64,000 bases of DNA, taken from Streptomyces coeruleorubidus (GTDB taxonomy: Bacteria > Actinomycetota > Actinomycetes > Streptomycetales > Streptomycetaceae). The notes below the pieces were generated by a model, which was not told the origin of the DNA, did not search any database, and saw only the letters and a program-made list of their open reading frames with translations. The first letter of the stretch is position 1; each line of letters opens with the position of its first letter. Where the stretch lies: positions 2,232,001 to 2,296,000 of the forward strand of contig NZ_CP023694.1 in NCBI RefSeq assembly GCF_008705135.1. Direction: 5' to 3'. The position numbers were made by a program, and so were the translations under genes. This document shows positions 1 through 64,000 of the stretch, one piece after another.

Positions 1-60
1 ACGGGGGCGGGATGGGCGGCTGAGGACGTTCCCGCCGTCTAATGCGCGAGGAGAAAGGCC

Positions 61-222
61 ATGGGGGACAGTCTAACGGGGCGGTGCAAGCACTTTTTCT
101 GCGTGCGGGTGTTCGGTTGGTCTCGCCGGGTCTCGTCTCGCCGGGTCGCTGTCGGTGGTGGGTGCGAGACTGAGCAACAGGGCCGGAGCATCGGATTTCC
201 GGCGACCGACACAAGGGAGTGA
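61..222 (+). CDS. Possible 53-aa small ORF, unknown
   Basis: An ATG at 61 is preceded by a good ribosome-binding sequence (GAGGAGAAAGG) and opens a 53-codon frame ending in TGA at 220-222, overlapping the start region of the next gene. The product is basic, has cysteines at about residues 9, 14 and 35, and matches nothing I recognise. Codon use (CTA, AGT, TTT) is not typical of the neighbours, so this may be chance or a leader ORF. It is reported only because of the strong Shine-Dalgarno sequence and the tight link to the next gene. Confidence 0.22.
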   Translation: MGDSLTGRCKHFFCVRVFGWSRRVSSRRVAVGGGCETEQQGRSIGFPATDTRE

Positions 223-227
223 TCGGT

Positions 228-641
228 ATGGCAGGCACGTCCGGCGGGCGCCCGAGCATCTGTCCGACGCTGCTGTACGCCGACGCGAAAGCGGCGATCC
301 GGCAGCTCACGGAGGCCTTCGGCTTCACGGAGCTGTCGGTGTTCGAGGGCGAGGACGGCGCGGTGCTGCACGCCGAGCTGGTGCAGGGCAACGGCGCGGT
401 GATGGTCGGCAGCAAGGGCCGGGGCGGCGTCTTCGACGCGGCCATGAAGGACGCGGGTACCACCGGGGTGTACGTCGTGGTGGACGACGTGGACGCGCAC
501 CACCGCCGCGCCCTGGACCACGGCGTGGAGATCCTGATGCCCCCGACGGACCAGGACTACGGCTCGCGGGACTACATGGCCCGGGACCTCGAGGGCAATG
601 TGTGGAGTTTCGGGACGTACGCGCCGGAGATACCGGGCTGA
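228..641 (+). CDS. VOC-superfamily (glyoxalase/bleomycin-resistance fold) protein
   Basis: A 137-aa single-domain protein of the vicinal oxygen chelate fold. The N-terminal half carries the paired-domain pattern CPTLLYADAKAAIRQLTEAFG and the C-terminal half has VYVVVDDVDAHHRRALDHG followed by the typical closing strand DLEGNVWSFGTY. These proteins usually bind a divalent metal in a dimer and act as glyoxalases, dioxygenases or antibiotic-binding proteins, and the substrate cannot be read from the sequence. It resembles the PhnB/YdeR-like group. The ATG at 228 is preferred over the GTG at 219 because AAGGGAG lies about 8 nt upstream of it. The next gene is convergent. Confidence 0.85.
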   Translation: MAGTSGGRPSICPTLLYADAKAAIRQLTEAFGFTELSVFEGEDGAVLHAELVQGNGAVMVGSKGRGGVFDAAMKDAGTTGVYVVVDDVDAHHRRALDHGVEILMPPTDQDYGSRDYMARDLEGNVWSFGTYAPEIPG

Positions 642-663
642 CGGCCCACGGCGGCGGGTGCGG

Positions 664-1989
664 CTAGCTGCCTCCGGTGTGCACTTGGAACGCCGCGCGG
701 CGTACGGCCTTGGCCAGGGCCGGGTCCGGGTGGGCCGCGGCGAGGGCGACCAGGACCTGCACGGTCCGCGGGTGTCCCACGGCCCGCACCTCGTCGAGCA
801 GCATCGGGACGGTCGGCTGCACGGCGGACTCCAGGTGGCGCACGAGCAGCGGGGCCTCGCCGTGGTCGGCGACGGCGGCCGCGGTGTCCACCCACAGCCA
901 GGTCGCCTCCTCCCGGGTGAGGACCTCGTGGGCGTCCTCGGGGTCGGTCCCGTCGTGCTCGGCCAGCCACAGCAGCGCGTACGGCCTGAGCGTCGGCTCG
1001 TCCAGCACGGCGCGGACGTCCGGCTCGGCGGGGGCGCCGACCACGCGCAGCGCCTCGAAGGCGAGACCGCGCAGCAGGGCGTCCTCGCCGCGGGCGGCGG
1101 CCAGGAGTTCGGTGACGGCGCTGCCGACGGTGCGGGCGGCGAGCCAGGCCCGGTACTCGGCGCGGGCCGCGTTCGGGCGAAGCTGGGCGCAGCCGCGGAG
1201 CATGTCCTCGGCCGCCTGCTCGATGTTCCCGGCAGGGCTCTGCGCGGCGACACAGATCTGCTCCAGCTTGACCCAGACCGCCCAGCTGCCGAGCGGGGTG
1301 AGCGTGGCCTGGCCGTCGCCGTAGGTGAGGGCGCCGACGGAGGCGAGGGCGCGCAGGGCCCAGTCGAGGAGCGGGGCGAGCGGGGCGTCCGTGGGCGCCG
1401 GCTCGGCCTGCGGCTCGGGCTGCGGGCCGTAGGGGATCTCGCAGCGCGCGGTGCGCAGTTCGGTGACGCGCTGCTCCAGGAGGTCGAGGAGCTGCTCCAC
1501 GGGGACGGGGCCGGCGGACAGCTGGAGGAACGAGAGCACCTGCGGCATGGCCGAGACGACCTCGGCGACGGCGGCGGGCTCGTGGTCCCGGGGTTGCGGA
1601 CAGGCGAGCGACCAGGCGTCGAAGAGGGCGACCCAGCCGCGCAGTACGGCGCTGTCGTCGCGGTCCCAGGCGCGCAGCCGCCAGCCGGGGCGGGCGCTGT
1701 CGCCGTGCACCTCGACGAGACCGGCGAGGCGGGCGGTGTCCCAGTCGGCTCTGACCTGATCCGGAGTCAGACCCAACTCGCGGGCGGCCCGTTCGGCGGT
1801 CGCGGCGGAGAGGGTGGCCTTGCCGTCGGCGGTGGCGCTGCCCCGGCCGGGGCCGAGTTCGGTGTCGGCCCAGCGGGCGACGCGGGCCGCGTCGGCAAGA
1901 CCTGAGCGTGCCATTCTGGCCAGCTCCGCCGGTGCCGGGGTGCCCTCCGGGGGGCGCGGTGCGGGGCGGCGCGAGCGCCGCTGGTTCAT
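664..1989 (-). CDS. Conserved Streptomyces-type protein of unknown function
   Basis: About 441 aa and not recognised. The middle contains two stretches that look like winged-helix or similar alpha/beta modules (LTPDQVRADWDTARLAGLVE and LRALASVGALTYGDGQATLT), and the C-terminal 150 residues are helical and HEAT-like. No signal peptide or membrane segment is seen. The frame stays open to 2139, but the arginine-rich extension looks non-coding. The ATG at 1989 is used here. A downstream ATG at 1914, with GGAG about 10 nt ahead, is a fair alternative. It is convergent with the VOC gene, with a 22-nt gap. No function is proposed. Confidence 0.7.
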   Translation of the reverse strand: MNQRRSRRPAPRPPEGTPAPAELARMARSGLADAARVARWADTELGPGRGSATADGKATLSAATAERAARELGLTPDQVRADWDTARLAGLVEVHGDSARPGWRLRAWDRDDSAVLRGWVALFDAWSLACPQPRDHEPAAVAEVVSAMPQVLSFLQLSAGPVPVEQLLDLLEQRVTELRTARCEIPYGPQPEPQAEPAPTDAPLAPLLDWALRALASVGALTYGDGQATLTPLGSWAVWVKLEQICVAAQSPAGNIEQAAEDMLRGCAQLRPNAARAEYRAWLAARTVGSAVTELLAAARGEDALLRGLAFEALRVVGAPAEPDVRAVLDEPTLRPYALLWLAEHDGTDPEDAHEVLTREEATWLWVDTAAAVADHGEAPLLVRHLESAVQPTVPMLLDEVRAVGHPRTVQVLVALAAAHPDPALAKAVRRAAFQVHTGGS

Positions 1990-2270
1990 CGCTCTGGGGG
2001 CGGCGGCCAGGGGTCGCGGGCGGACGAGTCGAAGCCTGGAGTCGCGCGGGATACGGGACGTCACGGGGGCAGTCTTCCGGTTGACGGTCCGAAAACCCAA
2101 ACGGAATGTCACGGCGGGCGACGGGGATGGCCAACGCACGGGGTCCCGTGAGCGGTCGAGGGCCGCAAACAGGCCAGTGGTACGCCGCTAAACGGAATCG
2201 TCGCGACCGGTCGGCAGGGAGCGGGACGGGACGTGGTTGCGACGGGGCGAAGGGGGCGTGAACGGGGGTG

Positions 2271-2317
2271 TGCGAGGGCAGGGGTCACATGAGATGCGAG
2301 GGCAGGGTCACATGAGA
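2271..2317. repeat. Tandem 24/23-bp duplication at a gene 3' end
   Basis: TGCGAGGGCAGGGGTCACAT plus GAGA (2271-2294) is followed directly by a second copy with one G missing (2295-2317). The second copy contains the stop codon of the - strand hydrolase (TCA at 2308-2310), so the unit is a tandem duplication of that gene's 3' end. Confidence 0.8.
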
Positions 2318-3435
2318 GGTGTCAGGAAACGCCGCAGCGCCTCCTCGTAGCCCTGCGGGTCGGCGTTCCACATCGCTCCGTGGGGCGCGTTGCCGACGGT
2401 GCGGAGGGCGACCAAGTCGGGGCGGGCGTCGGCGAGCCTGCGGGAGAGCTGCCAGGGGGCCACCGTGTCGCCCGGTCCGTGGAAGACGAGCGCCGGGATC
2501 CGGAGCCCGGCGGAGGAGTCCGTGTTCCCGGCGCGCTCGCCGTACAGGCCGGTGCGGCCCTGTGCGGCGCGGACCGCCAGGGGCAGCAGGGCACCCGGGG
2601 TGCGGCGGGCCGCGGCGAGGGCGCGCAGGGTGGTCTCCCAGCTGAGCACCGGGGAGTCCAGGACGAGCCCGGAGACGCGGTCGCGCAGTCCCGAGTGGGC
2701 GGCGGCGCGCAGGGCCATGGTGGCGCCGGTGGACCAGCCGTGCAGGACGACCTGCCGGGCGCCGTAGCGCACGGCGTAGCGGATCGCCGCGTCGAGGTCG
2801 CGCCACTCGGTCTCGCCGAAGTGGTTCAGGCCGTCGGGCGGGCGGGGTGCGCCCAGATCGCCGCGGTAGGCGAGGGCGAGCACCGGGACGTGGCTGCGGT
2901 GCAGGAACTCCATGACGTTCATGGCGAGTTCCCGGGTGGTGCCGAGGCCGTGCACGGCGATCACCCAGGTGTCCCGGGCCCCGGGTACGAACCACGCGGG
3001 CAGGGCGCCGAGTTCGCCGGGGATGTCGATGTCGGCGTGTTCGAGGCCGAGGGCGGAGCTCGGGTTGCCGACGTGGACGTTCGGGGTGAGCCAGGCCTTG
3101 TCGCCGGGTTTCAGGGTGCCGTGCGTGACGCTCTCCAGGCGGCGCACGACGGTGTCGGCGGTGTCCGAGGCTCCGGCCAGGACGGGGCCGACGATCGCGT
3201 GGGCGCCGTTGCCGGACAGGCCGTAGCGGCCGGGCCGCAGGGCGGCCAGGTCCCGGGTGAGGCTGATCTGCCCCGCGGCGGTGCCGTGCACGGTGAGCCG
3301 GGGTTCGGTGGGCAGCGGCCGCCCGGGAGGCGCCTTGAGCGCGGCGTCGCTGGCCAACCGCCCGGCGGCCACGGCGGCCGCGCCGACTCCGATCACGGCG
3401 GTGACGGCAGCGGCCGTCGCTCTGACAGTGCGCAC
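2308..3435 (-). CDS. Alpha/beta hydrolase with N-terminal membrane or signal segment
   Basis: A 375-aa alpha/beta-hydrolase-fold protein. The nucleophile elbow is GWSTG within VVLHGWSTGATMAL, the acid lies in VFHGPGDTVAP and the catalytic histidine in GNAPHGAM. The first 25 residues from the GTG at 3435 (VRTVRATAAAVTAVIGVGAA) form a hydrophobic signal or anchor, so the enzyme probably faces the outside. The open frame continues to 3582, but the upstream part is proline/arginine-rich and would mask the signal, hence the internal start. An oxyanion-type HGLGTT motif is also present. The substrate (ester or peptide) is not predictable. It is probably expressed alone. Confidence 0.78.
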   Translation of the reverse strand: MRTVRATAAAVTAVIGVGAAAVAAGRLASDAALKAPPGRPLPTEPRLTVHGTAAGQISLTRDLAALRPGRYGLSGNGAHAIVGPVLAGASDTADTVVRRLESVTHGTLKPGDKAWLTPNVHVGNPSSALGLEHADIDIPGELGALPAWFVPGARDTWVIAVHGLGTTRELAMNVMEFLHRSHVPVLALAYRGDLGAPRPPDGLNHFGETEWRDLDAAIRYAVRYGARQVVLHGWSTGATMALRAAAHSGLRDRVSGLVLDSPVLSWETTLRALAAARRTPGALLPLAVRAAQGRTGLYGERAGNTDSSAGLRIPALVFHGPGDTVAPWQLSRRLADARPDLVALRTVGNAPHGAMWNADPQGYEEALRRFLTPLM

Positions 3436-3639
3436 GGCTCCAGTGTCCTGGCGGACCGGGCGAGCGACCAGTGGGAGGCAGCGGCGGGGTGACGGCGACG
3501 GAAGCGGGGCGGGGCGGGGACACTCGGCCGGGAAGCCCCGCGTACGCCCCGGCGCGTAGAGCATGTACACGCACCGGGGCATCGGGGGGCTGTGCCCGGA
3601 GAGCGGGCAGACGTACGTGTCGTGCTCGCGCCCGGAAGG

Positions 3640-4371
3640 TCAACGGCGTTGGCCGTAGCCGCGCAGCTGTTCCTGGACCTCCGCCAGTTGCTCCCCGGAC
3701 AGCAGGCTCGGGGACAGGCCCGGTACCGATGCGGCGGTCAGCCACAGGCGGCACATCCATTCCAGCTGGGCGGTGCGGTCGTAGGCCTGGTCCAGTGTCG
3801 TCCCGTGGGTGATGGTGCCGTGGTTCTGGAGGAGGCAGCCGGAGCGGTCGGCGAGGGCGCGGAGCATGTTCTCGGCCAACTCGTCGGTGCCGTACGTGGC
3901 ATATGGGGCAACCCGGACGGGTCCGCCGAGCGCGGCGGCCATGTAGTGGATCAGCGGCAGCTCGCTCACGAGCGTCGAGACGGCCGTCGCGTGCACGGCG
4001 TGGGTGTGGACGACGGCGCGGGCGCCGGTCGTGCGGTAGACCGCGAGGTGCATGGGCAGCTCGCTGGTCGGGACGAGTGCGCCGAGGACCTGCCGGCCGT
4101 CGAGGTCGACGCCGGTCACGTCGTCCGTCCTCAGTCGGTCGTAGGGGACGCCCGACGGCGTGACCAGGACCGTGTCCCCGACGCGCACCGAGACGTTCCC
4201 GGACGTGCCGACGACGAGTCCGTCGGAGACGGTCCGGCGGGCCGTCGCGACGAGTTCCTCCCAGGCGCGCGCCTCCTCGGGGCGGACACCCCTGCGCCGC
4301 GACTCCCCCGCATCCTGTCCGCCGCCCCGGACGTCCCCCGTGCCCCGCCCGTCACCTCGCTGCTCAGCCAT
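3640..4371 (-). CDS. Class II aldolase/adducin family protein (fuculose-phosphate aldolase-like)
   Basis: A 243-aa zinc-dependent class II aldolase of the FucA/AraD family. Phosphate-binding GTSGNVS lies at about residues 55-61, the catalytic glutamate at about 104 (TSELPMH), the zinc ligands in HTHAVH (about 122-127), and a third histidine in LQNHGTI (about 184). Known members cleave L-fuculose 1-phosphate to dihydroxyacetone phosphate and lactaldehyde, or epimerise ribulose 5-phosphate. Which one applies here is not clear. The ATG at 4371 is chosen because the homology begins shortly after it. The much longer open frame upstream is antisense to pitH2. The gene is divergent from pitH2. Confidence 0.83.
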   Translation of the reverse strand: MAEQRGDGRGTGDVRGGGQDAGESRRRGVRPEEARAWEELVATARRTVSDGLVVGTSGNVSVRVGDTVLVTPSGVPYDRLRTDDVTGVDLDGRQVLGALVPTSELPMHLAVYRTTGARAVVHTHAVHATAVSTLVSELPLIHYMAAALGGPVRVAPYATYGTDELAENMLRALADRSGCLLQNHGTITHGTTLDQAYDRTAQLEWMCRLWLTAASVPGLSPSLLSGEQLAEVQEQLRGYGQRR

Positions 4372-4554
4372 GCGGCGATCCTGCCAGGCGGGCTCTCGAC
4401 GTGCCGAGCCTGCCGGGTGATCAGAATCTCTTCGACGGGTCACTCGATCGACTGAAACAGTTCGCGCGCGGGGCCTAGCCCTTGGGGGCGCGGGGACCCT
4501 GACAGCAGGGCGGAACGGTAACCCTCGATTGCGGACACCCCTGCGCCCCTCCCA

Positions 4555-4576
4555 GTTCATCTTCCGTTCACTCGGG
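4555..4576 (+). promoter_or_regulatory. Candidate PHO box upstream of pitH2
   Basis: Two adjacent 11-nt direct repeats, GTTCATCTTCC (4555-4565) and GTTCACTCGGG (4566-4576), fit the actinobacterial PhoP direct-repeat unit (G[G/T]TCAYYYR[C/G][C/G], recalled). The second fits at every position and the first at all but one. A weak third unit may follow (TTACCTACGTT). The pair ends 47 nt before the transporter start. PhoP control of pitH2 would make biological sense, but binding is inferred. Confidence 0.6.
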
Positions 4577-4623
4577 TTACCTACGTTCGTCCAGCCAATG
4601 ACCTCGAACGATTGCCTGGGTAA

Positions 4624-5868
4624 ATGGAAAGCTTCTCGCTGATCCTCGCGATTGTGGTAGTAACCGCACTCGCGTTCGATTTCACGAACGGTTTCCACGA
4701 CACGGCGAACGCGATGGCCACGACCATTTCCACGGGTGCCATGAAGCCCAAGGTCGCCGTCGCCATGTCCGCCGTCCTCAACCTGGTCGGCGCCTTCCTG
4801 TCGGTGGAAGTCGCCAACACGATCTCCAAGGGTCTCGTCGACGAGTCGGGCATCCGTCCCGAGGTCATCTTCGCCGCCCTGGTCGGCGCGATCCTCTGGA
4901 ACCTGCTGACCTGGCTGGTCGGCCTGCCGTCGAGTTCCTCGCACGCCCTGATGGGCGGCCTGATCGGCGCCACGATCGCCTCGGCGGGCGTCGGCGCGGT
5001 CCACGGCGACGTGCTGGTCACCAAGGTCCTGATCCCGGCGATCGCCGCCCCGCTGGTCGCGGGCATCGCGGCGATGCTCGCGACCCGGCTGACGTACACC
5101 CTCGGCAAGAAGGCCGACGGCAAGGCCTCCGAGAAGGGCTACCGGGCCGGCCAGATCGCCTCCGCGGGCCTGGTCTCGCTGGCCCACGGCACCAACGACG
5201 CCCAGAAGACGATGGGTGTCATCACCCTCGCCCTGGTCGCCGGCGGCGCCGTCGCCCCCGACTCCGACCCGCCCATGTGGGTCATCCTGTCGGCGGGCAT
5301 CGCCATCGCGCTCGGCACGTACCTCGGCGGCTGGCGCATCATCCGCACCATGGGCAAGGGCCTGACCGACCTCCAGCCGCAGCAGGGCTTCGCCGCCCAG
5401 ACCAGCGCGGCCACGGTCATCCTGGCCTCCTCGCACATCGGCTTCTCCCTCTCCACCACCCACTCCGTCTCCGGCTCGGTGATGGGCGCGGGGCTCGGCC
5501 GCAAGGGCGGTGTCGTCCGCTGGTCGACGGCGACGCGGATGTTCGTCGCGTGGGGTCTGACGCTGCCGGCGGCGGCCCTGGTGGCCGCGCTCGCCGAGTA
5601 CGTCACCGGCTTCGGCAGCTGGGGCACCGCGGTGGTGGCCGTCTTCCTCGTCACCTCCAGCGCGGCGATCTGGAAGATCTCGCGGCGTGAGGTCGTCGAC
5701 CACACCAACGTCAACGACACCGACGAGGCGGAGCCCGCCGGTGTGGTGACCACGGCGATGGCCGCGGTGACGCCGCCGCCGGCCGGCACGGCGACGGAGG
5801 ACCCGGTGCCGTCGTTCCCGGCCCAGGCCGCCGCCGAGCGGACGCCCTCGACGACCACCACGGTCTGA
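4624..5868 (+). CDS. pitH2: Low-affinity inorganic phosphate transporter, PiT family
   Basis: A 414-aa polytopic membrane protein of the PiT family, which takes up metal-phosphate complexes driven by the proton gradient. The duplicated family signature is present as DFTNGFHDTANAMA (about residues 19-32) and AHGTNDAQKTMG (about 186-197), with another conserved copy region, SSSHALMGGLIGA, between them. About ten hydrophobic segments are followed by a proline/threonine-rich cytosolic tail. The position next to the cob operon matches the pitH2 locus of S. coelicolor as recalled. No strong Shine-Dalgarno sequence precedes the ATG. The following small membrane protein starts 34 nt downstream and is probably cotranscribed. 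Confidence 0.93.
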   Translation: MESFSLILAIVVVTALAFDFTNGFHDTANAMATTISTGAMKPKVAVAMSAVLNLVGAFLSVEVANTISKGLVDESGIRPEVIFAALVGAILWNLLTWLVGLPSSSSHALMGGLIGATIASAGVGAVHGDVLVTKVLIPAIAAPLVAGIAAMLATRLTYTLGKKADGKASEKGYRAGQIASAGLVSLAHGTNDAQKTMGVITLALVAGGAVAPDSDPPMWVILSAGIAIALGTYLGGWRIIRTMGKGLTDLQPQQGFAAQTSAATVILASSHIGFSLSTTHSVSGSVMGAGLGRKGGVVRWSTATRMFVAWGLTLPAAALVAALAEYVTGFGSWGTAVVAVFLVTSSAAIWKISRREVVDHTNVNDTDEAEPAGVVTTAMAAVTPPPAGTATEDPVPSFPAQAAAERTPSTTTTV

Positions 5869-5902
5869 CCCCGCCGACCGGTAACAAGGAAGAGTCTCCG
5901 AT

Positions 5903-6124
5903 ATGAAGATCGACTGGGCGGCCCTCGGCTCCGTCTTCGGCGTCAGCCTCGTGGTCACCGTGGCCCTGGTGGCCCTGTTCACCCTCGGCATCACCGGCCT
6001 GTCCCGCCGCGAACGGGCGGTGGCCCAGGGCGGATCCGCGGGCCTCGCGGTCACCGGCGCGTACGCGTGCTTCGCCGCGTGCGCGGCGGCTGTGGGATAC
6101 GGGATCTATCTGATCGTGGCCTGA
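5903..6124 (+). CDS. Small two-helix membrane protein next to pitH2
   Basis: A 73-aa protein with two hydrophobic segments (about residues 7-30 and 48-72) joined by a short basic loop (LSRRERAVAQGG). The start is supported by AAGGAAGAG just upstream. It lies 34 nt after pitH2 and before a strong terminator, so the two form one unit. I recall a similar small gene following pitH2 in other Streptomyces, but know no function. An accessory or regulatory subunit of the transporter is an inference from position only. Confidence 0.8.
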   Translation: MKIDWAALGSVFGVSLVVTVALVALFTLGITGLSRRERAVAQGGSAGLAVTGAYACFAACAAAVGYGIYLIVA

Positions 6125-6148
6125 CGGCCCGACCGCACGAGGTTCCCG

Positions 6149-6184
6149 CCGGGCGGGACAGGACTTCGGTCCTGTCCCGCCCGG
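6149..6184. terminator. 16-bp perfect hairpin with UUCG loop
   Basis: Left arm CCGGGCGGGACAGGAC (6149-6164), loop TTCG, right arm 6169-6184 fully complementary. No T-run follows, as is usual for Streptomyces. It ends the pitH2 unit and separates it from the cobalamin riboswitch. Confidence 0.88.
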
Positions 6185-6227
6185 TCGTCGTGTGGCAGGG
6201 GGCGGTGTGGGCTTCTCCACAGTCTCC

Positions 6228-6386
6228 CCCCGCAGGTCAACGGCAAGTTGACGGCTGTTCCCGGCCATGGTGGACTGCCGGGGCCAGTAACGGCGGCAGG
6301 AGAGGAAGCCGGTGGAAGTCCGGCGCGGTCCCGCCACTGTCACCGGGGTAGTGATCCCCGGGAGCCAGGAACTCTCACCGCCGGTC
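6228..6386 (+). promoter_or_regulatory. Cobalamin riboswitch
   Basis: The core contains the conserved junction GCCGGTGGAAGTCCGGCGCG (about 6308-6327), the motif GTCCCGCCACTGTCACC, and the B12-box region GAGCCAGGAACTCTCACCGC (6362-6381). It lies on the + strand directly ahead of the cobalamin operon. Adenosylcobalamin binding would reduce expression of cobD and the downstream genes. CTCAC at 6374-6378 is complementary to GTGAG at 6415-6419, the Shine-Dalgarno region of the next reading frame, which suggests control of translation initiation. The outer limits are approximate. Confidence 0.92.
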
Positions 6387-6430
6387 TAGTCGAACCAGGG
6401 CGTGGACACCCTGAGTGAGGACATATCGCC

Positions 6431-6490
6431 ATGCGCGGCTGCCGATCGAGGTTCAGCACCCCACCCCTGCCCGCTCCTGTGACCGGCTGA
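6431..6490 (+). CDS. Candidate 19-aa leader peptide between riboswitch and cobD
   Basis: ATG at 6431 is preceded by GAGTGAGGA (6413-6421, spacing 9) and opens a 19-codon frame (MRGCRSRFSTPPLPAPVTG) ending at TGA 6488-6490. cobD starts only 4 nt later, at 6495, and has no recognisable ribosome-binding site of its own. The simplest reading is that ribosomes recruited by the riboswitch-controlled site translate this frame and reinitiate at cobD. The peptide is not known to me. It needs comparison with other Streptomyces cob leaders. Confidence 0.45.
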   Translation: MRGCRSRFSTPPLPAPVTG

Positions 6491-6494
6491 GCCC

Positions 6495-7436
6495 ATGGGT
6501 GCCGGTCGCGTCTTCGCGTACGGCGCCGCCGCCGGTCTGATCGGTGACCTGCTGCTCGGCGATCCTCGCCGGGGGCATCCGGTCGCCGTGTTCGGGCGGG
6601 CCGCGGGAGCCGTGGAAAGGGTGTTGTGGCGGGACCACCGGGGGTGGGGCGCGCTGCACACCGTGGTGTGTGCCGGAGGAGCCGTCGCGCTCGGGGGCGT
6701 CGCCGCGCGGGCCGTGCGTGACTCCGCCGTCGCCTCCGTCGCACTGACCGGTGCCGCCACCTGGGCCGTGGTCGGGGGGACTTCGCTCGCACGGGAGGCG
6801 CGGGCCATCGGGCGTGCCCTGGAGGCGGGGGACGTCGACGGGGCCCGGGCCCGGCTGCCGCACCTGTGCGGGCGGGATCCGCAGGCGCTCGACGCCGACG
6901 GGATCGCCCGCGCCGTGGTCGAGTCCGTCGCCGAGAACACCTCCGACGCGGTCGTGGGGGCGCTCGTGTGGGGGGCCGTCGGCGGTGTGCCGGGGCTCCT
7001 CGGGTTCCGGGCCGTCAACACCCTCGACGCCATGGTCGGGCACAAGTCGGCCCGGTACCGGCGCTACGGGTGGGCCTCCGCGCGGCTGGACGATCTCGCG
7101 GGCTGGCCGGGGGCCCGGCTGACCGCCGTGCTCGCGGCCCTGGCAGGGGACGATCCGCGGGGAGCAGTGCGGGCCTGGCGCGCCGACGCCGGCAAGCACC
7201 CGAGTCCCAACGCCGGGCCGGTGGAGGCCTCGTTCGCGGGGGCGCTCGGGGTGCGGCTGGGCGGGACCTTGTCGTACGGCGGGCGCGTCGAGCACCGGCC
7301 CGTGCTCAACGGGGCGGGGCGTGGCGTCGGCACCCGGGACATCGAACGGGCCGTACGGCTGTCCAGGCGTGTCGGCTGGCTCGCGCTCGGCGTCTGTGTC
7401 GCCGCGCGCCGCATCGCGAAAGGGCGTACGTCATGA
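6495..7436 (+). CDS. cobD: Adenosylcobinamide-phosphate synthase CobD (CbiB)
   Basis: A 313-aa integral membrane protein that attaches (R)-1-amino-2-propanol or its phosphate to adenosylcobyric acid, closing the late steps of the nucleotide-loop arm. Family features are the N-terminal [36 protein letters not shown] (about residues 142-156), the [14 protein letters not shown] block and the C-terminal [18 protein letters not shown]. It is the first main gene after the riboswitch. The start has no Shine-Dalgarno sequence and may be coupled to the short upstream frame. It overlaps cobQ by 4 nt (ATGA). Confidence 0.95.
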
Positions 7437-8944
7437 CGGGCGGTGGGCTTCTGGTCGCCGGTACCACCTCCGACGCGGGCAAGAGCGTCGTGACCGCCGG
7501 AATCTGCCGGTGGCTGGTGCGGCAGGGCGTCAAGGTCGCGCCGTTCAAGGCGCAGAACATGTCCCTCAACTCCTTCGTGACGAAGGAAGGCGCCGAGATC
7601 GGGCGGGCGCAGGCCATGCAGGCGCAGGCCTGCCGCGTCGAGCCGACCGCGCTGATGAACCCGGTGCTGCTCAAGCCCGGCGGCGAGAGCAGCAGCCAGG
7701 TCGTGCTGCTGGGCAAGCCGGTCGGGGAGCTCAGCGCACGCGGGTACCACGGCGGACGGCAGCAGAAGCTGCTCGGGACCGTGCTGGACTGCCTGGAGCA
7801 GTTGCGGGGCACGTATGACGCGGTGATCTGTGAGGGGGCGGGCAGTCCGGCCGAGATCAATCTGCGGCGGACGGACATCGTCAACATGGGGATCGCCCGC
7901 AACGCCGGGCTTCCCGTGCTCGTCGTCGGCGACATCGACCGGGGCGGTGTCTTCGCCTCGTTCTTCGGGACCGTCGCGCTGCTGTCGCGCGAGGACCAGG
8001 AGTGCGTCGCCGGGTTCCTCGTCAACAAGTTCCGGGGGGATGTGTCCCTGCTGGAGCCGGGTCTCGACATGCTCCAGGGGCTCACCGGGCGGCCTACGTA
8101 CGGCGTTCTGCCCTTCCGGCACGGGCTGGGGATCGACGAGGAGGACGGGCTGCGCGTCTCCCTGCGGGGCACGGTCCGGGAGTCCGTCGTGGCCCCGCCG
8201 GTCGGCGCGGACGTGCTGCGCGTCGCCGTGTGCGCCGTTCCGCTCATGTCCAACTTCACGGACGTGGACGCGCTGGCCGCAGAACCGGGTGTCGTGGTGC
8301 GGTTCGTGGACCGGCCGGAGGAACTCGCCGACGCCGACCTCGTCATCGTGCCCGGGACCCGGGGGACCGTCCGTGCGCTGGAGTGGCTGCGGGAGCGCGG
8401 GCTGGCCGGCGCGCTCGTGCGCAGGGCCGCCGAGCAGCGGCCCGTCCTCGGGATCTGCGGCGGCTTCCAGATGCTCGGCGAGCACATCGAGGACGACGTG
8501 GAGAGCCGCCGGGGCCATGTCGAGGGGCTCGGGATCCTGCCCGTGCGGGTGCGGTTCGCCCGCGAGAAGACCCTGACGCGGCCGGAGGGCGAGGCCCTCG
8601 GGGAGCTCGTGGCGGGCTACGAGATCCATCATGGCGTCGCCGACGTCACCGGAGGGGACCCCTTCCTGGACGGCTGCCGGGTCGGCCAGACCTGGGGCAC
8701 GCACTGGCACGGCTCGCTGGAGTCGGACGGGTTCCGGCGGGCCTTCCTGCGCGAGGTGGCGGCCGCCGCGGGGCGCCGCTTCGTGCCGGCGCCGGACACC
8801 TCGTTCGCCGCGCTGCGCGAGGAGCAGCTCGACCGGCTCGGCGACCTGATCGAACAGCACGCGGACACGGACGCGCTGTGGCGGCTCATCGAGTCGGGCG
8901 CGCCACGAGGACTGCCCTTCATTCCACCGGGAGCGCCCGCATGA
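7433..8944 (+). CDS. cobQ: Cobyric acid synthase CobQ
   Basis: A 503-aa ATP- and glutamine-dependent amidotransferase that amidates carboxylates b, d, e and g of adenosylcobyrinic acid a,c-diamide. The N-terminal DTBS-like domain has the P-loop variant [12 protein letters not shown] (about residues 10-21) and [12 protein letters not shown]. The C-terminal class I glutaminase-like domain has the nucleophile cysteine in [11 protein letters not shown] (about 341) and the histidine in THWHGSLES (about 425). The start at 7433 gives the ATGA overlap with cobD and fits the family length. The much longer upstream frame is antisense or off-frame to cobD. Confidence 0.96.
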
Positions 8945-11900
8945 GCACTGTGTTGTTGTTGTCGACCGCCGACACGGACCTGCTGGCGGCCCGGGCCACC
9001 GCCGGAGCCTCGTACCGGATCGGCAACCCGACCCGCGTGGACGTCCAGGAGGAGCTTCCGTCCCTGCTCGACGGCGTGGACATCGCCGTCGTACGGCTGC
9101 TCGGCGGCAAGCGGGCCTGGGAAGACGGGCTCGCCGCGCTGAAGGCGTCCGGCGTCCCGACCGTGCTGCTCGGCGGAGAGGCGGTTCCCGACGCGGAGCT
9201 GATGGCCGAGTCGTCGGTGCCGGCCGGTGTCGTGGCGGAGGCGCTGAAGTACCTCGTGGAGGGCGGGCCGGCCAACCTCACCGAGCTGGCGCGGTTCCTG
9301 TCCGACACCGTGCTGCTCACGGGTGAGGGCTTCGCCGCGCCGCGGCGGATGCCGGAGTACGGCGTCCGGGGCGAGCGCGCACAGACCGAGGGCCGGCCGA
9401 CCGTCGGGGTGCTCTTCTACCGGGCGCACGAACTGAGCGGCAACACCGCCTTCGTGGACACCCTGTGCGACGCGATCGAGGCGCGGGGCGCCAACGCGCT
9501 TCCCGTGTACTGCGGTTCGCTGCGCGGGGCCGACGCGGGGCTGTACGAGATCCTCGGGCGGGCGGACGCCCTCGTCGCCACCGTCCTCGCCGCCGGCGGC
9601 ACCCACGCCTCGCAGGCCTCGGCGGGCGGTGACGAGGAGTCCTGGGACATCGGCGCCCTCGCCGAGCTGAACATCCCCGTGCTGCAAGGGCTGTGCCTGA
9701 CGTCCTCGCGGCGCGCCTGGGAGGGCTCCGACGCCGCCCTGTCCCCCATGGACGCCGCGATGCAGGTGGCGATCCCGGAGTTCGACGGGCGGCTGATCAC
9801 CGTGCCGTTCTCCTTCAAGGAGCAGGGCGCGGACGACGTGCCCGTGTACGTCGCCGACCCGGAGCGGGCCGCGCGGGTCGCCGGGATCGCCGTACGGCAC
9901 GCGCGGTTGAAGCACAAGGCGAACGCCGAGAAGAAGCTCGCGCTCGTCTTCACCGCGTACCCGACCAAGCACTCGCGGGTCGGCAACGCCGTCGGGCTGG
10001 ACACCCCGGCCTCGGCGGTGCGGGTGCTGGACGCCCTCAGGGACGCCGGGTACGGCCTCACCGAGTACCCCGCGGGCGGTGACGAGCTGATCCACCGGCT
10101 CATCGCGGCCGGCGGGCACGACGTGGAGTGGCTGACGGACGAGCAGCTGGCCGCCGCGCCCGCGCGGGTGCCGCTGGCGGACTACCGGGCCTGGTTCGAC
10201 CAGCTCGACCCGGAGCTGAGGGACGCCATGACCGAGGCGTGGGGCGAGCCGCCGGGCGGCCTCTACGTCGACGGGGACGACATCGTGCTGGCGTCCCTGC
10301 AGTTCGGGAACGTCGTGGTGATGATCCAGCCGCCGCGTGGCTTCGGCGAGAACCCCATCGCGATCTACCACGACCCGGACATGCCGCCGTCCCACCACTA
10401 CCTGGCGGCCTACCGCTGGCTGGAGAACAGCTTCGGCGCGGACGCGATCGTGCACATGGGCAAGCACGGCACGCTGGAGTGGCTGCCCGGCAAGGGCCTC
10501 GGGCTCAGCGCCGGGTGCGCCCCGGACGCCGTGCTCGGGGAGCTGCCGCTGGTCTACCCGTTCATCGTCAACGACCCGGGCGAGGGCACCCAGGCCAAGC
10601 GGCGCGGGCACGCCACGGTCGTCGACCACCTGGTGCCGCCGATGGCCCGTGCCGACACCTACGGCGACCTGGCCAAGCTGGAGCAGCTCCTGGACGAGTA
10701 CGCGCTCGTCTCCGACCTGGACCCGGCGAAGGCACCGGCCGTGCGCGCGCAGATCTGGACCCTCGTCAAGGCCGCCGAGCTCCACCACGACCTGCATGTC
10801 GACGAGCAGCCGGACGACGACGCGTTCGACGAGTTCGTCATGCACATCGACGGCTATCTGTGCGAGATCAAGGATGTGCAGATCCGGGACGGCCTGCACA
10901 TCCTGGGCGGCGGCCCGGTCGGTGAACCGCGCGTCAACCTCGTGCTTGCGGTGCTGCGCGCCTCGCAGGTGTGGGGCGGGCAGGCCGACGCGCTGCCGGG
11001 GCTCAGGGCGGCGCTGGCGGAGCACTTCGGGCTGGTGGAGAAGGATCTGCTGGCCGAGCCGGGCGCTGCGGTGAAGGTGCCGGCGGAGCTGACGGGCCTG
11101 GTGGCGGGGCCGGCACGCACCGCCGCCGACGCGATCGACCTGCTGGAGCAGCTCTGCCGGCGGATCGCGGAGGGCATGGAGGAGCGCGGCTGGGCGGTCG
11201 CCGACGTCCCGGCGCTGGTCCGGGAGGTGCTCGGCAGGGACGTCGCGGACGCCGTGGCGGTGCTGGAGTTCGCCTGCACGGAAGTCGTGCCGCGGCTGGC
11301 CCGGACCACCGACGAGATCGGGCACATCCTGCGGGCGCTGGACGGCGGTTACGTCCCTGCCGGTCCCTCCGGCTCGCCGACCCGCGGCCTGGTCAACGTC
11401 CTGCCGACGGGACGCAACTTCTACTCCGTCGACCCCAAGGCGATCCCGTCCCGGCTGAGCTGGGAGGTCGGGCAGTCGCTCGCGGACTCGCTGGTGCAGC
11501 GGTATCTGACCGACACGGGCGCGTATCCCAAGTCCGTCGGCCTGACGGTGTGGGGCACCTCGGCCATGCGCACCCAGGGTGACGACATCGCCGAGATCCT
11601 GGCGCTGCTGGGCTGCCGGCCGGTGTGGGACGACGCCTCGCGCCGGGTGACCGGTTTCGAGGTGATCCCCCCGGAGGAGCTGGGCCGGCCGCGCATCGAC
11701 GTGACGGTCCGTATCTCGGGCTTCTTCCGGGACGCGTTCCCGCACGTGGTGGGGCTGATCGACGACGCCGTCCGCAAGGTCGCCGAGCTGGACGAGCCCG
11801 CCGAGCTGAACTACGTCCGGGCGCACGCCGACGAGGACACCGCCGGGCACGGCGACCGGCGCCGGGCGACCGCCCGCATCTTCGGCTCCAAGCCGGGGGC

Positions 11901-12597
11901 GTACGGGGCGGGTCTGCTGCCGCTGATCGACGCCCGCAACTGGCGCTCCGACGCGGACCTCGCCGAGGTGTACGCGGTGTGGGGCGGCTACGCCTACGGG
12001 CGGGGGCTGGACGGGCGGGCCGCGCGCGGGGACATGGAGACGGCGTTCAAGCGGATCGCCGTGGCCGCGAAGAACGTGGACACCCGCGAGCACGACCTCG
12101 TCGACGCCGACGACTACTTCCAGTACCACGGCGGCATGGTCGCCATGGTCCGCCATCTGACGGGCGCGAGCCCCGAGGCGTACGTCGGCGACTCGGCCGT
12201 TCCGGACCAGGTGAAGACGCGCACGCTGGGCGAGGAGACGCACCGGGTGTTCCGTGCCCGGGTGGTCAACCCGCGCTGGATGGCGGCCATGCGGCGGCAC
12301 GGCTACAAGGGCGCCTTCGAGATGGCCGCGACCGTGGACTACCTGTTCGGGTACGACGCCACGGCCGGGGTCGTGGACGACTGGATGTACGAGAAACTCA
12401 GCGCCGAGTACGTCTTCGACCCGGAGAACCGGGAGTTCATGAAGACGTCCAACCCCTGGGCGCTGCGCGGCATCACCGAGCGGCTGCTGGAGGCCGCCGA
12501 CCGCGGACTGTGGGCGGAGCCGGACGCGGAGACGCTGGACCGGCTGCGTGCCACGTACCTGGAGCTCGAAGGCGACTTGGAAGGTGACGACAAGTGA
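8941..12597 (+). CDS. cobN: Cobaltochelatase subunit CobN
   Basis: A 1218-aa protein, the large porphyrin-binding subunit of the aerobic ATP-dependent cobaltochelatase, which inserts cobalt into hydrogenobyrinic acid a,c-diamide. It has normal family length. Recognisable blocks include [59 protein letters not shown] (about residues 502-521), [20 protein letters not shown] and [20 protein letters not shown]. The C-terminal domain ends with [20 protein letters not shown]. The ATG overlaps the cobQ stop by 4 nt and the chelatase ATPase gene follows with a 4-nt overlap, so the chelatase subunits should be made in step. Confidence 0.97.
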
Positions 12598-14612
12598 GCA
12601 CCCCGTTCCCGTTCACGGCCGTGGTGGGCCAGGACGACCTGCGGCTCGCGCTGCTGCTGAACGCCGTGTCGCCGGCGGTCGGCGGTGTGCTGGTGCGCGG
12701 TGAGAAGGGCACCGCCAAGTCGACGGCCGTGCGGGCGCTGTCCGCGCTCATGCCGGAGGTGGACGTCGTCCCCGGCTGCCGCTTCTCCTGCGACCCCGCC
12801 TCCCCCGACCCCGCCTGCCCCGACGGGCCGCACGCTCCGGGGACCGCCGGCCAGGCCCGGCCGGCCCGGATGGTCGAGCTGCCCGTCGGCGCCTCCGAGG
12901 ACCGGCTGGTGGGCGCGCTGGACATCGAGCGGGCGCTGTCGGAGGGCGTGAAGGCCTTCGAACCGGGCCTGCTCGCCGCCGCGCACCGCGGCATCCTCTA
13001 CGTCGACGAGGTCAACCTCCTCCACGACCACCTGGTCGACCTGCTGCTGGACGCGGCCGCGATGGGCGCCTCGTACGTGGAGCGCGAGGGCGTCTCCGTA
13101 CGGCACGCGGCCCGCTTCCTGCTGGTCGGCACCATGAACCCCGAGGAGGGCGAGCTGCGGCCGCAGTTGCTCGACCGGTTCGGGCTGACCGTCGAGGTCG
13201 CGGCCTCGCGGGAACCCGACCAGCGGGTCGAGGTCGTCCGGCGGCGGCTCGCCTACGACGCCGATCCGGCCGGTTTCGCGGCCCGGTGGGCGGACGAGGA
13301 GGCCGACGTACGGGCGCGGATCGTGGCGGCACGGGAGCTGCTGCCGTCCGTGCGGCTGGGCGACGGGGCGCTGCGGCAGATCGCGGCGACCTGCGCGGCC
13401 TTCGAGGTCGACGGCATGCGCGCCGACATCGTGATGGCGCGCACGGCGACGGCGCTGGCGGCCTGGGCGGGGCGTACGGACGTGCTCGCCGAGGACGTAC
13501 GGCAGGCCGCGCTGCTCGCGCTGCCGCACCGCCGGCGGCGCAACCCCTTCGACGCGCCGGGACTTGACGAGGACAAGCTGGACGAAACCCTGGAGGAGTT
13601 CTCCGGGGACGACGACCCGGACCAGGACCCCGACCCGGACCCGGACCAGGGGCCGGACGGGCCCGGTGGGGGCGGCGGGCAGCCGGAGCCCGACGACGGG
13701 TCGCAGGGCGATGACACCGGCGCGACGCCCGAGGCCGGGGAGGGCGGGCAGCCGCAGCCGTCGGGCGCCGGTGAGCAGTCGGCCGTACGGGCTGCCGAGC
13801 CGTTCCGGACCAAGGTGCTGAGCGTGCCCGGGATCGGCGAGGGCGCCGCCGGGCGGCGTTCGCGGGCGCGGACCGAGCACGGGCGGACGACCGGCTCCCG
13901 GCGGCCCCGGGGCACACTCACGAAGCTGCACCTGGCGGCGACCGTGCAGGCAGCGGCCCCGCACCAGCGGGCGCGCGGGCGGTCCGGGCCGGGGCTGGTG
14001 GTGCGCCGGGACGATCTGCGGCAGGCCACCCGCGAGGGGCGCGAGGGCAATCTCGTGCTGTTCGTCGTGGACGCCTCCGGCTCGATGGCGGCGCGGCAGC
14101 GGATGAGTGCCGTGAAGGGGGCCGTGCTGTCGCTGCTGCTGGACGCCTACCAGCGGCGGGACAAGGTGGGGCTGGTGACGTTCCGGGGTTCGGGCGCGGA
14201 CGTCGCGCTGCCGCCGACCTCGTCCGTGGACGCGGCGGCGGTCCGGCTGGAGTCGCTGCCGACGGGCGGGCGTACGCCGCTCGCCGCCGGGCTGCTGCGC
14301 GCGCACGACGTGTTGCGGGTGGAGCGGTTGCGGGATCCGGCGCGGCGGCCGCTGGTCGTGCTGGTGACGGACGGGCGGGCCACCGGGGGCCCGGAGCCGG
14401 TCGCCCTGGCCGGGCGGGCGGCGCGGCTGTTCGCGGCCGAGGGCGTCGCGTCCGTCGTCGTGGACTGCGAGGCCGGGCCGGTGCGCCTCGGGCTCGCCGG
14501 GCAGCTCGCCGGTGAGCTGGGCGGCACCGCCGTAACGCTGGACGAGCTGCGGGCCGACTCGATCGCCGGGCTGGTCAGGGATGTACAGGGGACTTCGAGG
14601 AGGGCCGCGTAA
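12594..14612 (+). CDS. Fused ChlI/ChlD-type chelatase ATPase subunit (CobS/CobT role)
   Basis: A 672-aa protein combining an AAA+ ATPase with a von Willebrand A domain, as in magnesium chelatase I and D subunits. Walker A is GEKGTAKST (about residues 36-44) and Walker B is GILYVDEVNLL (about 132-142). An acidic Asp/Pro/Gly-rich linker runs from about 338 to 400, and the VWA domain starts at VVDASGSMAA (MIDAS, about 490). Together with CobN it should power cobalt insertion, replacing the separate CobS and CobT of proteobacteria. The GTG start overlaps the cobN stop. The linker DNA is made of repeated GACCCGGACCAG-like units. Confidence 0.93.
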   Translation: MSTPFPFTAVVGQDDLRLALLLNAVSPAVGGVLVRGEKGTAKSTAVRALSALMPEVDVVPGCRFSCDPASPDPACPDGPHAPGTAGQARPARMVELPVGASEDRLVGALDIERALSEGVKAFEPGLLAAAHRGILYVDEVNLLHDHLVDLLLDAAAMGASYVEREGVSVRHAARFLLVGTMNPEEGELRPQLLDRFGLTVEVAASREPDQRVEVVRRRLAYDADPAGFAARWADEEADVRARIVAARELLPSVRLGDGALRQIAATCAAFEVDGMRADIVMARTATALAAWAGRTDVLAEDVRQAALLALPHRRRRNPFDAPGLDEDKLDETLEEFSGDDDPDQDPDPDPDQGPDGPGGGGGQPEPDDGSQGDDTGATPEAGEGGQPQPSGAGEQSAVRAAEPFRTKVLSVPGIGEGAAGRRSRARTEHGRTTGSRRPRGTLTKLHLAATVQAAAPHQRARGRSGPGLVVRRDDLRQATREGREGNLVLFVVDASGSMAARQRMSAVKGAVLSLLLDAYQRRDKVGLVTFRGSGADVALPPTSSVDAAAVRLESLPTGGRTPLAAGLLRAHDVLRVERLRDPARRPLVVLVTDGRATGGPEPVALAGRAARLFAAEGVASVVVDCEAGPVRLGLAGQLAGELGGTAVTLDELRADSIAGLVRDVQGTSRRAA

Positions 14613-15211
14613 TGCCGCAGGGACAGCCGAGTGTCATTCCGGACGACGGTCTGACGACCCGACAGCGCCGGAACCGGCCACTCGTGGTCGTGCACACGGG
14701 CGTCGGCAAGGGCAAGTCGACGGCCGCCTTCGGGCTCGCGCTGCGGGCCTGGAACCAGGGCTGGCCGATCGGGGTGTTCCAGTTCGTCAAGTCGGCGAAG
14801 TGGAAGGTCGGCGAGGAGAACGCGCTGCGTGTGCTCGGTGCCTCCGGTGAGGGCGGGTCCGTCGCCTGGCACAAGATGGGCGAGGGCTGGTCCTGGGTGC
14901 AGCGCGACGCACAGCTGGACAACGAGGAGAAGGCCCGGGAGGGCTGGGAGCAGGTCAAGCGGGACCTGGCGGCTCAGACGTACCGGTTGTACGTGCTGGA
15001 CGAGTTCGCCTACCCGATGCACTGGGGGTGGATCGACACCGACGAGGTCGTGGACGTCCTGCGGAACCGGCCCGGCACCCAGCATGTGGTCATCACGGGG
15101 CGCAACGCTCCCGAGAAGCTCGTGGACTTCGCCGACCTCGTGACCGACATGTCCAAGGTGAAGCACCCGATGGACGCGGGGCAGAAGGGGCAGAGGGGCA
15201 TCGAGTGGTGA
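14612..15211 (+). CDS. cobO: Cob(I)yrinic acid a,c-diamide adenosyltransferase
   Basis: A 199-aa CobA/CobO-type ATP:corrinoid adenosyltransferase, which attaches the 5'-deoxyadenosyl ligand to reduced corrinoid. The P-loop is HTGVGKGKSTAAFG (about residues 28-41), followed by FQFVKSAKWKVGEE and the Walker B-like YVLDEFAYPM (about 128-137). HVVITGRNAPEKLVDFADLVTDM is the family's C-terminal block. The ATG shares one base with the TAA stop of the chelatase gene (TAATG), indicating coupling. It ends with a 4-nt overlap with cobB. Confidence 0.96.
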   Translation: MPQGQPSVIPDDGLTTRQRRNRPLVVVHTGVGKGKSTAAFGLALRAWNQGWPIGVFQFVKSAKWKVGEENALRVLGASGEGGSVAWHKMGEGWSWVQRDAQLDNEEKAREGWEQVKRDLAAQTYRLYVLDEFAYPMHWGWIDTDEVVDVLRNRPGTQHVVITGRNAPEKLVDFADLVTDMSKVKHPMDAGQKGQRGIEW

Positions 15212-16593
15212 TGTCCTCGTCCGTGCCCCGGCTGGTCGTCGCCGCGCCCTCGTCGGGCAGTGGCAAGACCACCGTCGCCACGGGGCTGATGGCCGCGTTC
15301 GCCGCGCGGGGGCTCGCCGTGTCCCCGCACAAGGTCGGGCCGGACTACATCGACCCCGGGTACCACGCGCTCGCGACCGGGCGGGTGGGGCGCAACCTCG
15401 ACGCGTATCTGTGCGGGCCGGAGCTGGTCGGGCCGCTGTTCCTGCACGGGGCGCGCGGGTGCGACATCGCGGTCGTCGAGGGCGTGATGGGGCTCTACGA
15501 CGGGGCCGCCGGGGAGGGGGAGCTCGCCTCCACGGCTCATGTCGCGAAGCTGTTGCGGGCGCCTGTGGTGCTGGTCGTCGACGCGTCGTCGCAGTCCCGG
15601 TCGGTGGCGGCGCTGGTGCACGGCTTCGTCTCCTGGGATCCGGAGGTGCGGGTCGGGGGCGTGATCCTGAACAAGGTCGCGTCGGACCGGCACGAGGTGA
15701 TGCTGCGGGAGGCACTGGAGCAGACGGGGGTGCCGGTGCTCGGGGTGTTGCGGCGGGCTCCGCAGGTGGACACGCCGTCGCGGCATCTGGGGCTCGTGCC
15801 GGTCGCCGAGCGGCGGGCCGAGTCGGTGGAGGCCGTCGCGGCGATGGCCGCGCAGGTCTCCGACGGTTGTGACCTCGACGGGTTGATGGAGTTGGCCCGG
15901 AGTGCGGCGGGGTTGTCGGGTGCGGCTTGGGATGCGGCTGAGGCTGTTTCCTCGCCCACCCACCACCCGACGCGGTCGGACGAGCAGCCGAAGCCGAGGG
16001 TCGCTGTCGCCGGTGGGCCCGCGTTCACCTTCTCCTACGCCGAGCACACCGAGCTCCTCACCGCCGCCGGTGCCGACGTCGTGCCCTTCGATCCGCTGCG
16101 GGACGAGGAACTGCCCGAAGGGACGCGGGGGTTGGTGATCGGGGGCGGGTTCCCCGAGGTGTACGCCGCCGAGCTGTCCGCCAACGAGCCCCTGCGCAAG
16201 GCCGTTGCCCACCTGGCGGAGAGCGGCGCTCCGGTGGCCGCCGAGTGTGCTGGACTGCTGTATCTGTGCCGGGAGCTGGACGGACTGCCCATGTGCGGGG
16301 TGCTGGACGCCGGGGCGCGGATGACCGAACGGCTGACCCTGGGGTACCGGGACGCCGTGGCCGTCGGCGACAGTGTGCTCGCGGCGGCGGGGACGCGGAT
16401 GCGGGGGCACGAGTTCCACCGGACCGCCGTGGAGCCCGGGGCGGGGGCCGAACCCGCCTGGGGCCTGCGGACCCCTCAGCGGCGCGTCGAGGGGTTCGTG
16501 CGGCGCGGTGTGCACGCGAGCTATCTGCACACGCACTGGGCCGCGGAGCCCGGTGTCGCCCGTCGGTTCGTGGAGAGGTGCCGGACGTCATGA
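15208..16593 (+). CDS. cobB: Cobyrinate a,c-diamide synthase CobB
   Basis: About 461 aa. It is a glutamine-dependent ATP-using amidotransferase that converts hydrogenobyrinic (or cobyrinic) acid to the a,c-diamide, which CobN then uses. The N-terminal P-loop is APSSGSGKTTVATG, followed by HKVGPDYIDPGYH and VEGVMGLYDG. The glutaminase domain has its cysteine in AAECAGLLYL (about residue 346) and RGHEFHRT near the end. GTG at 15208 overlaps the cobO stop and lies about 9 nt after GAGGGG. ATG at 15211 in the same frame is an equally possible start and changes only one residue. Confidence 0.95.
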   Translation: MMSSSVPRLVVAAPSSGSGKTTVATGLMAAFAARGLAVSPHKVGPDYIDPGYHALATGRVGRNLDAYLCGPELVGPLFLHGARGCDIAVVEGVMGLYDGAAGEGELASTAHVAKLLRAPVVLVVDASSQSRSVAALVHGFVSWDPEVRVGGVILNKVASDRHEVMLREALEQTGVPVLGVLRRAPQVDTPSRHLGLVPVAERRAESVEAVAAMAAQVSDGCDLDGLMELARSAAGLSGAAWDAAEAVSSPTHHPTRSDEQPKPRVAVAGGPAFTFSYAEHTELLTAAGADVVPFDPLRDEELPEGTRGLVIGGGFPEVYAAELSANEPLRKAVAHLAESGAPVAAECAGLLYLCRELDGLPMCGVLDAGARMTERLTLGYRDAVAVGDSVLAAAGTRMRGHEFHRTAVEPGAGAEPAWGLRTPQRRVEGFVRRGVHASYLHTHWAAEPGVARRFVERCRTS

Positions 16594-17321
16594 GCAGCAG
16601 GCTGGTCGGTGTCGGGGTCGGGCCCGGGGATCCGGAGCTGGTGACCGTCAAGGGCGTGAACGCCCTGCGGGAAGCCGAGGTCGTCGTCGTGCCTGTCATG
16701 GACACGGGCGAGCGAGGACGGGCCGAGGCGACCGTGTTGCACTACGTGCCCGAGGAGAAGGTCGTCCGGGTCGTGTTCGCGCTGAACGAGCGGAGCGACC
16801 GCGCTCGGCGCGAGGCGGCCTGGGACGCGGCGGGCGAGCGGGTCGCCGAGCTGCTGCGCGGGCATAGTGCCGTCGCCTTCGCGACCATCGGGGATCCCAA
16901 CGTGTACTCCACATTCACGTATCTCGCGCAGACCATCGCCGAGCTGGTGCCGGGGACCGTCGTCGAGACCGTGCCCGGGATCACCGCCATGCAGGACCTC
17001 GCCGCACGGTCGGGCGCCGTGCTGACCGAGGGGACCGAGCCGCTCACGCTCGTGCCCGTCACGGCGGGGGCGACGGTGCTCAAGGAGGCCCTCGCCGGGC
17101 CCGGGACGGTCGTCGCCTACAAGTTCGGCCGGCAGGCGCACGAGGTCGCCGAGGCGCTGCGGGAGACCGGGCGGATCGGCGACGCGGTGTGGGGGTCGGC
17201 GCTGGGGCTGACGGAGGAGTCGATCCGGCCGGCCGCAGAACTCGACGGCACTCCCCTGCCCTACCTGTCGACGCTCATCTCTCCGGCGCGGCGCGACGGC
17301 GGGCGGGGCGGAAAGCTCTGA
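16590..17321 (+). CDS. cobI: Precorrin-2 C(20)-methyltransferase
   Basis: A 243-aa SAM-dependent tetrapyrrole methyltransferase (CobI/CbiL group) that methylates C20 of precorrin-2. The family motifs are the N-terminal GVGVGPGDPELVTVKGVNAL, then VAFATIGDPNVYSTFTYL (about residues 92-109) and VETVPGITAMQDLAAR. VYSTFTYL after GDP is characteristic of the C20 enzyme. The frame opens upstream inside cobB in another register, so the start is set at the ATGA overlap with cobB. It is followed by a 55-nt gap with a fresh ribosome-binding site for cobM. Confidence 0.93.
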   Translation: MSSRLVGVGVGPGDPELVTVKGVNALREAEVVVVPVMDTGERGRAEATVLHYVPEEKVVRVVFALNERSDRARREAAWDAAGERVAELLRGHSAVAFATIGDPNVYSTFTYLAQTIAELVPGTVVETVPGITAMQDLAARSGAVLTEGTEPLTLVPVTAGATVLKEALAGPGTVVAYKFGRQAHEVAEALRETGRIGDAVWGSALGLTEESIRPAAELDGTPLPYLSTLISPARRDGGRGGKL

Positions 17322-17376
17322 CTCGCCCGTCCGTCACCCCGTCTGTCGGAACCCCCTGTACGAGAGGACCAACTCC

Positions 17377-18195
17377 ATGGCCGACGCCCCCACCGGCAAG
17401 GTGACCTTCGTCGGTGCCGGCCCCGGCGCCGCCGACCTGCTGACGTTCCGTGCCGCGCGCGCCATCGCCGAGGCCGACATCGTGATCTGGGCGGCGAGCC
17501 TGGTCCAGGCGGAGGTCCTCCAGCACGCGCGCGAGGACGCGGAGGTCCTCGACTCGGCGGCCCTGTCCCTGGAGGACGTCGTGGCCGTGTACCGCCGGGC
17601 CCGGGAGGAGGGCCTGCGCGTCGCCAGGATCCACTCCGGCGACCCCGCCCTGTGGGGCGGCACCCAGGAGCAGCTCGACCGGTGCGCCGAGATCGGCATC
17701 GCGACGGAGGTCGTGCCGGGAGTGTCCGCCTTCTCCGCCGTCGCCGCGCTCGCGGGGCGCGAGCTGACCATCCCCGAGGTCGCGCAGTCCGTCGTCCTGA
17801 CCCGGCTCGGCGGCGGCAAGACGCCCATGCCGCCCGGGGAGGAGGTCCGCGAGTTCGCCCGGCACGGCACGACCATGGCGATCTTCCTCTCCGCGGCCCG
17901 CAGCGGGCAGCTCGTGCGGGAACTGCTGGAGGGCGGCTATCCCGCGACGACCCCCGTCGTCGTCGCCTACCAGGCGACCTGGCCCGAGGAGCTGATCGTG
18001 AGGTGCACGATCGGCACGCTGGAGGAGACGGTCAAGGAACACAAGCTCTGGAAGCACACGCTGTTCCTGGTCGGCCCGGCACTCGACGCGCACGGCACGC
18101 GCTCGCACCTCTACCATCCGGGTCACTTCCACGGTTACCGCAAGGCCGACCCCGAGGCCCGCAAGGCACTGCGCGAACGGGGTGCCGGCAGATGA
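17377..18195 (+). CDS. cobM: Precorrin-4 C(11)-methyltransferase
   Basis: A 272-aa SAM-dependent methyltransferase (CobM/CbiF) acting at C11 of precorrin-4. Motifs: VTFVGAGPGAADLLTFRAAR at the N-terminus, RIHSGDPALWGGTQEQ (about residues 86-101), VVPGVSAFSAVAALAGRELT and VVLTRLGGGKTPMP, all typical of this position-specific enzyme. GAGAGGA lies about 9 nt before the ATG. The 49 nt before the next gene carry another Shine-Dalgarno sequence, so this part of the operon is not translationally overlapped. Confidence 0.95.
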   Translation: MADAPTGKVTFVGAGPGAADLLTFRAARAIAEADIVIWAASLVQAEVLQHAREDAEVLDSAALSLEDVVAVYRRAREEGLRVARIHSGDPALWGGTQEQLDRCAEIGIATEVVPGVSAFSAVAALAGRELTIPEVAQSVVLTRLGGGKTPMPPGEEVREFARHGTTMAIFLSAARSGQLVRELLEGGYPATTPVVVAYQATWPEELIVRCTIGTLEETVKEHKLWKHTLFLVGPALDAHGTRSHLYHPGHFHGYRKADPEARKALRERGAGR

Positions 18196-18244
18196 TCGTC
18201 CGGCCTGCCGCAGGCATCGAGGAAATCGAAGAGGGAGTCGCACA

Positions 18245-19927
18245 GTGATCGGGCTCATTTCCGCCACCGCGGCGGGAGCGGCTGCGCGGGACCGGCTGGC
18301 CGCCGCCTGGCCGGACCGCACGCGCGTGTACGAGGGTCCCGTCGGGGACGCCGTGCGGGCGGCGTTCGCGCAGTGCGAGCAGCTCGTGTGCTTCCTGGCG
18401 ACGGGGGCGGTGGTACGGCTGGTGGCTCCGCTGCTGGCCGGCAAGACGGCCGACCCGGGCGTGGTGTGCGTCGACGAGGGCGGCCGGTTCGCGGTGTCCC
18501 TGGTGGGCGGGCACGCGGGCGGGGCCAATGAACTCGCCCGGGAGGTCGGGGAGTTGCTGGGCGCCGAGCCGGTCGTGACGACGGCCACGGACGCCGTGGA
18601 CCTGCCCGGCCTCGACACCCTCGGCCTGCCCGTGGAGGGCGATGTCGCCGGGGTCTCCCGGGCGTTGCTGGACGGTGAGGCGGTGGCGCTGCGGGCCGAG
18701 GTGGCCTGGCCGCTGCCGCCGCTCCCGGTGGCCGCCGAGGGGTCGTACACGATCCGGCTGACCGACCGGCTCGTCGAGACGTCCGAGCGGGAGGTGGTAC
18801 TGCGCCCGCCGTCGCTGGTCGTCGGGGTCGGGGCGTCGAAGGGCGCCCCCGTCGAGGAGGTACTCGGGCTGATCGAGGACGCCCTGCGGGAGGCCGGGCT
18901 GGCCGCGGCGTCGGTCGCCGAGCTCGCCACCGTCGACGCCAAGACCGGGGAGCCCGGCCTCGTCGAGGCCGCACGGCGGCTCGGTGTGCCCCTGGTGACG
19001 TACTCCGCCGGTGAGTTGGCCGCCGTCGACGTGCCCAACCCGTCCGACGCGCCGCTCGCCGCCGTCGGTACGCCCTCCGTCGCGGAGGCCGCCGCCCTGC
19101 TGCGCGGGGGCGAACTCCTCGTCCCCAAGCGGAAGTCCGCCGCACGCCCCGCCATGGCGACCTGTGCCGTCGTACGGCGGCCGGGGCGCGGGCGGCTCGC
19201 GGTGGTCGGGCTCGGGCCGGGTGCCCGGGACCTGATCACGCCGCGCGCGAAGGCGGAACTCCGGCGTGCTTCCGTGCTCGTCGGACTCGACCAGTACGTC
19301 GACCAGATCCGCGATCTGCTGCGGCCCGGCACCCGGATCCTGGAATCAGGGCTGGGGGCCGAGGAGGAGCGGGCGCGCACGGCCGTCGAGGAGGCCCGCA
19401 AGGGGCAGGCCGTCGCGCTGATCGGCAGCGGGGACGCGGGCGTGTACGCCATGGCATCCCCCGCGCTCGCCGAGGCCTCCGACGACATCGACGTGGCCGG
19501 CGTGCCCGGCGTGACGGCGGCGCTCGCGGCCGGCGCGATCCTGGGCGCGCCGCTGGGGCACGACCACGTGTCGATCAGCCTGTCCGACCTGCACACGCCG
19601 TGGGAGGTCATCGAGCGGCGGGTACGGGCGGCTGCCGAGGCCGACCTCGTGGTGACGTTCTACAACCCGCGTTCGCGCGGCCGCCACTGGCAGCTTCCCA
19701 AGGCGCTGGGCATCCTCGCCGAGCACCGGGCGCCGACGACGCCGGTCGGTGTCGTGCGCAACGCCTCGCGGCCGGACGAGTCCGCCCGGCTCACGACGCT
19801 GACCGCGCTCGACCCGGCGACGGTCGACATGATGACCGTCGTCACCGTGGGCAACACCGCGACCCGGGAGATCGCCGGGCGGATGGTGACGCCGCGCGGC
19901 TACCGCTGGCAGGAGGAGCCCGAGTGA
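18245..19927 (+). CDS. CbiG-CobJ fusion: cobalt-precorrin-5A hydrolase / precorrin-3B C(17)-methyltransferase
   Basis: A 560-aa two-domain protein. Residues 1-300 match CbiG (SATAAGAAARDRLA, LATGAVVRLVAPLL, DEGGRFAVSLVGGHAGGANELA, then the C-terminal CbiG part VVGVGASKGAPVEEVL). From about 318 a CobJ/CbiH methyltransferase begins (LAVVGLGPGARDLITPRAKAEL, ALIGSGDAGVYAMASPALAE, FYNPRSRGRHWQLPKA, VVRNASRP, MTVVTVGN). CobJ contracts the ring at C17/C20. CbiG opens the lactone in the oxygen-independent route. Fusion of the two is known in actinobacteria. The GTG start at 18245 follows GAGGGAG. Confidence 0.92.
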   Translation: MIGLISATAAGAAARDRLAAAWPDRTRVYEGPVGDAVRAAFAQCEQLVCFLATGAVVRLVAPLLAGKTADPGVVCVDEGGRFAVSLVGGHAGGANELAREVGELLGAEPVVTTATDAVDLPGLDTLGLPVEGDVAGVSRALLDGEAVALRAEVAWPLPPLPVAAEGSYTIRLTDRLVETSEREVVLRPPSLVVGVGASKGAPVEEVLGLIEDALREAGLAAASVAELATVDAKTGEPGLVEAARRLGVPLVTYSAGELAAVDVPNPSDAPLAAVGTPSVAEAAALLRGGELLVPKRKSAARPAMATCAVVRRPGRGRLAVVGLGPGARDLITPRAKAELRRASVLVGLDQYVDQIRDLLRPGTRILESGLGAEEERARTAVEEARKGQAVALIGSGDAGVYAMASPALAEASDDIDVAGVPGVTAALAAGAILGAPLGHDHVSISLSDLHTPWEVIERRVRAAAEADLVVTFYNPRSRGRHWQLPKALGILAEHRAPTTPVGVVRNASRPDESARLTTLTALDPATVDMMTVVTVGNTATREIAGRMVTPRGYRWQEEPE

Positions 19928-19967
19928 ACCGCGCAGTCCACCACCCCACGTCCGCCGAGGAGAACCT

Positions 19968-20888
19968 GTGACCACCCCGCCCGCCCTTCTCATCGCCGGC
20001 CACGGCACCCGTGACGACGCCGGAGCCGAGGCGTTCCGCGATTTCGTGCGGGAGCTGGGGGCCCGCCACCCGGAAGTGCCCGTCGCGGGCGGCTTCATCG
20101 AACTGTCCCCGCCGCCGCTGGGCGAGGCCGTCGCCGAGCTGGTGGAGCGGGGCGTACGGCGCTTCGCCGCCGTACCGCTGATGCTGGTGTCCGCCGGGCA
20201 CGCCAAGGGCGACATCCCGGCGGCGCTGGCCCGCGAGAAGGAACGGCACCCGGGGATCTCGTACACGTACGGGCGTCCGCTGGGCCCGCACCCGGCGCTG
20301 CTGAACGTGCTGGAGCGGCGGCTGGACGAGGCGCTGGGCGGCGCCGCGGGGCGCAGGCCGGGTGACCGGGCCGATGTGACGGTGCTGCTGGTGGGGCGCG
20401 GGTCGACGGACCCGGACGCCAACGCCGAGGTGTACAAGGCGGCGCGGCTGCTGTGGGAGGGGCGCGGGTACGCGGGGGTCGAGACGGCGTTCGTGTCGCT
20501 GGCGGCGCCGGACGTGCCGAGCGGACTCGACCGGTGCGCGCGGCTGGGCGCCCGCCGGATCGTGGTGCTCCCCTACTTCCTGTTCACCGGCATCCTGCCG
20601 GACCGGGTGCGGCTCCAGACGGAGGGCTGGGCGGCGGCGCACCCGGAGGTCGAGGTGCGTTCGGCCGACGTCATCGGGCCGGAGCCGGAGCTGCTGGACC
20701 TGGTGTGGGAGCGGTACGCGGAGGCCGTCGAGGGTGATCTGCGGATGAACTGCGACTCGTGCGTGTACCGCGTCGCGCTGCCGGGCTTCGAGGACAAGGT
20801 GGGGATGCCGCAGCAGCCGCACTTCCACCCGGACGACGACGGCCACCACCACGGTCATCACCACGGGGCGCACTCCCATGTCCACTGA
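19968..20888 (+). CDS. cbiX: CbiX-type sirohydrochlorin chelatase-like protein with His-rich tail
   Basis: A 306-aa protein with two CbiX/SirB-like halves. The N-terminal half has LLIAGHGTRDDAGAEAF with VSAGHAKGDIP, and the C-terminal half has VLLVGRGSTDPDANAEVY with VLPYFLFTGILPDRV. CbiX inserts cobalt (or iron) into sirohydrochlorin. The last 30 residues are histidine-rich (FHPDDDGHHHGHHHGAHSHV), a likely metal-binding or storage tail. MNCDSCVYR about 50 residues from the end has two cysteines and may be a metal site. GTG at 19968 follows GAGGAG. It overlaps cobC by 11 nt. Its presence beside CobN is discussed in the findings. Confidence 0.9.
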   Translation: MTTPPALLIAGHGTRDDAGAEAFRDFVRELGARHPEVPVAGGFIELSPPPLGEAVAELVERGVRRFAAVPLMLVSAGHAKGDIPAALAREKERHPGISYTYGRPLGPHPALLNVLERRLDEALGGAAGRRPGDRADVTVLLVGRGSTDPDANAEVYKAARLLWEGRGYAGVETAFVSLAAPDVPSGLDRCARLGARRIVVLPYFLFTGILPDRVRLQTEGWAAAHPEVEVRSADVIGPEPELLDLVWERYAEAVEGDLRMNCDSCVYRVALPGFEDKVGMPQQPHFHPDDDGHHHGHHHGAHSHVH

Positions 20889-21933
20889 CGGCGGGCACGA
20901 CCTGCGGCACCACGGGGACGCGGAGGTCCGGGACGACGGCGGCTCGCTCGTCGACCTCGCCGTGAACGTCCGCGCGGACACCCCTCCGGCGTGGCTGCGG
21001 GAGCACATCGCCGCGTCGCTGGGCGGGCTGGCTGCCTACCCGGACGGGCGGGCCGCACGCGCGGCGGTGGCGGCGCGGCACGGCCTGCCGGTGGAGCGGG
21101 TGCTGCTGACGGCGGGGGCGGCGGAGGCGTTCGTGCTGCTGGCGCGGGCGCTGAAGGTGCGGCGGCCGGTCGTGGTCCACCCGCAGTTCACGGAGCCGGA
21201 GGCCGCGCTGCGGGACGCCGGGCACACGGTCGACCGGGTGCTGCTGCGGGAGGAGGACGGCTTCCGGCTGGACCCGGCGGCCGTCCCCGAGGCCGCTGAC
21301 CTGGTGGTGATCGGCAATCCGACGAACCCGACGTCGGTGCTGCACCCGGCGAAGGTGATCGCCTCTCTCGCCCGGCCCGGGCGGCTGCTGGTGGTGGACG
21401 AGGCGTTCATGGACGCGGTGCCGGGCGAGCGGGAGGCCCTGGCGGACCGCGTCGACGTGCCCGGGCTCGTGGTGCTGCGCAGCCTGACCAAGACGTGGGG
21501 GCTGGCCGGACTGCGGATCGGGTACGTACTGGCGGCGCCGGAGACCATCGAGGATCTGGAGCGGGCGCAACCGCTGTGGCCGGTTTCGACTCCGGCGCTG
21601 GCGGCGGCGCAGGTGTGCGTGGGGCCACGGGGGGTGGCGGAGGCGGCCCACGCGGCGCACCGCGTCGCCGCGGACCGGGCCCACCTGGTGACGGGCCTCG
21701 CCCGCTTCGCCCCGGCCGGGCTGCGGGTGGTCGCGCCCGCGGAGGGTCCGTTCGTCCTGATCCGCCTCCCGCACGCGGCGACCGTCCGCGGCCGCCTGCG
21801 GGACCTCGGCTACGCCGTGCGGCGCGGGGACACCTTCCCCGGCCTGGACGAGGAGTGGCTGCGGCTGGCGGTGCGGGACCGGAGGACGGTGGACGGGTTC
21901 CTGCGGGCACTGGAGCGTGCGCTGGCGGGCTGA
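20878..21933 (+). CDS. cobC: CobC-like PLP aminotransferase (threonine-phosphate decarboxylase-like)
   Basis: A 351-aa fold-type I PLP enzyme related to histidinol-phosphate aminotransferase. In the cobalamin pathway this group makes (R)-1-amino-2-propanol O-phosphate from L-threonine O-phosphate for CobD. The PLP lysine is in SLTKTWGLAGLRIGYV (about residue 205), preceded by NPTNPTSVLHP and the aspartate of VVDEAFMD. The ATG lies inside the His-tail codons of cbiX in another frame (11-nt overlap). It is the last recognisable gene of the cob unit. Confidence 0.88.
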   Translation: MSTDGGHDLRHHGDAEVRDDGGSLVDLAVNVRADTPPAWLREHIAASLGGLAAYPDGRAARAAVAARHGLPVERVLLTAGAAEAFVLLARALKVRRPVVVHPQFTEPEAALRDAGHTVDRVLLREEDGFRLDPAAVPEAADLVVIGNPTNPTSVLHPAKVIASLARPGRLLVVDEAFMDAVPGEREALADRVDVPGLVVLRSLTKTWGLAGLRIGYVLAAPETIEDLERAQPLWPVSTPALAAAQVCVGPRGVAEAAHAAHRVAADRAHLVTGLARFAPAGLRVVAPAEGPFVLIRLPHAATVRGRLRDLGYAVRRGDTFPGLDEEWLRLAVRDRRTVDGFLRALERALAG

Positions 21934-22271
21934 CGGCGCACCGCCGGGCGGCGGCGGTCCCGGCCCTCTCCGTCCCGGTCGGTGTGCCGTCCTGGGGGCG
22001 GCGGGACAGCAGGACGCTGGTGACGACGCCCCGGAGCCCGGCGGCCATGAAGGCGAAGAAGCCGACCCGGGGGACGAAGACCAGCACGCCGATCACGGCG
22101 GCCGAGGCCGGCCAGCGGGGCAGCGGGCCGACGGCGGCGCGGACGGTGGCCGGGCCCGCGCCCGGCAGCATCAGGCCCGTGCCGCCGACGAAGGGGAAAC
22201 CTCCACGCTCCAGCGGTCCCCCCGCCCCGCCGTCCCGGCCCGGGAGTCCGAGGTCGGCTCCAGCGGCGCGG
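21934..22271. other. 338-nt gap after cobC; weak - strand membrane-like frame
   Basis: No convincing gene. Reading the - strand, a frame through about 22240-21990 would encode GFPFVGGTGLMLPGAGPATV followed by a hydrophobic stretch (SAAVIGVLVFVPRVGFFAFM) and then basic residues, and the frame runs on antisense into cobC. It could be a decayed or very small membrane protein, but no good start or ribosome-binding site is seen. No clear hairpin terminator was found for the cob operon. Confidence 0.35.
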
Positions 22272-23363
22272 CTACCCGACCACGCGTCCGTTCAGCACCA
22301 CCCGGCGCGGTGCCGCCAGCACGCCCACGTCCTTCCGCGGGTCCTCGTCGTAGACGACGAGGTCGGCCGGGGCGCCCTCGTCCAGGCCGGGGCGGCCGAG
22401 CCAGGTCCGCGCCGTCCAGGTTCCCGCGGCCAGGGCCTCGACGGGCGGGATGCCCGCGGTGACCAGTTCGGCGACCTCGGCCGCCGCGAGACCGTGGGCG
22501 AGTCCGCCGCCCGCGTCGGTGCCGACGAAGACCGGGATCCCGGCGTCGAAGGCGCTCCGCACGGTGTCGTAGCGGCGTTCATGGAGCCGGCGCATATGGG
22601 CCGACCAGCGCGGGAACCGGGCCTCGCCGCCGTCGGCGAGCTGCGGGAAGGTCGCGATGTTGACCAGGGTCGGGACGATGGCGACGCCCCGCTCGGCGAA
22701 CAGCGGGATGAGGTCCTCGGTCAGGCCCGTCGCGTGCTCGATGCAGTCGATGCCCGCCTCGACGAGGTCCTGGAGGGAGTCCTCCGAGAAGCAGTGCGCG
22801 GTGACCCGGGCGCCCAGGCGGTGCGCCTCGGCGATCGCCGCCTCCACCGCCCCGCGCGGCCAGCAGGCCGACAGGTCGCCGAGGTCGCGGTCGATCCAGT
22901 CGCCGACCAGCTTGACCCAGCCGTCGCCGCGCCGCGCCTCCTGGGCGACGTAGGCGACCAGGTCGTCCGGCTCGATCTCCCAGGCGTAGTTGCGGATGTA
23001 GCGGCGGGTGCGGGCGATGTGCCGCCCGGCGCGGATGATCTTCGGCAGGTCGTCGCGGTCGTCGATCCAGCGGGTGTCGGACGGCGAGCCCGCGTCGCGG
23101 ATCAGCAGCGTGCCCGCGTCCCGGTCGGTCAGCGCCTGCTTCTCGGCGACGTCCCTGGGGACCGCGCCGTGCCGGTCGAGTCCCACGTGGCAGTGCGCGT
23201 CGACCAGGCCGGGCAGGGCCCAGCCCCTGACGGTACGGATGTCGCGGGCGCCGGCGGGACGGTCGTAGGAGATCCGGCCGTCGACGACCCACAGCTCGTC
23301 GCGGACCTCCTCGGGTCCGACGAGCACCCGTCCCTTCACGTGCAGCACCGTGCGATCGCTCAT
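22272..23363 (-). CDS. Amidohydrolase family protein (imidazolonepropionase-like)
   Basis: A 363-aa metal-dependent hydrolase of the amidohydrolase superfamily. The metal site begins with DAHCHVGLD (about residues 58-66), a second histidine lies in VTAHCFSE, a third in CIEHATGL, and the aspartate in VGTDAGGGLAHG (about 280). The strand order LPGLVDAHCH and the closing PADLVVYDEDP are typical of TIM-barrel amidohydrolases with the small beta domain. The substrate is unknown (cyclic amides, prolyl dipeptides or imidazolones are known in the group). ATG at 23363 is chosen because AAGG lies about 8 nt ahead. The ABC importer genes lie just upstream. Confidence 0.85.
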   Translation of the reverse strand: MSDRTVLHVKGRVLVGPEEVRDELWVVDGRISYDRPAGARDIRTVRGWALPGLVDAHCHVGLDRHGAVPRDVAEKQALTDRDAGTLLIRDAGSPSDTRWIDDRDDLPKIIRAGRHIARTRRYIRNYAWEIEPDDLVAYVAQEARRGDGWVKLVGDWIDRDLGDLSACWPRGAVEAAIAEAHRLGARVTAHCFSEDSLQDLVEAGIDCIEHATGLTEDLIPLFAERGVAIVPTLVNIATFPQLADGGEARFPRWSAHMRRLHERRYDTVRSAFDAGIPVFVGTDAGGGLAHGLAAAEVAELVTAGIPPVEALAAGTWTARTWLGRPGLDEGAPADLVVYDEDPRKDVGVLAAPRRVVLNGRVVG

Positions 23364-23384
23364 GTACGGCACCTTAGTGAGGCG

Positions 23385-24176
23385 CTAGTCGGCCTTGCCC
23401 ACCTGGTCCGGGGTCTCCTCCTCCACCTCGGCCATCGCCGGGTCGAGGAGGCGGGAGAGGAAGTGGCGGGTGCGGTCGTGGCGCGGGTCGCCGATGACCT
23501 GCTCGGGGGTGCCGTCCTCGACGATCACGCCGCCGTCCATGAAGACGACCCGGTCGGCGACCTCGCGGGCGAAGGTCATCTCGTGGGTGACGACCATCAT
23601 CGTCATGCCCTCGTCGGCGAGCATGCGCATCACCGCGAGGACGTCCCCGACCAGTTCGGGGTCCAGCGCCGAGGTCGGCTCGTCGAACAGCATCACCTCG
23701 GGGCCCATGGCCAGGGCCCGGGCGATGGCGACGCGCTGCTGCTGGCCGCCGGAGAGGGAGGAGGGGTAGGCCGCCGCCTTCTCGGACAGGCCCACACGCG
23801 CCAGGTTCTCGGCGGCCACCTTCGCGGCCGACGCCTTGTCACGGCGCAGCACCCGCCGCTGCGGCAGGGTGAGGTTCTCGGTCACCGTCAGGTGCGGGAA
23901 CAGGTTGAACTGCTGGAAGACCATGCCGATACGGCGGCGTGCCGCGTCGATGTCGACGTCGGGGTCGGTCAGTTCCGTACCGCCGACGAACACCTGGCCC
24001 TTGGTCGGCTCCTCCAGCAGGTTCACACAGCGCAGCAGTGTCGACTTGCCGGAGCCGGACGGGCCGATGACGCAGACCACCTCGCCCCGGCCGATCTCCA
24101 GGTCGATGCCGCGCAGCACCTCGTTGGCGCCGAACGACTTGTGCAGCGCGCGTACCTCGATCTCGGGTCGGCTCAT
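23385..24176 (-). CDS. Amino-acid ABC transporter ATP-binding protein
   Basis: A 263-aa ABC ATPase of the polar amino-acid (GlnQ/GluA) group. Walker [10 protein letters not shown] (about residues 38-46), Q-loop [13 protein letters not shown], signature LSGGQQQR (about 143-150), Walker [15 protein letters not shown] and the H-loop VVTHEM are all intact. It powers the importer formed with the permease and binding protein encoded upstream. The start overlaps the permease stop by 4 nt. The acidic C-terminal tail ([10 protein letters not shown]) is unusual but short. Confidence 0.93.
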
Positions 24177-25009
24177 TTCACGGCCTCCTGGGCCTTCGCC
24201 TCCATGCGGCGTACGACGAAGCCGAGCGGGATCGTGACCAGCAGGTAGCAGAGTCCGGCGACCAGGATCGGCGTGGAGTTGGCGGTCTGGCTGGCCAGGT
24301 CGCGGCCGTACTTGGACAGTTCGCGCTCCTCCAGGGTGACGCCGAGGAACAGCACCAGCGAGGAGTCCTTGAACAGCAGCACCAGTTCGTTGGTGAGCGG
24401 CGGGAGGATGATCCGGAACGCCTGCGGGATGATGATGGAGATCATGGCCCGCGCGGGCGAGAAGCCGAGCGAACGGGCCGCCTCCATCTGCCCCTTGGGC
24501 ACGGCCTGGATGCCGGCGCGGATCGTCTCCGCCATGTAGGCGGCGGCCACCAGGCCGAGCGCGAGGGCGACCTTCCCGTACGTGCCGCCGATGATCTCGG
24601 TGCCGGGGAAGGCCAGCGGCACGGCGACGCCGATGAAGATGAAGATCAGCAGGGCGGGCAGACCGCGGAAGATCTCGATGTAGATCCCGGCGAGCCAGCG
24701 GTACGGGCCCACGGAGGACAGCCGCATCAGCGCGATCACCATGCCGAGGGCCAGCCCCACGGCGAAGCCGGTCACCGTGTAGAGCACGGTGTTCTTCAGC
24801 GCCAGCGTGATGACGTCCGGGAACATGCGCTCGGCGATGTCCGCCTGCGCGAACTGGTTCTGGAGCCGGTCCCAGTCGGCCGAGACCGCGAAGACGATCA
24901 CGGCCGCGACGAAGACGGCGTACTGGACGCCGCGTGAGATGCCGCGCTTCTGCCGCCGGGTGAGGCCCTTCTTCTTCGGCTGGACTTCGGGCGTGGCCGT
25001 GTCGGTCAT
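24173..25009 (-). CDS. Amino-acid ABC transporter permease
   Basis: A 278-aa inner-membrane permease of the HisMQ family. It has about five hydrophobic helices, the family motif [20 protein letters not shown], and the EAA loop [20 protein letters not shown] / [20 protein letters not shown] (about residues 155-190). The start at 25009 is set by the ATGA overlap with the binding-protein gene. The frame extends a further 15 codons upstream without support. One permease gene is present, so the pore is probably a homodimer. Confidence 0.93.
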
Positions 25010-25851
25010 GAGGCGGCGGGCGACGCGGCGGACTCGTCGTACGGGCCGATCCACTGCTCGTACAGCTTCTTGTACGTGCCGTCGGCCTTGGCGTCCTCGA
25101 GCGCCTTGTTGATCGCGGCGCGGAGCTTGGTGTTGCCCTTCTTCACCGTGAAGCCGTACTGCTCACCGGTGTCGAGGTTGTCGACGACCTCGAAGGCGTC
25201 GGCGTTGGCCTTGTCCTTCAGCCAGCCCTGGACGACCGGGTAGTCGATGACGACGGCCTGGACCTGGCCGGTGCGCAGACCGTTGAGGACGGCGTCGGAG
25301 GACTCGAAGGAGACCGGGTCGAGGCCCTTGCTCTTGGCGTAGTCCTCACCGGTCGTCTGTGCCTGGGCGCCGAGCTTCTTGCCCTTGAGGCCGGCGAAGG
25401 AGGAGATGCCGCTCTTCTTGTCGACCAGCACGGCCTGGGTGGCGTTGAAGTACGGGTCGGAGAAGTCGACGTTCTTCTTGCGCTCCTCGGTGATGGTCAT
25501 GCCGGCCGCGGCGAGGTCGCACTCGCCGGAGTTGAGGAACGCGCCGGTCTTGAAGTTCTCGAAGGGCGTGTCGAGGATGTCCTGCTGCACGCCCAGGTCC
25601 TTGGCGACCAGGTCGATCAGCGCGACGTCGAAGCCCTGCACCTTGCCGTCGATCTCCGACTGGAACGGCGGATACGGCAGGTGGGTGCAGGTGGTGAGCT
25701 TGCCCGCCTTGACGACTTCGACGCCGCCCGCGGCCGTCTTCGAGCCGCTGCCGCCGTCGTCGGTGGAGGTGCAGCCGGCCACGAGCAGCAGCCCGGCCGT
25801 CGCGGTGGTGGCGGCCAGGATGCGGGCCCGGTGCCCGGGGTGCGTGTTCAC
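25006..25851 (-). CDS. Amino-acid ABC transporter substrate-binding lipoprotein
   Basis: A 281-aa extracellular solute-binding protein of family 3. The signal ends in the lipobox LLVAGC (cysteine about residue 27), followed by an acidic/serine linker. Family blocks include [20 protein letters not shown], the [20 protein letters not shown] signature and [20 protein letters not shown]. The chemistry points to polar or acidic amino acids, not resolvable further. GTG at 25851 follows AGGAGG with ideal spacing. It is the first gene of a three-gene operon (binding protein, permease, ATPase). Confidence 0.92.
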
Positions 25852-25954
25852 GGCGAGCCTCCTGTGAGTGAACTGTGGGTTCCGATCATAAGGAGAAGTT
25901 TGAGTGGCTCAAAACAATCCGATGGCCGCGAGGGCGTCGGGCCTGCGAAGTCAC

Positions 25955-25996
25955 CGGTCGTAGGGGGCTGGGGCGCGGTCGTAGCGGGCTGGGGCG
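25955..25996. repeat. 21-bp direct repeat, two copies
   Basis: CGGTCGTAGGGGGCTGGGGC plus G (25955-25975) is repeated at 25976-25996 with one change (G to C) and followed by the first bases of a third copy. It lies in the divergent gap between the binding-protein gene and the aminotransferase gene. Role unknown. Confidence 0.7.
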
Positions 25997-26059
25997 CGGC
26001 GGTTACGCTCGTTCCCGTTGTTCCCGCGAGTAGTCCCCGCACGTGAAGAGAGTGCCACC

Positions 26060-27169
26060 GTGACGCATCCGTTTCTGGACCTGGCCCCGCTCGGGGCGGA
26101 CCGTTTCGCCGCGATCGAGGACCGTGTGGCGCGGCTGCTGAGCACCGAGCAGGACGTCGTGATCATGCAGGGTGAGGCGCTGCTGCCGCTGGAGGGCGCG
26201 ATCCGCGCCGCGGCCGGTCCGGGCACCACGGCCCTGAACGTCATCACGGGGCCGTACGGGCAGACCTTCGGCGACTGGCTGCGCGACTGCGGGGCGACGG
26301 TGGTCGACCTGGCGGTGCCCTTCCACACGGCGGTCACGGCCGAGCAGATCCGGCAGGCCTTCGCCGAGCACCCGGAGATCGACTTCGTGTCCCTGGTGCA
26401 CGCGGAGGCGGCGACCGGGAACACCAATCCGGTCGCGGAGATCGGCGAGGTGGTGCGCGCGCACGGGGCCCTGTTCTACCTGGACGCGGTGGCGTCGATC
26501 GGTGCCGAGCCGGTGCTGCCGGACGCGTGGGGCGTGGATCTGTGCGTGATCGGGGCGCAGAAGGCGATGGGCGGCCCGGCCGGTGTGTCGGCCGTGTCGG
26601 TGAGCGAGCGGGCCTGGGCCCGGATGGCGGCGAACCCGCGGGCGCCGCGCCGGTCGTATCTGTCGCTGCTCGACTGGAAGGAACGGTGGATCGGCGGCGG
26701 CCGCAAGGCGCTGCTGCACGCTCCGGCGCAGCTGGAGATGCTGGCGCTGGAGGCGTGTGTGGAGCGGATCGAGGCGGTGGGGCTCGACGCGGTGATGGCC
26801 CGGCACGCGTCGGCCGCGGCGGCCACCCGGGCCGGGGCGGTCGGGCTCGGTGGCGGGCTGGAGCCGTATGTGTACGAGGCGCGGGACGCGGCGCCCGTCG
26901 CCACGACGCTCCGGGCGCCGTCCGGGGTGGTGGCGTCGGAGCTGGTGGCCAGGGCGCTGGAGGCGGATCCGGCGGTGCCGGTCGCCGCCGGCGGGGGTGC
27001 GTTGGCCAAGGAGATGATCCGGGTCAACCACTACGGGCCCGATGCGACGCCGGGGGCCGTGCGGGCGAGTCTGGCGGCGCTGGGCGCCGCGCTCTCGGAG
27101 GCGGGGCTGCCGGTGGACGTGGAGGGGGCGCTGCGGGCGGCCGGGGAGGCGTGGCGGGAAACCTTCTAG
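26060..27169 (+). CDS. Class V PLP aminotransferase (alanine-glyoxylate/serine type)
   Basis: A 369-aa fold-type I PLP enzyme of class [38 protein letters not shown], the aspartate in [14 protein letters not shown] and the PLP lysine in [18 protein letters not shown] (about residue 169) match alanine:glyoxylate or serine:pyruvate aminotransferases. The frame is open from 26018, but GTG at 26060 has GAAGAG about 10 nt ahead and matches the start of homology. The stop codon TAG (27167-27169) lies within the CTAG edge of a MITE-like element, so the last codons may have been reset by insertion. It stands alone and is divergent from the ABC importer. Confidence 0.86.
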
Positions 27170-27404
27170 GGGGTGTCCGCAAAGTCCCGTCGTCCGCCCG
27201 GAGGGCGGGCCCGGCGGCGTCCGGTGCGTGCTCTGGGGGTCCCCCCGGCCGAAGGCTGGGGGAGTGCCGGGCGGACGCCCGCGTACTGGTTGTACGCGGG
27301 TGTTCGACCGGTGCGGCGAGTGGGGGCACCTCCCACGCCCTTAAGGCAGTGGGGGAGCGTGCCGGGCGTCGCAGGGCAGGCGGGACTTTGCGGACACCCC
27401 CTAG
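27166..27404 (+). mobile_element. MITE-like element, copy 1 (239 bp)
   Basis: The element is bounded by 24-bp perfect terminal inverted repeats, each including a terminal CTAG (left end CTAGGGGGTGTCCGCAAAGT, right end its reverse complement at 27381-27404). It encodes no transposase. The interior is rich in hairpins, for example CCCGCGTAC-TGGTT-GTACGCGGG (27278-27300). A second copy in the opposite orientation, about 95% identical by eye, lies at 46739-46976. CTAG (or TA) is the likely target duplication, pointing to an IS630/Tc1- or IS5-like transposase acting in trans. It sits exactly at the stop codon of the aminotransferase gene. Confidence 0.85.
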
Positions 27405-27444
27405 GGGCCCGCCCGTTGTCGGTGGCCCGTGCCAAGCTCCCCCC

Positions 27445-27972
27445 ATGACCACCAACACCCCCATCACCCTTCCCGACGGCCGTCCCGTCCCGCATCTGAC
27501 CGGTGACGAACGGGCCATGCTCGAGAGCTGGCTGGACTTCCACCGGGCCACGCTGGCGCTGAAGTGCGCCGGGCTGGACGACGCGCAGGTGCGGACCGCG
27601 GCGGCCGAGCCGTCCACGCTGACGCTGCTCGGGCTGGTGCAGCACCTCGCCGAGGTCGAGCGGAACTGGTTCCAGCGGGTGGCCGCCGGGCTCGACGTGC
27701 CGCCGGTGTACGAGGACGGCACCGGCTACACGCTGGACCCGTCGCGCGGTATCGACGAGGCGCTCGGGATCTGGCGGCGGGAGATCGAGCGGGGGCGGGA
27801 GCTGTGTGCGGGGCTGCCGCTGGACCACATCGGGCGGGTCGCCGAGGGGCCGGTGCCCGGGATGGAGGTCAGCATGCGCTGGGTGCTGATCCACATGATC
27901 GAGGAGTACGCCCGGCACAACGGTCACGCCGATCTCCTGCGGGAACGTATCGACGGAGTGACCGGGGCTTGA
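27445..27972 (+). CDS. DinB/DUF664 family protein (mycothiol-dependent enzyme fold)
   Basis: A 175-aa four-helix-bundle protein of the DinB superfamily. Three histidines likely to bind metal occur in [16 protein letters not shown] (about residue 72), in [20 protein letters not shown] (about 152) and nearby. YARHNGHAD is the signature of DUF664. Members in actinobacteria include mycothiol-dependent isomerases and S-transferases. The exact reaction is unknown. The open frame extends far upstream, across the MITE, but the coding part begins at ATG 27445. It is 41 nt from the MITE edge. Confidence 0.85.
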
Positions 27973-28167
27973 ATTAAACGTGTTTCCGGGACGACCCACA
28001 TGTAAGCTGGCACACAATTAGGAATTCTTTCAAGAACAGCTTCCCGTATTCTTCTGCCCGCTTTTCCTGATCCTAAACCCAAAGATTTTGAGGACACCTG
28101 GAGAAGGAATTCGGGCAGATCTCGTGGTGATTACACGGCTGTGACGCGTTACACACCGTGACTGCTT

Positions 28168-28197
28168 TGCCCGGTATTACCCGGACAATATCGGGCA
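28168..28197. promoter_or_regulatory. 11-bp inverted repeat upstream of ectA
   Basis: TGCCCGGTATT (28168-28178) and AATATCGGGCA (28187-28197) are inverted with one mismatch and an 8-nt spacer. They lie in a noticeably AT-richer stretch (about 27975-28310) that precedes ectA and holds no gene. The location 114 nt before the start fits an operator or the core promoter region of the osmotically induced ect operon. The binding protein is unknown. Confidence 0.45.
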
Positions 28198-28310
28198 TAC
28201 CTCTGCCCTTTTGCGCGAACCCTCGCGCCCGCGTGATAACACAGGCCTGGCTCATACGTAACCCCTATCGGCGATGCAATTTTGAATTTCGCTGGGTAAG
28301 TTCAATTCGC

Positions 28311-28817
28311 ATGACTGCCGTACAAGCAGATCCGCAAATCGACCGCCCAACGGTGGCTGACGGAGCCGCGCTCTGGCGGATGGCGAAGGACTCGAAGGTT
28401 CTCGACCTGAACTCGTCCTACAGCTATCTGCTGTGGTGCCGCGACTTCGCGGCCACGTCGGCCGTGGCGCGTGACGAGCACGGCGAGCCGATGGGTTTCA
28501 TCACCGGGTACGTGCGGCCGGACAGCCCGCACACCCTGCTGGTCTGGCAGGTGGCGGTGGACGAGGCACACCGCGGGCGCGGGCTGGCCGCCACGCTGCT
28601 CGACGGTCTGGTCGCCCGGACCGTCGCCGAGCGCGGGGTGACGACGGTGGAGACCACCATCACCCCGGGCAACACCGCCTCGGAGCGCCTGTTCACGTCG
28701 TTCGCCGAGCGTCACGGCGCCCGGCTGGAGCGCGAGGTGCTCTTCGACACGGCCGTGTTCCCCGACGGGCCGCACGACCCCGAGGTCCTGTACCGCATCG
28801 GCCCGCTGTCCCACTGA
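28311..28817 (+). CDS. ectA: L-2,4-diaminobutyric acid acetyltransferase EctA
   Basis: A 168-aa GNAT enzyme that acetylates 2,4-diaminobutyrate at N4, the second step of ectoine synthesis. Family signs are TVADGAALWRMAKDSKVLDL and SSYSYLLWCRDFAATS at the N-terminus, and the acetyl-CoA motif HRGRGLAATLLDGL (about residues 86-99). ATG at 28311 fits the family start. An in-frame GTG at 28158 would add an unrelated 51-residue extension and is rejected. The ribosome-binding site is weak. It is the first gene of ectABCD. The AT-rich upstream region likely holds the osmotic promoter. Confidence 0.96.
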   Translation: MTAVQADPQIDRPTVADGAALWRMAKDSKVLDLNSSYSYLLWCRDFAATSAVARDEHGEPMGFITGYVRPDSPHTLLVWQVAVDEAHRGRGLAATLLDGLVARTVAERGVTTVETTITPGNTASERLFTSFAERHGARLEREVLFDTAVFPDGPHDPEVLYRIGPLSH

Positions 28818-28869
28818 CTTCCTGCCGGACTCCCGCAGACTTCCCCCACGTACCGAGGAGCGATTCGTC

Positions 28870-30141
28870 GTGACCATCACCCAGCCCGACCTGAGTGTCT
28901 TCGAGACCGTTGAGTCCGAGGTGCGCAGCTACTGCCGCGGCTGGCCCACCGTCTTCGACCGTGCGGTGGGCAGCCGTATGTACGACGAGGACGGCCATGA
29001 GTACCTCGACTTCTTCGCCGGAGCCGGGTCACTGAACTACGGGCACAACAACCCCGTCCTGAAACGCGCCCTGATCGACTACCTGGAGCGGGACGGCGTC
29101 ACGCACGGGCTCGACATGTCGACCACCGCCAAGCGCACGTTCCTGGAGGCCTTCCAGAACCTGCTGCTGCGGCCGCGCGACCTGCCGTACAAGGTCATGT
29201 TCCCCGGCCCGACCGGCACCAACGCCGTGGAGGCCGCGCTGAAGCTGGCGCGAAAGGTGAAGGGGCGCGAGTCCATCGTGTCCTTCACCAACGCCTTCCA
29301 CGGCATGTCGCTGGGCTCGCTGGCCGTGACCGGCAACGCCTTCAAGCGGGCCGGTGCCGGTATCCCGCTGGTGCACGGCACGCCCATGCCGTTCGACAAC
29401 TACTTCGACGGCACGGTCGAGGACTTCCTGTGGTTCGAGCGGCTGCTGGAGGACCAGGGCTCCGGCCTGAACAAGCCGGCCGCCGTGATCGTCGAGACCG
29501 TGCAGGGCGAGGGCGGCATCAACGTGGCCCGGCCCGAGTGGCTGCGCGCCCTGTCCGAGCTGTGCGAGCGGCAGGACATGCTGCTGATCGTCGACGACAT
29601 CCAGATGGGCTGCGGCCGCACCGGCGCCTTCTTCTCCTTCGAGGAGGCGGGCATCACGCCGGACATCGTCACCGTCTCGAAGTCGATCAGCGGCTACGGC
29701 CTGCCGATGTCGCTGTGCCTGTTCAAGCCGGAGCTCGACGTGTGGGAGCCCGGCGAGCACAACGGCACCTTCCGCGGCAACAACCCCGCCTTCGTCACGG
29801 CGACCGCGGCCCTGGAGGCGTACTGGGCCGACGGCTCCGCGATGGAGAAGCAGACCCGCAAGCGCGGTGAGCAGGTCGAGCAGGCGCTGATCTCCATCAC
29901 CGAGGAGAACCTGGCCGACGTGAAGGAGTACCGGGGCCGCGGCCTGGTGTGGGGCATGGAGTTCCACGACAAGGACCGCGCGGGCAAGATCGCCAAGCGC
30001 GCCTTCGAACTCGGCCTGCTCATCGAGACGTCCGGGCCGGAGAGCGAGGTCGTGAAACTGCTCCCCGCCCTGACCATCACGCCCGAGGAACTGGACGAGG
30101 GCCTGTCGACACTGGCCCGCGCCGTCCGCGAGACCGCCTGA
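28870..30141 (+). CDS. ectB: Diaminobutyrate-2-oxoglutarate transaminase EctB
   Basis: A 423-aa class III PLP aminotransferase that makes L-2,4-diaminobutyrate from aspartate semialdehyde with glutamate as amino donor. It starts with ETVESEVRSYCRGWPTVFDR, typical of EctB. PGPTGTNAVEAALKLARKV binds cofactor phosphate, DDIQMGCGRTG holds the cofactor aspartate, and the lysine is in TVSKSISGYGLPMSL (about residue 269). GTG at 28870 follows GAGGAG. The length is normal for the family. Confidence 0.97.
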   Translation: MTITQPDLSVFETVESEVRSYCRGWPTVFDRAVGSRMYDEDGHEYLDFFAGAGSLNYGHNNPVLKRALIDYLERDGVTHGLDMSTTAKRTFLEAFQNLLLRPRDLPYKVMFPGPTGTNAVEAALKLARKVKGRESIVSFTNAFHGMSLGSLAVTGNAFKRAGAGIPLVHGTPMPFDNYFDGTVEDFLWFERLLEDQGSGLNKPAAVIVETVQGEGGINVARPEWLRALSELCERQDMLLIVDDIQMGCGRTGAFFSFEEAGITPDIVTVSKSISGYGLPMSLCLFKPELDVWEPGEHNGTFRGNNPAFVTATAALEAYWADGSAMEKQTRKRGEQVEQALISITEENLADVKEYRGRGLVWGMEFHDKDRAGKIAKRAFELGLLIETSGPESEVVKLLPALTITPEELDEGLSTLARAVRETA

Positions 30142-30183
30142 CCGAGCAACCGGCACCACCCATTTAGGAGGCATCGCAGCACC

Positions 30184-30582
30184 GTGATTGTCCGTTCGTT
30201 CAAGGAGATCGAAGGTACCGACCGGCACGTGAAGTCGGCGTCCGGCACGTGGGAGAGCAAACGCATCGTCCTCGCCAAGGAGAAGGTCGGCTTCTCCCTG
30301 CACGAGACGATCCTGTACGCGGGTACGGAGACGTCGATGTGGTATGCGAACCACATCGAGGCCGTCGTCTGCGTGGAGGGCGAGGCCGAGCTGACCGACC
30401 GCGAGACCGGGAAGTCGTACACCATCACGCCCGGGACCATGTACCTCCTGGACGGGCACGAGAAGCACACGCTGCGGATCAAGAAGGACTTCCGCTGCCT
30501 CTGCGTCTTCAATCCGCCCGTGACCGGACGGGAGGACCACGACGAGAACGGCGTTTACCCGCTGCTCACCGAGGAGGTGTGA
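30184..30582 (+). CDS. ectC: L-ectoine synthase EctC
   Basis: A 132-aa cupin that closes N4-acetyldiaminobutyrate to ectoine. It begins with the EctC pattern [20 protein letters not shown], and the cupin motifs [18 protein letters not shown] and [15 protein letters not shown] follow. The iron-binding glutamate, tyrosine and histidine positions of the family appear present. AGGAGG lies upstream of the GTG start. It is 6 nt from ectD, so translation is probably linked. Confidence 0.97.
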
Positions 30583-30588
30583 CGTTTC

Positions 30589-31497
30589 ATGACCGCCATC
30601 ACCGACACCACCACCGGTATCCCCGACCTCTATCCCAGTCGGGGCGCCACCGAGGTGCTCACCCCGCGCCAGGACCCGGTCGTCTGGGGCGCCCCCGACG
30701 CGCCCGGTCCGGTCGCGCCGGCCGATCTGCTGTCCTTCGAGCGTGACGGCTTCCTCGCCATCGACGAGCTGATCACCGACGACGAGGTCGCCGTCTACCG
30801 GAACGAGCTCAACCGGCTGGTGAACGACCCGGACATCCGTGCCGACGAGCGGTCGATCGTCGAGCCGCTGTCCAAGGAGATCCGCTCGGTCTTCGAGGTG
30901 CACAAGATCAGCGAGGTGTTCGCCAAGCTGGTGCGGGACGAGCGGGTCGTCGGCCGGGCGCGGCAGATCCTCGGCTCGGACGTCTACGTCCACCAGTCGC
31001 GGATCAACGTCAAGCCGGGGTTCGGGGCCAGTGGCTTCTACTGGCACTCGGACTTCGAGACGTGGCACGCCGAGGACGGTCTGCCGCGGATGCGCACGGT
31101 GTCGGTCTCGATCGCGCTGACCGAGAACTACGACACCAACGGCGGGCTCATGATCATGCCGGGGTCGCACAAGACGTTTCTCGGGTGCGCTGGGGCCACG
31201 CCGAAGGACAACTACAAGAAGTCGTTGCAGATGCAGGACGCGGGCACGCCGTCGGACGACGCGCTGACCCTGCTGGCCTCGCAGCACGGCATCAAGTTGT
31301 TCACGGGCAAGGCCGGTTCGGCGACGTGGTTCGACTGCAACTGCATGCACGGCTCCGGCGACAACATCACGCCGTTCCCGCGCAGCAACGTGTTCATCGT
31401 GTTCAACAGCGTGGAGAACACGGCGGTGGAACCGTTCGCGGCGCCGGTGCGACGACCGGAGTTCATCGGGGCGCGGGACTTCACGCCGGTGCGGTGA
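30589..31497 (+). CDS. ectD: Ectoine 5-hydroxylase EctD
   Basis: A 302-aa Fe(II)/2-oxoglutarate dioxygenase that converts ectoine to 5-hydroxyectoine. The iron ligands are in FYWHSDFETWHAEDG (H-x-D at about residues 153-155) and in CNCMHGSGDN (distal histidine about 253). The ectoine hydroxylase block VHQSRINVKPGFGASGFYWH is conserved. The last 34 nt of the gene are repeated 81 nt downstream. It is followed by a hairpin terminator. Presence of ectD means the strain can make hydroxyectoine as well as ectoine. Confidence 0.97.
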   Translation: MTAITDTTTGIPDLYPSRGATEVLTPRQDPVVWGAPDAPGPVAPADLLSFERDGFLAIDELITDDEVAVYRNELNRLVNDPDIRADERSIVEPLSKEIRSVFEVHKISEVFAKLVRDERVVGRARQILGSDVYVHQSRINVKPGFGASGFYWHSDFETWHAEDGLPRMRTVSVSIALTENYDTNGGLMIMPGSHKTFLGCAGATPKDNYKKSLQMQDAGTPSDDALTLLASQHGIKLFTGKAGSATWFDCNCMHGSGDNITPFPRSNVFIVFNSVENTAVEPFAAPVRRPEFIGARDFTPVR

Positions 31498-31516
31498 ACG
31501 ACCCCCCGGCCGGGGG

Positions 31517-31536
31517 TCCGGGGGTTGGCCCCCGGA
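31517..31536. terminator. 8-bp hairpin after ectD
   Basis: TCCGGGGG-TTGG-CCCCCGGA, a perfect stem with a 4-nt loop, 20 nt after the ectD stop. It is preceded by a second GC-rich palindrome (CCCCCGGCCGGGGG). Likely the end of the ect transcript. Confidence 0.75.
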
Positions 31537-31544
31537 GAACACAG

Positions 31545-31578
31545 CATCGGGGCGCGGGACTTCACGCCGGTGCGGTGA
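31545..31578 (+). repeat. Duplicate of the ectD 3' end
   Basis: These 34 nt (CATCGGGGCGCGGGACTTCA and onward to GCGGTGA) are identical to the last 34 nt of ectD at 31464-31497, including the stop codon. The copies flank the ectD terminator. Confidence 0.9.
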
Positions 31579-31648
31579 CCGCTGGTCGCCGGTGAAGTGA
31601 CCGCTGCGCGCCGGTGAAGTGACCGCTGGTCGCCGGTGAAGTGACCGG
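31577..31648 (+). repeat. Three tandem 22-bp units plus partial fourth
   Basis: Units at 31577-31598, 31599-31620 and 31621-31642 share GACCGCTGGTCGCCGGTGAA plus GT, the middle one with two changes, followed by GACCGG. The unit resembles the end of the ectD duplicate (CGCCGGTGCGGTGA), so it probably arose by slippage from it. There are no spacers, so this is not a CRISPR. Confidence 0.85.
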
Positions 31649-31660
31649 ATGACACAGCTG

Positions 31661-31706
31661 CCGGGTGGGGCCTCCTCGTGTGGGACGGGAGGCCCCGCCC
31701 GGTTTT
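31661..31706. terminator. Bidirectional hairpin with T-run between convergent genes
   Basis: CCGGGTGGGGCCTCC (31661-31675) pairs with GGAGGCCCCGCCCGG (31688-31702) with one G-T wobble, followed by TTTT. The 12-nt loop is TCGTGTGGGACG. It separates the ect region from the convergent aminotransferase gene. Confidence 0.88.
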
Positions 31707-31707
31707 G

Positions 31708-32760
31708 TCATGCGGCCAGGACCTCCAGCAGACGGTCGACGTCCGCCGGGGTGTTGTAGAGGTGGAACGCCGCCCGCAGGTTCCCCGCCCGGTCGGACAC
31801 CTGGATGCCCGCGCGGCTCAGCTCTTGCTGCCGGTGGCCGAGCCCCGGGACGGACACGATCGCCGAGCCCGGCGCGGGCACCGGCGCGTGGCCCAGCTCG
31901 GCGAGCCCGACGCGGAAGCGGTCCGCGAGGGCGACGTCGTGGGCGTGCACGACGTCGACGCCGATCTCCTCCAGCAGCTCCAGGGAGGCGCGCAGCCCGG
32001 CGTAGGTGAAGAGTGAGGGGCTGATGTCGAAGCGCCGTGCGGAGTGGGCGAGTTCCTCGACCGGGCCGTAGCAGCTCTCCCAGGGGACCTCGCCGGCGAC
32101 CCAGCCGGCGAGCAGCGGCGTGAGTCCGCCGAAGTCCTGCGGGGTGACGAAGAACGCGGCCCCGTGCGGCCCGAGCAGCCACTTGAAGCCGACGGCGGCC
32201 AGGAAGTCGTCGGCGTCGGCCTCCATCGGCAGCCAGCCGGCCGACTGGGAGGCGTCGACGTAGGTTCGGGCGCCGTGCGCCCGGGCCGCCTCGCGCACGG
32301 CCGGCAGGTCGGCGAGCCGGCCGTCGGCGGACTGGGCGGTGCTGACCGCGACGAGCGCAGTGCCGGGGCGGACGGACTCGGCGAGCCGCTCCAGGGGAAC
32401 GGCGCGCACCTTGAGGTCGCCGCGCGCGTGGAAGGGGTTCACCAGGGAGGCGAAGTCGGCCTCCGCGGTGAGGACTTCGGCGCCCGCGGGCAGCGAGGCG
32501 GCGATCAGCCCGCCGTACTCGGCGACCGAGGCGCCGGTGGCGACCCGCTCGGCCGGCACGCCGGCCAGCCGGGCGAAACAAGCGCGGGCGGCCTCGACGT
32601 CCTCGTACAGGGGACCCAGGGGCGTGCCCTCCGCGCGCATCCGCACCGCCTGCTGTACGGCGGTGACGGTACGGGCGGGCAGGAGCCCGTTGCTCGCGGT
32701 GTTGAGGTAGGTGTGCTTCGGGGCGAACTCGGCACGGACGAGGTTCTCGAAGGTCTCCAT
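31708..32760 (-). CDS. Class V PLP aminotransferase (cysteine desulfurase/kynureninase-like fold)
   Basis: About 350 aa. It is a class V fold-type I PLP enzyme with YLNTASNGLLPARTVTAVQQ at the start, the PLP aspartate in YVDASQSAGWLPMEAD, and the lysine in LAAVGFKWLLGPHGAAFFV (about residue 199). NTASNGLLP and GFKWLLGPHG resemble isopenicillin N epimerase-like and selenocysteine lyase-like proteins. The reaction is unknown. ATG at 32760 is used because family homology starts there. An in-frame ATG at 32796 has no ribosome-binding site and may be leaderless. The gene is convergent with ectD. Confidence 0.84.
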   Translation of the reverse strand: METFENLVRAEFAPKHTYLNTASNGLLPARTVTAVQQAVRMRAEGTPLGPLYEDVEAARACFARLAGVPAERVATGASVAEYGGLIAASLPAGAEVLTAEADFASLVNPFHARGDLKVRAVPLERLAESVRPGTALVAVSTAQSADGRLADLPAVREAARAHGARTYVDASQSAGWLPMEADADDFLAAVGFKWLLGPHGAAFFVTPQDFGGLTPLLAGWVAGEVPWESCYGPVEELAHSARRFDISPSLFTYAGLRASLELLEEIGVDVVHAHDVALADRFRVGLAELGHAPVPAPGSAIVSVPGLGHRQQELSRAGIQVSDRAGNLRAAFHLYNTPADVDRLLEVLAA

Positions 32761-32855
32761 GGAACCACTCTGCGTCCCCTGGATCTCCCCGTCCATTGCC
32801 GATTTCTGCGTGATGCCGCTAAGGAGCGCTTATAAATACGCCCCGACCTGCGGTT

Positions 32856-33569
32856 TCAGTGCTGGGGCACCGCGCAGCCGTCCGGGCCGCACGCGTCCGC
32901 GTCCCCGCTGTCCACGAGCTTCAGCGGCGAGCGCTCGCCGTACGCCTGGGTCAGCGCCTGGGCGAAGACCTCCGCGGGCTGGGCACCGGAGACGCCGTAC
33001 GTGCGGTCGAGCACGAAGAACGGCACACCGCTCGCGCCGAGCTGCGCGGCCTCGCGCTCGTCGGCGCGTACGTCATCGGCGTACGCCCCGGCATCGGCGA
33101 GCACCGCGCGGACGGCCTCCGCGTCCAGCCCGGCGGACACGGCGAGCTCCACCAGCCGCTCGTCGTCGTTGAACACGGAGCGCTCCTCGGCGAAGTTCGC
33201 CCGGTACAGCAGGTCGAGGAGCTGCTCCTGGCGCCCCTGCTCCTTGGCGAAGTGGAGCAGGCGGTGCATGTCGAAGGTGCTGCCGTGGTCGCGCCCCCGG
33301 GTGCGGTAGTCCAGCCCCTCGGCGGCGGCCTGTGCGCCCAGGTTGTCCTCACCGGCCTCGGCCTGCGCCCGGCTCATCCCGTACTTCCCGGTGAGCATCG
33401 TGATCACGGGCTGGATGTCGTCCTTGGCGCGGCCCGGGTCCAGCTCGAAGGAGCGGTGCACCACCTCGACGTCGTCACGGTGCGGGAAGTCCCGCAGCGC
33501 CTTCTCGAAGCGGGCTTTGCCCACGTAGCACCAGGGGCAGGCGATGTCGCTCCAGATCTCGACGCGCAT
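32856..33569 (-). CDS. DsbA-family oxidoreductase (FrnE-like)
   Basis: A 237-aa cytosolic thioredoxin-fold protein of the DsbA/FrnE group. The active-site CPWC lies at residues 11-14 (WSDIACPWCYVG), the helical insert carries HRSFELDPGR and GSTFDMHRLLHFAKEQG, and the cis-proline loop is ASGVPFFVLD. A second cysteine pair near the C-terminus (ACGPDGCAV) is shared by FrnE proteins. It was named from frenolicin synthesis but is widespread, acting as an isomerase or polyketide-related oxidoreductase. ATG at 33569 is preferred for GAGAGAG just upstream. Confidence 0.9.
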   Translation of the reverse strand: MRVEIWSDIACPWCYVGKARFEKALRDFPHRDDVEVVHRSFELDPGRAKDDIQPVITMLTGKYGMSRAQAEAGEDNLGAQAAAEGLDYRTRGRDHGSTFDMHRLLHFAKEQGRQEQLLDLLYRANFAEERSVFNDDERLVELAVSAGLDAEAVRAVLADAGAYADDVRADEREAAQLGASGVPFFVLDRTYGVSGAQPAEVFAQALTQAYGERSPLKLVDSGDADACGPDGCAVPQH

Positions 33570-33645
33570 GTCTTCGGCTCTCTCCAGCTCGTACGGGGTG
33601 CGGAGGCCCCCTCCGCCGAGTTGGTGAACGTTCAAGCAGCCGATT

Positions 33646-34140
33646 TCATTCCGCGGCCAGGGAGAGCCGCATCGTCAGATGGTGGTCCCCGGGCTCGGCC
33701 GGTTCCGGCACCCACCCCTGCCGCCGGTAGAACCCCTGCGCCCGCAGGTTGTCGACATGCACGTCGAGAACGGCGGTCCGCCGGCCGTCGGCCTGCCACT
33801 CCTCGACGCAGGCCGCGTGCAGGGCGGTGCCGATGCCGCCGCGCCAGTGGTCGGGGTCGACGTGGAACTGGAACAGCTTCACCGTGTCCGCCGGGGCGCC
33901 CTCGGGAGTCCGGAAGGAGGCCAGGCCGACGATGCGCCCTGCCTCCACCACGCACAACACCCGCCCCTCCGGCCGCGCGAGGGCGCTCTCCCAGATGGCG
34001 AGCCAGTCGGTGCCGTCCTGTGGCAGCCCGTCGGGGTAGTACGTCGCCCGGGCACGCGCGTGCAGCGCGACGACGTCCGCCACCTCGGCGGGCAAGGCGG
34101 TACGGATCACTCTGTCGGGGGTCACTCGGTTCTTGATCAT
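33646..34140 (-). CDS. GNAT-family N-acetyltransferase
   Basis: A 164-aa single GNAT domain. The acetyl-CoA motif is HWRGGIGTALHAACVEEW (about residues 99-116), preceded by VKLFQFHVDPDHW and followed by VHVDNLRAQGFYRRQGWVPE, a classic motif B. The substrate is unknown. ATG at 34140 is used although its upstream sequence lacks a clear Shine-Dalgarno sequence. GTG at 34125 is an alternative. It lies 46 nt downstream of the DUF1349 gene in the same direction, so cotranscription is likely. Confidence 0.85.
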   Translation of the reverse strand: MIKNRVTPDRVIRTALPAEVADVVALHARARATYYPDGLPQDGTDWLAIWESALARPEGRVLCVVEAGRIVGLASFRTPEGAPADTVKLFQFHVDPDHWRGGIGTALHAACVEEWQADGRRTAVLDVHVDNLRAQGFYRRQGWVPEPAEPGDHHLTMRLSLAAE

Positions 34141-34186
34141 GCAGCGGAGGACGTCCCCCGGCCGGGACGTGGTTCCCCGACAGGCT

Positions 34187-34795
34187 TCAGCTGCCGTCGC
34201 GCAGGTCGTTCGGCCAGTGCGGCCTGAACTCAACGCGGTCGTACGTCACCACGCAGCCCTCCCCCATCGGCGACTGGGTCATGAAGCCGATCAGGGCCGC
34301 GCCCGTCTCCTTCTCGTCGCCCAGCGTGAAGAGGCGGACGAACGTCCACCGTTCACCGTCGCGGGAGGCGTGGAAGGCGAAGGCGCGGCCGGTGCGGCTC
34401 ACCCGGAGCCAGACGGAACTGCCGTCGACGGCGAAGGAGTTGGCGTCGTCGGAGTGGCCCCGGGTGACCACCGTGCAGACGGTGGGCACGTCCGGGGAGT
34501 ACTCCAGGCAGAGCTTGGCCCAGGCGCGCTCGCCGACATTGACGTAGAGCACCCCGGCGTCGAAGGCCGCACCGAACCCGACGGTGACCCGGGCGATCAG
34601 CTGGAAGTCCCCTTCGGGCGCCCCGAGCAGCCGAGGCGCGTCGGACGCGGGGTCCAGCCCTTCCCCGGTGGGCGGCACGAACCGATCCTGCCGAGCCCCG
34701 GCCCACCCGGTCAGCACCCCGTCCTCGTAGGACCAATGGGCCTCGGGCCCGTAGGAGCGCAGGGGGAACGGAAGTTCGGGAATCTCGAGATCCAT
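34187..34795 (-). CDS. DUF1349 domain protein (concanavalin-like beta sandwich)
   Basis: A 202-aa protein matching the DUF1349 pattern: DFQLIARVTVGFGAAFDAGV / LYVNVGERAWAKLCLEYSPD, VVTRGHSDDANSFAV, WLRVSRTGRAFAFHASRDGE and the late FMTQSPMGEGCVVTYDRVEF. The fold resembles legume-lectin or glucanase beta sandwiches. The yeast and bacterial members have no firmly known activity. No signal peptide is seen, so it is cytosolic. It follows the aldehyde dehydrogenase gene with a 92-nt gap that contains an interspersed repeat. Confidence 0.85.
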   Translation of the reverse strand: MDLEIPELPFPLRSYGPEAHWSYEDGVLTGWAGARQDRFVPPTGEGLDPASDAPRLLGAPEGDFQLIARVTVGFGAAFDAGVLYVNVGERAWAKLCLEYSPDVPTVCTVVTRGHSDDANSFAVDGSSVWLRVSRTGRAFAFHASRDGERWTFVRLFTLGDEKETGAALIGFMTQSPMGEGCVVTYDRVEFRPHWPNDLRDGS

Positions 34796-34822
34796 TCAAC
34801 CGAGTCTTTCAGGTCCGGCCCT

Positions 34823-34856
34823 CAGGGGCGCGGGGAACTGCGCGATCAACCACAAC
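34823..34856 (+). repeat. Streptomyces interspersed repeat, copy A
   Basis: CAGGGGCGCGGGGAACTGCG followed by CGATCAACCACAA. A matching stretch lies at 57458-57489. I recall this sequence as very frequent in intergenic regions of Streptomyces. It forms a small GCGC-GGGGAACT-GCGC hairpin. Here it lies between the DUF1349 gene and the aldehyde dehydrogenase gene. Confidence 0.7.
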
Positions 34857-34887
34857 GAACCCGCAGCCCACCCGCACCCCTACGGCG

Positions 34888-36417
34888 TCAACGCTCCAGC
34901 TGCCCGTTGAACCGCCGCGGCAGTCCCAACGGATTCTCGTCCCGCAGCTCGGCCGGAAGCAGCGCCTCCGGAGCGTTCTGGTAGACAACCGGCCGCAACC
35001 ACCGCTCGATCGCCGTCCCGCCCACCGACGTGGACGTGGACGTCGTCGCCGGGTACGGCCCGCCGTGATGCTGAGCCGGCGCGACGGCGACCCCCGTCGG
35101 CCAGCCGTTCACCAGCACGCGCCCGGCCAGCGGCGTCAGCTCCTGGAGAAGCTCCGCGCCCCGGCCCTGGCCGGCGGCCTCCTCGTCGGACAGCTGCACC
35201 GTCGCCGTGAGGTTGCCCGGCAGCCGCGACAGCACGGCCTTCACCTCGGTCTCGTCCTCGTAGCGGGCCACCACGGTGACCGGCCCGAAGCACTCCTCCA
35301 GGAGCAGGTCGTGCTCCCCCTCCGCCGCCAGCCTGCTCGCCGGAACGGTCAGGAATCCCGCGCTGACGGTGTGCTCGCCGCCCGCGCCCGGGGTGACCGG
35401 GGAGTCGACGTCGGGCAGCTCGGCCCGCTCGGCGACGCCGGCGACGAAGTTGTCGCGCATGCGGTGGTCGAGCAGGACCCCCGCGTCGGTGTCGCTGACC
35501 GCGTCGGTCAGCGACTTCAGCAGGGCGTCACCGGCGGCGCCGGCCGGCGCCAGGACGAGGCCCGGCTTCACACAGAACTGGCCGACACCCAGCGTCATCG
35601 AACCGGCGAGGCCCGCACCGATCGCCTCGGCCCGTTCGGCGGCGGCGGCCTCGGTGACGACGACGGGGTTCAGCGAGCCCAGCTCGCCGTGGAACGGGAT
35701 CGGCACGGGACGCGCGGCAGCCGCATCGAACAGCGCACGCCCACCCCGCACGGACCCGGTGAAGCCGGCCGCCGAGACCAGCGGGTGCTTGATCAGCTCG
35801 ATGCCCGCCTCGAAGCCGTGCACCAGCCCGAGGACGCCCTCGGGGATGTCGTGCCGGGCGGCGGCGCGGCGCAGCACCTTCGCGACGTACTCGGACAGGG
35901 CCGGGTGGTCCGGGTGCGCCTTGACGACGACGGGGCAGCCGGCCGCGAGGGCACTCGCGGTGTCGCCGCCGGCGACCGAGAAGGCGAACGGGAAGTTCGA
36001 CGCCGAGTAGACGGCGACGACGCCCAGGGGCACCTTGTAACGGCGCAGGTCCGGGATCGGCGGGGTCGCGGTGTCGTCGGGGTGGTTGATGACGACGTCG
36101 AGGAAGGCGCCCTCGTCGACGATGTCGGCGAAGGCCCGCAGCTGGTAGCAGGTGCGGGCGAGCTCACCGGTCAGCCGGACCGGGCCGAGCGCGGTCTCGG
36201 CGTCGGCGGTCTCGACGAGACCGTCCTTGGCCGCCTGAAGCTCTTCGGCGGCGCTGCGCAGGAAGGCCGCGCGCACGGTACGGTCCGCGAGTGAGCCGCG
36301 CGCCTCGTGCGCGGCGCGGACGGCGGCGTCGACCTCCTGGGCTGTGGCCTCCACCGCAACCTGTTCACGCTGCTTCCCGGTTCGGGGGTCGACACTCCAG
36401 ACTGGTGCTGCTGCCAC
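34888..36417 (-). CDS. Aldehyde dehydrogenase (NADP+), alpha-ketoglutaric semialdehyde type
   Basis: About 509 aa. The closest family by motif is the alpha-ketoglutaric semialdehyde dehydrogenase group used in pentose, hexuronate and hydroxyproline breakdown. The catalytic cysteine is in LGVGQFCVKPGLV (about residue 285) and the glutamate in FHGELGSLNPVVV (about 253). AVYSASNFPFAFSVAGGDTA binds cofactor. GTG at 36417 is preferred over the ATG at 36459 because GGAGGG lies 7 nt ahead and VWSVDPRTGK is the usual start. It is divergent from an IclR regulator with a palindrome between them. Confidence 0.88.
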   Translation of the reverse strand: MAAAPVWSVDPRTGKQREQVAVEATAQEVDAAVRAAHEARGSLADRTVRAAFLRSAAEELQAAKDGLVETADAETALGPVRLTGELARTCYQLRAFADIVDEGAFLDVVINHPDDTATPPIPDLRRYKVPLGVVAVYSASNFPFAFSVAGGDTASALAAGCPVVVKAHPDHPALSEYVAKVLRRAAARHDIPEGVLGLVHGFEAGIELIKHPLVSAAGFTGSVRGGRALFDAAAARPVPIPFHGELGSLNPVVVTEAAAAERAEAIGAGLAGSMTLGVGQFCVKPGLVLAPAGAAGDALLKSLTDAVSDTDAGVLLDHRMRDNFVAGVAERAELPDVDSPVTPGAGGEHTVSAGFLTVPASRLAAEGEHDLLLEECFGPVTVVARYEDETEVKAVLSRLPGNLTATVQLSDEEAAGQGRGAELLQELTPLAGRVLVNGWPTGVAVAPAQHHGGPYPATTSTSTSVGGTAIERWLRPVVYQNAPEALLPAELRDENPLGLPRRFNGQLER

Positions 36418-36469
36418 CGCGGGTCCCTCCACACATGTAATGCCGCAGTACTGGGTCATCCACCAGGGG

Positions 36470-36487
36470 CGTTCGATATACTGAACG
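36470..36487. promoter_or_regulatory. 18-bp imperfect palindrome between aldehyde dehydrogenase and iclR-type gene
   Basis: CGTTCGATATACTGAACG. Half-sites CGTTCGATA and CGTTCAGTA match at 7 of 9 positions. It lies 53 nt from the dehydrogenase start and 63 nt from the regulator start, where an IclR-type repressor operator is expected. Inferred from position and symmetry only. Confidence 0.5.
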
Positions 36488-36549
36488 CTGTCTCTGATGA
36501 TGAATATGCTGTGGAGACTATTTCCCGTCGAACGAAGGGGTCAAGGGCG

Positions 36550-37323
36550 ATGTCGGCTGGCGAGACGGGCGGCGGGGCGCAGGTCAAGTCCGCGGTACGA
36601 ACGGTTGAACTGCTCGAATACTTCGCCGGGCGTCCCGGTATGCACTCGCTCGCGGCGGTCCAGGAGGCCGTCGGCTACCCCAAGTCCAGTCTCTACATGC
36701 TGCTCCGCACGCTCGTCGAGCTGGGCTGGGTGGAGACCGACGCGACGGGCACGCGGTACGGCATCGGGGTGCGGGCCCTGCTGGTCGGCACCTCCTACAT
36801 CGACGGCGACGAGGTCGTGGCGGCGGCCCGCCCGACGCTGGACCGGCTCTCGGACGACACGACCGAGACGATCCACCTCGCCCGCCTCGACGGCACGAAC
36901 GTCGTCTACCTCGCCACCCGCCAGTCGCAGCACTACCTGCGCCCCTTCACCCGGGTCGGCCGCCGGCTGCCCGCGCACTCCACGTCCCTCGGCAAGGCGC
37001 TGCTGAGCACCTACTCGGACGAGCAGGTCCGCAAGATGCTCCCGGAGACGCTGCCCGCGCTGACCGAGAACACGATCACCGACCGCGAGAAGCTCATCGA
37101 GGAGCTGCACCAGGTCCGGGAGCAGGGCTTCGCCGTGGACCGCGAGGAGAACACGCTGGGGCTGCGCTGCTTCGGGGTGGCCATTCCGTACCGCACGCCG
37201 GCGCGGGACGCCATCAGCTGCTCGGTGCCGGTGGCCCGGCTGACCCCGGCGCACGAACAGCTCGTGAAGGACGCGCTGTTCGACGCGCGGGACCGGCTGA
37301 CACTGGCCACCCGTAGGCTCTGA
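36550..37323 (+). CDS. IclR-family transcriptional regulator
   Basis: A 257-aa regulator. The N-terminal winged helix covers VKSAVRTVELLEYFAGRPGM and VGYPKSSLYMLLRTLVELGW (about residues 12-70), followed by the IclR effector domain with LPAHSTSLGKALLSTYS and the FAVDREENTLGLRCFGVAIP ligand-pocket block. It probably senses a sugar acid or aromatic metabolite and controls the divergent aldehyde dehydrogenase gene. ATG at 36550 is preceded by AGGGG. The frame is open farther upstream without support. A GNAT gene begins 3 nt after its stop. Confidence 0.9.
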   Translation: MSAGETGGGAQVKSAVRTVELLEYFAGRPGMHSLAAVQEAVGYPKSSLYMLLRTLVELGWVETDATGTRYGIGVRALLVGTSYIDGDEVVAAARPTLDRLSDDTTETIHLARLDGTNVVYLATRQSQHYLRPFTRVGRRLPAHSTSLGKALLSTYSDEQVRKMLPETLPALTENTITDREKLIEELHQVREQGFAVDREENTLGLRCFGVAIPYRTPARDAISCSVPVARLTPAHEQLVKDALFDARDRLTLATRRL

Positions 37324-37326
37324 GAC

Positions 37327-37797
37327 ATGAATGTCGAGCTGCGCCAGGTCCACGACAGCGATCTGCCGGTCTTCTTCCGGCAGATGAACGACCCCGAGGC
37401 TCTCCACATGGCGGCCTTCACCCCCGGGGAACCGGCCGACCGGGACGCCTTCGACGCCCACTGGGCCAAGATCCGGTCCTCCGACGCCGTGGTCCGCACG
37501 GTGCTGGCCGACGGCGACGTGGTCGGCAGCGCGGCGGTGTACGGCGTGCCGGGCGAACGCGAGGTGACGTACTGGGTCGACCGCGCGTACTGGGGGAAGG
37601 GCATCGCCACGGCGGCCCTGCGGGCGCTGGTCACAGAGGTCCCCGAGCGCCCGTTGTACGCCCGGGCGGCGTCGGACAACGCGGGCTCGCTGCGGGTACT
37701 GGAGAAGTGCGGGTTCCGTGTCGTCGCCACGGCCAGCGGGTATGCCAACGCGCGGGGCGCCGAGATCGAGGAGACGGTCCTGCTCCTGGAGGGCTGA
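37327..37797 (+). CDS. GNAT-family N-acetyltransferase (RimJ-like)
   Basis: A 156-aa acetyltransferase of the RimJ/RimL-like type: VELRQVHDSDLPVFFRQMND, YWVDRAYWGKGIATAALRAL (acetyl-CoA binding, about residues 82-101) and LYARAASDNAGSLRVLEKCG (motif B). The substrate may be an N-terminal or small-molecule amine. It starts 3 nt after the IclR stop and is probably cotranscribed with it. Confidence 0.87.
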   Translation: MNVELRQVHDSDLPVFFRQMNDPEALHMAAFTPGEPADRDAFDAHWAKIRSSDAVVRTVLADGDVVGSAAVYGVPGEREVTYWVDRAYWGKGIATAALRALVTEVPERPLYARAASDNAGSLRVLEKCGFRVVATASGYANARGAEIEETVLLLEG

Positions 37798-37887
37798 GCG
37801 GCTGCCCTCGCCTCTCCCCCGTCCGGCGGAGGCGGATCGTCGTCGTGCAGGAGGTGCCGTCGGCCTGCCTCGCGGGAGCCTGAGCGC

Positions 37888-38895
37888 ATGACGCAGTCAC
37901 TCGCTCCCGCACCCGTTCCCGGCCCCGCCGTCCGCCTCAGCGGGCCCCGGCGGATCCTCCGTGCCGTCGCCGTCCTCTCCTGCGTGCCGTACCTGGGGCT
38001 CAAGGCCGCCTGGATCGCCGGGAGCCAGGTCGGCATCCCCGAGGGGAGCGGACTGCTCGACGACCGGGTGGGCATGGCCGTGATCAACGGTCTGTCCGTG
38101 CTGCTGGACAGCGCGGTGATCGTGCTGGCGCTGGTGCTGACCCGGCCGTGGGGGCTGCGGGTGCCCGCGTGGCTGCTCGCGTTCCCCGTGTGGGTCGCCA
38201 CCGGGCTGCTCGCGCCGATCATGGCCGGGTTCCCGGCGCAGCTCGTCGTGAGGGCGTTCGGAGGCGGTTCCGTATCGGACCAGGGCCATGAGCCCTTCCT
38301 CCACGAGTGGGTGTTCACCGTGGTGTACACGGGGTTCATCCTCCAAGGGCTCGCCCTCGGCGGCCTGTTCGTGCTGTACGCCCGCGACCGCTGGGGGTAT
38401 CTGTGGCGGGGCCGGGTCTGGGAACTGCCCGTCGGCGTCGTCGGGCCGGCGCACCGGGCCCTCGCCGCCGTGGCCGCCGTACTCGCCCTGCTGCCCCTCA
38501 CCCTCCACGTGCTCTGGGCCTGCGGTGTCACCGCCGGACTCAGCGAGGGCCGGGCGGCGGACCGGGGCGGTGACTTCCACGTCCTGGAAGCCGTCCACGC
38601 GGCGTTCCTCGTCGCGGCCGTCGCCGGCGGCTTCCTGCTGGCCTTCCGGCGCGGCCGGGCGCTGCCCGCGGCGGTGCCGCTCGGCCTGGCCTGGGTCGGC
38701 TCGGGCGCCGTGGCCTGCTGGGGCGGCTGGCTGACGCTCGCCTCTCTCGGCGGCGTGGAGGACATCGCCGACCGTCCCACCCCGCTGATGAACCTCGCCT
38801 ACGCTGGGCAGATGCTCGTCGGATTCCTCGTCGCCGCCATCGGCGTCTACTACTTCGCCGAGCGCTCGGCCCGGGCCGCACGGCGGACCGCGTGA
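37888..38895 (+). CDS. Polytopic membrane protein linked to a two-component system
   Basis: A 335-aa protein with about eight hydrophobic segments and no family I can name. It overlaps the histidine kinase gene by 4 nt (GTGA), so it is probably part of the signalling unit, as a sensor partner or target. SRPG-type basic loops (RFRRGRALP-like) alternate with the helices. ATG at 37888 is used. No strong Shine-Dalgarno sequence is visible. Confidence 0.78.
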   Translation: MTQSLAPAPVPGPAVRLSGPRRILRAVAVLSCVPYLGLKAAWIAGSQVGIPEGSGLLDDRVGMAVINGLSVLLDSAVIVLALVLTRPWGLRVPAWLLAFPVWVATGLLAPIMAGFPAQLVVRAFGGGSVSDQGHEPFLHEWVFTVVYTGFILQGLALGGLFVLYARDRWGYLWRGRVWELPVGVVGPAHRALAAVAAVLALLPLTLHVLWACGVTAGLSEGRAADRGGDFHVLEAVHAAFLVAAVAGGFLLAFRRGRALPAAVPLGLAWVGSGAVACWGGWLTLASLGGVEDIADRPTPLMNLAYAGQMLVGFLVAAIGVYYFAERSARAARRTA

Positions 38896-40178
38896 GACAG
38901 GCCGCCCGGTCCCTGTTCGGCCGGCGGGCCCGGCTGCGCTGGGTGCATCTGATCCTCGGCGGCGCGCTCGCCATGCCGTACGTCCTGGTCGGCTCGGTGA
39001 TCATCGGTCCGGCCACCGGCAGCACGAACGTCTTCGGGTCCTTCCCGCTCCAGCTCGCCTCCTTCGGCGTGGGGCTGCCGCTCGCCGCCGTCACGTCCGT
39101 GTTCCCGCTGACCCGGCCGCTGGAGGCCGCCGCCGCGCGCTGGCTGTGCGGTGTCGACGCGGACCGGCTCGCCTTCGGACCGGCCCGGACGCGGGGCGAG
39201 AAGGGCCGTACGGCGAGCTGGTTCACGCTGCATCTCGGGTTCGGCGGGATCATCGCCGGGATGTCGCTGGCCGTGCCGCCGTTCGCCACCGTGCTGATCC
39301 TGCTGCCGGTCTTCGCGGGACTCGGCGGCACCCGGCTCGGGCTGCCCGAAGTCTTCGACCACGCCTGGGCGTTGGCACTCGCACCGGTCGCGGGCGCGGC
39401 GATGCTCGTGGCCCTCGCCGGCTGTGCCGCCGGCAGCGGTGCGCTGCTGGCCCGCTGGGCGCCCGCGCTGCTCGGCCCGTCTCCCGAGGGCCGGCTCGCG
39501 GCCGCCGAGGCACGCGCCGCCGACCTGGCCGTGCGCAACCGGCTGGCGCGGGAGCTGCACGACTCCGTCGGCCACGCGCTGAGCGCCGTCACCCTCCAGG
39601 CGAGCGCGGCGCGCCGCGTCCTCGACTCCGACCCGGAGTTCGTCCGCGAGGCCCTCGCCGCGATCGAGGACACGACCCGGCGTACCGTCGGCGAACTCGA
39701 CGCCGTGCTGGGCGTGTTGCGCGAGGGCGGCGCCCCCGGCACGGCCCCGGCGCCGACCCTCGCGGCCGACCTCGACGGTCTGCTGCGCCGCACCCGGGCG
39801 GGCGGACAGCGCGTGACGGCCACGGTCGACGCCGACCCGGAGTCCCTCCCCCCGCTGTTGTCCCGCGAGGGCTACCGGATCGTGCAGGAGGGGCTGAGCA
39901 ACGCACTCAAACACGCGGGCGACCGGGTCGCCGTGGACGTCCGGATCGCGGCGGCGGACGGGTGGCTGGAGATCACCGTGGAAAATCCGGTGACCGGCCC
40001 CGCGACGGTCACCGGACCAGCGACGGTCACCGGCCCCGCGTCCTCCCGCCCCGGCGGCGGCCACGGGCTGCGCGGCATCGCGGACCGGGTCAGGCTGCTC
40101 GGCGGGACCATGACGGCCGGACCGGCCGGAGAGACCTGGCGGCTGCACGTACGTCTGCCGATGAAAGGAACCGCATGA
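38892..40178 (+). CDS. Sensor histidine kinase, HisKA_3/NarL type
   Basis: A 428-aa membrane kinase. Four to five hydrophobic segments fill residues 15-195, followed by the HisKA_3 dimerisation box NRLARELHDSVGHALSAVTL (histidine about 224). The HATPase domain starts at GYRIVQEGLSNALKHAGDRV (about 330) and ends with GGHGLRGIADRVRLLGGTMT. Between the ATP-lid strands is a threefold VTGPAT-type repeat. It partners with the response regulator encoded immediately downstream (ATGA overlap). The signal is unknown. The GTG start overlaps the membrane protein gene. Confidence 0.92.
   Translation: MRQAARSLFGRRARLRWVHLILGGALAMPYVLVGSVIIGPATGSTNVFGSFPLQLASFGVGLPLAAVTSVFPLTRPLEAAAARWLCGVDADRLAFGPARTRGEKGRTASWFTLHLGFGGIIAGMSLAVPPFATVLILLPVFAGLGGTRLGLPEVFDHAWALALAPVAGAAMLVALAGCAAGSGALLARWAPALLGPSPEGRLAAAEARAADLAVRNRLARELHDSVGHALSAVTLQASAARRVLDSDPEFVREALAAIEDTTRRTVGELDAVLGVLREGGAPGTAPAPTLAADLDGLLRRTRAGGQRVTATVDADPESLPPLLSREGYRIVQEGLSNALKHAGDRVAVDVRIAAADGWLEITVENPVTGPATVTGPATVTGPASSRPGGGHGLRGIADRVRLLGGTMTAGPAGETWRLHVRLPMKGTA
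39990..40043 (+). repeat. Three 18-bp in-frame repeats in the kinase gene
   Basis: Units at 39990-40007, 40008-40025 and 40026-40043 encode VTGPAT, VTGPAT and VTGPAS. The first reads GTGACCGGCCCCGCGACG. The insertion lies in the catalytic domain between ENP and the G-box loop, a region that tolerates length change. Confidence 0.85.
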
Positions 40179-40837
40179 CCCGCCCGACGCCGATCCGTGT
40201 CGTCCTCGCCGACGACGAGCGCATGGTCCGCACCGCCCTGCGGGCCATCCTCTCCGCCGAACCGGACCTGGAGGTGGTGGGCGAGGCGGCCACCGGCGCC
40301 GAGGCCGTGTCGGTCGTACGGGACCTGCGGCCGGACGTCGTCCTCATGGACGTCCGCATGCCGGAGATCGACGGCATCCGGGCCACCGAGCAGATCCTCG
40401 CCACCCTGGACGAGCCGCCCCGGATCGTCGTCGTGACGACCTTCGAGAACGACTCCTACGTGTACGACGCGCTGCGCGCCGGAGCCGCCGGGTTCCTGCT
40501 GAAACGGGCGGACGCCGACGCGCTCGTGCAGACGGTCCGGCTGGTGGCGCGCAGCGACAGCCTGCTGTTCCCGGCGGCCGTCCGCACCCTCGCGACCGAG
40601 CACGCACGCGCGCACCCGGCGCCGCCCGCGTGGGTGGCGAAGCTCACGGGACGCGAGCGGGAGGTGCTGCGGCACATGGCGGAGGGGCTGACCAACGCGG
40701 AGATCGCCCGCCGGATGGAGGTGGGCCCCGCCACGGTGAAGTCGCACGTGGCGGCGGTGCTGGCCAAGACGGGCACCCGGGACCGCACGCAGGCGGTCAT
40801 CGCGGCGTACGAGGCGGGCTTCCTGAACGCCGGATGA
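40175..40837 (+). CDS. LuxR/NarL-type response regulator
   Basis: A 220-aa response regulator. The receiver domain has the acidic pair LADDER (about residues 11-16), phosphoacceptor aspartate in VVLMDVRMPEIDG (about 56), and the conserved threonine and lysine (VVTTFEND, FLLKRADAD). The GerE/LuxR helix-turn-helix is LTGREREVLRHMAEGLTNAE with ATVKSHVAAVLAKTG (about 155-200). It overlaps the kinase gene by 4 nt, so both are translated together. Targets unknown. Confidence 0.94.
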   Translation: MTRPTPIRVVLADDERMVRTALRAILSAEPDLEVVGEAATGAEAVSVVRDLRPDVVLMDVRMPEIDGIRATEQILATLDEPPRIVVVTTFENDSYVYDALRAGAAGFLLKRADADALVQTVRLVARSDSLLFPAAVRTLATEHARAHPAPPAWVAKLTGREREVLRHMAEGLTNAEIARRMEVGPATVKSHVAAVLAKTGTRDRTQAVIAAYEAGFLNAG

Positions 40838-40891
40838 GAAAACAGGACGGGCGGGAACGATCCGCCCGGTGTGGTTCGTCCTCAGTCCGGG

Positions 40892-42349
40892 ATGAACAAG
40901 ACGATCAGGCGCGCATCGGTCTTCGCGCTGCTGCTGGTGTTCGCTCTGCTGGTCAGGGCGACCTGGGTGCAGTTCTACGAGGGCCAGGCGCTCGCAGACG
41001 ACAAGGACAACCGGCGGAACGCCATCGAGACGTACTCGGCGCCGCTCGGGAACATCATCGTGGGCGGCCGGTCGGTCACCGGCTCGGCCCCGACGACGAC
41101 CGGCGACCTGAAGTACAAGCGCACATACAGGGACGGCGAGCTGTACGCGGCGGTGACGGGTTACGCGTCGCAGGCGTACGCGCCGACCCAACTGGAGGGC
41201 ATCTACACCGACCTGCTCAACGGCACGGACAGCCGGCTGAAGTCCGTGATGGACACCATCACCAACCAGCGGGCCGACCCGGGCAACGTGGTCACGACGA
41301 TCGACCCGGACGTGCAGAAGGCGGCGTTCGACGCGCTCGGCGACAAGAAGGGCGGGGCCGTCGCCATCGACCCGAAGACCGGGAAGATCCTCGCGGTCGT
41401 GTCGTCCCCGTCGTACGACCCCTCGTCGCTGACCGACGCCAACACCGCGGGGGCGGCCTGGAAGAAGCTCACGGCGGACCCGGAGAAGCCGCTGGTCAAC
41501 CGTGCGCTGCGGCAGCCGCTGCCGCCGGGTTCGACGTTCAAGCTGGTCGTGGCGGCGGCCGCCCTGGAGGACGGCCTGTACTCGTCGGTGGACGAGAAGA
41601 CGGCCAGCCCCGACCCGTACACGCTGCCGGGCACCACGCGGGAGCTGACGAACGAGAACCCGAACGCGCCCTGCACGAACGCCACCATCCGCACGGCGCT
41701 GGAGTACTCGTGCAACAACGTCTTCGCGAAGATGGCCGTACAGCTGGGCCAGGACAAGGTGAAGGCGATGGCCGAGAAGTTCGGCTTCAACGACGACAAG
41801 CTGGACGTGCCGGTGCGGGCCTACACGAGCGTGTACCCGTCGGACATGTACCCGTCGCAGACGGCCCTGACGGGCATCGGCCAGTTCGACGTCACCGCGA
41901 CGCCGCTCCAGATGGCCATGGTGTCGGCGGCCATAGCCAACGGCGGCAAGCTGGTTTCCCCGCATATGGTTTCGCAGATCACCAACAGCGGTGGTGATGT
42001 GTTGCAGGACTACGACGACGAGGCGGGCTCGAAGGAGATCGTCAGTTCCTCGACCGCCGAGCAGTTGCAGTCGGCGATGCAGACGGTCGTGGACCAGGGC
42101 ACGGGCACGAACGCCCAGGTCCCGGGCGCGACCGTGGGCGGCAAGACGGGTACGGCCCAGCACGGCGAGAACAACAGCCAGGTGCCGTACGCCTGGTTCA
42201 CCTCGTACGGGAAGTCCGACTCGTCGGGCAAGGAGGTCGCCGTGGCGGTCGTCGTCGAGCAGTCGAACGCGGCTCGCTCGGAGGTCAGCGGCAACGGCCT
42301 GGCGGCGCCGGTCGCCAAGGCGATGATGGAAGCCGCGCTCAAGGACTGA
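40892..42349 (+). CDS. Penicillin-binding transpeptidase (class B type)
   Basis: A 485-aa single-pass penicillin-binding protein. An N-terminal anchor (ASVFALLLVFALLVRATWV) is followed by a PBP dimerisation-like segment and a transpeptidase domain with SxxK in PGSTFKLVVAA (about residue 213), SxN as YSCNN (about 271) and KTGTAQHGEN (about 418). It cross-links peptidoglycan and resembles actinobacterial PbpA. ATG at 40892 (MNKTIRRA) is used. GTG at 40871 is in frame but less likely. It stands alone and is convergent with the purine permease. Confidence 0.92.
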   Translation: MNKTIRRASVFALLLVFALLVRATWVQFYEGQALADDKDNRRNAIETYSAPLGNIIVGGRSVTGSAPTTTGDLKYKRTYRDGELYAAVTGYASQAYAPTQLEGIYTDLLNGTDSRLKSVMDTITNQRADPGNVVTTIDPDVQKAAFDALGDKKGGAVAIDPKTGKILAVVSSPSYDPSSLTDANTAGAAWKKLTADPEKPLVNRALRQPLPPGSTFKLVVAAAALEDGLYSSVDEKTASPDPYTLPGTTRELTNENPNAPCTNATIRTALEYSCNNVFAKMAVQLGQDKVKAMAEKFGFNDDKLDVPVRAYTSVYPSDMYPSQTALTGIGQFDVTATPLQMAMVSAAIANGGKLVSPHMVSQITNSGGDVLQDYDDEAGSKEIVSSSTAEQLQSAMQTVVDQGTGTNAQVPGATVGGKTGTAQHGENNSQVPYAWFTSYGKSDSSGKEVAVAVVVEQSNAARSEVSGNGLAAPVAKAMMEAALKD

Positions 42350-42383
42350 ACCTCAGCTGCCGATAAGCCGTCTGTAGAGACGA

Positions 42384-42419
42384 GACGGGCCGCCCCCCTC
42401 CCCCCGGGAGCGGCCCGTC
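42384..42419. terminator. Bidirectional terminator between convergent genes
   Basis: GACGGGCCGC (42384-42393) pairs exactly with GCGGCCCGTC (42410-42419). The loop is C-rich. It lies between the stops of the penicillin-binding protein and permease genes. Confidence 0.82.
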
Positions 42420-42423
42420 ATCG

Positions 42424-43881
42424 TTACTTCGCTCCCAGCAGCTGCTCGATCGGGTCGATCGCGAAGTACACGAGGAACAGCGCCGAGGTACCCCACAGCA
42501 GCCAGTGGACCTCCTTGGCCTTGCCGAGCACGGTCTTGATGACGACGTAGGCGAGGAAGCCGGCGCCGATGCCGTTGGTGATGGAGTAGGTGAACGGCAT
42601 CACGGCGATCGTGAGGAACGCGGGGATGGCGATGTCGTAGCGGTCCCAGTCGATGTGCTTGACCTGGGTCATCATCAGGAAGCCGACGGCGACCAGGGCG
42701 GGGGCGGCCGCCTGGAGCGGGACGATGGTGAGCAGCGGGGTCAGGAACAGCGCGAGGCCGAACAGTGAGCCGGTGACCAGGTTGGAGAAGCCGGTGCGCG
42801 AGCCCTCGCCGACGCCGGCCGCGGACTCGATGTAGGAGGTCGCCGAGGAGGCCGAGGCCGCGCCGCCCGCGACCGCCGCGGCGCCGTCGATCAGCAGCAC
42901 CCGGCCGAGGTTCGGGACCTTGCCCTCCTCGTCGAGCAGGCCCGCCTCGGCGCTGATGCCGACGACCGTGCCCATGGTGTCGAAGAAGTCCGACAGGATC
43001 AGGGTGAAGATCAGCAGCACGACGGTGATGACGCCGACGCCGGGGGCGCTGAAGGCGCCGAACAGGTCGAAGTCGCCGACGAGTCCGAAGTCGGGGGCGT
43101 CGACGAGCTTGTCGGGCCAGGAGGGTGTGGTCAGGCCCCAGCTCTTGATGTCGGCTATGGAGTTGATCACTATCGCCAGCGCCGTCATGGTGACGATGCT
43201 GATCAGGATGGCGCCCTTGACCTTGCGGGCGAGCAGGCCGATCGTCAGCAGAACGCCGAGGCAGAAGACGAGAATCGGCCACCCGGTGAGCGTTCCCGTG
43301 CCGCCCAGCTGAACCGGCACGGTGGTGTTCGCGGCGTCCGGGATGCGGCTGACGAAGCCGGCGTCGACGAAGCCGATGAAGGCGATGAACAGGCCGATAC
43401 CGACGCTGATCGCCTGCTTGAGCGGCTGGGGTATGGCGTGCATGACGGCCTCGCGCAGGCCGGTCACCACCAGCACGCAGATCAGCAGGCCTTCGAGGAC
43501 GATCAGCCCCATCGCGTCGTCCCAGCTCATCAGCGGGGCGATCTGGAAGGCGACCACGGCGTTCAGGCCGAGTCCGGCGGCGAGCGCGAGGGGCAGATTG
43601 CCGCCCACGCCCATGATGATCGTCATGACCGCGGCCACCAGGGCGGTGGCGGTGGTGAGCTGGACGGCGTCCAGCTGGTGCCCGAACTTGTCCTTCGCGC
43701 TGCCCAGGATGATGGGATTCAGGACAAGGATGTAGGCCATCGTGAAGAAGGTGGCGAAGCCGCCGCGAATCTCACGGCCGAAGGTGGATCCCCGCTCGGA
43801 GATCTTGAAGAACCGGTCGACGCTGTTCACCGCCGGTGGTGCGGCGTCGGGCCGGTCGGCCACCTTCTGGGATTCGGACAT
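42424..43881 (-). CDS. NCS2 family nucleobase permease (adenine/hypoxanthine/guanine type)
   Basis: A 485-aa, about 12-helix permease of the AzgA/PbuG branch of NCS2. It begins with RGSTFGREIRGGFATFFTMA after a short cytosolic tail. The GNLPLALAAGLGLNAVVAFQ block, EGLLICVLVVTGLREAVMHA and the TSATSYIESAAGVGEGSRTG region (seen here as ATSYIESAAGVGEGSRTG) are typical. It takes up purine bases with protons. ATG at 43881 follows GGAGCACCAGTC. The upstream region contains GTTCG-N10-CGAAC (44002-44021), a possible regulator site. Confidence 0.92.
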   Translation of the reverse strand: MSESQKVADRPDAAPPAVNSVDRFFKISERGSTFGREIRGGFATFFTMAYILVLNPIILGSAKDKFGHQLDAVQLTTATALVAAVMTIIMGVGGNLPLALAAGLGLNAVVAFQIAPLMSWDDAMGLIVLEGLLICVLVVTGLREAVMHAIPQPLKQAISVGIGLFIAFIGFVDAGFVSRIPDAANTTVPVQLGGTGTLTGWPILVFCLGVLLTIGLLARKVKGAILISIVTMTALAIVINSIADIKSWGLTTPSWPDKLVDAPDFGLVGDFDLFGAFSAPGVGVITVVLLIFTLILSDFFDTMGTVVGISAEAGLLDEEGKVPNLGRVLLIDGAAAVAGGAASASSATSYIESAAGVGEGSRTGFSNLVTGSLFGLALFLTPLLTIVPLQAAAPALVAVGFLMMTQVKHIDWDRYDIAIPAFLTIAVMPFTYSITNGIGAGFLAYVVIKTVLGKAKEVHWLLWGTSALFLVYFAIDPIEQLLGAK

Positions 43882-44080
43882 GACTGGTGCTCCTCGGTGC
43901 CTGGGTGATCGGTGTGCGGATGCTGGCTGGATTGTTCCCGCGTTGAACCACATTCAGGTTTTCTTCGTGTTACGGAATCAGAGTCCGGCCTGCCATACGC
44001 CGTTCGAAGCTCCGTACGAACCATCCTGAGAACGCTGCTACGCTTCCCGATCTCGTCCGGACCTCCCCCGGATGATCACA

Positions 44081-44096
44081 TGTCATCTACATGACA
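44081..44096. promoter_or_regulatory. Perfect inverted repeat upstream of sigma factor gene
   Basis: TGTCATCTACATGACA: TGTCAT and ATGACA are inverted with a 4-nt spacer, 54 nt before the preferred start of the sigma factor gene. It could be an operator or part of an autoregulated promoter. The protein is unknown. Confidence 0.4.
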
Positions 44097-44150
44097 CGCA
44101 TAGGCACCCCGGCCCGGGGTGCCCGAAGCCGCTGCGAGGAGAGGTCGCCC

Positions 44151-44756
44151 GTGGGCACAGTCGTCGACGACGCCGCCTCCGTGGAGTTCCACGCCTTCTT
44201 CGAGCGTCACTACGCCGAACTGTCCCGCCTGGCCTACCTGCTGACGGGCGAGTCGGACACCGCCGACGACCTGGCGGCGGACGCGTTGCTGGCGCTGTGG
44301 CACCGCTGGGACCGGGTGCGCGCCGCCGACCATCCGGCGGCGTACGCACGGGGTGTGGTCGCCAACCTGGCCCGGACCCGGATCCGCAGCGCCGTGCGGG
44401 AGCGGCGGCGCATCGCCCTGTTCTGGTCGCAGCGCGAGGAGAACACCGAGAACCCGGACGTCGCGGGCGTGGTCGACGTCCAGGAGGCGTTGCGCAGGCT
44501 GCCGTTCCGCAAGCGGGCCTGTGTGGTGCTGCGGCACGCGTTCGACCTCTCGGAGAAGGACACCGCGCTCGCCCTCGGCGTCTCGGTGGGTACGGTGAAG
44601 AGCCAGACCTCCAAGGGAATGGCCGAACTCCAGCGGTTGCTGGGCACACAGGGAGTACCGCAGCGGATGCACGCGGCGGTGGGCGCTCCCCGTTGCTCGC
44701 CGGTCGTGGAAAGCTTGCGGGCGCGCACCGGTGAGGGCGGAGGAAGGGACCGATGA
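44151..44756 (+). CDS. ECF (SigE-family type) RNA polymerase sigma factor
   Basis: A 201-aa ECF sigma factor. Region 2 is FHAFFERHYAELSRLAYLLT followed by ADDLAADALLALWHRWDRV. Region 4 is EALRRLPFRKRACVVLRHAF with SEKDTALALGVSVGTVKSQT. These match the actinobacterial SigE-family (ECF41/56-like) proteins. GTG at 44151 follows GGAGAGG. The upstream ATG at 44091 lies inside an inverted repeat and is rejected. It overlaps the next gene (ATGA), whose product is probably its membrane regulator. The pectate lyase genes begin 0.9 kb downstream. Confidence 0.9.
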   Translation: MGTVVDDAASVEFHAFFERHYAELSRLAYLLTGESDTADDLAADALLALWHRWDRVRAADHPAAYARGVVANLARTRIRSAVRERRRIALFWSQREENTENPDVAGVVDVQEALRRLPFRKRACVVLRHAFDLSEKDTALALGVSVGTVKSQTSKGMAELQRLLGTQGVPQRMHAAVGAPRCSPVVESLRARTGEGGGRDR

Positions 44757-45598
44757 CCATGCGGCGGGACGTGCACGAGGAGCTGCGCGCCCGGCTGCAC
44801 GAGGCGGCCGGGACGCACCAGCCCGACCGGGAGCAGATCCTGGCCCGGGTCGAGCGCGGTATGGCCGGTCCGGCCGGTGCCGGCCACCGGGCGACGCGTC
44901 CGCCGGTGTTCGGGTGGATGCGGGTGGCCGGTGCGACGGCCGCGGTGGCGGGCGTGCTGGCGGTGGGCGGTTACGCGGTCGCGTCCGCGGTGAAGGAGGA
45001 GACCGCCCCGCAGCAGCAGGACGTGGCGACGTCGCCGACGCCCACGCCGTCGCCGGAGGCGACGAGCCGGGCCCCGGCGCCGCCGGTGGATCCCACGCCG
45101 TCCGCCCCGCCGGAGCGCCGCGAGTCCGCCCCGCCGCCCTCGCGGACGCCGAGCACCTCCGTCACCGGGCGGCCGCCCGCCGCCACGGAGGACGGGCCGC
45201 TGTGGTCGGACGGCTCGGTGGACCCGCACAGCAACGACTTCTGGGCGCAGAGCAACATCACGATCAAGACGCGCGAGGAACTGACCGCGCTGACCGTGCG
45301 GTTGAGCGTCGCCCAGACCGGCGGGGTCTCCGACGCGGGCGCCTGGCGGTCGCTGCCCGAGCAGGACTTCAGGCTCACGGTCGGCGAGCGGGACGGCTTC
45401 CTCGTCTACACCTGGACCCTGAAGGAGGGCCGCAAGGTCCCGGCGGGCGAGTGGGTGTTCGCGGGCCAGTTCGACCACGAGCGAGGCGGCCGTGACGCCG
45501 GCGCCGACCGGTACACGGTGACGGCCGCGGCCGGTGCGGAGCGGCTGTCCGTGGGCGGCGGTTTCGCGGCCGTGGACGGCACCGACGACGACTCGTGA
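44753..45598 (+). CDS. Single-pass membrane protein, putative anti-sigma partner
   Basis: A 281-aa protein with a cytosolic N-terminal 55 residues, one transmembrane segment (VAGATAAVAGVLAVGGYAVA, about residues 58-77), a long Pro/Thr/Ser-rich extracellular linker (about 90-145) and a C-terminal beta-rich domain (FWAQSNITIKTREELTALTV). The translational overlap with the sigma factor gene and the topology suggest an anti-sigma or co-sensor role, although no ZAS motif or standard anti-sigma domain is visible. The outer domain may sense the cell wall or polymer. Confidence 0.75.
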   Translation: MTMRRDVHEELRARLHEAAGTHQPDREQILARVERGMAGPAGAGHRATRPPVFGWMRVAGATAAVAGVLAVGGYAVASAVKEETAPQQQDVATSPTPTPSPEATSRAPAPPVDPTPSAPPERRESAPPPSRTPSTSVTGRPPAATEDGPLWSDGSVDPHSNDFWAQSNITIKTREELTALTVRLSVAQTGGVSDAGAWRSLPEQDFRLTVGERDGFLVYTWTLKEGRKVPAGEWVFAGQFDHERGGRDAGADRYTVTAAAGAERLSVGGGFAAVDGTDDDS

Positions 45599-45682
45599 AA
45601 AATTCCTGAAGGCACGGCAACCCTTTCCTCACCGGTGGCGACCACCAGACGCAAGAGTCACCACCCATTGAGGAATCGGTAC

Positions 45683-46516
45683 ATGACTGCACCAGCAGAA
45701 CAGCGCGTCCGCCATCGCCGCCGGCTCACCAAGCGGCGGGCCATGATCGCCGGGTTATCGGCGTTCGGCATCACGGGAGCGGCGATCGTCACCACGTCGA
45801 TGCTGTCCACCGCGGGCGCCGCGTCCTCCTGGCCCACGGACAAGGGCAAGACGCCCGTGTCGGAGACCATCGCGGTCTCCGGTGTCCGCGACGGCGGGAT
45901 GAAGATGTTCTACGGCTCCGGCGCGCTCGGCGGCGACAGCCAGGACGAGGGCCAGGCCCCCCTCTTCGAGCTGGCCGACGGCGCGACGCTCAAGAACGTC
46001 ATCATCGGCACCCCGGCCGCGGACGGTGTGCACTGCAAGGGCAGTTGCACGCTCCAGAACGTGTGGTGGACGGACGTCGGCGAGGACGCGGCCAGCTTCA
46101 AGGGCAAGTCGTCGTCGGCCGTGTACAAGGTGATCGGCGGCGGCGCGAAGAACGCCGACGACAAGGTGCTCCAGTTCAACGGCGCCGGCACGCTGAACGT
46201 CTCGGGCTTCCAGGTGCAGAACGCCGGGAAGCTGGTGCGCTCCTGCGGCAACTGCAAGACGCAGTACAAGCGCACGGTCGTGCTGAACGACATCGACGTC
46301 ACGGCGCCCATGAACTCGATCGTCGGCGTGAACGCCAACTACGGCGACACGGCCACGCTGTCGAAGATCCGCATCCACGGCGACAGCAAGAAGAAGATCA
46401 AGACGTGTGTGCGCTTCGAGGGCAACAACACGGGCAAGGAGCCCAAGGAGCTGACCCCTCCCGGGCCGGACGGCAAGACCTGCAAGTTCAAGGCCTCGGA
46501 CATCAGCTACCAGTGA
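45683..46516 (+). CDS. Secreted pectate lyase, family PL3
   Basis: A 277-aa secreted protein with a twin-arginine-like signal (TKRRAMIAGLSAFGITGAAI) and a PL3 catalytic domain: FELADGATLKNVIIGTPAAD, GVHCKGSCTLQNVWWTDVGE, EDAASFKG, KVLQFNGAGTLNVSGFQVQN and VRSCGNCKTQYKR. PL3 enzymes cut polygalacturonate by calcium-dependent beta-elimination. Codon 25 is TTA (45755-45757), the only TTA found in an accepted gene here, so translation should need the bldA tRNA. ATG at 45683 follows GAGGAA. It ends in a strong terminator. Confidence 0.93.
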   Translation: MTAPAEQRVRHRRRLTKRRAMIAGLSAFGITGAAIVTTSMLSTAGAASSWPTDKGKTPVSETIAVSGVRDGGMKMFYGSGALGGDSQDEGQAPLFELADGATLKNVIIGTPAADGVHCKGSCTLQNVWWTDVGEDAASFKGKSSSAVYKVIGGGAKNADDKVLQFNGAGTLNVSGFQVQNAGKLVRSCGNCKTQYKRTVVLNDIDVTAPMNSIVGVNANYGDTATLSKIRIHGDSKKKIKTCVRFEGNNTGKEPKELTPPGPDGKTCKFKASDISYQ

Positions 46517-46535
46517 TGCCGCAGCACGTGTGAGC

Positions 46536-46570
46536 TCCGGCCGGCCCGAATCCCCCTCGGGCCGGCCGGA
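46536..46570. terminator. 14-bp perfect hairpin after PL3 gene
   Basis: TCCGGCCGGCCCGA (46536-46549) pairs with 46557-46570, 7-nt loop, 19 nt after the stop codon. Confidence 0.88.
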
Positions 46571-46677
46571 TGCCGGATGTCCGGGCCCCAGTCGGACTTC
46601 CCGGCACCCCGACCCTCCGGAGCCCCCCTCCGGACGGTCGAACAGCCCTGGCCGAGCCCCCCTCGGCCAGACGGCAG

Positions 46678-46711
46678 GACGCCCCCGCCGGTTCACACCG
46701 GTGGGGGCGTC
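46678..46711. terminator. Second hairpin between convergent lyase genes
   Basis: GACGCCCCCGCCGGT (46678-46692) pairs with ACCGGTGGGGGCGTC (46697-46711), one G-T wobble, loop TCAC. It would have terminated the - strand PL9 transcript before the MITE inserted between them, and still can. Confidence 0.85.
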
Positions 46712-46738
46712 GTCGCGTGCGCCCGCTCGGCGGATGCT

Positions 46739-46976
46739 CTAGGGCGTGTCCGTAAAGTCCCGCCTGCCCCGCGACGCCCGGCACGCTCCCCCACTGCCTT
46801 AAGGGCGTGGGAGGTGCCCCCACTCGCCGCACCGGCCGAACACCCGCGTACAACCAGTACGCGGGCGTCCGCCCGGCACTCCCCCAGCCTTCGGCCGGGG
46901 GGCACCCAGAGCACGCACCGAACGCCGCAGGGCCCGCCCTCCGGGCGGACGACGGGACTTTACGGACACGCCCTAG
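46739..46976 (-). mobile_element. MITE-like element, copy 2 (238 bp)
   Basis: Inverted relative to copy 1 at 27166-27404. The 24-bp terminal repeats are perfect within this copy (left end CTAGGGCGTGTCCGTAAAGT) but differ from copy 1 at two positions, on both ends. The interior hairpin with arms CCCGCGTAC/GTACGCGGG is conserved. The right CTAG (46973-46976) supplies the TAG stop of the PL9 gene. No transposase is encoded. Confidence 0.85.
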
Positions 46977-48127
46977 TCCATCGTCGAGCCGATGGCCGTG
47001 GAGCCGGTCGTCAGGAACGTGGTCGCCGGGAGGGAGCCGTCCGCCCGGCGCGCTCCGTACGCGCTTCTCGCGTCCGTCGATCTGAAGGGCGGGGTGGCGA
47101 CGCCGCTGTCCCAGCTGTTTCCGGCGGAGACGGCCGCGGAGCCCAGCTCGGCGGGGCCGCCCTTGTCGCTCACGGCGAGGTTCTTGCCGAGGCGGGCTTT
47201 GCCGGTGGCGAAGGAGAAGCCGTTGTGGGCGTTGGCATACGTGGTGTTGCGGTTCAGGGCGACGGCGCCGGTGTTGGAGTTCTCGGTGAAGCCGTGCAGC
47301 GTGTTGTCCCAGGCGGCGTTGTTGTTGACGACATGGGCGACCGACGCTCCGCCGCCGCCCAGTTTGAAACCGTTGCCGTTGCCCTCGAAGGCGGGGTCGT
47401 TCCAGCGGTTCTCGCCGTTGCCGAAGGCCCAGGAGTGCTCGATGGTGACCGGTGAGGAGAACTGCCAGAGGTCGAGGCCGTCGTCGGAGTTGTCGTACAG
47501 CCGGGCGCCGGTGATCCTGTTGCCCGTCCCGGAGCCGAACTTGACGGCGATGCCGTCGGCGTTCTGGCCGTGGCCGGCCGGGTCGTAGTTGCCGTGGCTG
47601 TCCAGGTTCTGCACGAGGTTGCCGGTCGTGCCGTCGCCGCGCAGGGTGAAGCCGGAGTCCCCGTTGTCCGCTGTGACGAGGTTCTTGAAGACGCCTCCGG
47701 CGGAGGACGTGGCGACGAAGCCCTGGGCGGGTGAGTTGACGAAGGTGAGGTCCTGGACGGTCCAGTGGTCGCCGTGGACGGCGGCCAGCCAGGAGCCGGC
47801 GGGCAGTTTCGAACCGTCGATCCGGACCTTCTCACCGCCGTACGCCCGCAGGGTGATGCGAGCCGAACTGGTGCCGTTCGCCGTGGACTTGAGGGTCGCG
47901 GCCGGATAGTAGGTGCCGCCGCGGACCTGGATGGTGATCCCCGCGGTGGCGTTCTTCACGGCCGCTTCGAGCTGGGCCGCGGTGGAGACGGTGACCGTCG
48001 ACGAGGCGGCCTGCGCGCCGCCTCCCGAGAGCCCGAGGTAGACGCCGCCCGCCCCCGAGGCGCAGACCACCGCGGCGGCGATGGCGAGCGTACGGGTCCT
48101 GCGGTGGCGTCCTGCGCTGAGCAGCAC
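46973..48127 (-). CDS. Secreted right-handed beta-helix pectate lyase, family PL9-like
   Basis: A 384-aa secreted protein. The signal is TRTLAIAAAVVCASGAGGVY. It is followed by STAAQLEAAVKNATAGITIQ and VRGGTYYPAATLKSTANGTS, then repeated beta-helix strands with GHGQNADGIAVKFGSGTGNR and ARLYDNSDDGLDLWQFSSPV, the signature of PL9 (PelL/PelX-type) enzymes, and later NGFKLGGGG. They cut polygalacturonate or rhamnogalacturonan with calcium. GTG at 48127 follows AAAGGA. The stop codon TAG lies in the MITE edge, so the final residues may be altered relative to relatives. Confidence 0.9.
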   Translation of the reverse strand: MLLSAGRHRRTRTLAIAAAVVCASGAGGVYLGLSGGGAQAASSTVTVSTAAQLEAAVKNATAGITIQVRGGTYYPAATLKSTANGTSSARITLRAYGGEKVRIDGSKLPAGSWLAAVHGDHWTVQDLTFVNSPAQGFVATSSAGGVFKNLVTADNGDSGFTLRGDGTTGNLVQNLDSHGNYDPAGHGQNADGIAVKFGSGTGNRITGARLYDNSDDGLDLWQFSSPVTIEHSWAFGNGENRWNDPAFEGNGNGFKLGGGGASVAHVVNNNAAWDNTLHGFTENSNTGAVALNRNTTYANAHNGFSFATGKARLGKNLAVSDKGGPAELGSAAVSAGNSWDSGVATPPFRSTDARSAYGARRADGSLPATTFLTTGSTAIGSTMD

Positions 48128-48257
48128 GAAGCGGTCCTTTCCTGGGGAACGGGGACGGAAACGGTCGGGAGGGGCCCGCTCCGTCCCGTTTCCGACCAGC
48201 AGTCGCCGCCGCGCAGCGAAAGGGTTGCCGCCGTCACGTGCACCGGCGTGCCCGAGC

Positions 48258-48274
48258 TTGCGAAAGTTTCGGAA
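48258..48274. promoter_or_regulatory. GAAAnTTTC-type palindrome in divergent PL9/GH43 promoter
   Basis: TTGCGAAAGTTTCGGAA, with the perfect core CGAAA-G-TTTCG (48261-48271). Similar CGAAA/TTTCG repeats are known from Streptomyces xylanase promoters (recalled). It lies 130 nt from the PL9 start and 100 nt from the GH43 start in a 247-nt gap with no gene, and probably governs both. Confidence 0.55.
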
Positions 48275-48374
48275 CCACCCGCCTCATGCACACCCGTTGA
48301 CGCCCTGTCCCCGTCCGGTGAAACTCCGATGGCCGCTACCCAACAGAATCCCCCAGACTCCGACAGGAAGTGTC

Positions 48375-50582
48375 ATGCGCCCCCGCACGCTCCTGCTCCC
48401 GTTCCTGGCCCTGACCGGCCTCCTCCTGACCCTTCTCACGGCGCCCCCCGGCGCCGCGGACTCCGGAGCACCACCCGTGAAGCACTCCAAGTACGCCGGC
48501 TATCTCTTCGCCTACTTCACGGGCGAGGGCACCGCCGACGGCGAGCAGATCCGTTACGCCCTCAGCCGGGGCAACGACGCGCTGCACTGGCGTGAGCTGA
48601 ACGCCGGCAAGCCGGTCCTGACGTCGACGATCGGCGAGAAGGGCCTGCGCGACCCGTTCGTGATCCGCTCCCCCAAGGGCGACAAGTTCTTCCTGATCGC
48701 CACCGACCTGCGGATGTACCAGAACTCCAGTGGCAGCTGGGACCAGGTGCAGCGGCACGGCAGCAAGTCGATCATGGTCTGGGAGTCCACCGACCTGGTC
48801 AACTGGACCGACCAGCGCCTGGTGAAGGTCTCCCCGGACAACGCGGGCAACACCTGGGCCCCGGAGGCCTACTGGGACGACGAGCTCGGTGAGTACGTCG
48901 TCTTCTGGGCGTCGAAGCTGTACGCCGACGACGACCCGGAGCACAAGGGCAACACGTACAACAAGATGATGTACGCGACGACCAAGGACTTCCGGACCTT
49001 CAGCGAGCCGAAGATCTGGAACGACCCCGGCTACTCGGTGATCGACTCCACGGTCGTGAAGTACAAGGACGAGTACTACCGCTACACCAAGGACGAGCGG
49101 GACCCCAGCTCCTCCAGCCCCTGCTCGAAGTTCATCACCGGTGAGAAGTCGACGTCCCTGACCTCGACGAAGTACGAGTTCGTGGCCGACTGCATCGGCA
49201 AGGGCGCGATGGACCGCGGTGAGGGCCCGACGGTGTTCAAGTCGAACACCGAGAAGAAGTGGTACCTGTTCAGCGACGAGTACGGCGGACGCGGCTACAT
49301 CCCGTTCGAGACCACCGACCTCGCCTCGGGCAAGTGGACCCCGTCCACGGACTACCAGCTCCCGGCGAGCCCCCGGCACGGCACGGTGCTCCCGGTGACA
49401 CAGAAGGAGTACGACCGGCTGCTGGCGGCGTACCCGGCCACGCCCACCTCGGTCGTGGACGCGACGGCGAAGCACCAGAAGGGCTACTCGATCGTCACGG
49501 ACGGCGCGTCCAAGGTCGTCCTGCCGATGGAGCCGGATGCCGATCTGCGTGGTCTGGCCCCGAAACTGTGGGTGGGTGAGGGCGCCGTGCTGAGCCCGAA
49601 GTCCGGCACGCGCCGCGACTTCCGCACGCCGCAGAAGTACACCGTGACGGCGGCCGACGGCACCAAGCGCACCTGGACGGTCGAGGCGGTCCGCACCCGC
49701 AGCCCCATGCTGCCCGGCCTGAACGCCGACCCGGACGTGCACTACCTCAACGGCAGGTACTGGATCTACCCGACGACGGACGGCTTCCAGGGCTGGAGCG
49801 GCACCAAGTTCAAGGCGTACTCGTCGAAGGACCTGGTCCACTGGAAGGACCACGGCGTCATCGTCGACCTCGGGCCTGACGTGACCTGGGCCGACAAGTA
49901 CGCCTGGGCGCCCGCGATCGCCGAGCGCAACGGCAGGTACTACTTCTACTTCTGCGCCGAGCAGCAGATCGGCGTGGCGGTGGCCGACTCCCCCGCCGGC
50001 CCCTTCAAGGACGCGCTCGGCAAGCCGCTGGTCGCCAAGGGCGGGGCGCTCAAGGGCCAGATGATCGACCCGTCGGTCTTCACGGACGACGACGGCCAGG
50101 CGTACCTGTACTGGGGCAACGGACGCGGGTACGTCGTACCGCTCAACGACGACATGGTGTCCTTCGACGCGTCGAAGGTGCAGGACATCACCCCCGACAA
50201 CTTCCGCGAGGGTTCCTTCGTGATCAAGCGGAAGGGCACGTACTACTTCATGTGGTCGGAGGACGACACCCGCAGCGAGAACTACCACGTGGCGTACGCG
50301 ACGGGTCCGTCCCCGCTCGGCCCGTGGACCAAGCGCGGGACGATCCTTCAGAAGCGGCCGGAGTACGGCATCCTCGGCACCGGTCACCACTCGGTGGTGA
50401 ACACCCCGGGCACCGACGACTGGTACATGGTCTACCACCGCTTCGCCCTCAACGGCCCCGGCAGGCCCGGCGGCGACGGCATGCACCGGGAGACCACCAT
50501 CGACCGCATGGAGTTCGCGGCCGACGGCGGCATCAAGCCGGTGGTGCCGACGCTGGAGGGCATCAAGCCGGTACGGCGATGA
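48375..50582 (+). CDS. Secreted protein with two GH43-like modules
   Basis: A 735-aa secreted glycoside hydrolase. The signal is LLLPFLALTGLLLTLLTAPP. The N-terminal five-bladed module (about residues 40-370) has LRDPFVIRSPKGDKFFLIAT, TWAPEAYWDDELGEYVVFWA and GEGPTVFKSNTEKKWYLFSD. A linker resembling a beta domain follows. The C-terminal module (about 450-730) has NADPDVHYLNGRYWIYPTTD, KYAWAPAIAERNGRYYFYFC, MIDPSVFTDDDGQAYLYWGN and the acid in FREGSFVIKRKGTYYFMWSE, the full GH43 triad. Likely an arabinosidase or xylosidase acting on pectin side chains. GGAAG precedes ATG 48375. Confidence 0.9.
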   Translation: MRPRTLLLPFLALTGLLLTLLTAPPGAADSGAPPVKHSKYAGYLFAYFTGEGTADGEQIRYALSRGNDALHWRELNAGKPVLTSTIGEKGLRDPFVIRSPKGDKFFLIATDLRMYQNSSGSWDQVQRHGSKSIMVWESTDLVNWTDQRLVKVSPDNAGNTWAPEAYWDDELGEYVVFWASKLYADDDPEHKGNTYNKMMYATTKDFRTFSEPKIWNDPGYSVIDSTVVKYKDEYYRYTKDERDPSSSSPCSKFITGEKSTSLTSTKYEFVADCIGKGAMDRGEGPTVFKSNTEKKWYLFSDEYGGRGYIPFETTDLASGKWTPSTDYQLPASPRHGTVLPVTQKEYDRLLAAYPATPTSVVDATAKHQKGYSIVTDGASKVVLPMEPDADLRGLAPKLWVGEGAVLSPKSGTRRDFRTPQKYTVTAADGTKRTWTVEAVRTRSPMLPGLNADPDVHYLNGRYWIYPTTDGFQGWSGTKFKAYSSKDLVHWKDHGVIVDLGPDVTWADKYAWAPAIAERNGRYYFYFCAEQQIGVAVADSPAGPFKDALGKPLVAKGGALKGQMIDPSVFTDDDGQAYLYWGNGRGYVVPLNDDMVSFDASKVQDITPDNFREGSFVIKRKGTYYFMWSEDDTRSENYHVAYATGPSPLGPWTKRGTILQKRPEYGILGTGHHSVVNTPGTDDWYMVYHRFALNGPGRPGGDGMHRETTIDRMEFAADGGIKPVVPTLEGIKPVRR

Positions 50583-50585
50583 GTC

Positions 50586-51743
50586 TCACAGGACGTCGTC
50601 GAGCCAGTTGAAGACCTCGTCCTGCATCTCCTGGGTGAAGACGTGGCCGAGCTCCGGCCACGTCTTCGTCCGTATCCGGTCCTCGGCGTGGCGCGACCGC
50701 CAGACGGCACGCAGCTTGTCGTACGCGCCCCGTACGCCCTCGGCCGGGAACAGCGTGTCGAGCCCGCCGTTGAAGAACAGCATCGGCCGGGGCGCGGCGA
50801 TGCTCGCCACGTCGGGGATGTCCAGGTGCCGGGCGAGACCCGGGTGGAGCATGTAGTAAGCCGACTGCCCGCGCAGCGTGTTGTTGCCGGGCACCATCAT
50901 CTCCTTCAGGCCGGTCATCCAGCACACACTCGCGGCGGCCGCGACGTGGTCGCTGAGGGCGGCGGTCTGCCAGGCGCGGTAGGCGCCCATCGAGAAGCCG
51001 ACGGCCGCGACCCGCCGGGCGTCCACCCGGTCGAGTCCCGCCAGGAAGGCGGCGGCCCGCTGGTCCTCGCGGGCCATGAGCCCGGCGAGCGAGGAGCCGA
51101 GGTTGTAGAAGTTGGCGGCGAGGGCCTGCTGCTGCTCGTAGGCGAGCGGCCCGCGGTCGCCCCAGCCGGGCGCGTCCAGGCACAGCACCACATAGCCGCG
51201 CCGCGCCAGTTCGTCGCCGACGAACCGCCCGCTGAAGTACTTGTCCGCCCAGGCCCGGGCGGAGGCGAGACGCGTGTCGTCGTACCAGGGCCGGATCAGT
51301 TTCTCCTTCCCGATGTCGAACCTGGCCCCGTGGTCGTGCAGGAGCAGCACGGCGGGGAAGGGCCCGCGGCCGCGCGGGGTGAGCAGGGCGCCGCGCACGC
51401 GTTCGTGGCGGGTGAGGGAGACGGTGACCAACTCCCTTGTGTAGCCCTCCCCTTGGGCACGACCGCCGATCTCCGGTGTGTACGGCGTCCCGTCCTGCCG
51501 TTCGACGAGCAGGTGCTCCTCGACCGTGGCCCGGGCGGCACGCCGCCAGGTACGGAAGTCGCGGATCGGGGATCGTCCCCAGGCGAGCGGGAAGGTGAGG
51601 GCGTCCTTCAGCGCCGGGTGGAAGTCGGGCAGCGGGCCGTCCACGACCGCCGCCTCCGCCCCGCTCACCGCTCCCCCGGCCAGCAGGGCCGTGCTCGCCC
51701 CGACCACGAACGTCCGCCGGCCGAGCGTCTCATGGGTGCCCAT
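50586..51743 (-). CDS. Tat-secreted alpha/beta hydrolase (dienelactone hydrolase-like esterase)
   Basis: A 385-aa esterase with a twin-arginine signal (LGRRTFVVGASTALLAGGAV). The catalytic serine is in VAAVGFSMGAYRAW (about residue 256), the aspartate in FFNGGLDTLFP and the histidine in WPELGHVFTQ. Close relatives are annotated dienelactone hydrolase or acetyl-xylan esterase-like. In this island it may remove acetyl or other ester groups from pectin. The ATG overlaps the end of the PL1 gene by 14 nt and carries GGAGGT just ahead, so it is the last gene of a four-gene operon. Confidence 0.85.
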   Translation of the reverse strand: MGTHETLGRRTFVVGASTALLAGGAVSGAEAAVVDGPLPDFHPALKDALTFPLAWGRSPIRDFRTWRRAARATVEEHLLVERQDGTPYTPEIGGRAQGEGYTRELVTVSLTRHERVRGALLTPRGRGPFPAVLLLHDHGARFDIGKEKLIRPWYDDTRLASARAWADKYFSGRFVGDELARRGYVVLCLDAPGWGDRGPLAYEQQQALAANFYNLGSSLAGLMAREDQRAAAFLAGLDRVDARRVAAVGFSMGAYRAWQTAALSDHVAAAASVCWMTGLKEMMVPGNNTLRGQSAYYMLHPGLARHLDIPDVASIAAPRPMLFFNGGLDTLFPAEGVRGAYDKLRAVWRSRHAEDRIRTKTWPELGHVFTQEMQDEVFNWLDDVL

Positions 51744-52995
51744 ACGACCTCCCTGTTCCGGCGTGCCGCAGCACGTATCGCTCGATCGCCGACGGGGACG
51801 TCAGGGCGCGGTAGTCGTACACGTCGGCCGGATCCCAGCCGACGTCGGTCCCGAGGCCGAGACCGCTCGCCACGGCGTTGAGCCGGGCGGGCCGGCCGTT
51901 GAACCAGGAGCCGGTGTCGCGGAACCGTTCGCCCCCGTAGTCCGCGACGGCGAGCGTCGGCCGTCCCCCGGGGTACCGGAAGACGTTGCGCTCGGAGAAG
52001 ATCGCGGACTCCACACCGACGCCCAGGGCGTAGAGAGGCGCCTGCCCCCGGTGGACGTTGTTGACGACGTGCACCTGCCCGAAGCGGACGCGCGGGGCGC
52101 GCTGCACGATGCCGCTGAACAGGTTGCGGACGAAGGTCACCTTGAGGTGCCCCCGGTCCCGGTCGCCGCGTCCGTCGCCCGACCCGATCAGGATCGCCTT
52201 GTCGTGATCGACGAACCGGCTGTCGGAGACGGTGACGAAGTCGGAGCCGTCCTCGATGTCCAGCAGTCCGTCGTGCCGCTGCACGCGCTCGCCATGGAAG
52301 CCCAGGGGTGCCTCGCGGTCGGGGAAACGGCCGTCGGTGAAGGTGCAGTGGTCGATCCAGATGTTCTTGCCCGTGATCACGGTGAGCGCGTCGAAGCGGG
52401 CGTTCCAGCTGCCGTGGGTGCCGTCGCCCGGGGACCAGCTCGTGAAGTGGTCGACGGGCGCCTCCAGATGCAGGTTGCGCACGACGATGTTGCTGCCGGT
52501 GTTGACCGTCAGGAACACCCCGAGCAGCCGGGCGTCGCGGCCCACGCCGACGAGGGTCGTGTTGCTCGGCACGGTGAGCTGGATCTGCGCCTTCTCCTTG
52601 TTCGACCCGGTCTGGCGCAACTGCCGCTGCTGCTTGCAGTACTCGAAGCGGGTGTCGGACCAGACCGCGCCGTCCTCGCCGAAGCAGGACATGTACTTGC
52701 CGAGGTCGTATCCGGGCGCGTAGTCCTGCTCGCCGAGCAGGGAACCGTCGTCGCTCTCGTGGCCGTTGACGTCGCCGACGACCCGGATCACCTTGGGCGC
52801 GGTGGGATCGCCGTCGTTCGCGAGGGCGGTCTCGAGTTCGGCGCGGGTGTCCACGGTCCAGGTCCGGCCGCCCGCCCCGCCGCTGGTGCCGGAGCCGGCC
52901 GAGGCCCAGCCGACGGGGGCGCGTTCGGCGGCGGAGGCAGGCGAGGCCGGCCAGAGCAGACAGAGACCGAGGAGGAGCACGGCGGCCCTACGCAT
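51730..52995 (-). CDS. Secreted pectate lyase, family PL1
   Basis: A 421-aa secreted lyase. Sec signal VLLLGLCLLWPASPASA. The beta-helix has GWASAGSGTSGGAGG, the calcium-site region SWNARFDALTVITGKNIWID / HCTFTDG, HDGLLDIEDGSDFVTVSDSR and the RxPxxR motif in GIVQRAPRVRFGQVHVVNN with the catalytic arginine present. PL1 enzymes cut polygalacturonate by calcium-dependent beta-elimination. The start overlaps the upstream CE8 gene by 8 nt and the stop overlaps the esterase gene, indicating tight coupling. Confidence 0.94.
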   Translation of the reverse strand: MRRAAVLLLGLCLLWPASPASAAERAPVGWASAGSGTSGGAGGRTWTVDTRAELETALANDGDPTAPKVIRVVGDVNGHESDDGSLLGEQDYAPGYDLGKYMSCFGEDGAVWSDTRFEYCKQQRQLRQTGSNKEKAQIQLTVPSNTTLVGVGRDARLLGVFLTVNTGSNIVVRNLHLEAPVDHFTSWSPGDGTHGSWNARFDALTVITGKNIWIDHCTFTDGRFPDREAPLGFHGERVQRHDGLLDIEDGSDFVTVSDSRFVDHDKAILIGSGDGRGDRDRGHLKVTFVRNLFSGIVQRAPRVRFGQVHVVNNVHRGQAPLYALGVGVESAIFSERNVFRYPGGRPTLAVADYGGERFRDTGSWFNGRPARLNAVASGLGLGTDVGWDPADVYDYRALTSPSAIERYVLRHAGTGRSYGHP

Positions 52996-54019
52996 AGGGC
53001 CGCCAGTCGCGGAGGTACGTCTCCCTGGTGTGCAGCGCGACCTGCGCGCGGCCGAGCTGGGGCCGGTTCTCCGGCACGGAGACGGCGGCGCCCGGCCCGG
53101 TGTTGTGGTACTCGGCGAACCGCATCGACTGCCAGGGATAGGCCTCGCGCATGTTGGTGTACGGGGCCACAGCGTCGATGCCCGGACCGATCCGGGTCTC
53201 CCGCACCACCAGCGACGGCCAGGCCGTGGTCTCGTACGACGGCACCCAGGGCCGGGCCAGCTTGTACGCCCCGTCCTCGGCGCCGGAGGTGATCCGGCAG
53301 CGGACGGCGAGGATGCCGTACGGGTTCGCCCGGGCCGTGGAGGGCGCGAAGACCATGCCCTTGGGTGTGAAGTCGACGTCCCGGGCCAGCGTACGGAAGT
53401 GGCACTGCTCGAACACGGCGGTCGCCCGCCCGAAGACGAAGTCGACGTCGCCCTCGATGTAGCAGTGCCGGAAGTACTGCCGGTCGAAGGTGTCCAGGGC
53501 GCCGGTCTCCACGAAGAGGGTGTCCTGGTGGGCCAGGAGCCGGACGTCCTCGAAGCGGGTGCGGTCGCCGTACGTGTACGCCGCGACCGCCTGTGTGCCG
53601 GTGATGTCGGGGTGGTCGGCGCGCAGCCAGTCGTTGGCCAGGGTCAGGTCGCGGACGGTCAGCCCGGGGGCCGCCGAGGTGAAGGTCGCCGAGCCCGCCG
53701 TGCCGTACGTGCCCGAGCCGTCCGGCCTGGGTGTGCCGTTGGCATTGTCGTAGACGATGACGACGTCACGCGGGTCCCGGGTGGCACCCCTGAGGGTCAG
53801 TCCGGCCTTCTCCGCCGGGACACTGACGACCTCGCGGTACGTCCCCGGGTGCACGACGACGGTCCAGCCCTGACCGTCCACGGCGTCCACGGCGGCCTGC
53901 ACCGAGTCGCCGGGCCGGACATGGAGGACGCGGTGACGGCCGGCCCCGGCGAAGGCGGGTGCGGCGCCGGTGGCGACCAGGCCACCGGCGAGTCCGGTGA
54001 GAAGGGTGCGCCGGTGCAC
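52988..54019 (-). CDS. Secreted pectinesterase, family CE8 (copy 1)
   Basis: A 343-aa pectin methylesterase with a short twin-arginine-like signal (MHRRTLLTGLAGGLVATGAA). Family motifs: PGTYREVVSVPAEKAGLTLR, QAVAAYTYGDRTRFEDVRLL, the first catalytic aspartate in LLAHQDTLFVE, GDVDFVFGRATAVFEQC and the arginine in KLARPWVPS. It removes methyl groups from pectin so PL1 lyases can cut. GTG follows directly on the TGA of the second CE8 gene (TGAGTG). Confidence 0.94.
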   Translation of the reverse strand: MHRRTLLTGLAGGLVATGAAPAFAGAGRHRVLHVRPGDSVQAAVDAVDGQGWTVVVHPGTYREVVSVPAEKAGLTLRGATRDPRDVVIVYDNANGTPRPDGSGTYGTAGSATFTSAAPGLTVRDLTLANDWLRADHPDITGTQAVAAYTYGDRTRFEDVRLLAHQDTLFVETGALDTFDRQYFRHCYIEGDVDFVFGRATAVFEQCHFRTLARDVDFTPKGMVFAPSTARANPYGILAVRCRITSGAEDGAYKLARPWVPSYETTAWPSLVVRETRIGPGIDAVAPYTNMREAYPWQSMRFAEYHNTGPGAAVSVPENRPQLGRAQVALHTRETYLRDWRPYA

Positions 54020-55150
54020 TCAGCACGCCTCCTTCCACGGCTCCCAGTCGCCGAGATATCCGGCGCGGGTCGCCGACCGGGCCTGCTCGGAGGTGAGCTG
54101 GGGCCGGTTCTCCGGAACGGAGACGGCGGCGCCCGGTCCCGTGTTGCGGTACTCGGCGAACCGCATCGACTGCCACGGGTGGGCGTTCGACATGTTGGTG
54201 TAGGGCGCGACCGCGTCGATGCCCGGGCCGAGCCAGGTGTCCCGGACGGTGAGCATGGGGCGGGCGGTGGTGTCGGAGCTGGGAACCCAGGGGCGGGCCA
54301 GCTTGTAGTGGCCGTCGGGAGCCTCGCTGTCGACGCGGCTCCTGGTCACCAGGTATCCGAGGGGGTTGGCACCGGCCGTCGACGGGGCGAAGACGAAGCC
54401 GTAAGGGGCGGCCGACAGGTCGGTCCGGTTCAGGGTCCGGAAGCGGCAGTGATCGAAGACGGCGGTCGCCCGCCCGAAGACGAAGTCGACGTCGCCCTCG
54501 GCGTAGCAGTGGGCGAAGTACTGGCGGGCGAAGGTGCCCAGCGCCATCGAGTCGGCGTACAGGGTGTCCTGGTGGCCGAGGAACCGGCAGTGGTGGAAGG
54601 CGGACCGGTCGCCCTGGACCTTGACGGCGACGGCCTGGGTGCCGGTGATCCCGGGGTGGTCGGCGCGCAGCCAGTCGTTGGCGAAGGTGATCCAGCGGGC
54701 GGTGAAGCCGTCGGCCTGCACGGTCGTGGTGGCGGAGCCGGTGGTGCCGTAGGTCCCGCCGCCGGGCTTGGGCGTCCCCGCCGCGTTGTCGTACACGATG
54801 ACGACGTCACGGGCGTTCTCGCTCGCCCCGATCCAGGTCATCTCCGTACGGGCGGCGTCGACGGCGACGGTCTGCCGGTAGGTGCCCGGGGCGATGACGA
54901 GGGTGTGTCCGCTGCCGTTCGCCGCGGCGACGGCGTCCCGGACGGTGGTGAAGTCACCGGCGCCGCCCGGGTGGACGTACAGGGTCCCGGGCGTCAGGCG
55001 GGCGGCCGGTGAGCCGTACCGGCCGAACGGGCGCGGCCGGGCGCCGGCGGCCCGCGCGGGGACGGCGGCGAGGCCGGCGACGGCACCCGCTGCGGCGCTC
55101 GTGAGGAGGAACTTGCGGCGGGAGAGGGAGACATGGGGCTGCGAGAGCAT
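54020..55150 (-). CDS. Secreted pectinesterase, family CE8 (copy 2)
   Basis: A 376-aa paralogue of the next gene. The signal has a clear twin-arginine motif (SLSRRKFLLTSAAAGAVAGL). CE8 motifs PGTYRQTVAVDAARTEMTWI, QAVAVKVQGDRSAFHHCRFL / GHQDTLYAD, GDVDFVFGRATAVFDHC and KLARPWVPS are intact. It is the first gene of the CE8-CE8-PL1-esterase operon. The two CE8 genes abut without a spacer. Their C-terminal thirds are close by eye, suggesting tandem duplication. Confidence 0.94.
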   Translation of the reverse strand: MLSQPHVSLSRRKFLLTSAAAGAVAGLAAVPARAAGARPRPFGRYGSPAARLTPGTLYVHPGGAGDFTTVRDAVAAANGSGHTLVIAPGTYRQTVAVDAARTEMTWIGASENARDVVIVYDNAAGTPKPGGGTYGTTGSATTTVQADGFTARWITFANDWLRADHPGITGTQAVAVKVQGDRSAFHHCRFLGHQDTLYADSMALGTFARQYFAHCYAEGDVDFVFGRATAVFDHCRFRTLNRTDLSAAPYGFVFAPSTAGANPLGYLVTRSRVDSEAPDGHYKLARPWVPSSDTTARPMLTVRDTWLGPGIDAVAPYTNMSNAHPWQSMRFAEYRNTGPGAAVSVPENRPQLTSEQARSATRAGYLGDWEPWKEAC

Positions 55151-55218
55151 ACGGCTGCTCCTTCGCGGTGCGGCTGGTGCGGGGTGGCTGTGGTGAGCTG
55201 GGATGGGGCCGGGGCGGG

Positions 55219-55240
55219 CGCACTCCGGGGTGGGAGTGCG
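55219..55240. terminator. Hairpin after PL1 gene
   Basis: CGCACTCC (55219-55226) pairs with GGAGTGCG (55233-55240), 6-nt loop, 38 nt past the stop of the upstream PL1 gene on the - strand. The rest of the gap 55151-55277 probably holds the promoter of the CE8 operon. Confidence 0.6.
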
Positions 55241-55277
55241 ATGCGGGCCGCCCCGGCCGGTTCACGGGCCGGTCAGG

Positions 55278-56588
55278 TCAGCACACGCGGCCGGCGCCCG
55301 CGCGGGCACCGACGATGCCCGGGACCGCCTTCGCCGGGTCGACGCCGGCCCGCAGCGTCGGCGTCCAGCCGGCGCCCGACTGGAGCGTCTCGCCGGGTAT
55401 CTCGGCGTTGTGCACGGCGATCAGGTCGACGGCCTTGCCGTTGACGACGTTCGCGTTCGCGGTGACCGGCGCCTCGTTCCACTTCTTGAGGATCTTCGCC
55501 GGGCTGATGCCCTGCGCCAGCGTGAACGCGTTGTGCTCGGCGACGAGCCGGGACTCCTTGCCGATGCCGTAGACGTAGCCCCACTTCTGGCCCTTGGTGA
55601 CCACGAAGTGGTTGTTGTACGAGTCGACCTGCCCGAACCGCACGCGCGGCGCCCGCTCGACGATGCCCTCGAAGCGGTTGTGGTGCAGCGTGACCTTCAG
55701 CTTGCCCGTGTCGTCGGCGGTGGCGCTGTCGCTGTTGCCGATCAGCATGGTCTTGTCGTGGTCCTTGAACGAGTTCCAGGACACGGTCACGTGGTCGGAG
55801 CCGCGGACGACGTCGAGCAGCCCGTCGTGCTGCTGGTAGGTCTTGCCGAAGTAGGACGGCAGGGAGCTGTCGGGGTAGCGCCCGTCGGTCAGGGTGTTGT
55901 GGTCGACCCACACATGGGTGGAGCCGTAGACCACCACCCCGTCGTACTCGCTGTTCCAGGCACCGGTCTTGTTGTCGTCGGTCGGGTCCCACTGCGGGAA
56001 GCAGTCGACCGGGGCCTCGATGGTCAGGTTCCGGACGATGACGTTGTCGACGCCCTTGATCTGGAGGCTGCCGCCGAGGATCCCGGAGTTCTTGCCCACG
56101 CCGATGATGGTGGTGTTGGCGGGGACGATCGCCTTGATGGTCTTGTCCTGCTGGGCGGCTGAGGCGGCCCGCAGGTCCTCCTGTTCACCGCTGACCGGCT
56201 TGTCGTGCCCCCAGACGGCGGGGTCGTAGGCGGCGAGGTACTTCTGGAAGTCGTACCCCTCGGCCTCGAACGCCTCACAGCCCTGGGAGACGGCGTCGAT
56301 CATCCCCTTGACCTTGATGATCTTCGGTGCGGATCCGCCCTCCTTCAGGGCGGCCTTGAACTGCTCCCAGGTGGTGACGGTGTGGACGTGCGCGGCATCG
56401 GCCGCGGCACCGCCCGAGGTACCGGTGCCGTACGCACCCCACCCGTCGTTGGCCCCGAGCGTCTGGCGGGCCACGTCCCGGGGCCCGGCCTGCGCGGCGG
56501 TACCGCTCAGGGACATCACGAGCGCGGCACACCCGACCACCGCAGCGACCTTCACTCTGGCATGATCATGACACTTGCGAACGTTCAT
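55278..56588 (-). CDS. Secreted pectate lyase, family PL1
   Basis: A 436-aa secreted lyase. Sec-type signal VKVAAVVGCAALVMSLSGTAAQA. PL1 motifs: YGTGTSGGAAADAAHVHTVT, AIVPANTTIIGVGKNSGILG, GAWNSEYDGVVVYGSTHVWV / DHNTLTDGRYPD, QHDGLLDVVRGSDHVTVSWN and the catalytic arginine in GIVERAPRVRFGQVDSYNNH. Calcium-dependent cleavage of polygalacturonate. It ends in cysteine (GAGRVC). It follows the CE12 gene by 33 nt and is likely cotranscribed with it. Confidence 0.94.
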   Translation of the reverse strand: MNVRKCHDHARVKVAAVVGCAALVMSLSGTAAQAGPRDVARQTLGANDGWGAYGTGTSGGAAADAAHVHTVTTWEQFKAALKEGGSAPKIIKVKGMIDAVSQGCEAFEAEGYDFQKYLAAYDPAVWGHDKPVSGEQEDLRAASAAQQDKTIKAIVPANTTIIGVGKNSGILGGSLQIKGVDNVIVRNLTIEAPVDCFPQWDPTDDNKTGAWNSEYDGVVVYGSTHVWVDHNTLTDGRYPDSSLPSYFGKTYQQHDGLLDVVRGSDHVTVSWNSFKDHDKTMLIGNSDSATADDTGKLKVTLHHNRFEGIVERAPRVRFGQVDSYNNHFVVTKGQKWGYVYGIGKESRLVAEHNAFTLAQGISPAKILKKWNEAPVTANANVVNGKAVDLIAVHNAEIPGETLQSGAGWTPTLRAGVDPAKAVPGIVGARAGAGRVC

Positions 56589-56621
56589 GGTGCGGCTCTC
56601 TTCCTACTGCGTCAGGGGGTG

Positions 56622-57419
56622 TTACGCGGCGGCTTCCGGCCAGGTGATCCACGACTCGGGAATCCGCTCGTCCAGCCGGCGCACATCGCGCGGCCCGAGC
56701 ACCCGGGTCCGGAGCAGCTCCCTCGCCGCCAGCCGGGCCACGGCGATGGCGCCCGGCGGATTGAAGTGCGTGTTGTCCTGCTCGGTGGCGGTCCAGTTGA
56801 AGTACTTCTTCGTCTCCTCGACCCCGAGCTCCTGCCACAGGGCGAGCGACAGCGCCTGGATGTCGAGCAACGCGACCCGCTCCTCGGCGGCGAGCGCCCG
56901 CATGGCCGCCGGGTACTCGCCGTGCGTCGTCACGGCCTTCCCGCCGGCGTCGAACCTCCGCCGCTCCACGGATGTGGCGAACACGGGCCGCGCCCCACGG
57001 GCCCGGGCCCCCTCGACGTACATCCGCAGATGCTCCTGATACGTCGTCCAGGGCTCGGTGTAGCGAGTGGGGTCCTCCGCCTTCTGGTCGTTGTGACCGA
57101 ACTGGATGAGGAGGAAATCGCCGGGCTGGATCGCGGAGAGAATGACCTCCAGCCGTCCTTCGTCGACGAAGCTCTTCGAACTCCGCCCGTTCACAGCGTG
57201 ATTGGCGACCGGCCTGTTCTTGCCGAGAAAGAACGGAAGCGCCATACCCCACCCGGTCTCGGGCGCGGCGTTCGCATACTTCTGGGCTGCGGTGGAATCA
57301 CCGGCGATGTAGAGGGTGCGATGACGGTGACCGCCGGCTTGCGCGGTACCTGTGACGGACAGAGCGAGAGGCACGGCGGCGATTCCCGCCACAGCTACTT
57401 GTCTTCGACTGAGAGACAC
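56622..57419 (-). CDS. Rhamnogalacturonan acetylesterase-like GDSL hydrolase (CE12)
   Basis: A 265-aa SGNH hydrolase with a twin-arginine-like signal (SLSRRQVAVAGIAAVPLALS). The nucleophile is in LYIAGDSTAAQKYAN, the glycine in NHAVNGRSSKSFVDEG, the asparagine in IQFGHNDQKAEDPTRYTEPW, and the catalytic pair in DNTHFNPPGAIAVARLAARE, all as in CE12. It deacetylates the rhamnogalacturonan I backbone. GTG at 57419 with AAAGGA about 8 nt ahead is chosen over the longer frame. It is 33 nt upstream of the PL1 gene. Confidence 0.9.
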   Translation of the reverse strand: MSLSRRQVAVAGIAAVPLALSVTGTAQAGGHRHRTLYIAGDSTAAQKYANAAPETGWGMALPFFLGKNRPVANHAVNGRSSKSFVDEGRLEVILSAIQPGDFLLIQFGHNDQKAEDPTRYTEPWTTYQEHLRMYVEGARARGARPVFATSVERRRFDAGGKAVTTHGEYPAAMRALAAEERVALLDIQALSLALWQELGVEETKKYFNWTATEQDNTHFNPPGAIAVARLAARELLRTRVLGPRDVRRLDERIPESWITWPEAAA

Positions 57420-57457
57420 GCGGAGTTCCTTTCGACAAGACGGCGGGGACATGCGCC

Positions 57458-57489
57458 CAGGGGCGCGGGGAACTGCGCGACAAGCCACA
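57458..57489 (+). repeat. Streptomyces interspersed repeat, copy B
   Basis: CAGGGGCGCGGGGAACTGCG followed by CGACAAGCCACA, the partner of the repeat at 34823-34856. It lies in the 125-nt gap between the sugar-binding protein gene and the CE12 gene. Confidence 0.7.
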
Positions 57490-57523
57490 GGACGGCCCGC
57501 ACCCTGCGAACCACGGGCCGTCC
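57490..57523. terminator. Hairpin between sugar-binding protein and CE12 genes
   Basis: GGACGGCCCG (57490-57499) pairs with CGGGCCGTCC (57514-57523), 14-nt loop. It lies 21 nt past the binding-protein stop and may terminate or attenuate readthrough into CE12-PL1. Confidence 0.7.
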
Positions 57524-57544
57524 CACGGCGAAACCCAGCAAGAA

Positions 57545-58894
57545 TCAACCCTTCTGCTGGTCCCACTCCTCCTGAGCCGCATTCAGCTGCTCAGCCAACG
57601 TGTCCAGGAATTCCTTCGCACTCATCTTCCCGAGCAGCACCTTCTGGAAGTTCGGCTCATTGTCGGCCTTGGAGATCGTGTTCCAGTCCGGCAAGTAGTA
57701 CGGAAGCTGCACAATCGTCGTCGACCCGTCCGACAACGCGTCAGCGGCCAGCTTCGTGGGCTCGGCCTTCGAAATCCACGCGTCCTTCGCCGCGTCCGTG
57801 TTCGACGGCACCTGCCCCGCCGACTCGTTGAACTTCGAGTTCTCCGCCTTGGACGTGGCGAACTCGATGAACTTCCAGGCCGCGTCCTTGTTCTTGCCGC
57901 TCTTGAACAGCCCCAGCCCGTCCACAGGGTTGGAGACCTGAACCCGCTTACCGCCGGGCCCGGTCGGCTGCGGAATGCCCCGGAACTTGTCGACCCCGAG
58001 CGCCTTCACGTGGTCCTGGTACGACCCGAGGTTGTGGTTCAGCATCCCGATCGTGCCGGAGTCCCACTGCGCGACCATCTTGGTGAAGTCGTTGTTGAGG
58101 TCGGCCGCGGGGGTGACCTTCTTGTACAGCGCCGCGTACTTCTCCAGCGCCGCCACGTTCTTGGGATCGTTGACCGTGGTCTTCTCACCGCTGGAGTCCC
58201 AGAACGAGGTGATCCCGGACTGCCCGTACATCGCGTCGAGCGCCTGGGCGATGGAGCCCGCGCCACCGCGGATGGTGTAGCCGAACTCGTTCTTGCCCTT
58301 GCTCGTGAGCTTGTTCGCGGCCTCGAAGAACCGGTCCCACGTCGTCGGCTCCTGGAGCCCCGCCTTCTTGAACAGGTCGGTGCGGTAGTACAGCACACCG
58401 TTGTTCGCGGAGGTCGGGATCGAGTACAGCTTGTCGTCGCCACCGCCGGCCGCCTTCAGCGACTCGACCATGTCCTTGTTGAGCTTGCCGTTGAGCGAGG
58501 ACTTGGCGAGCCGCTCGTCCAGCGGTTCCAGCGCGCCCTGTGCGGCGAACCCGGCGAGCATCGCCGCGCCGACACCGCCGACGTCCGGCAGGCCGCCGCC
58601 CTGGAGGGCGGTGTCGACCTTGGACTGGTACTCGGTGGAGGCGATCCCCACGTACTCGACCTTGATGTCGGGGTTCGCCTTCTCGAAGTCGGCGATGATC
58701 TCCTTCCAGGCCTCGGTACGGACACCGCCGTTGTTGTCCCAGAAGACGATCTTGCCCTTGCCGCTGCCGTCGGCGCCCTTGTCGCCGCCCGCCCCGCTGC
58801 CGTCGTCGCCGCAGGCGGTGACGGTCAGCGCGAGTACGGCCCCCAGGGCGACGGCCGTGGCGGCGCGCCTGCTTCTGCGATTGCTGATCTTCAT
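57545..58894 (-). CDS. Sugar ABC transporter substrate-binding lipoprotein
   Basis: A 449-aa family 1 extracellular solute-binding protein. The lipobox is LTVTAC (cysteine residue 28), followed by a Gly/Ser/Asp linker. Domain signs are GKIVFWDNNGGVRTEAWKEI, FEKANPDIKVEYVGIASTEY and YSIPTSANNGVLYYRTDLFK. By context the ligand is likely an oligogalacturonide, rhamnose- or arabinose-containing product. ATG at 58894 follows GAAGAGAG. No permease genes lie beside it, although its partners may lie outside this window. It is 49 nt downstream of the PL1-CE8 gene. Confidence 0.92.
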   Translation of the reverse strand: MKISNRRSRRAATAVALGAVLALTVTACGDDGSGAGGDKGADGSGKGKIVFWDNNGGVRTEAWKEIIADFEKANPDIKVEYVGIASTEYQSKVDTALQGGGLPDVGGVGAAMLAGFAAQGALEPLDERLAKSSLNGKLNKDMVESLKAAGGGDDKLYSIPTSANNGVLYYRTDLFKKAGLQEPTTWDRFFEAANKLTSKGKNEFGYTIRGGAGSIAQALDAMYGQSGITSFWDSSGEKTTVNDPKNVAALEKYAALYKKVTPAADLNNDFTKMVAQWDSGTIGMLNHNLGSYQDHVKALGVDKFRGIPQPTGPGGKRVQVSNPVDGLGLFKSGKNKDAAWKFIEFATSKAENSKFNESAGQVPSNTDAAKDAWISKAEPTKLAADALSDGSTTIVQLPYYLPDWNTISKADNEPNFQKVLLGKMSAKEFLDTLAEQLNAAQEEWDQQKG

Positions 58895-58943
58895 TGGTCG
58901 GCTCTCTTCTTCTGGATCCAGCGGAACTTGAAGGTGTGGGGGG

Positions 58944-60932
58944 TCAGTGGCGGGCGTGGGGTGCCCAGTCGTCCGTGCCCCTGAGGTAGGCGGCCACGGT
59001 GTGCGGCCGCGCCTCCTGGTCACTCAGCTGCGGACGGTCGGCGGTGACCGTCGCGCCCGGGCCGAAGTTGCGGTATTCGGCGAACCGCGCGTCCTTCCAC
59101 GAGAACCCGCCCATGTCGGTCCACGGCGAGGACTTGATCGCGGCGGGCAGTTCGGTGTCGCGGATCAGCACCTGGCCGATCGCGTCGGGCTCGCCGCCCG
59201 GGTGCCAGGGCCGGCCCAGGTGGAAGCTCCCGGCGGGGGCGTCACTGACGATCTTCGACCGGGTGATCAGGAACCCGTACGGGTTTCCCTTCCAGGTCGA
59301 AGCCGCCGTGATGTAGCCGTTGTTCGTGTCCGAGCCCCGGCTCAGCGCCCGGATCACCGACCGTTCGATCACCGTCGTGGCCCGGCCGTAGATGAAGTCC
59401 ACGTCGCCCTCGATGTAGGAGTCGCGGACGTAGACCCGGCTGAGGATGGTCAGCTTGGGGCTGTCGGTCATCAGGGTGTCCTGGTTGCCCAGGAAGGCGG
59501 TGTCCTCGAAGACGATCCGGTCGCCCGTCGTCTTCATCGCCAGCGCCTGCTCGCCCTTCAGCTCGTGCGCGGCCTCGTCGAAGTCGTTGCTGAAGGTGAG
59601 ATTGCGTGCGGTGACGTCGTTCGCGGCGATCCGGACGGTGGCGCTCCCCTTCGAACCCCCGTACTCGGCGGGCGTGTCGAAGACGATGACGGTGTCGGAG
59701 CGGTCCCGTCCGGTCCCCCGCAGCACGAGATTCGGCTTGCTCGCGGGGATGAACACCTTCTCGCGGTACGTGCCGGGCGCGACGGCGATCGTCAGCGCGG
59801 TGTCGTTGCCGTCGGGCACCGCGTCCACGGCGGCCTGCACGGTCGGGTAGTCGCCCGGGACGTGCAGCGTGACAGGCCCGCCGATCCGCTTCTGCGGTCC
59901 GGAGAACCGCTTCACCAGCGCGGGCACGGCCGCGGCCGGGTCGAGCCGGTAGTCGTAGAACGCGCGCGGGTCGAACGCCGTGCCCCACGCCTCGTGCCGG
60001 CCGGTGGTGTTCCGCAGGATCGACCCGCGCTGCACCAGCTCGGCGGTGGCGTCGGCCTGGTAGGGGTGCTGGACGCCGTCGTAGAAGCTGTTCTCGATGA
60101 CCATCTTCGTCCGGCCGCGCGACCAGTTGCCGTACGTCCACACGGGGTCGCCGTCGGAGAGCTGCGAGGACAGGTAGTTGTTGTAGAGGTGGGCGTAGGC
60201 GACGTTGTCGGCGGACGGGTTGCGCTGCTTGGTGCCGCGGAACCAGTTGTGGTCGACGGTGATCTGGGTCCTGACGTTCGGGGTCCAGCCGATGCCGAAG
60301 GTCTTGTTGTTGTTCGTGAACTGGTTGTGGGAGACGGTGACGTACTCGCTGTCCTTGCGGATGTCGAGCTGGCCGTCGCAGATCCGCGAGAAGCGGATGT
60401 GGTCGATCCACACGTGGTGGGCGGTGTCGAGGCGGATGCCGTCGTAGTCGGTGTCCTTGCAGTCCCAGTTGCCCTCGATGGCCGTGTCGCGGATGGCGAG
60501 GTTGCGGATGATCACGTTGTGCGTGCCGGGGTCGAGGGTGAAGCCGCCGTGCACGATCTCGGCGGTGTCGCTCACGCCGATGATGGTCTTGTCCGAGGCG
60601 ACGGGTATCTCCGTGCCGAAGGGGTCCATGTCCAGGGAGCCCTTGACGCGGATGACGTACGGCTCCTCGGCCGCCGCGTACTTGGCGAGCGCGGCCTGGT
60701 CGGTGACGGTGACGACCTTGCCGCCCGCGCCGCCGGTGGTGCCGCCGGCGAGGGAGGCGAAGCCGTGCGGCCGGTCGGTCCAGCGGTCCGCGGCGGGCAC
60801 GCCCCGGGACTGCGGGGCCGCCTGTGCGTCCCCGAGGGTCCCGAGGCTCAGCGCGGCGACGAGGCCGAGCACGGCGGCCACGACCTTGCCGTGTCCCGGT
60901 CTCGACAAGCGCTTGCTACGGAAGTGCGTCAT
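58944..60932 (-). CDS. Pectate lyase (PL1) - pectinesterase (CE8) fusion
   Basis: A 662-aa secreted two-enzyme protein. The Sec signal is VVAAVLGLVAALSLGTLGDAQA. Residues about 45-345 form a PL1 beta-helix (FASLAGGTTGGAGGKVVTVT, YDGIRLDTAHHVWIDHIRFS, DGQLDIRKDSEYVTVSHNQF) and about 358-655 a CE8 domain (APGTYREKVFIPASKPNLVL, ALAMKTTGDRIVFEDTAFLG, GNQDTLMTDS, GDVDFIYGRATTVIERS, LGRPWHPGGE). In the lyase half the usual RxPxxR is RNPSAD, so the second arginine is missing. ATG at 60932 follows GGGAG. The fusion would couple demethylation and cleavage. Confidence 0.93.
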   Translation of the reverse strand: MTHFRSKRLSRPGHGKVVAAVLGLVAALSLGTLGDAQAAPQSRGVPAADRWTDRPHGFASLAGGTTGGAGGKVVTVTDQAALAKYAAAEEPYVIRVKGSLDMDPFGTEIPVASDKTIIGVSDTAEIVHGGFTLDPGTHNVIIRNLAIRDTAIEGNWDCKDTDYDGIRLDTAHHVWIDHIRFSRICDGQLDIRKDSEYVTVSHNQFTNNNKTFGIGWTPNVRTQITVDHNWFRGTKQRNPSADNVAYAHLYNNYLSSQLSDGDPVWTYGNWSRGRTKMVIENSFYDGVQHPYQADATAELVQRGSILRNTTGRHEAWGTAFDPRAFYDYRLDPAAAVPALVKRFSGPQKRIGGPVTLHVPGDYPTVQAAVDAVPDGNDTALTIAVAPGTYREKVFIPASKPNLVLRGTGRDRSDTVIVFDTPAEYGGSKGSATVRIAANDVTARNLTFSNDFDEAAHELKGEQALAMKTTGDRIVFEDTAFLGNQDTLMTDSPKLTILSRVYVRDSYIEGDVDFIYGRATTVIERSVIRALSRGSDTNNGYITAASTWKGNPYGFLITRSKIVSDAPAGSFHLGRPWHPGGEPDAIGQVLIRDTELPAAIKSSPWTDMGGFSWKDARFAEYRNFGPGATVTADRPQLSDQEARPHTVAAYLRGTDDWAPHARH

Positions 60933-60966
60933 TGCGGCTCCCAACAGGCGTACGACTTCGGGTGTG

Positions 60967-62475
60967 TTACGAGGCGCTGATCCGGAACTGGGTGAAGGTG
61001 GCCGCGCCGGCGTGTCCCTGGCCGGCGGGCGCGAGGGCGACGAGGCCGAGCAGGGCGCCGACCCAGCGCCACGGGGTGGCGGTGAAGACCGGGCCCGACG
61101 GCCGGAAGCCGTCGCCGACGTCGGCCGAGAAGCGGCAGCGGGCGCCCGCGCCGATCTCGATCCGCAGCCGGGCTCGGCCCCCGGGCGCGAGCCGCGGGTG
61201 GGCGGCGTCGCGTTCGCCGTCCGCGACCGCCTCGGCGAACCGGTGCACGAGGTGCGCGGTCCCGTCCGCGCCCCGCTGGAGCCCGATCCAGCCGAACGCG
61301 TCCCCGAGGACCGCGAGACCGGCCCGGGCCCCGGGTTCGTCGCTGTCGAGCCGCAGTTCCACCTCGACCGTGCAGGGTTTGCCGGGCAGCCGCTGGGTGA
61401 GCACGTTCGGCAGCTTGCGCAGGTCGTGCGCGTCGGCCGAGCGGACGCAGGTCAGCCGGAGCCCGTCCCCGGAGTGCTGGGTGGCCCAGCCGTCGCCCGG
61501 GTTGGCGGTCCACTGCCACTGTCGGCCGTACCGTCCGCCGGGGAAGTCGTCGTCGGTGGCCGGCGCGGCGGGCGGCTGCGGCGGCAGGCCGGGCTTCCCG
61601 TACACGGCGACGGGGGCGCCGTCGTCGCCGAGCACCGGCCAGCCGTCCGCCCCCCAGCGCATCGGCTGGAGGTGCACGACCCGGCCGTAGGCGCCGCGCT
61701 GCTGGAAGTGCAGGAACCAGTCCTCGCCGGACGCGGTGCGCACCCAGCCGCCCTGGTGGGGGCCGTTGACCTCGGTGTCCTTCTGTTCCAGGACGATCCG
61801 CTCCTCGTACGGCCCGAAGAAACCGCGCGAGCGGAAGGCGCCCTGCCAGCCGGTCTCCACTCCCCCGGCGGGGGCGAAGATCCAGAACCAGCCGTCGTGC
61901 CGGTAGAGCTTGGGACCTTCCAGGGTGAACCAGCCGGGTATGCGGTCGGCGTCGACGATCACCTTGCCCTCGTCGAGGAGTTCGGTGCCGTCGGGGCGCA
62001 TGCGGTGTCCGGTGAGGCGGTTCTTGATGCCCGAGCGGGACTTGGCCCAGGCGTGGACCAGATAGGCCTCGCCGGTGTCCTCGTCCCACAGGGGACACGG
62101 GTCGATCAGGCCCTTGCCGGCCTTCACCAGGTGCGGGCGGGTCCAGGGGCCCCTGATCTCGGGGGCGTTGACCTGGAAGATGCCCTGGTCGGGGTCGCCC
62201 CAGAAGATCCAGAAGCGTTCGTCGTGGTACCTGAGGGACGGGGCCCAGACGCCGCAGTCGTGGCGGGGTTTCTTGAATTCCTCCGCCGGTTCCAGACGGT
62301 CGAGCGCGTGGCCGACCAGCGTCCAGTTCACCAGGTCGTGGGAGTGGAGTAAGGGCAGTCCGGGGGCGCGGCCGAAGCTGGAGGCGGTCAGGTAGAAGTC
62401 CTCGCCGACGCGGACGACGTCCGGGTCGGACCAGTCGGCGTCGAGGACCGGGTTGCGGTAGGTCTCGGTGGTCAC
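60967..62475 (-). CDS. GH43 glycoside hydrolase with C-terminal beta-sandwich, cytosolic
   Basis: A 502-aa GH43 enzyme without signal peptide. Triad: DADWSDPDVVRVGEDFYLTA (base, about residue 14), LIDPCPLWDEDTGEAYLVHA (modulator, about 131) and FTLEGPKLYRHDGWFWIFAP (acid, about 185). The C-terminal 200 residues form a GH43 beta-sandwich (GRQWQWTANPGDGWATQHSG). Similar proteins act as beta-xylosidase or alpha-L-arabinofuranosidase on imported oligosaccharides. The GTG overlaps the DUF6807 stop by 4 nt. Confidence 0.92.
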   Translation of the reverse strand: MTTETYRNPVLDADWSDPDVVRVGEDFYLTASSFGRAPGLPLLHSHDLVNWTLVGHALDRLEPAEEFKKPRHDCGVWAPSLRYHDERFWIFWGDPDQGIFQVNAPEIRGPWTRPHLVKAGKGLIDPCPLWDEDTGEAYLVHAWAKSRSGIKNRLTGHRMRPDGTELLDEGKVIVDADRIPGWFTLEGPKLYRHDGWFWIFAPAGGVETGWQGAFRSRGFFGPYEERIVLEQKDTEVNGPHQGGWVRTASGEDWFLHFQQRGAYGRVVHLQPMRWGADGWPVLGDDGAPVAVYGKPGLPPQPPAAPATDDDFPGGRYGRQWQWTANPGDGWATQHSGDGLRLTCVRSADAHDLRKLPNVLTQRLPGKPCTVEVELRLDSDEPGARAGLAVLGDAFGWIGLQRGADGTAHLVHRFAEAVADGERDAAHPRLAPGGRARLRIEIGAGARCRFSADVGDGFRPSGPVFTATPWRWVGALLGLVALAPAGQGHAGAATFTQFRISAS

Positions 62476-63320
62476 GGGCTCACCGCCTTGCGGACGAGGG
62501 CCGCCGCGGCGTCCCGGTCGAGGCGGCCGTCGGCGACGACGGTGACCACGCGGCGGACGACGGTCTCGCCCGGCGGGATCGGCAGCCGCTCGCCGTACGC
62601 CAGTGAGGAGCCGACGCCCGGGTACTCCTCGGTGCGCACGAACCACGGGTCGCGGCGGGTCTGTTCGGTGGCGCCGGCGAAGACCAGCGTCCAGGTGCCG
62701 CCCCTGAGGGCGAGCCAGTCGGCGGGGCGGCCGTGGACCCGCTCCTCGCCCTCGGCCCCGGCCGAGAAGACCTCCGGCGCGGCGGACTCCTTGCGGGCCC
62801 GCCAGAAGAATCCGCCGTAGGCCGCGCCCGGTCGCCCGTTGGTCGCGGGGCTGCCGATCGACAGCGGGTCCTTGGTGACGTTGGTGAGGGAGAAGGTGAG
62901 GTCCAGCGCCCAGGCCTGGTCGGTGAGTTCGGTCGCCGCGACCGTACGGCGCTCCCGCAGCAGCTCACCGCCCGCCGCCACCCAGCGCAGCTCCTCCACG
63001 AAGCCGTCCGGGTCGCGGAGCTGGAACGCGACGTGCCGCTGGGAGCCGTGGTTGTCCAGCTCGGTCGGGCCCTGGTCGCGGACGTAGGTGCGCCCGCCCC
63101 AGAAGTTGAACCCCTCGACGTCGGGAACGGCGACACCGACGCCGAGGTGGTGTGCGTGGTCGGCGGGGGTCAGCTCGGTGACCGCCGTGCCGGCCAGGGT
63201 GGTGACGGGGTGCAGATAGGGGCGCGGGGAGAGCCGGGCCGGCAGCTCGGGCCGGGTGACGTACCGGCCGACCGGCCGTCCCGCGACACGCAGCACCGCG
63301 GTGTCGTTGCTGCTGGTCAT
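62472..63320 (-). CDS. DUF6807 (PmoA-like) family protein
   Basis: A 282-aa cytosolic protein of the PmoA/DUF6807 family: SPRPYLHPVTTLAGTAVTEL, TPADHAHHLGVGVAVPDVEG, FNFWGGRTYVRDQGPTELDN, NGRPGAAYGGFFWRARKESA and WFVRTEEYPGVGSSLAYGER. Members are common in sugar-utilisation clusters next to Gfo/Idh/MocA oxidoreductases, but their activity is not established as far as I know. The start overlaps the oxidoreductase stop by 4 nt and the stop overlaps the GH43 start. Confidence 0.88.
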   Translation of the reverse strand: MTSSNDTAVLRVAGRPVGRYVTRPELPARLSPRPYLHPVTTLAGTAVTELTPADHAHHLGVGVAVPDVEGFNFWGGRTYVRDQGPTELDNHGSQRHVAFQLRDPDGFVEELRWVAAGGELLRERRTVAATELTDQAWALDLTFSLTNVTKDPLSIGSPATNGRPGAAYGGFFWRARKESAAPEVFSAGAEGEERVHGRPADWLALRGGTWTLVFAGATEQTRRDPWFVRTEEYPGVGSSLAYGERLPIPPGETVVRRVVTVVADGRLDRDAAAALVRKAVSP

Positions 63321-64000
63321 CTGGTGCTCACCTCTTTCGACAGGTGCTCCGAGGCCCAGGGGGCGCCCAGCTCGGAGTAGAGGGAGAGGGTGTCGGCGGC
63401 GGCCGCGACGAGCCCGTCGATGCCGGGCACCACCCGGCGGTTCTCGCCGGGGATCCGGTGCCAGGCGGTGTCCGGCAGCGGCGCCGGGTCGGGCGCGGTG
63501 CGGATGGCCTCCACGACCTTCATGAAGGCGCCGGTCTCCTCCGGCGGGACCAGCAGGTCCGCGCCGGTGGTGAGGTGCGCGACGAGGTTCTCCAGCAGGT
63601 CGGTGCGGCCGTGCTCGAACTCCTCGGGGCCGTGCCCCGCGCGCTGGAGCAGCACGCGGTCCTGCTTGTACCAGAAGGTGATCCGGCCGGTGCTGCCGTG
63701 CACCAGGACGTACGGCTCGTCCGCCTGCTCGGCGCACAGGGTCGCGGCGACGGTGACCGGGTGGCCCTGCGCGGTGCTGACCCGGACGCACGAGGTGTCG
63801 TCGGACTCGATGGCGTTGGCACGCAGCAGTTCGGTCTCGATGCCGGTGACATCCTCGGCGCGGGTGCTGCCACCCAGGGCGAGGGCGGTGGCGACGGCGT
63901 GGGCGAGCGGGTTGGTCAGCGCCCCGTCGATCACGTCGACGCCGTTCAGCCGCCGCTTGCCCGCCCAGGGCGCCCGCCGGAAGTAGTCCTCGTTCCGCAC
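63317..64000 (-). CDS. Gfo/Idh/MocA-type oxidoreductase (partial, N-terminus beyond the window)
   Basis: The C-terminal 227 residues. NGVDVIDGALTNPLAHAVAT, GIETELLRANAIESDDTSCV and the substrate-domain beta sheet (TVAATLCAEQADEPYVLVHG) match the C-terminal domain of NAD(P)-dependent sugar oxidoreductases. The N-terminal Rossmann domain lies outside. It is the most upstream gene seen of a long operon (oxidoreductase, DUF6807, GH43, PL1-CE8, binding protein). It probably oxidises a sugar derived from pectin. Confidence 0.82.
   Translation of the reverse strand: MRNEDYFRRAPWAGKRRLNGVDVIDGALTNPLAHAVATALALGGSTRAEDVTGIETELLRANAIESDDTSCVRVSTAQGHPVTVAATLCAEQADEPYVLVHGSTGRITFWYKQDRVLLQRAGHGPEEFEHGRTDLLENLVAHLTTGADLLVPPEETGAFMKVVEAIRTAPDPAPLPDTAWHRIPGENRRVVPGIDGLVAAAADTLSLYSELGAPWASEHLSKEVSTR

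Follow-up and report, generated by a model that had tools for sequence, protein, structure and literature searches.

The pectate lyase gene of family PL3 that we studied here (45683..46516, + strand of the window, i.e., of the whole stretch of 64,000 nucleotides of Streptomyces coeruleorubidus DNA that was analysed) carries an in-frame TTA codon in its signal peptide. We propose, with a probability of about 0.65, that this gene encodes a TTA-bearing and probably bldA-dependent secreted enzyme, within a module formed by a sigma factor and lyase that has been targeted recurrently. From sequence comparison, this module is likely subject to a bldA brake in the window and, it seems, recurrently in the genus, with the position of the codon not being conserved and other enzymes being included.

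The TTA codon of the lyase gene and the bldA tRNA

The predicted product is a PL3 pectate lyase of 277 amino acids with an N-terminal signal peptide. The open reading frame runs from an ATG at 45683 to a stop codon ending at 46516, and residues 48-249 match PF03211 (E-value 1.7e-77; 260 bits for a cut-off of 25). The TTA previously noticed at codon 25 (45755..45757, + strand) was found again when both the sequence and the open reading frame were reread and, since the catalytic domain begins at residue 48, it falls within the signal peptide, the latter being judged by eye. The gene has the in-frame TTA expected of a bldA-dependent gene. The annotated start at 45683 appears sound, based on the putative ribosome-binding site GAGGA that we read directly at 45670..45674 (+ strand; GAGGA or AAGGA in most relatives displayed) and on the N-terminus MTA[PR]xEQRVRHRR common to most PL3 relatives. 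The earlier note had envisaged that a corrected start could lie downstream of codon 25. No alternative start sensibly escapes the TTA: from 45743 the codon stays inside the open reading frame, and from the next in-frame ATG (45800, codon 40) the signal peptide would be split in two. We also observed in the signal peptide (45683-45820) a twin-arginine-like motif, RRx-hydrophobic-hydrophobic, present under a loose rule in 121 of the 132 full N-termini; PL3 is possibly a candidate Tat substrate.

The bldA tRNA accumulates late in Streptomyces. The genome (9.34 Mb, one contig) contains a single match to the bldA-type tRNA pattern, which ARAGORN reads as a tRNA-Leu with anticodon TAA. The same pattern matches 90 of the 101 genus genomes searched, the misses being perhaps due to limits of the pattern itself. 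With one tRNA-Leu(UAA) gene detected, full-length PL3 should depend on it, and the TTA codon probably limits translation in vivo. The proposal of the earlier note that PL3 is under bldA was supported by the single tRNA gene, whereas most PL3 orthologues have no TTA (see below). In S. ghanaensis, the UUA codon of adpA has been suggested to be mistranslated when bldA is absent (PMC3814723, in part), and few TTA genes are among the bldA-affected genes in the available part of Hesketh et al. (PMC2000904). As a side observation, the product of 4624-5868 resembles by eye a PiT-type phosphate transporter and is possibly, by synteny, a candidate counterpart of SCO1845, a gene listed as up in the bldA mutant in the same part of PMC2000904.

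Contrary to what had been stated, PL3 is not alone in the window in having a TTA codon. Scanning the coding frames recovered TTA in 2 of the 54 called genes, PL3 and a GH43 glycoside hydrolase gene (60967..62475, - strand; PF04616 and PF17851) whose codon 42, within the Pfam GH43 domain, is an in-frame TTA (62350..62352, - strand). A third TTA appears only when the start of 3640-4371 (- strand) is moved far upstream. In a sample of 30 GH43 loci taken out of 155 genomes with a match, TTA occupied codon 42 in 3 loci, window genome included, and any of several positions in 6. In this genome, the pectin island thus has no fewer than two TTA-bearing enzymes, and the idea that its other genes escape bldA could not be retained. 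Finding a TTA gene in the window does not exceed what chance would give, as the probability of at least two among 54 genes is 0.43 at the genomic rate of 2.7% per gene (7/261 genes when 400 kb of the same genome were sampled). The mean number of TTA-bearing ORFs per Streptomyces genome is given as 177 in the available part of PMC10327506. Two of the seven TTA genes of the 400 kb sample (L172, 13839-16295, and L174, 12090-13544) have products that look secreted, the TTA lying at codon 28 and codon 6, respectively, inside the signal-peptide region or close to it.

Recurrence of TTA in the lyase and sigma factor genes

Of the 295 genus genomes, 147 had a PL3 match at an E-value of 1e-20 and the other 148 had none at this threshold. 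We assembled 170 PL3 loci (30 + 60 regions among the matches listed, plus the best 80 of 187), from which 17 exact duplicate genes were removed to obtain 153 non-redundant loci; 17 of the PL3 places were also taken with longer flanks, and one of these 17 (L208), a duplicate of a named locus, was excluded. Codon 25 was TTA in 7/153 loci, all of them sharing 94% identity or more with the window protein. We observed TTA anywhere in the gene in 19/153 loci, at 7 alignment positions that vary between codons 4, 25, 28, 40 or 41, 76 or 77, and 102, with one at 23; 17 of the 20 TTA codons were within codons 1-50. Conservation among orthologues, which is typical of adpA-like targets without being obligatory, was thus not observed, either for codon 25 or for TTA at any position. 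The remaining 134 loci had no TTA at all, indicating that the family does not have bldA control as a fixed trait. The earlier note had regarded orthologues lacking TTA with the same regulation as evidence against bldA control; this holds for most species at the level of the codon only.

Summed over the TTA columns, we counted 11 parsimony changes in PL3 (122 sigma-linked rows; tree built without the TTA columns), a number that covers the columns shared by at least two rows plus two single-row columns and in which gain and loss are not distinguished. In the nearest relatives of several TTA gains, the site is occupied by Phe TTC, Pro CCA, or Val, and the Phe TTC was well kept (105/122 rows) where some of these gains occurred. 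The retention of TTA25 was not accepted as a proof of selection: among the A/T-ending codons of S. olindensis (L042, three genes), 22/51 were also retained in all six relatives, so that the persistence of TTA25 in seven species proves little.

These patterns recall neutral drift, by which TTA would be gained and lost in secreted enzymes that are under weak constraint and variably present, with no regulatory weight here. We consider this explanation rather unlikely. It agrees with the many PL3 orthologues without TTA, with the restriction of TTA25 to one small group and its ordinary retention, with the two TTA genes that chance alone predicts in the window, and with the poor conservation of most TTA codons described in part of PMC10327506. 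The comparison of PL3 with its neighbours, however, speaks against it. In PL3, 20 of the 2,198 Leu codons were TTA, vs. 3 of the 35,836 Leu codons of a control made of 20 gene families around PL3 loci (1,137 genes); counting distinct TTA columns over the same Leu totals, the figures were 7 vs. 3 (Fisher p 2e-7). In this first control, gene starts were placed too far downstream and some signal peptides were missing. With starts over-extended by up to 60 codons upstream, the control contained 10 TTA in 37,232 Leu codons (p 2e-5 on columns). Both p values are optimistic, because PL3 was selected for its TTA and because related sequences are not independent.

TTA was raised alone in PL3, TTG, CTT, and CTA being not raised: the ratio of TTA to the sum of these three codons was 20 vs. 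25 in PL3 and 13 vs. 1,365 in the neighbours, and in the first 50 codons 17 vs. 11 in PL3 and 3 vs. 117 in secreted neighbours (defined by a crude rule). As the share of A/T-ending codons in PL3 is also ordinary (4.8%), a general A/T drift of the gene is disfavoured. Moreover, the other pectinase families of the island have no or few TTA codons. Among them, the right-handed beta-helix pectate lyase (Pel9A/PelX-like) encoded by the convergent gene downstream of PL3 (46973..48127, - strand) has no TTA in its window copy, and TTA was present in 2/93 members of its family. The far more frequent acquisition of TTA by PL3 and the adjacent sigma gene than by their neighbours favours a real role, and selection rather than drift is probably behind the gains.

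The neighbourhood of PL3 is conserved. Upstream lies a gene for an ECF sigma factor of the SigE-fam_strep subfamily (44091..44756, + strand), which passes the NCBIfam model TIGR02983 (E-value 9.5e-51; 171.9 bits for a cut-off of 141.55) and is linked to PL3 in 122/153 loci. Its codon 66 is TTG in the window and TTA in 9 relatives. Within the 122 linked loci, TTA was present in PL3 in 17, in the sigma gene in 11 (L039, L042, L046, L048, L049, L050, L052, L074, L094, L128, and L150), in both in 2, and in either in 26. When we restricted the comparison to the 25 loci with a PL3 identity of at least 85%, the corresponding numbers were 8, 8, 1, and 15. Two linked sets of 122 rows with slightly different limits were used, so that the sigma TTA count is 11 rows in this set and 10 in the tree set. 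The TTA of the sigma gene carries less weight than that of PL3, since the sigma gene is richer in A/T-ending codons (11.2%), TTG, from which TTA is one step away, is common there, and the difference between the sigma TTA rate and that of the 400 kb genome sample was not significant. Between the two genes, overlapping the sigma gene, is a gene without family match (44753..45598, + strand) whose product has one likely transmembrane stretch, as judged by eye, and is a possible candidate for an anti-sigma or partner protein; none of its 118 relatives contained TTA.

The promoter-like element and the history of the module

A conserved promoter-like element, GGCAACC-N14-GGCGACC, was detected by sequence comparison upstream of PL3 (45616..45643, + strand), and a variant of it (GGCAACC...GGCGAC type) upstream of the beta-helix lyase gene (48202..48229, - strand). 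A looser form is present in 126 of 149 stretches upstream of PL3 and before 51/65 relatives of the beta-helix lyase. By eye, the spacing of the element resembles that of ECF promoters, and the element is likely a shared ECF promoter of the two lyase genes. It would probably be read by the upstream sigma factor, given their co-occurrence: the looser form was found in 110/122 sigma-linked loci vs. 11/24 unlinked loci in which at least 2.5 kb of upstream sequence was seen. Strict whole-genome searches for the element, one with 1 place and another with 2 (0 for the reversed control), the second place being L211, revealed no wider regulon. Autoregulation of the sigma gene through the element was rejected, as the element precedes only 1/123 sigma genes.

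In the mechanism that we propose, the neighbouring sigma factor would probably direct transcription of PL3 from the ECF-type promoter. At codon 25, in the signal peptide, ribosomes would stall or abort without charged tRNA-Leu(UAA) from bldA, and secretion of the lyase would be held back to the stage or stress at which the bldA tRNA accumulates. The sigma-lyase module would be a recurrent target, the site of the TTA differing by lineage and lying in either the lyase or the sigma gene.

One may go further and suppose that a developmental tRNA keeps control of the pectin-lyase module as a whole, TTA shifting between the sigma and lyase genes by mutation or recombination; we regard this extension as unlikely. 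If TTA moved in this way, the number of braked genes would change, from a whole regulon to one enzyme or conversely. A related and equally doubtful scenario is that turnover keeps the module under bldA, the sigma TTA having been passed to the lyase in the lineage of the window. In the three-gene tree, all species of the window clade (13/13) had TTA in the sigma gene or PL3, and S. olindensis, with TTA in both genes, occupied an intermediate-like position. However, when two flanking genes were added, S. olindensis shifted beside L050 and its grouping with the six relatives was rejected (p-AU 0.014), and block identities suggested that recombination had occurred locally, close to the PL3 5' end. 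Furthermore, in the sister set of 11 species, the sigma TTA was lost or never present and only 1/11 had TTA in PL3. In view of the flanking-gene tree and the block identities, we do not claim a handover from sigma to lyase, which was discarded as a settled history.

Finally, it is very improbable that TTA, as a slow signal-peptide codon, aids targeting or folding with no developmental switch. The concentration of PL3 TTA codons in the first 50 codons would fit this view, but the N-termini of the neighbour families show no TTA rise (over the first 60 codons, TTA made up 9/5,959 Leu codons in the 20 control families, which are not all secreted, vs. 17/516 in PL3), no increase is seen for the other rare Leu codons, TTA also occurs in the cytoplasmic sigma gene, and a TTA bias to gene starts has already been described across Streptomyces (PMC4255298, in part).

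Comparison with known bldA targets

If the bldA-dependent reading of PL3 is correct, bldA control of plant-polymer use would widen from cellulose to pectin. A natural series would also be available, made of modules without TTA and modules with TTA in the sigma gene, the lyase gene, or both, with which one could ask whether UUA times secreted enzymes or is mostly a bystander, a point that is debated. We found no literature on pectate lyases together with Streptomyces and TTA codons, and texts mentioning pectin with both of the latter exist. Likewise, no literature report tying SigE-fam_strep factors to pectin genes or recurrent TTA was found among the matches listed; the upstream neighbour of PL3 fits the cut-off of this family.

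TTA is frequent in cellulose-utilisation genes, such as celB/celS2 (SCO1187-1188), according to the examined parts of PMC4255298 (Table 2), from which a PL3 gene beside an ECF sigma gene is absent. In S. scabies, the TTA of cellulase genes lies near the start, at nucleotides 13 and 22, and TTA may occupy one or another gene of a cluster (PMC4255298 and PMC5332605, both in part). Like celB/celS2 and the S. scabies cellulases, PL3 is a secreted plant-polymer enzyme with TTA; unlike the cellulose genes, which in S. scabies have CebR boxes, it adjoins an ECF sigma gene. The likeness to adpA and txtR is that a UUA codon subjects translation to the bldA tRNA, as described in parts of PMC4255298 and PMC5332605. 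In contrast to the variable TTA of PL3, that of adpA was retained in every streptomycete analysed, according to the review among these sources, and, unlike these two regulators, PL3 is an enzyme.
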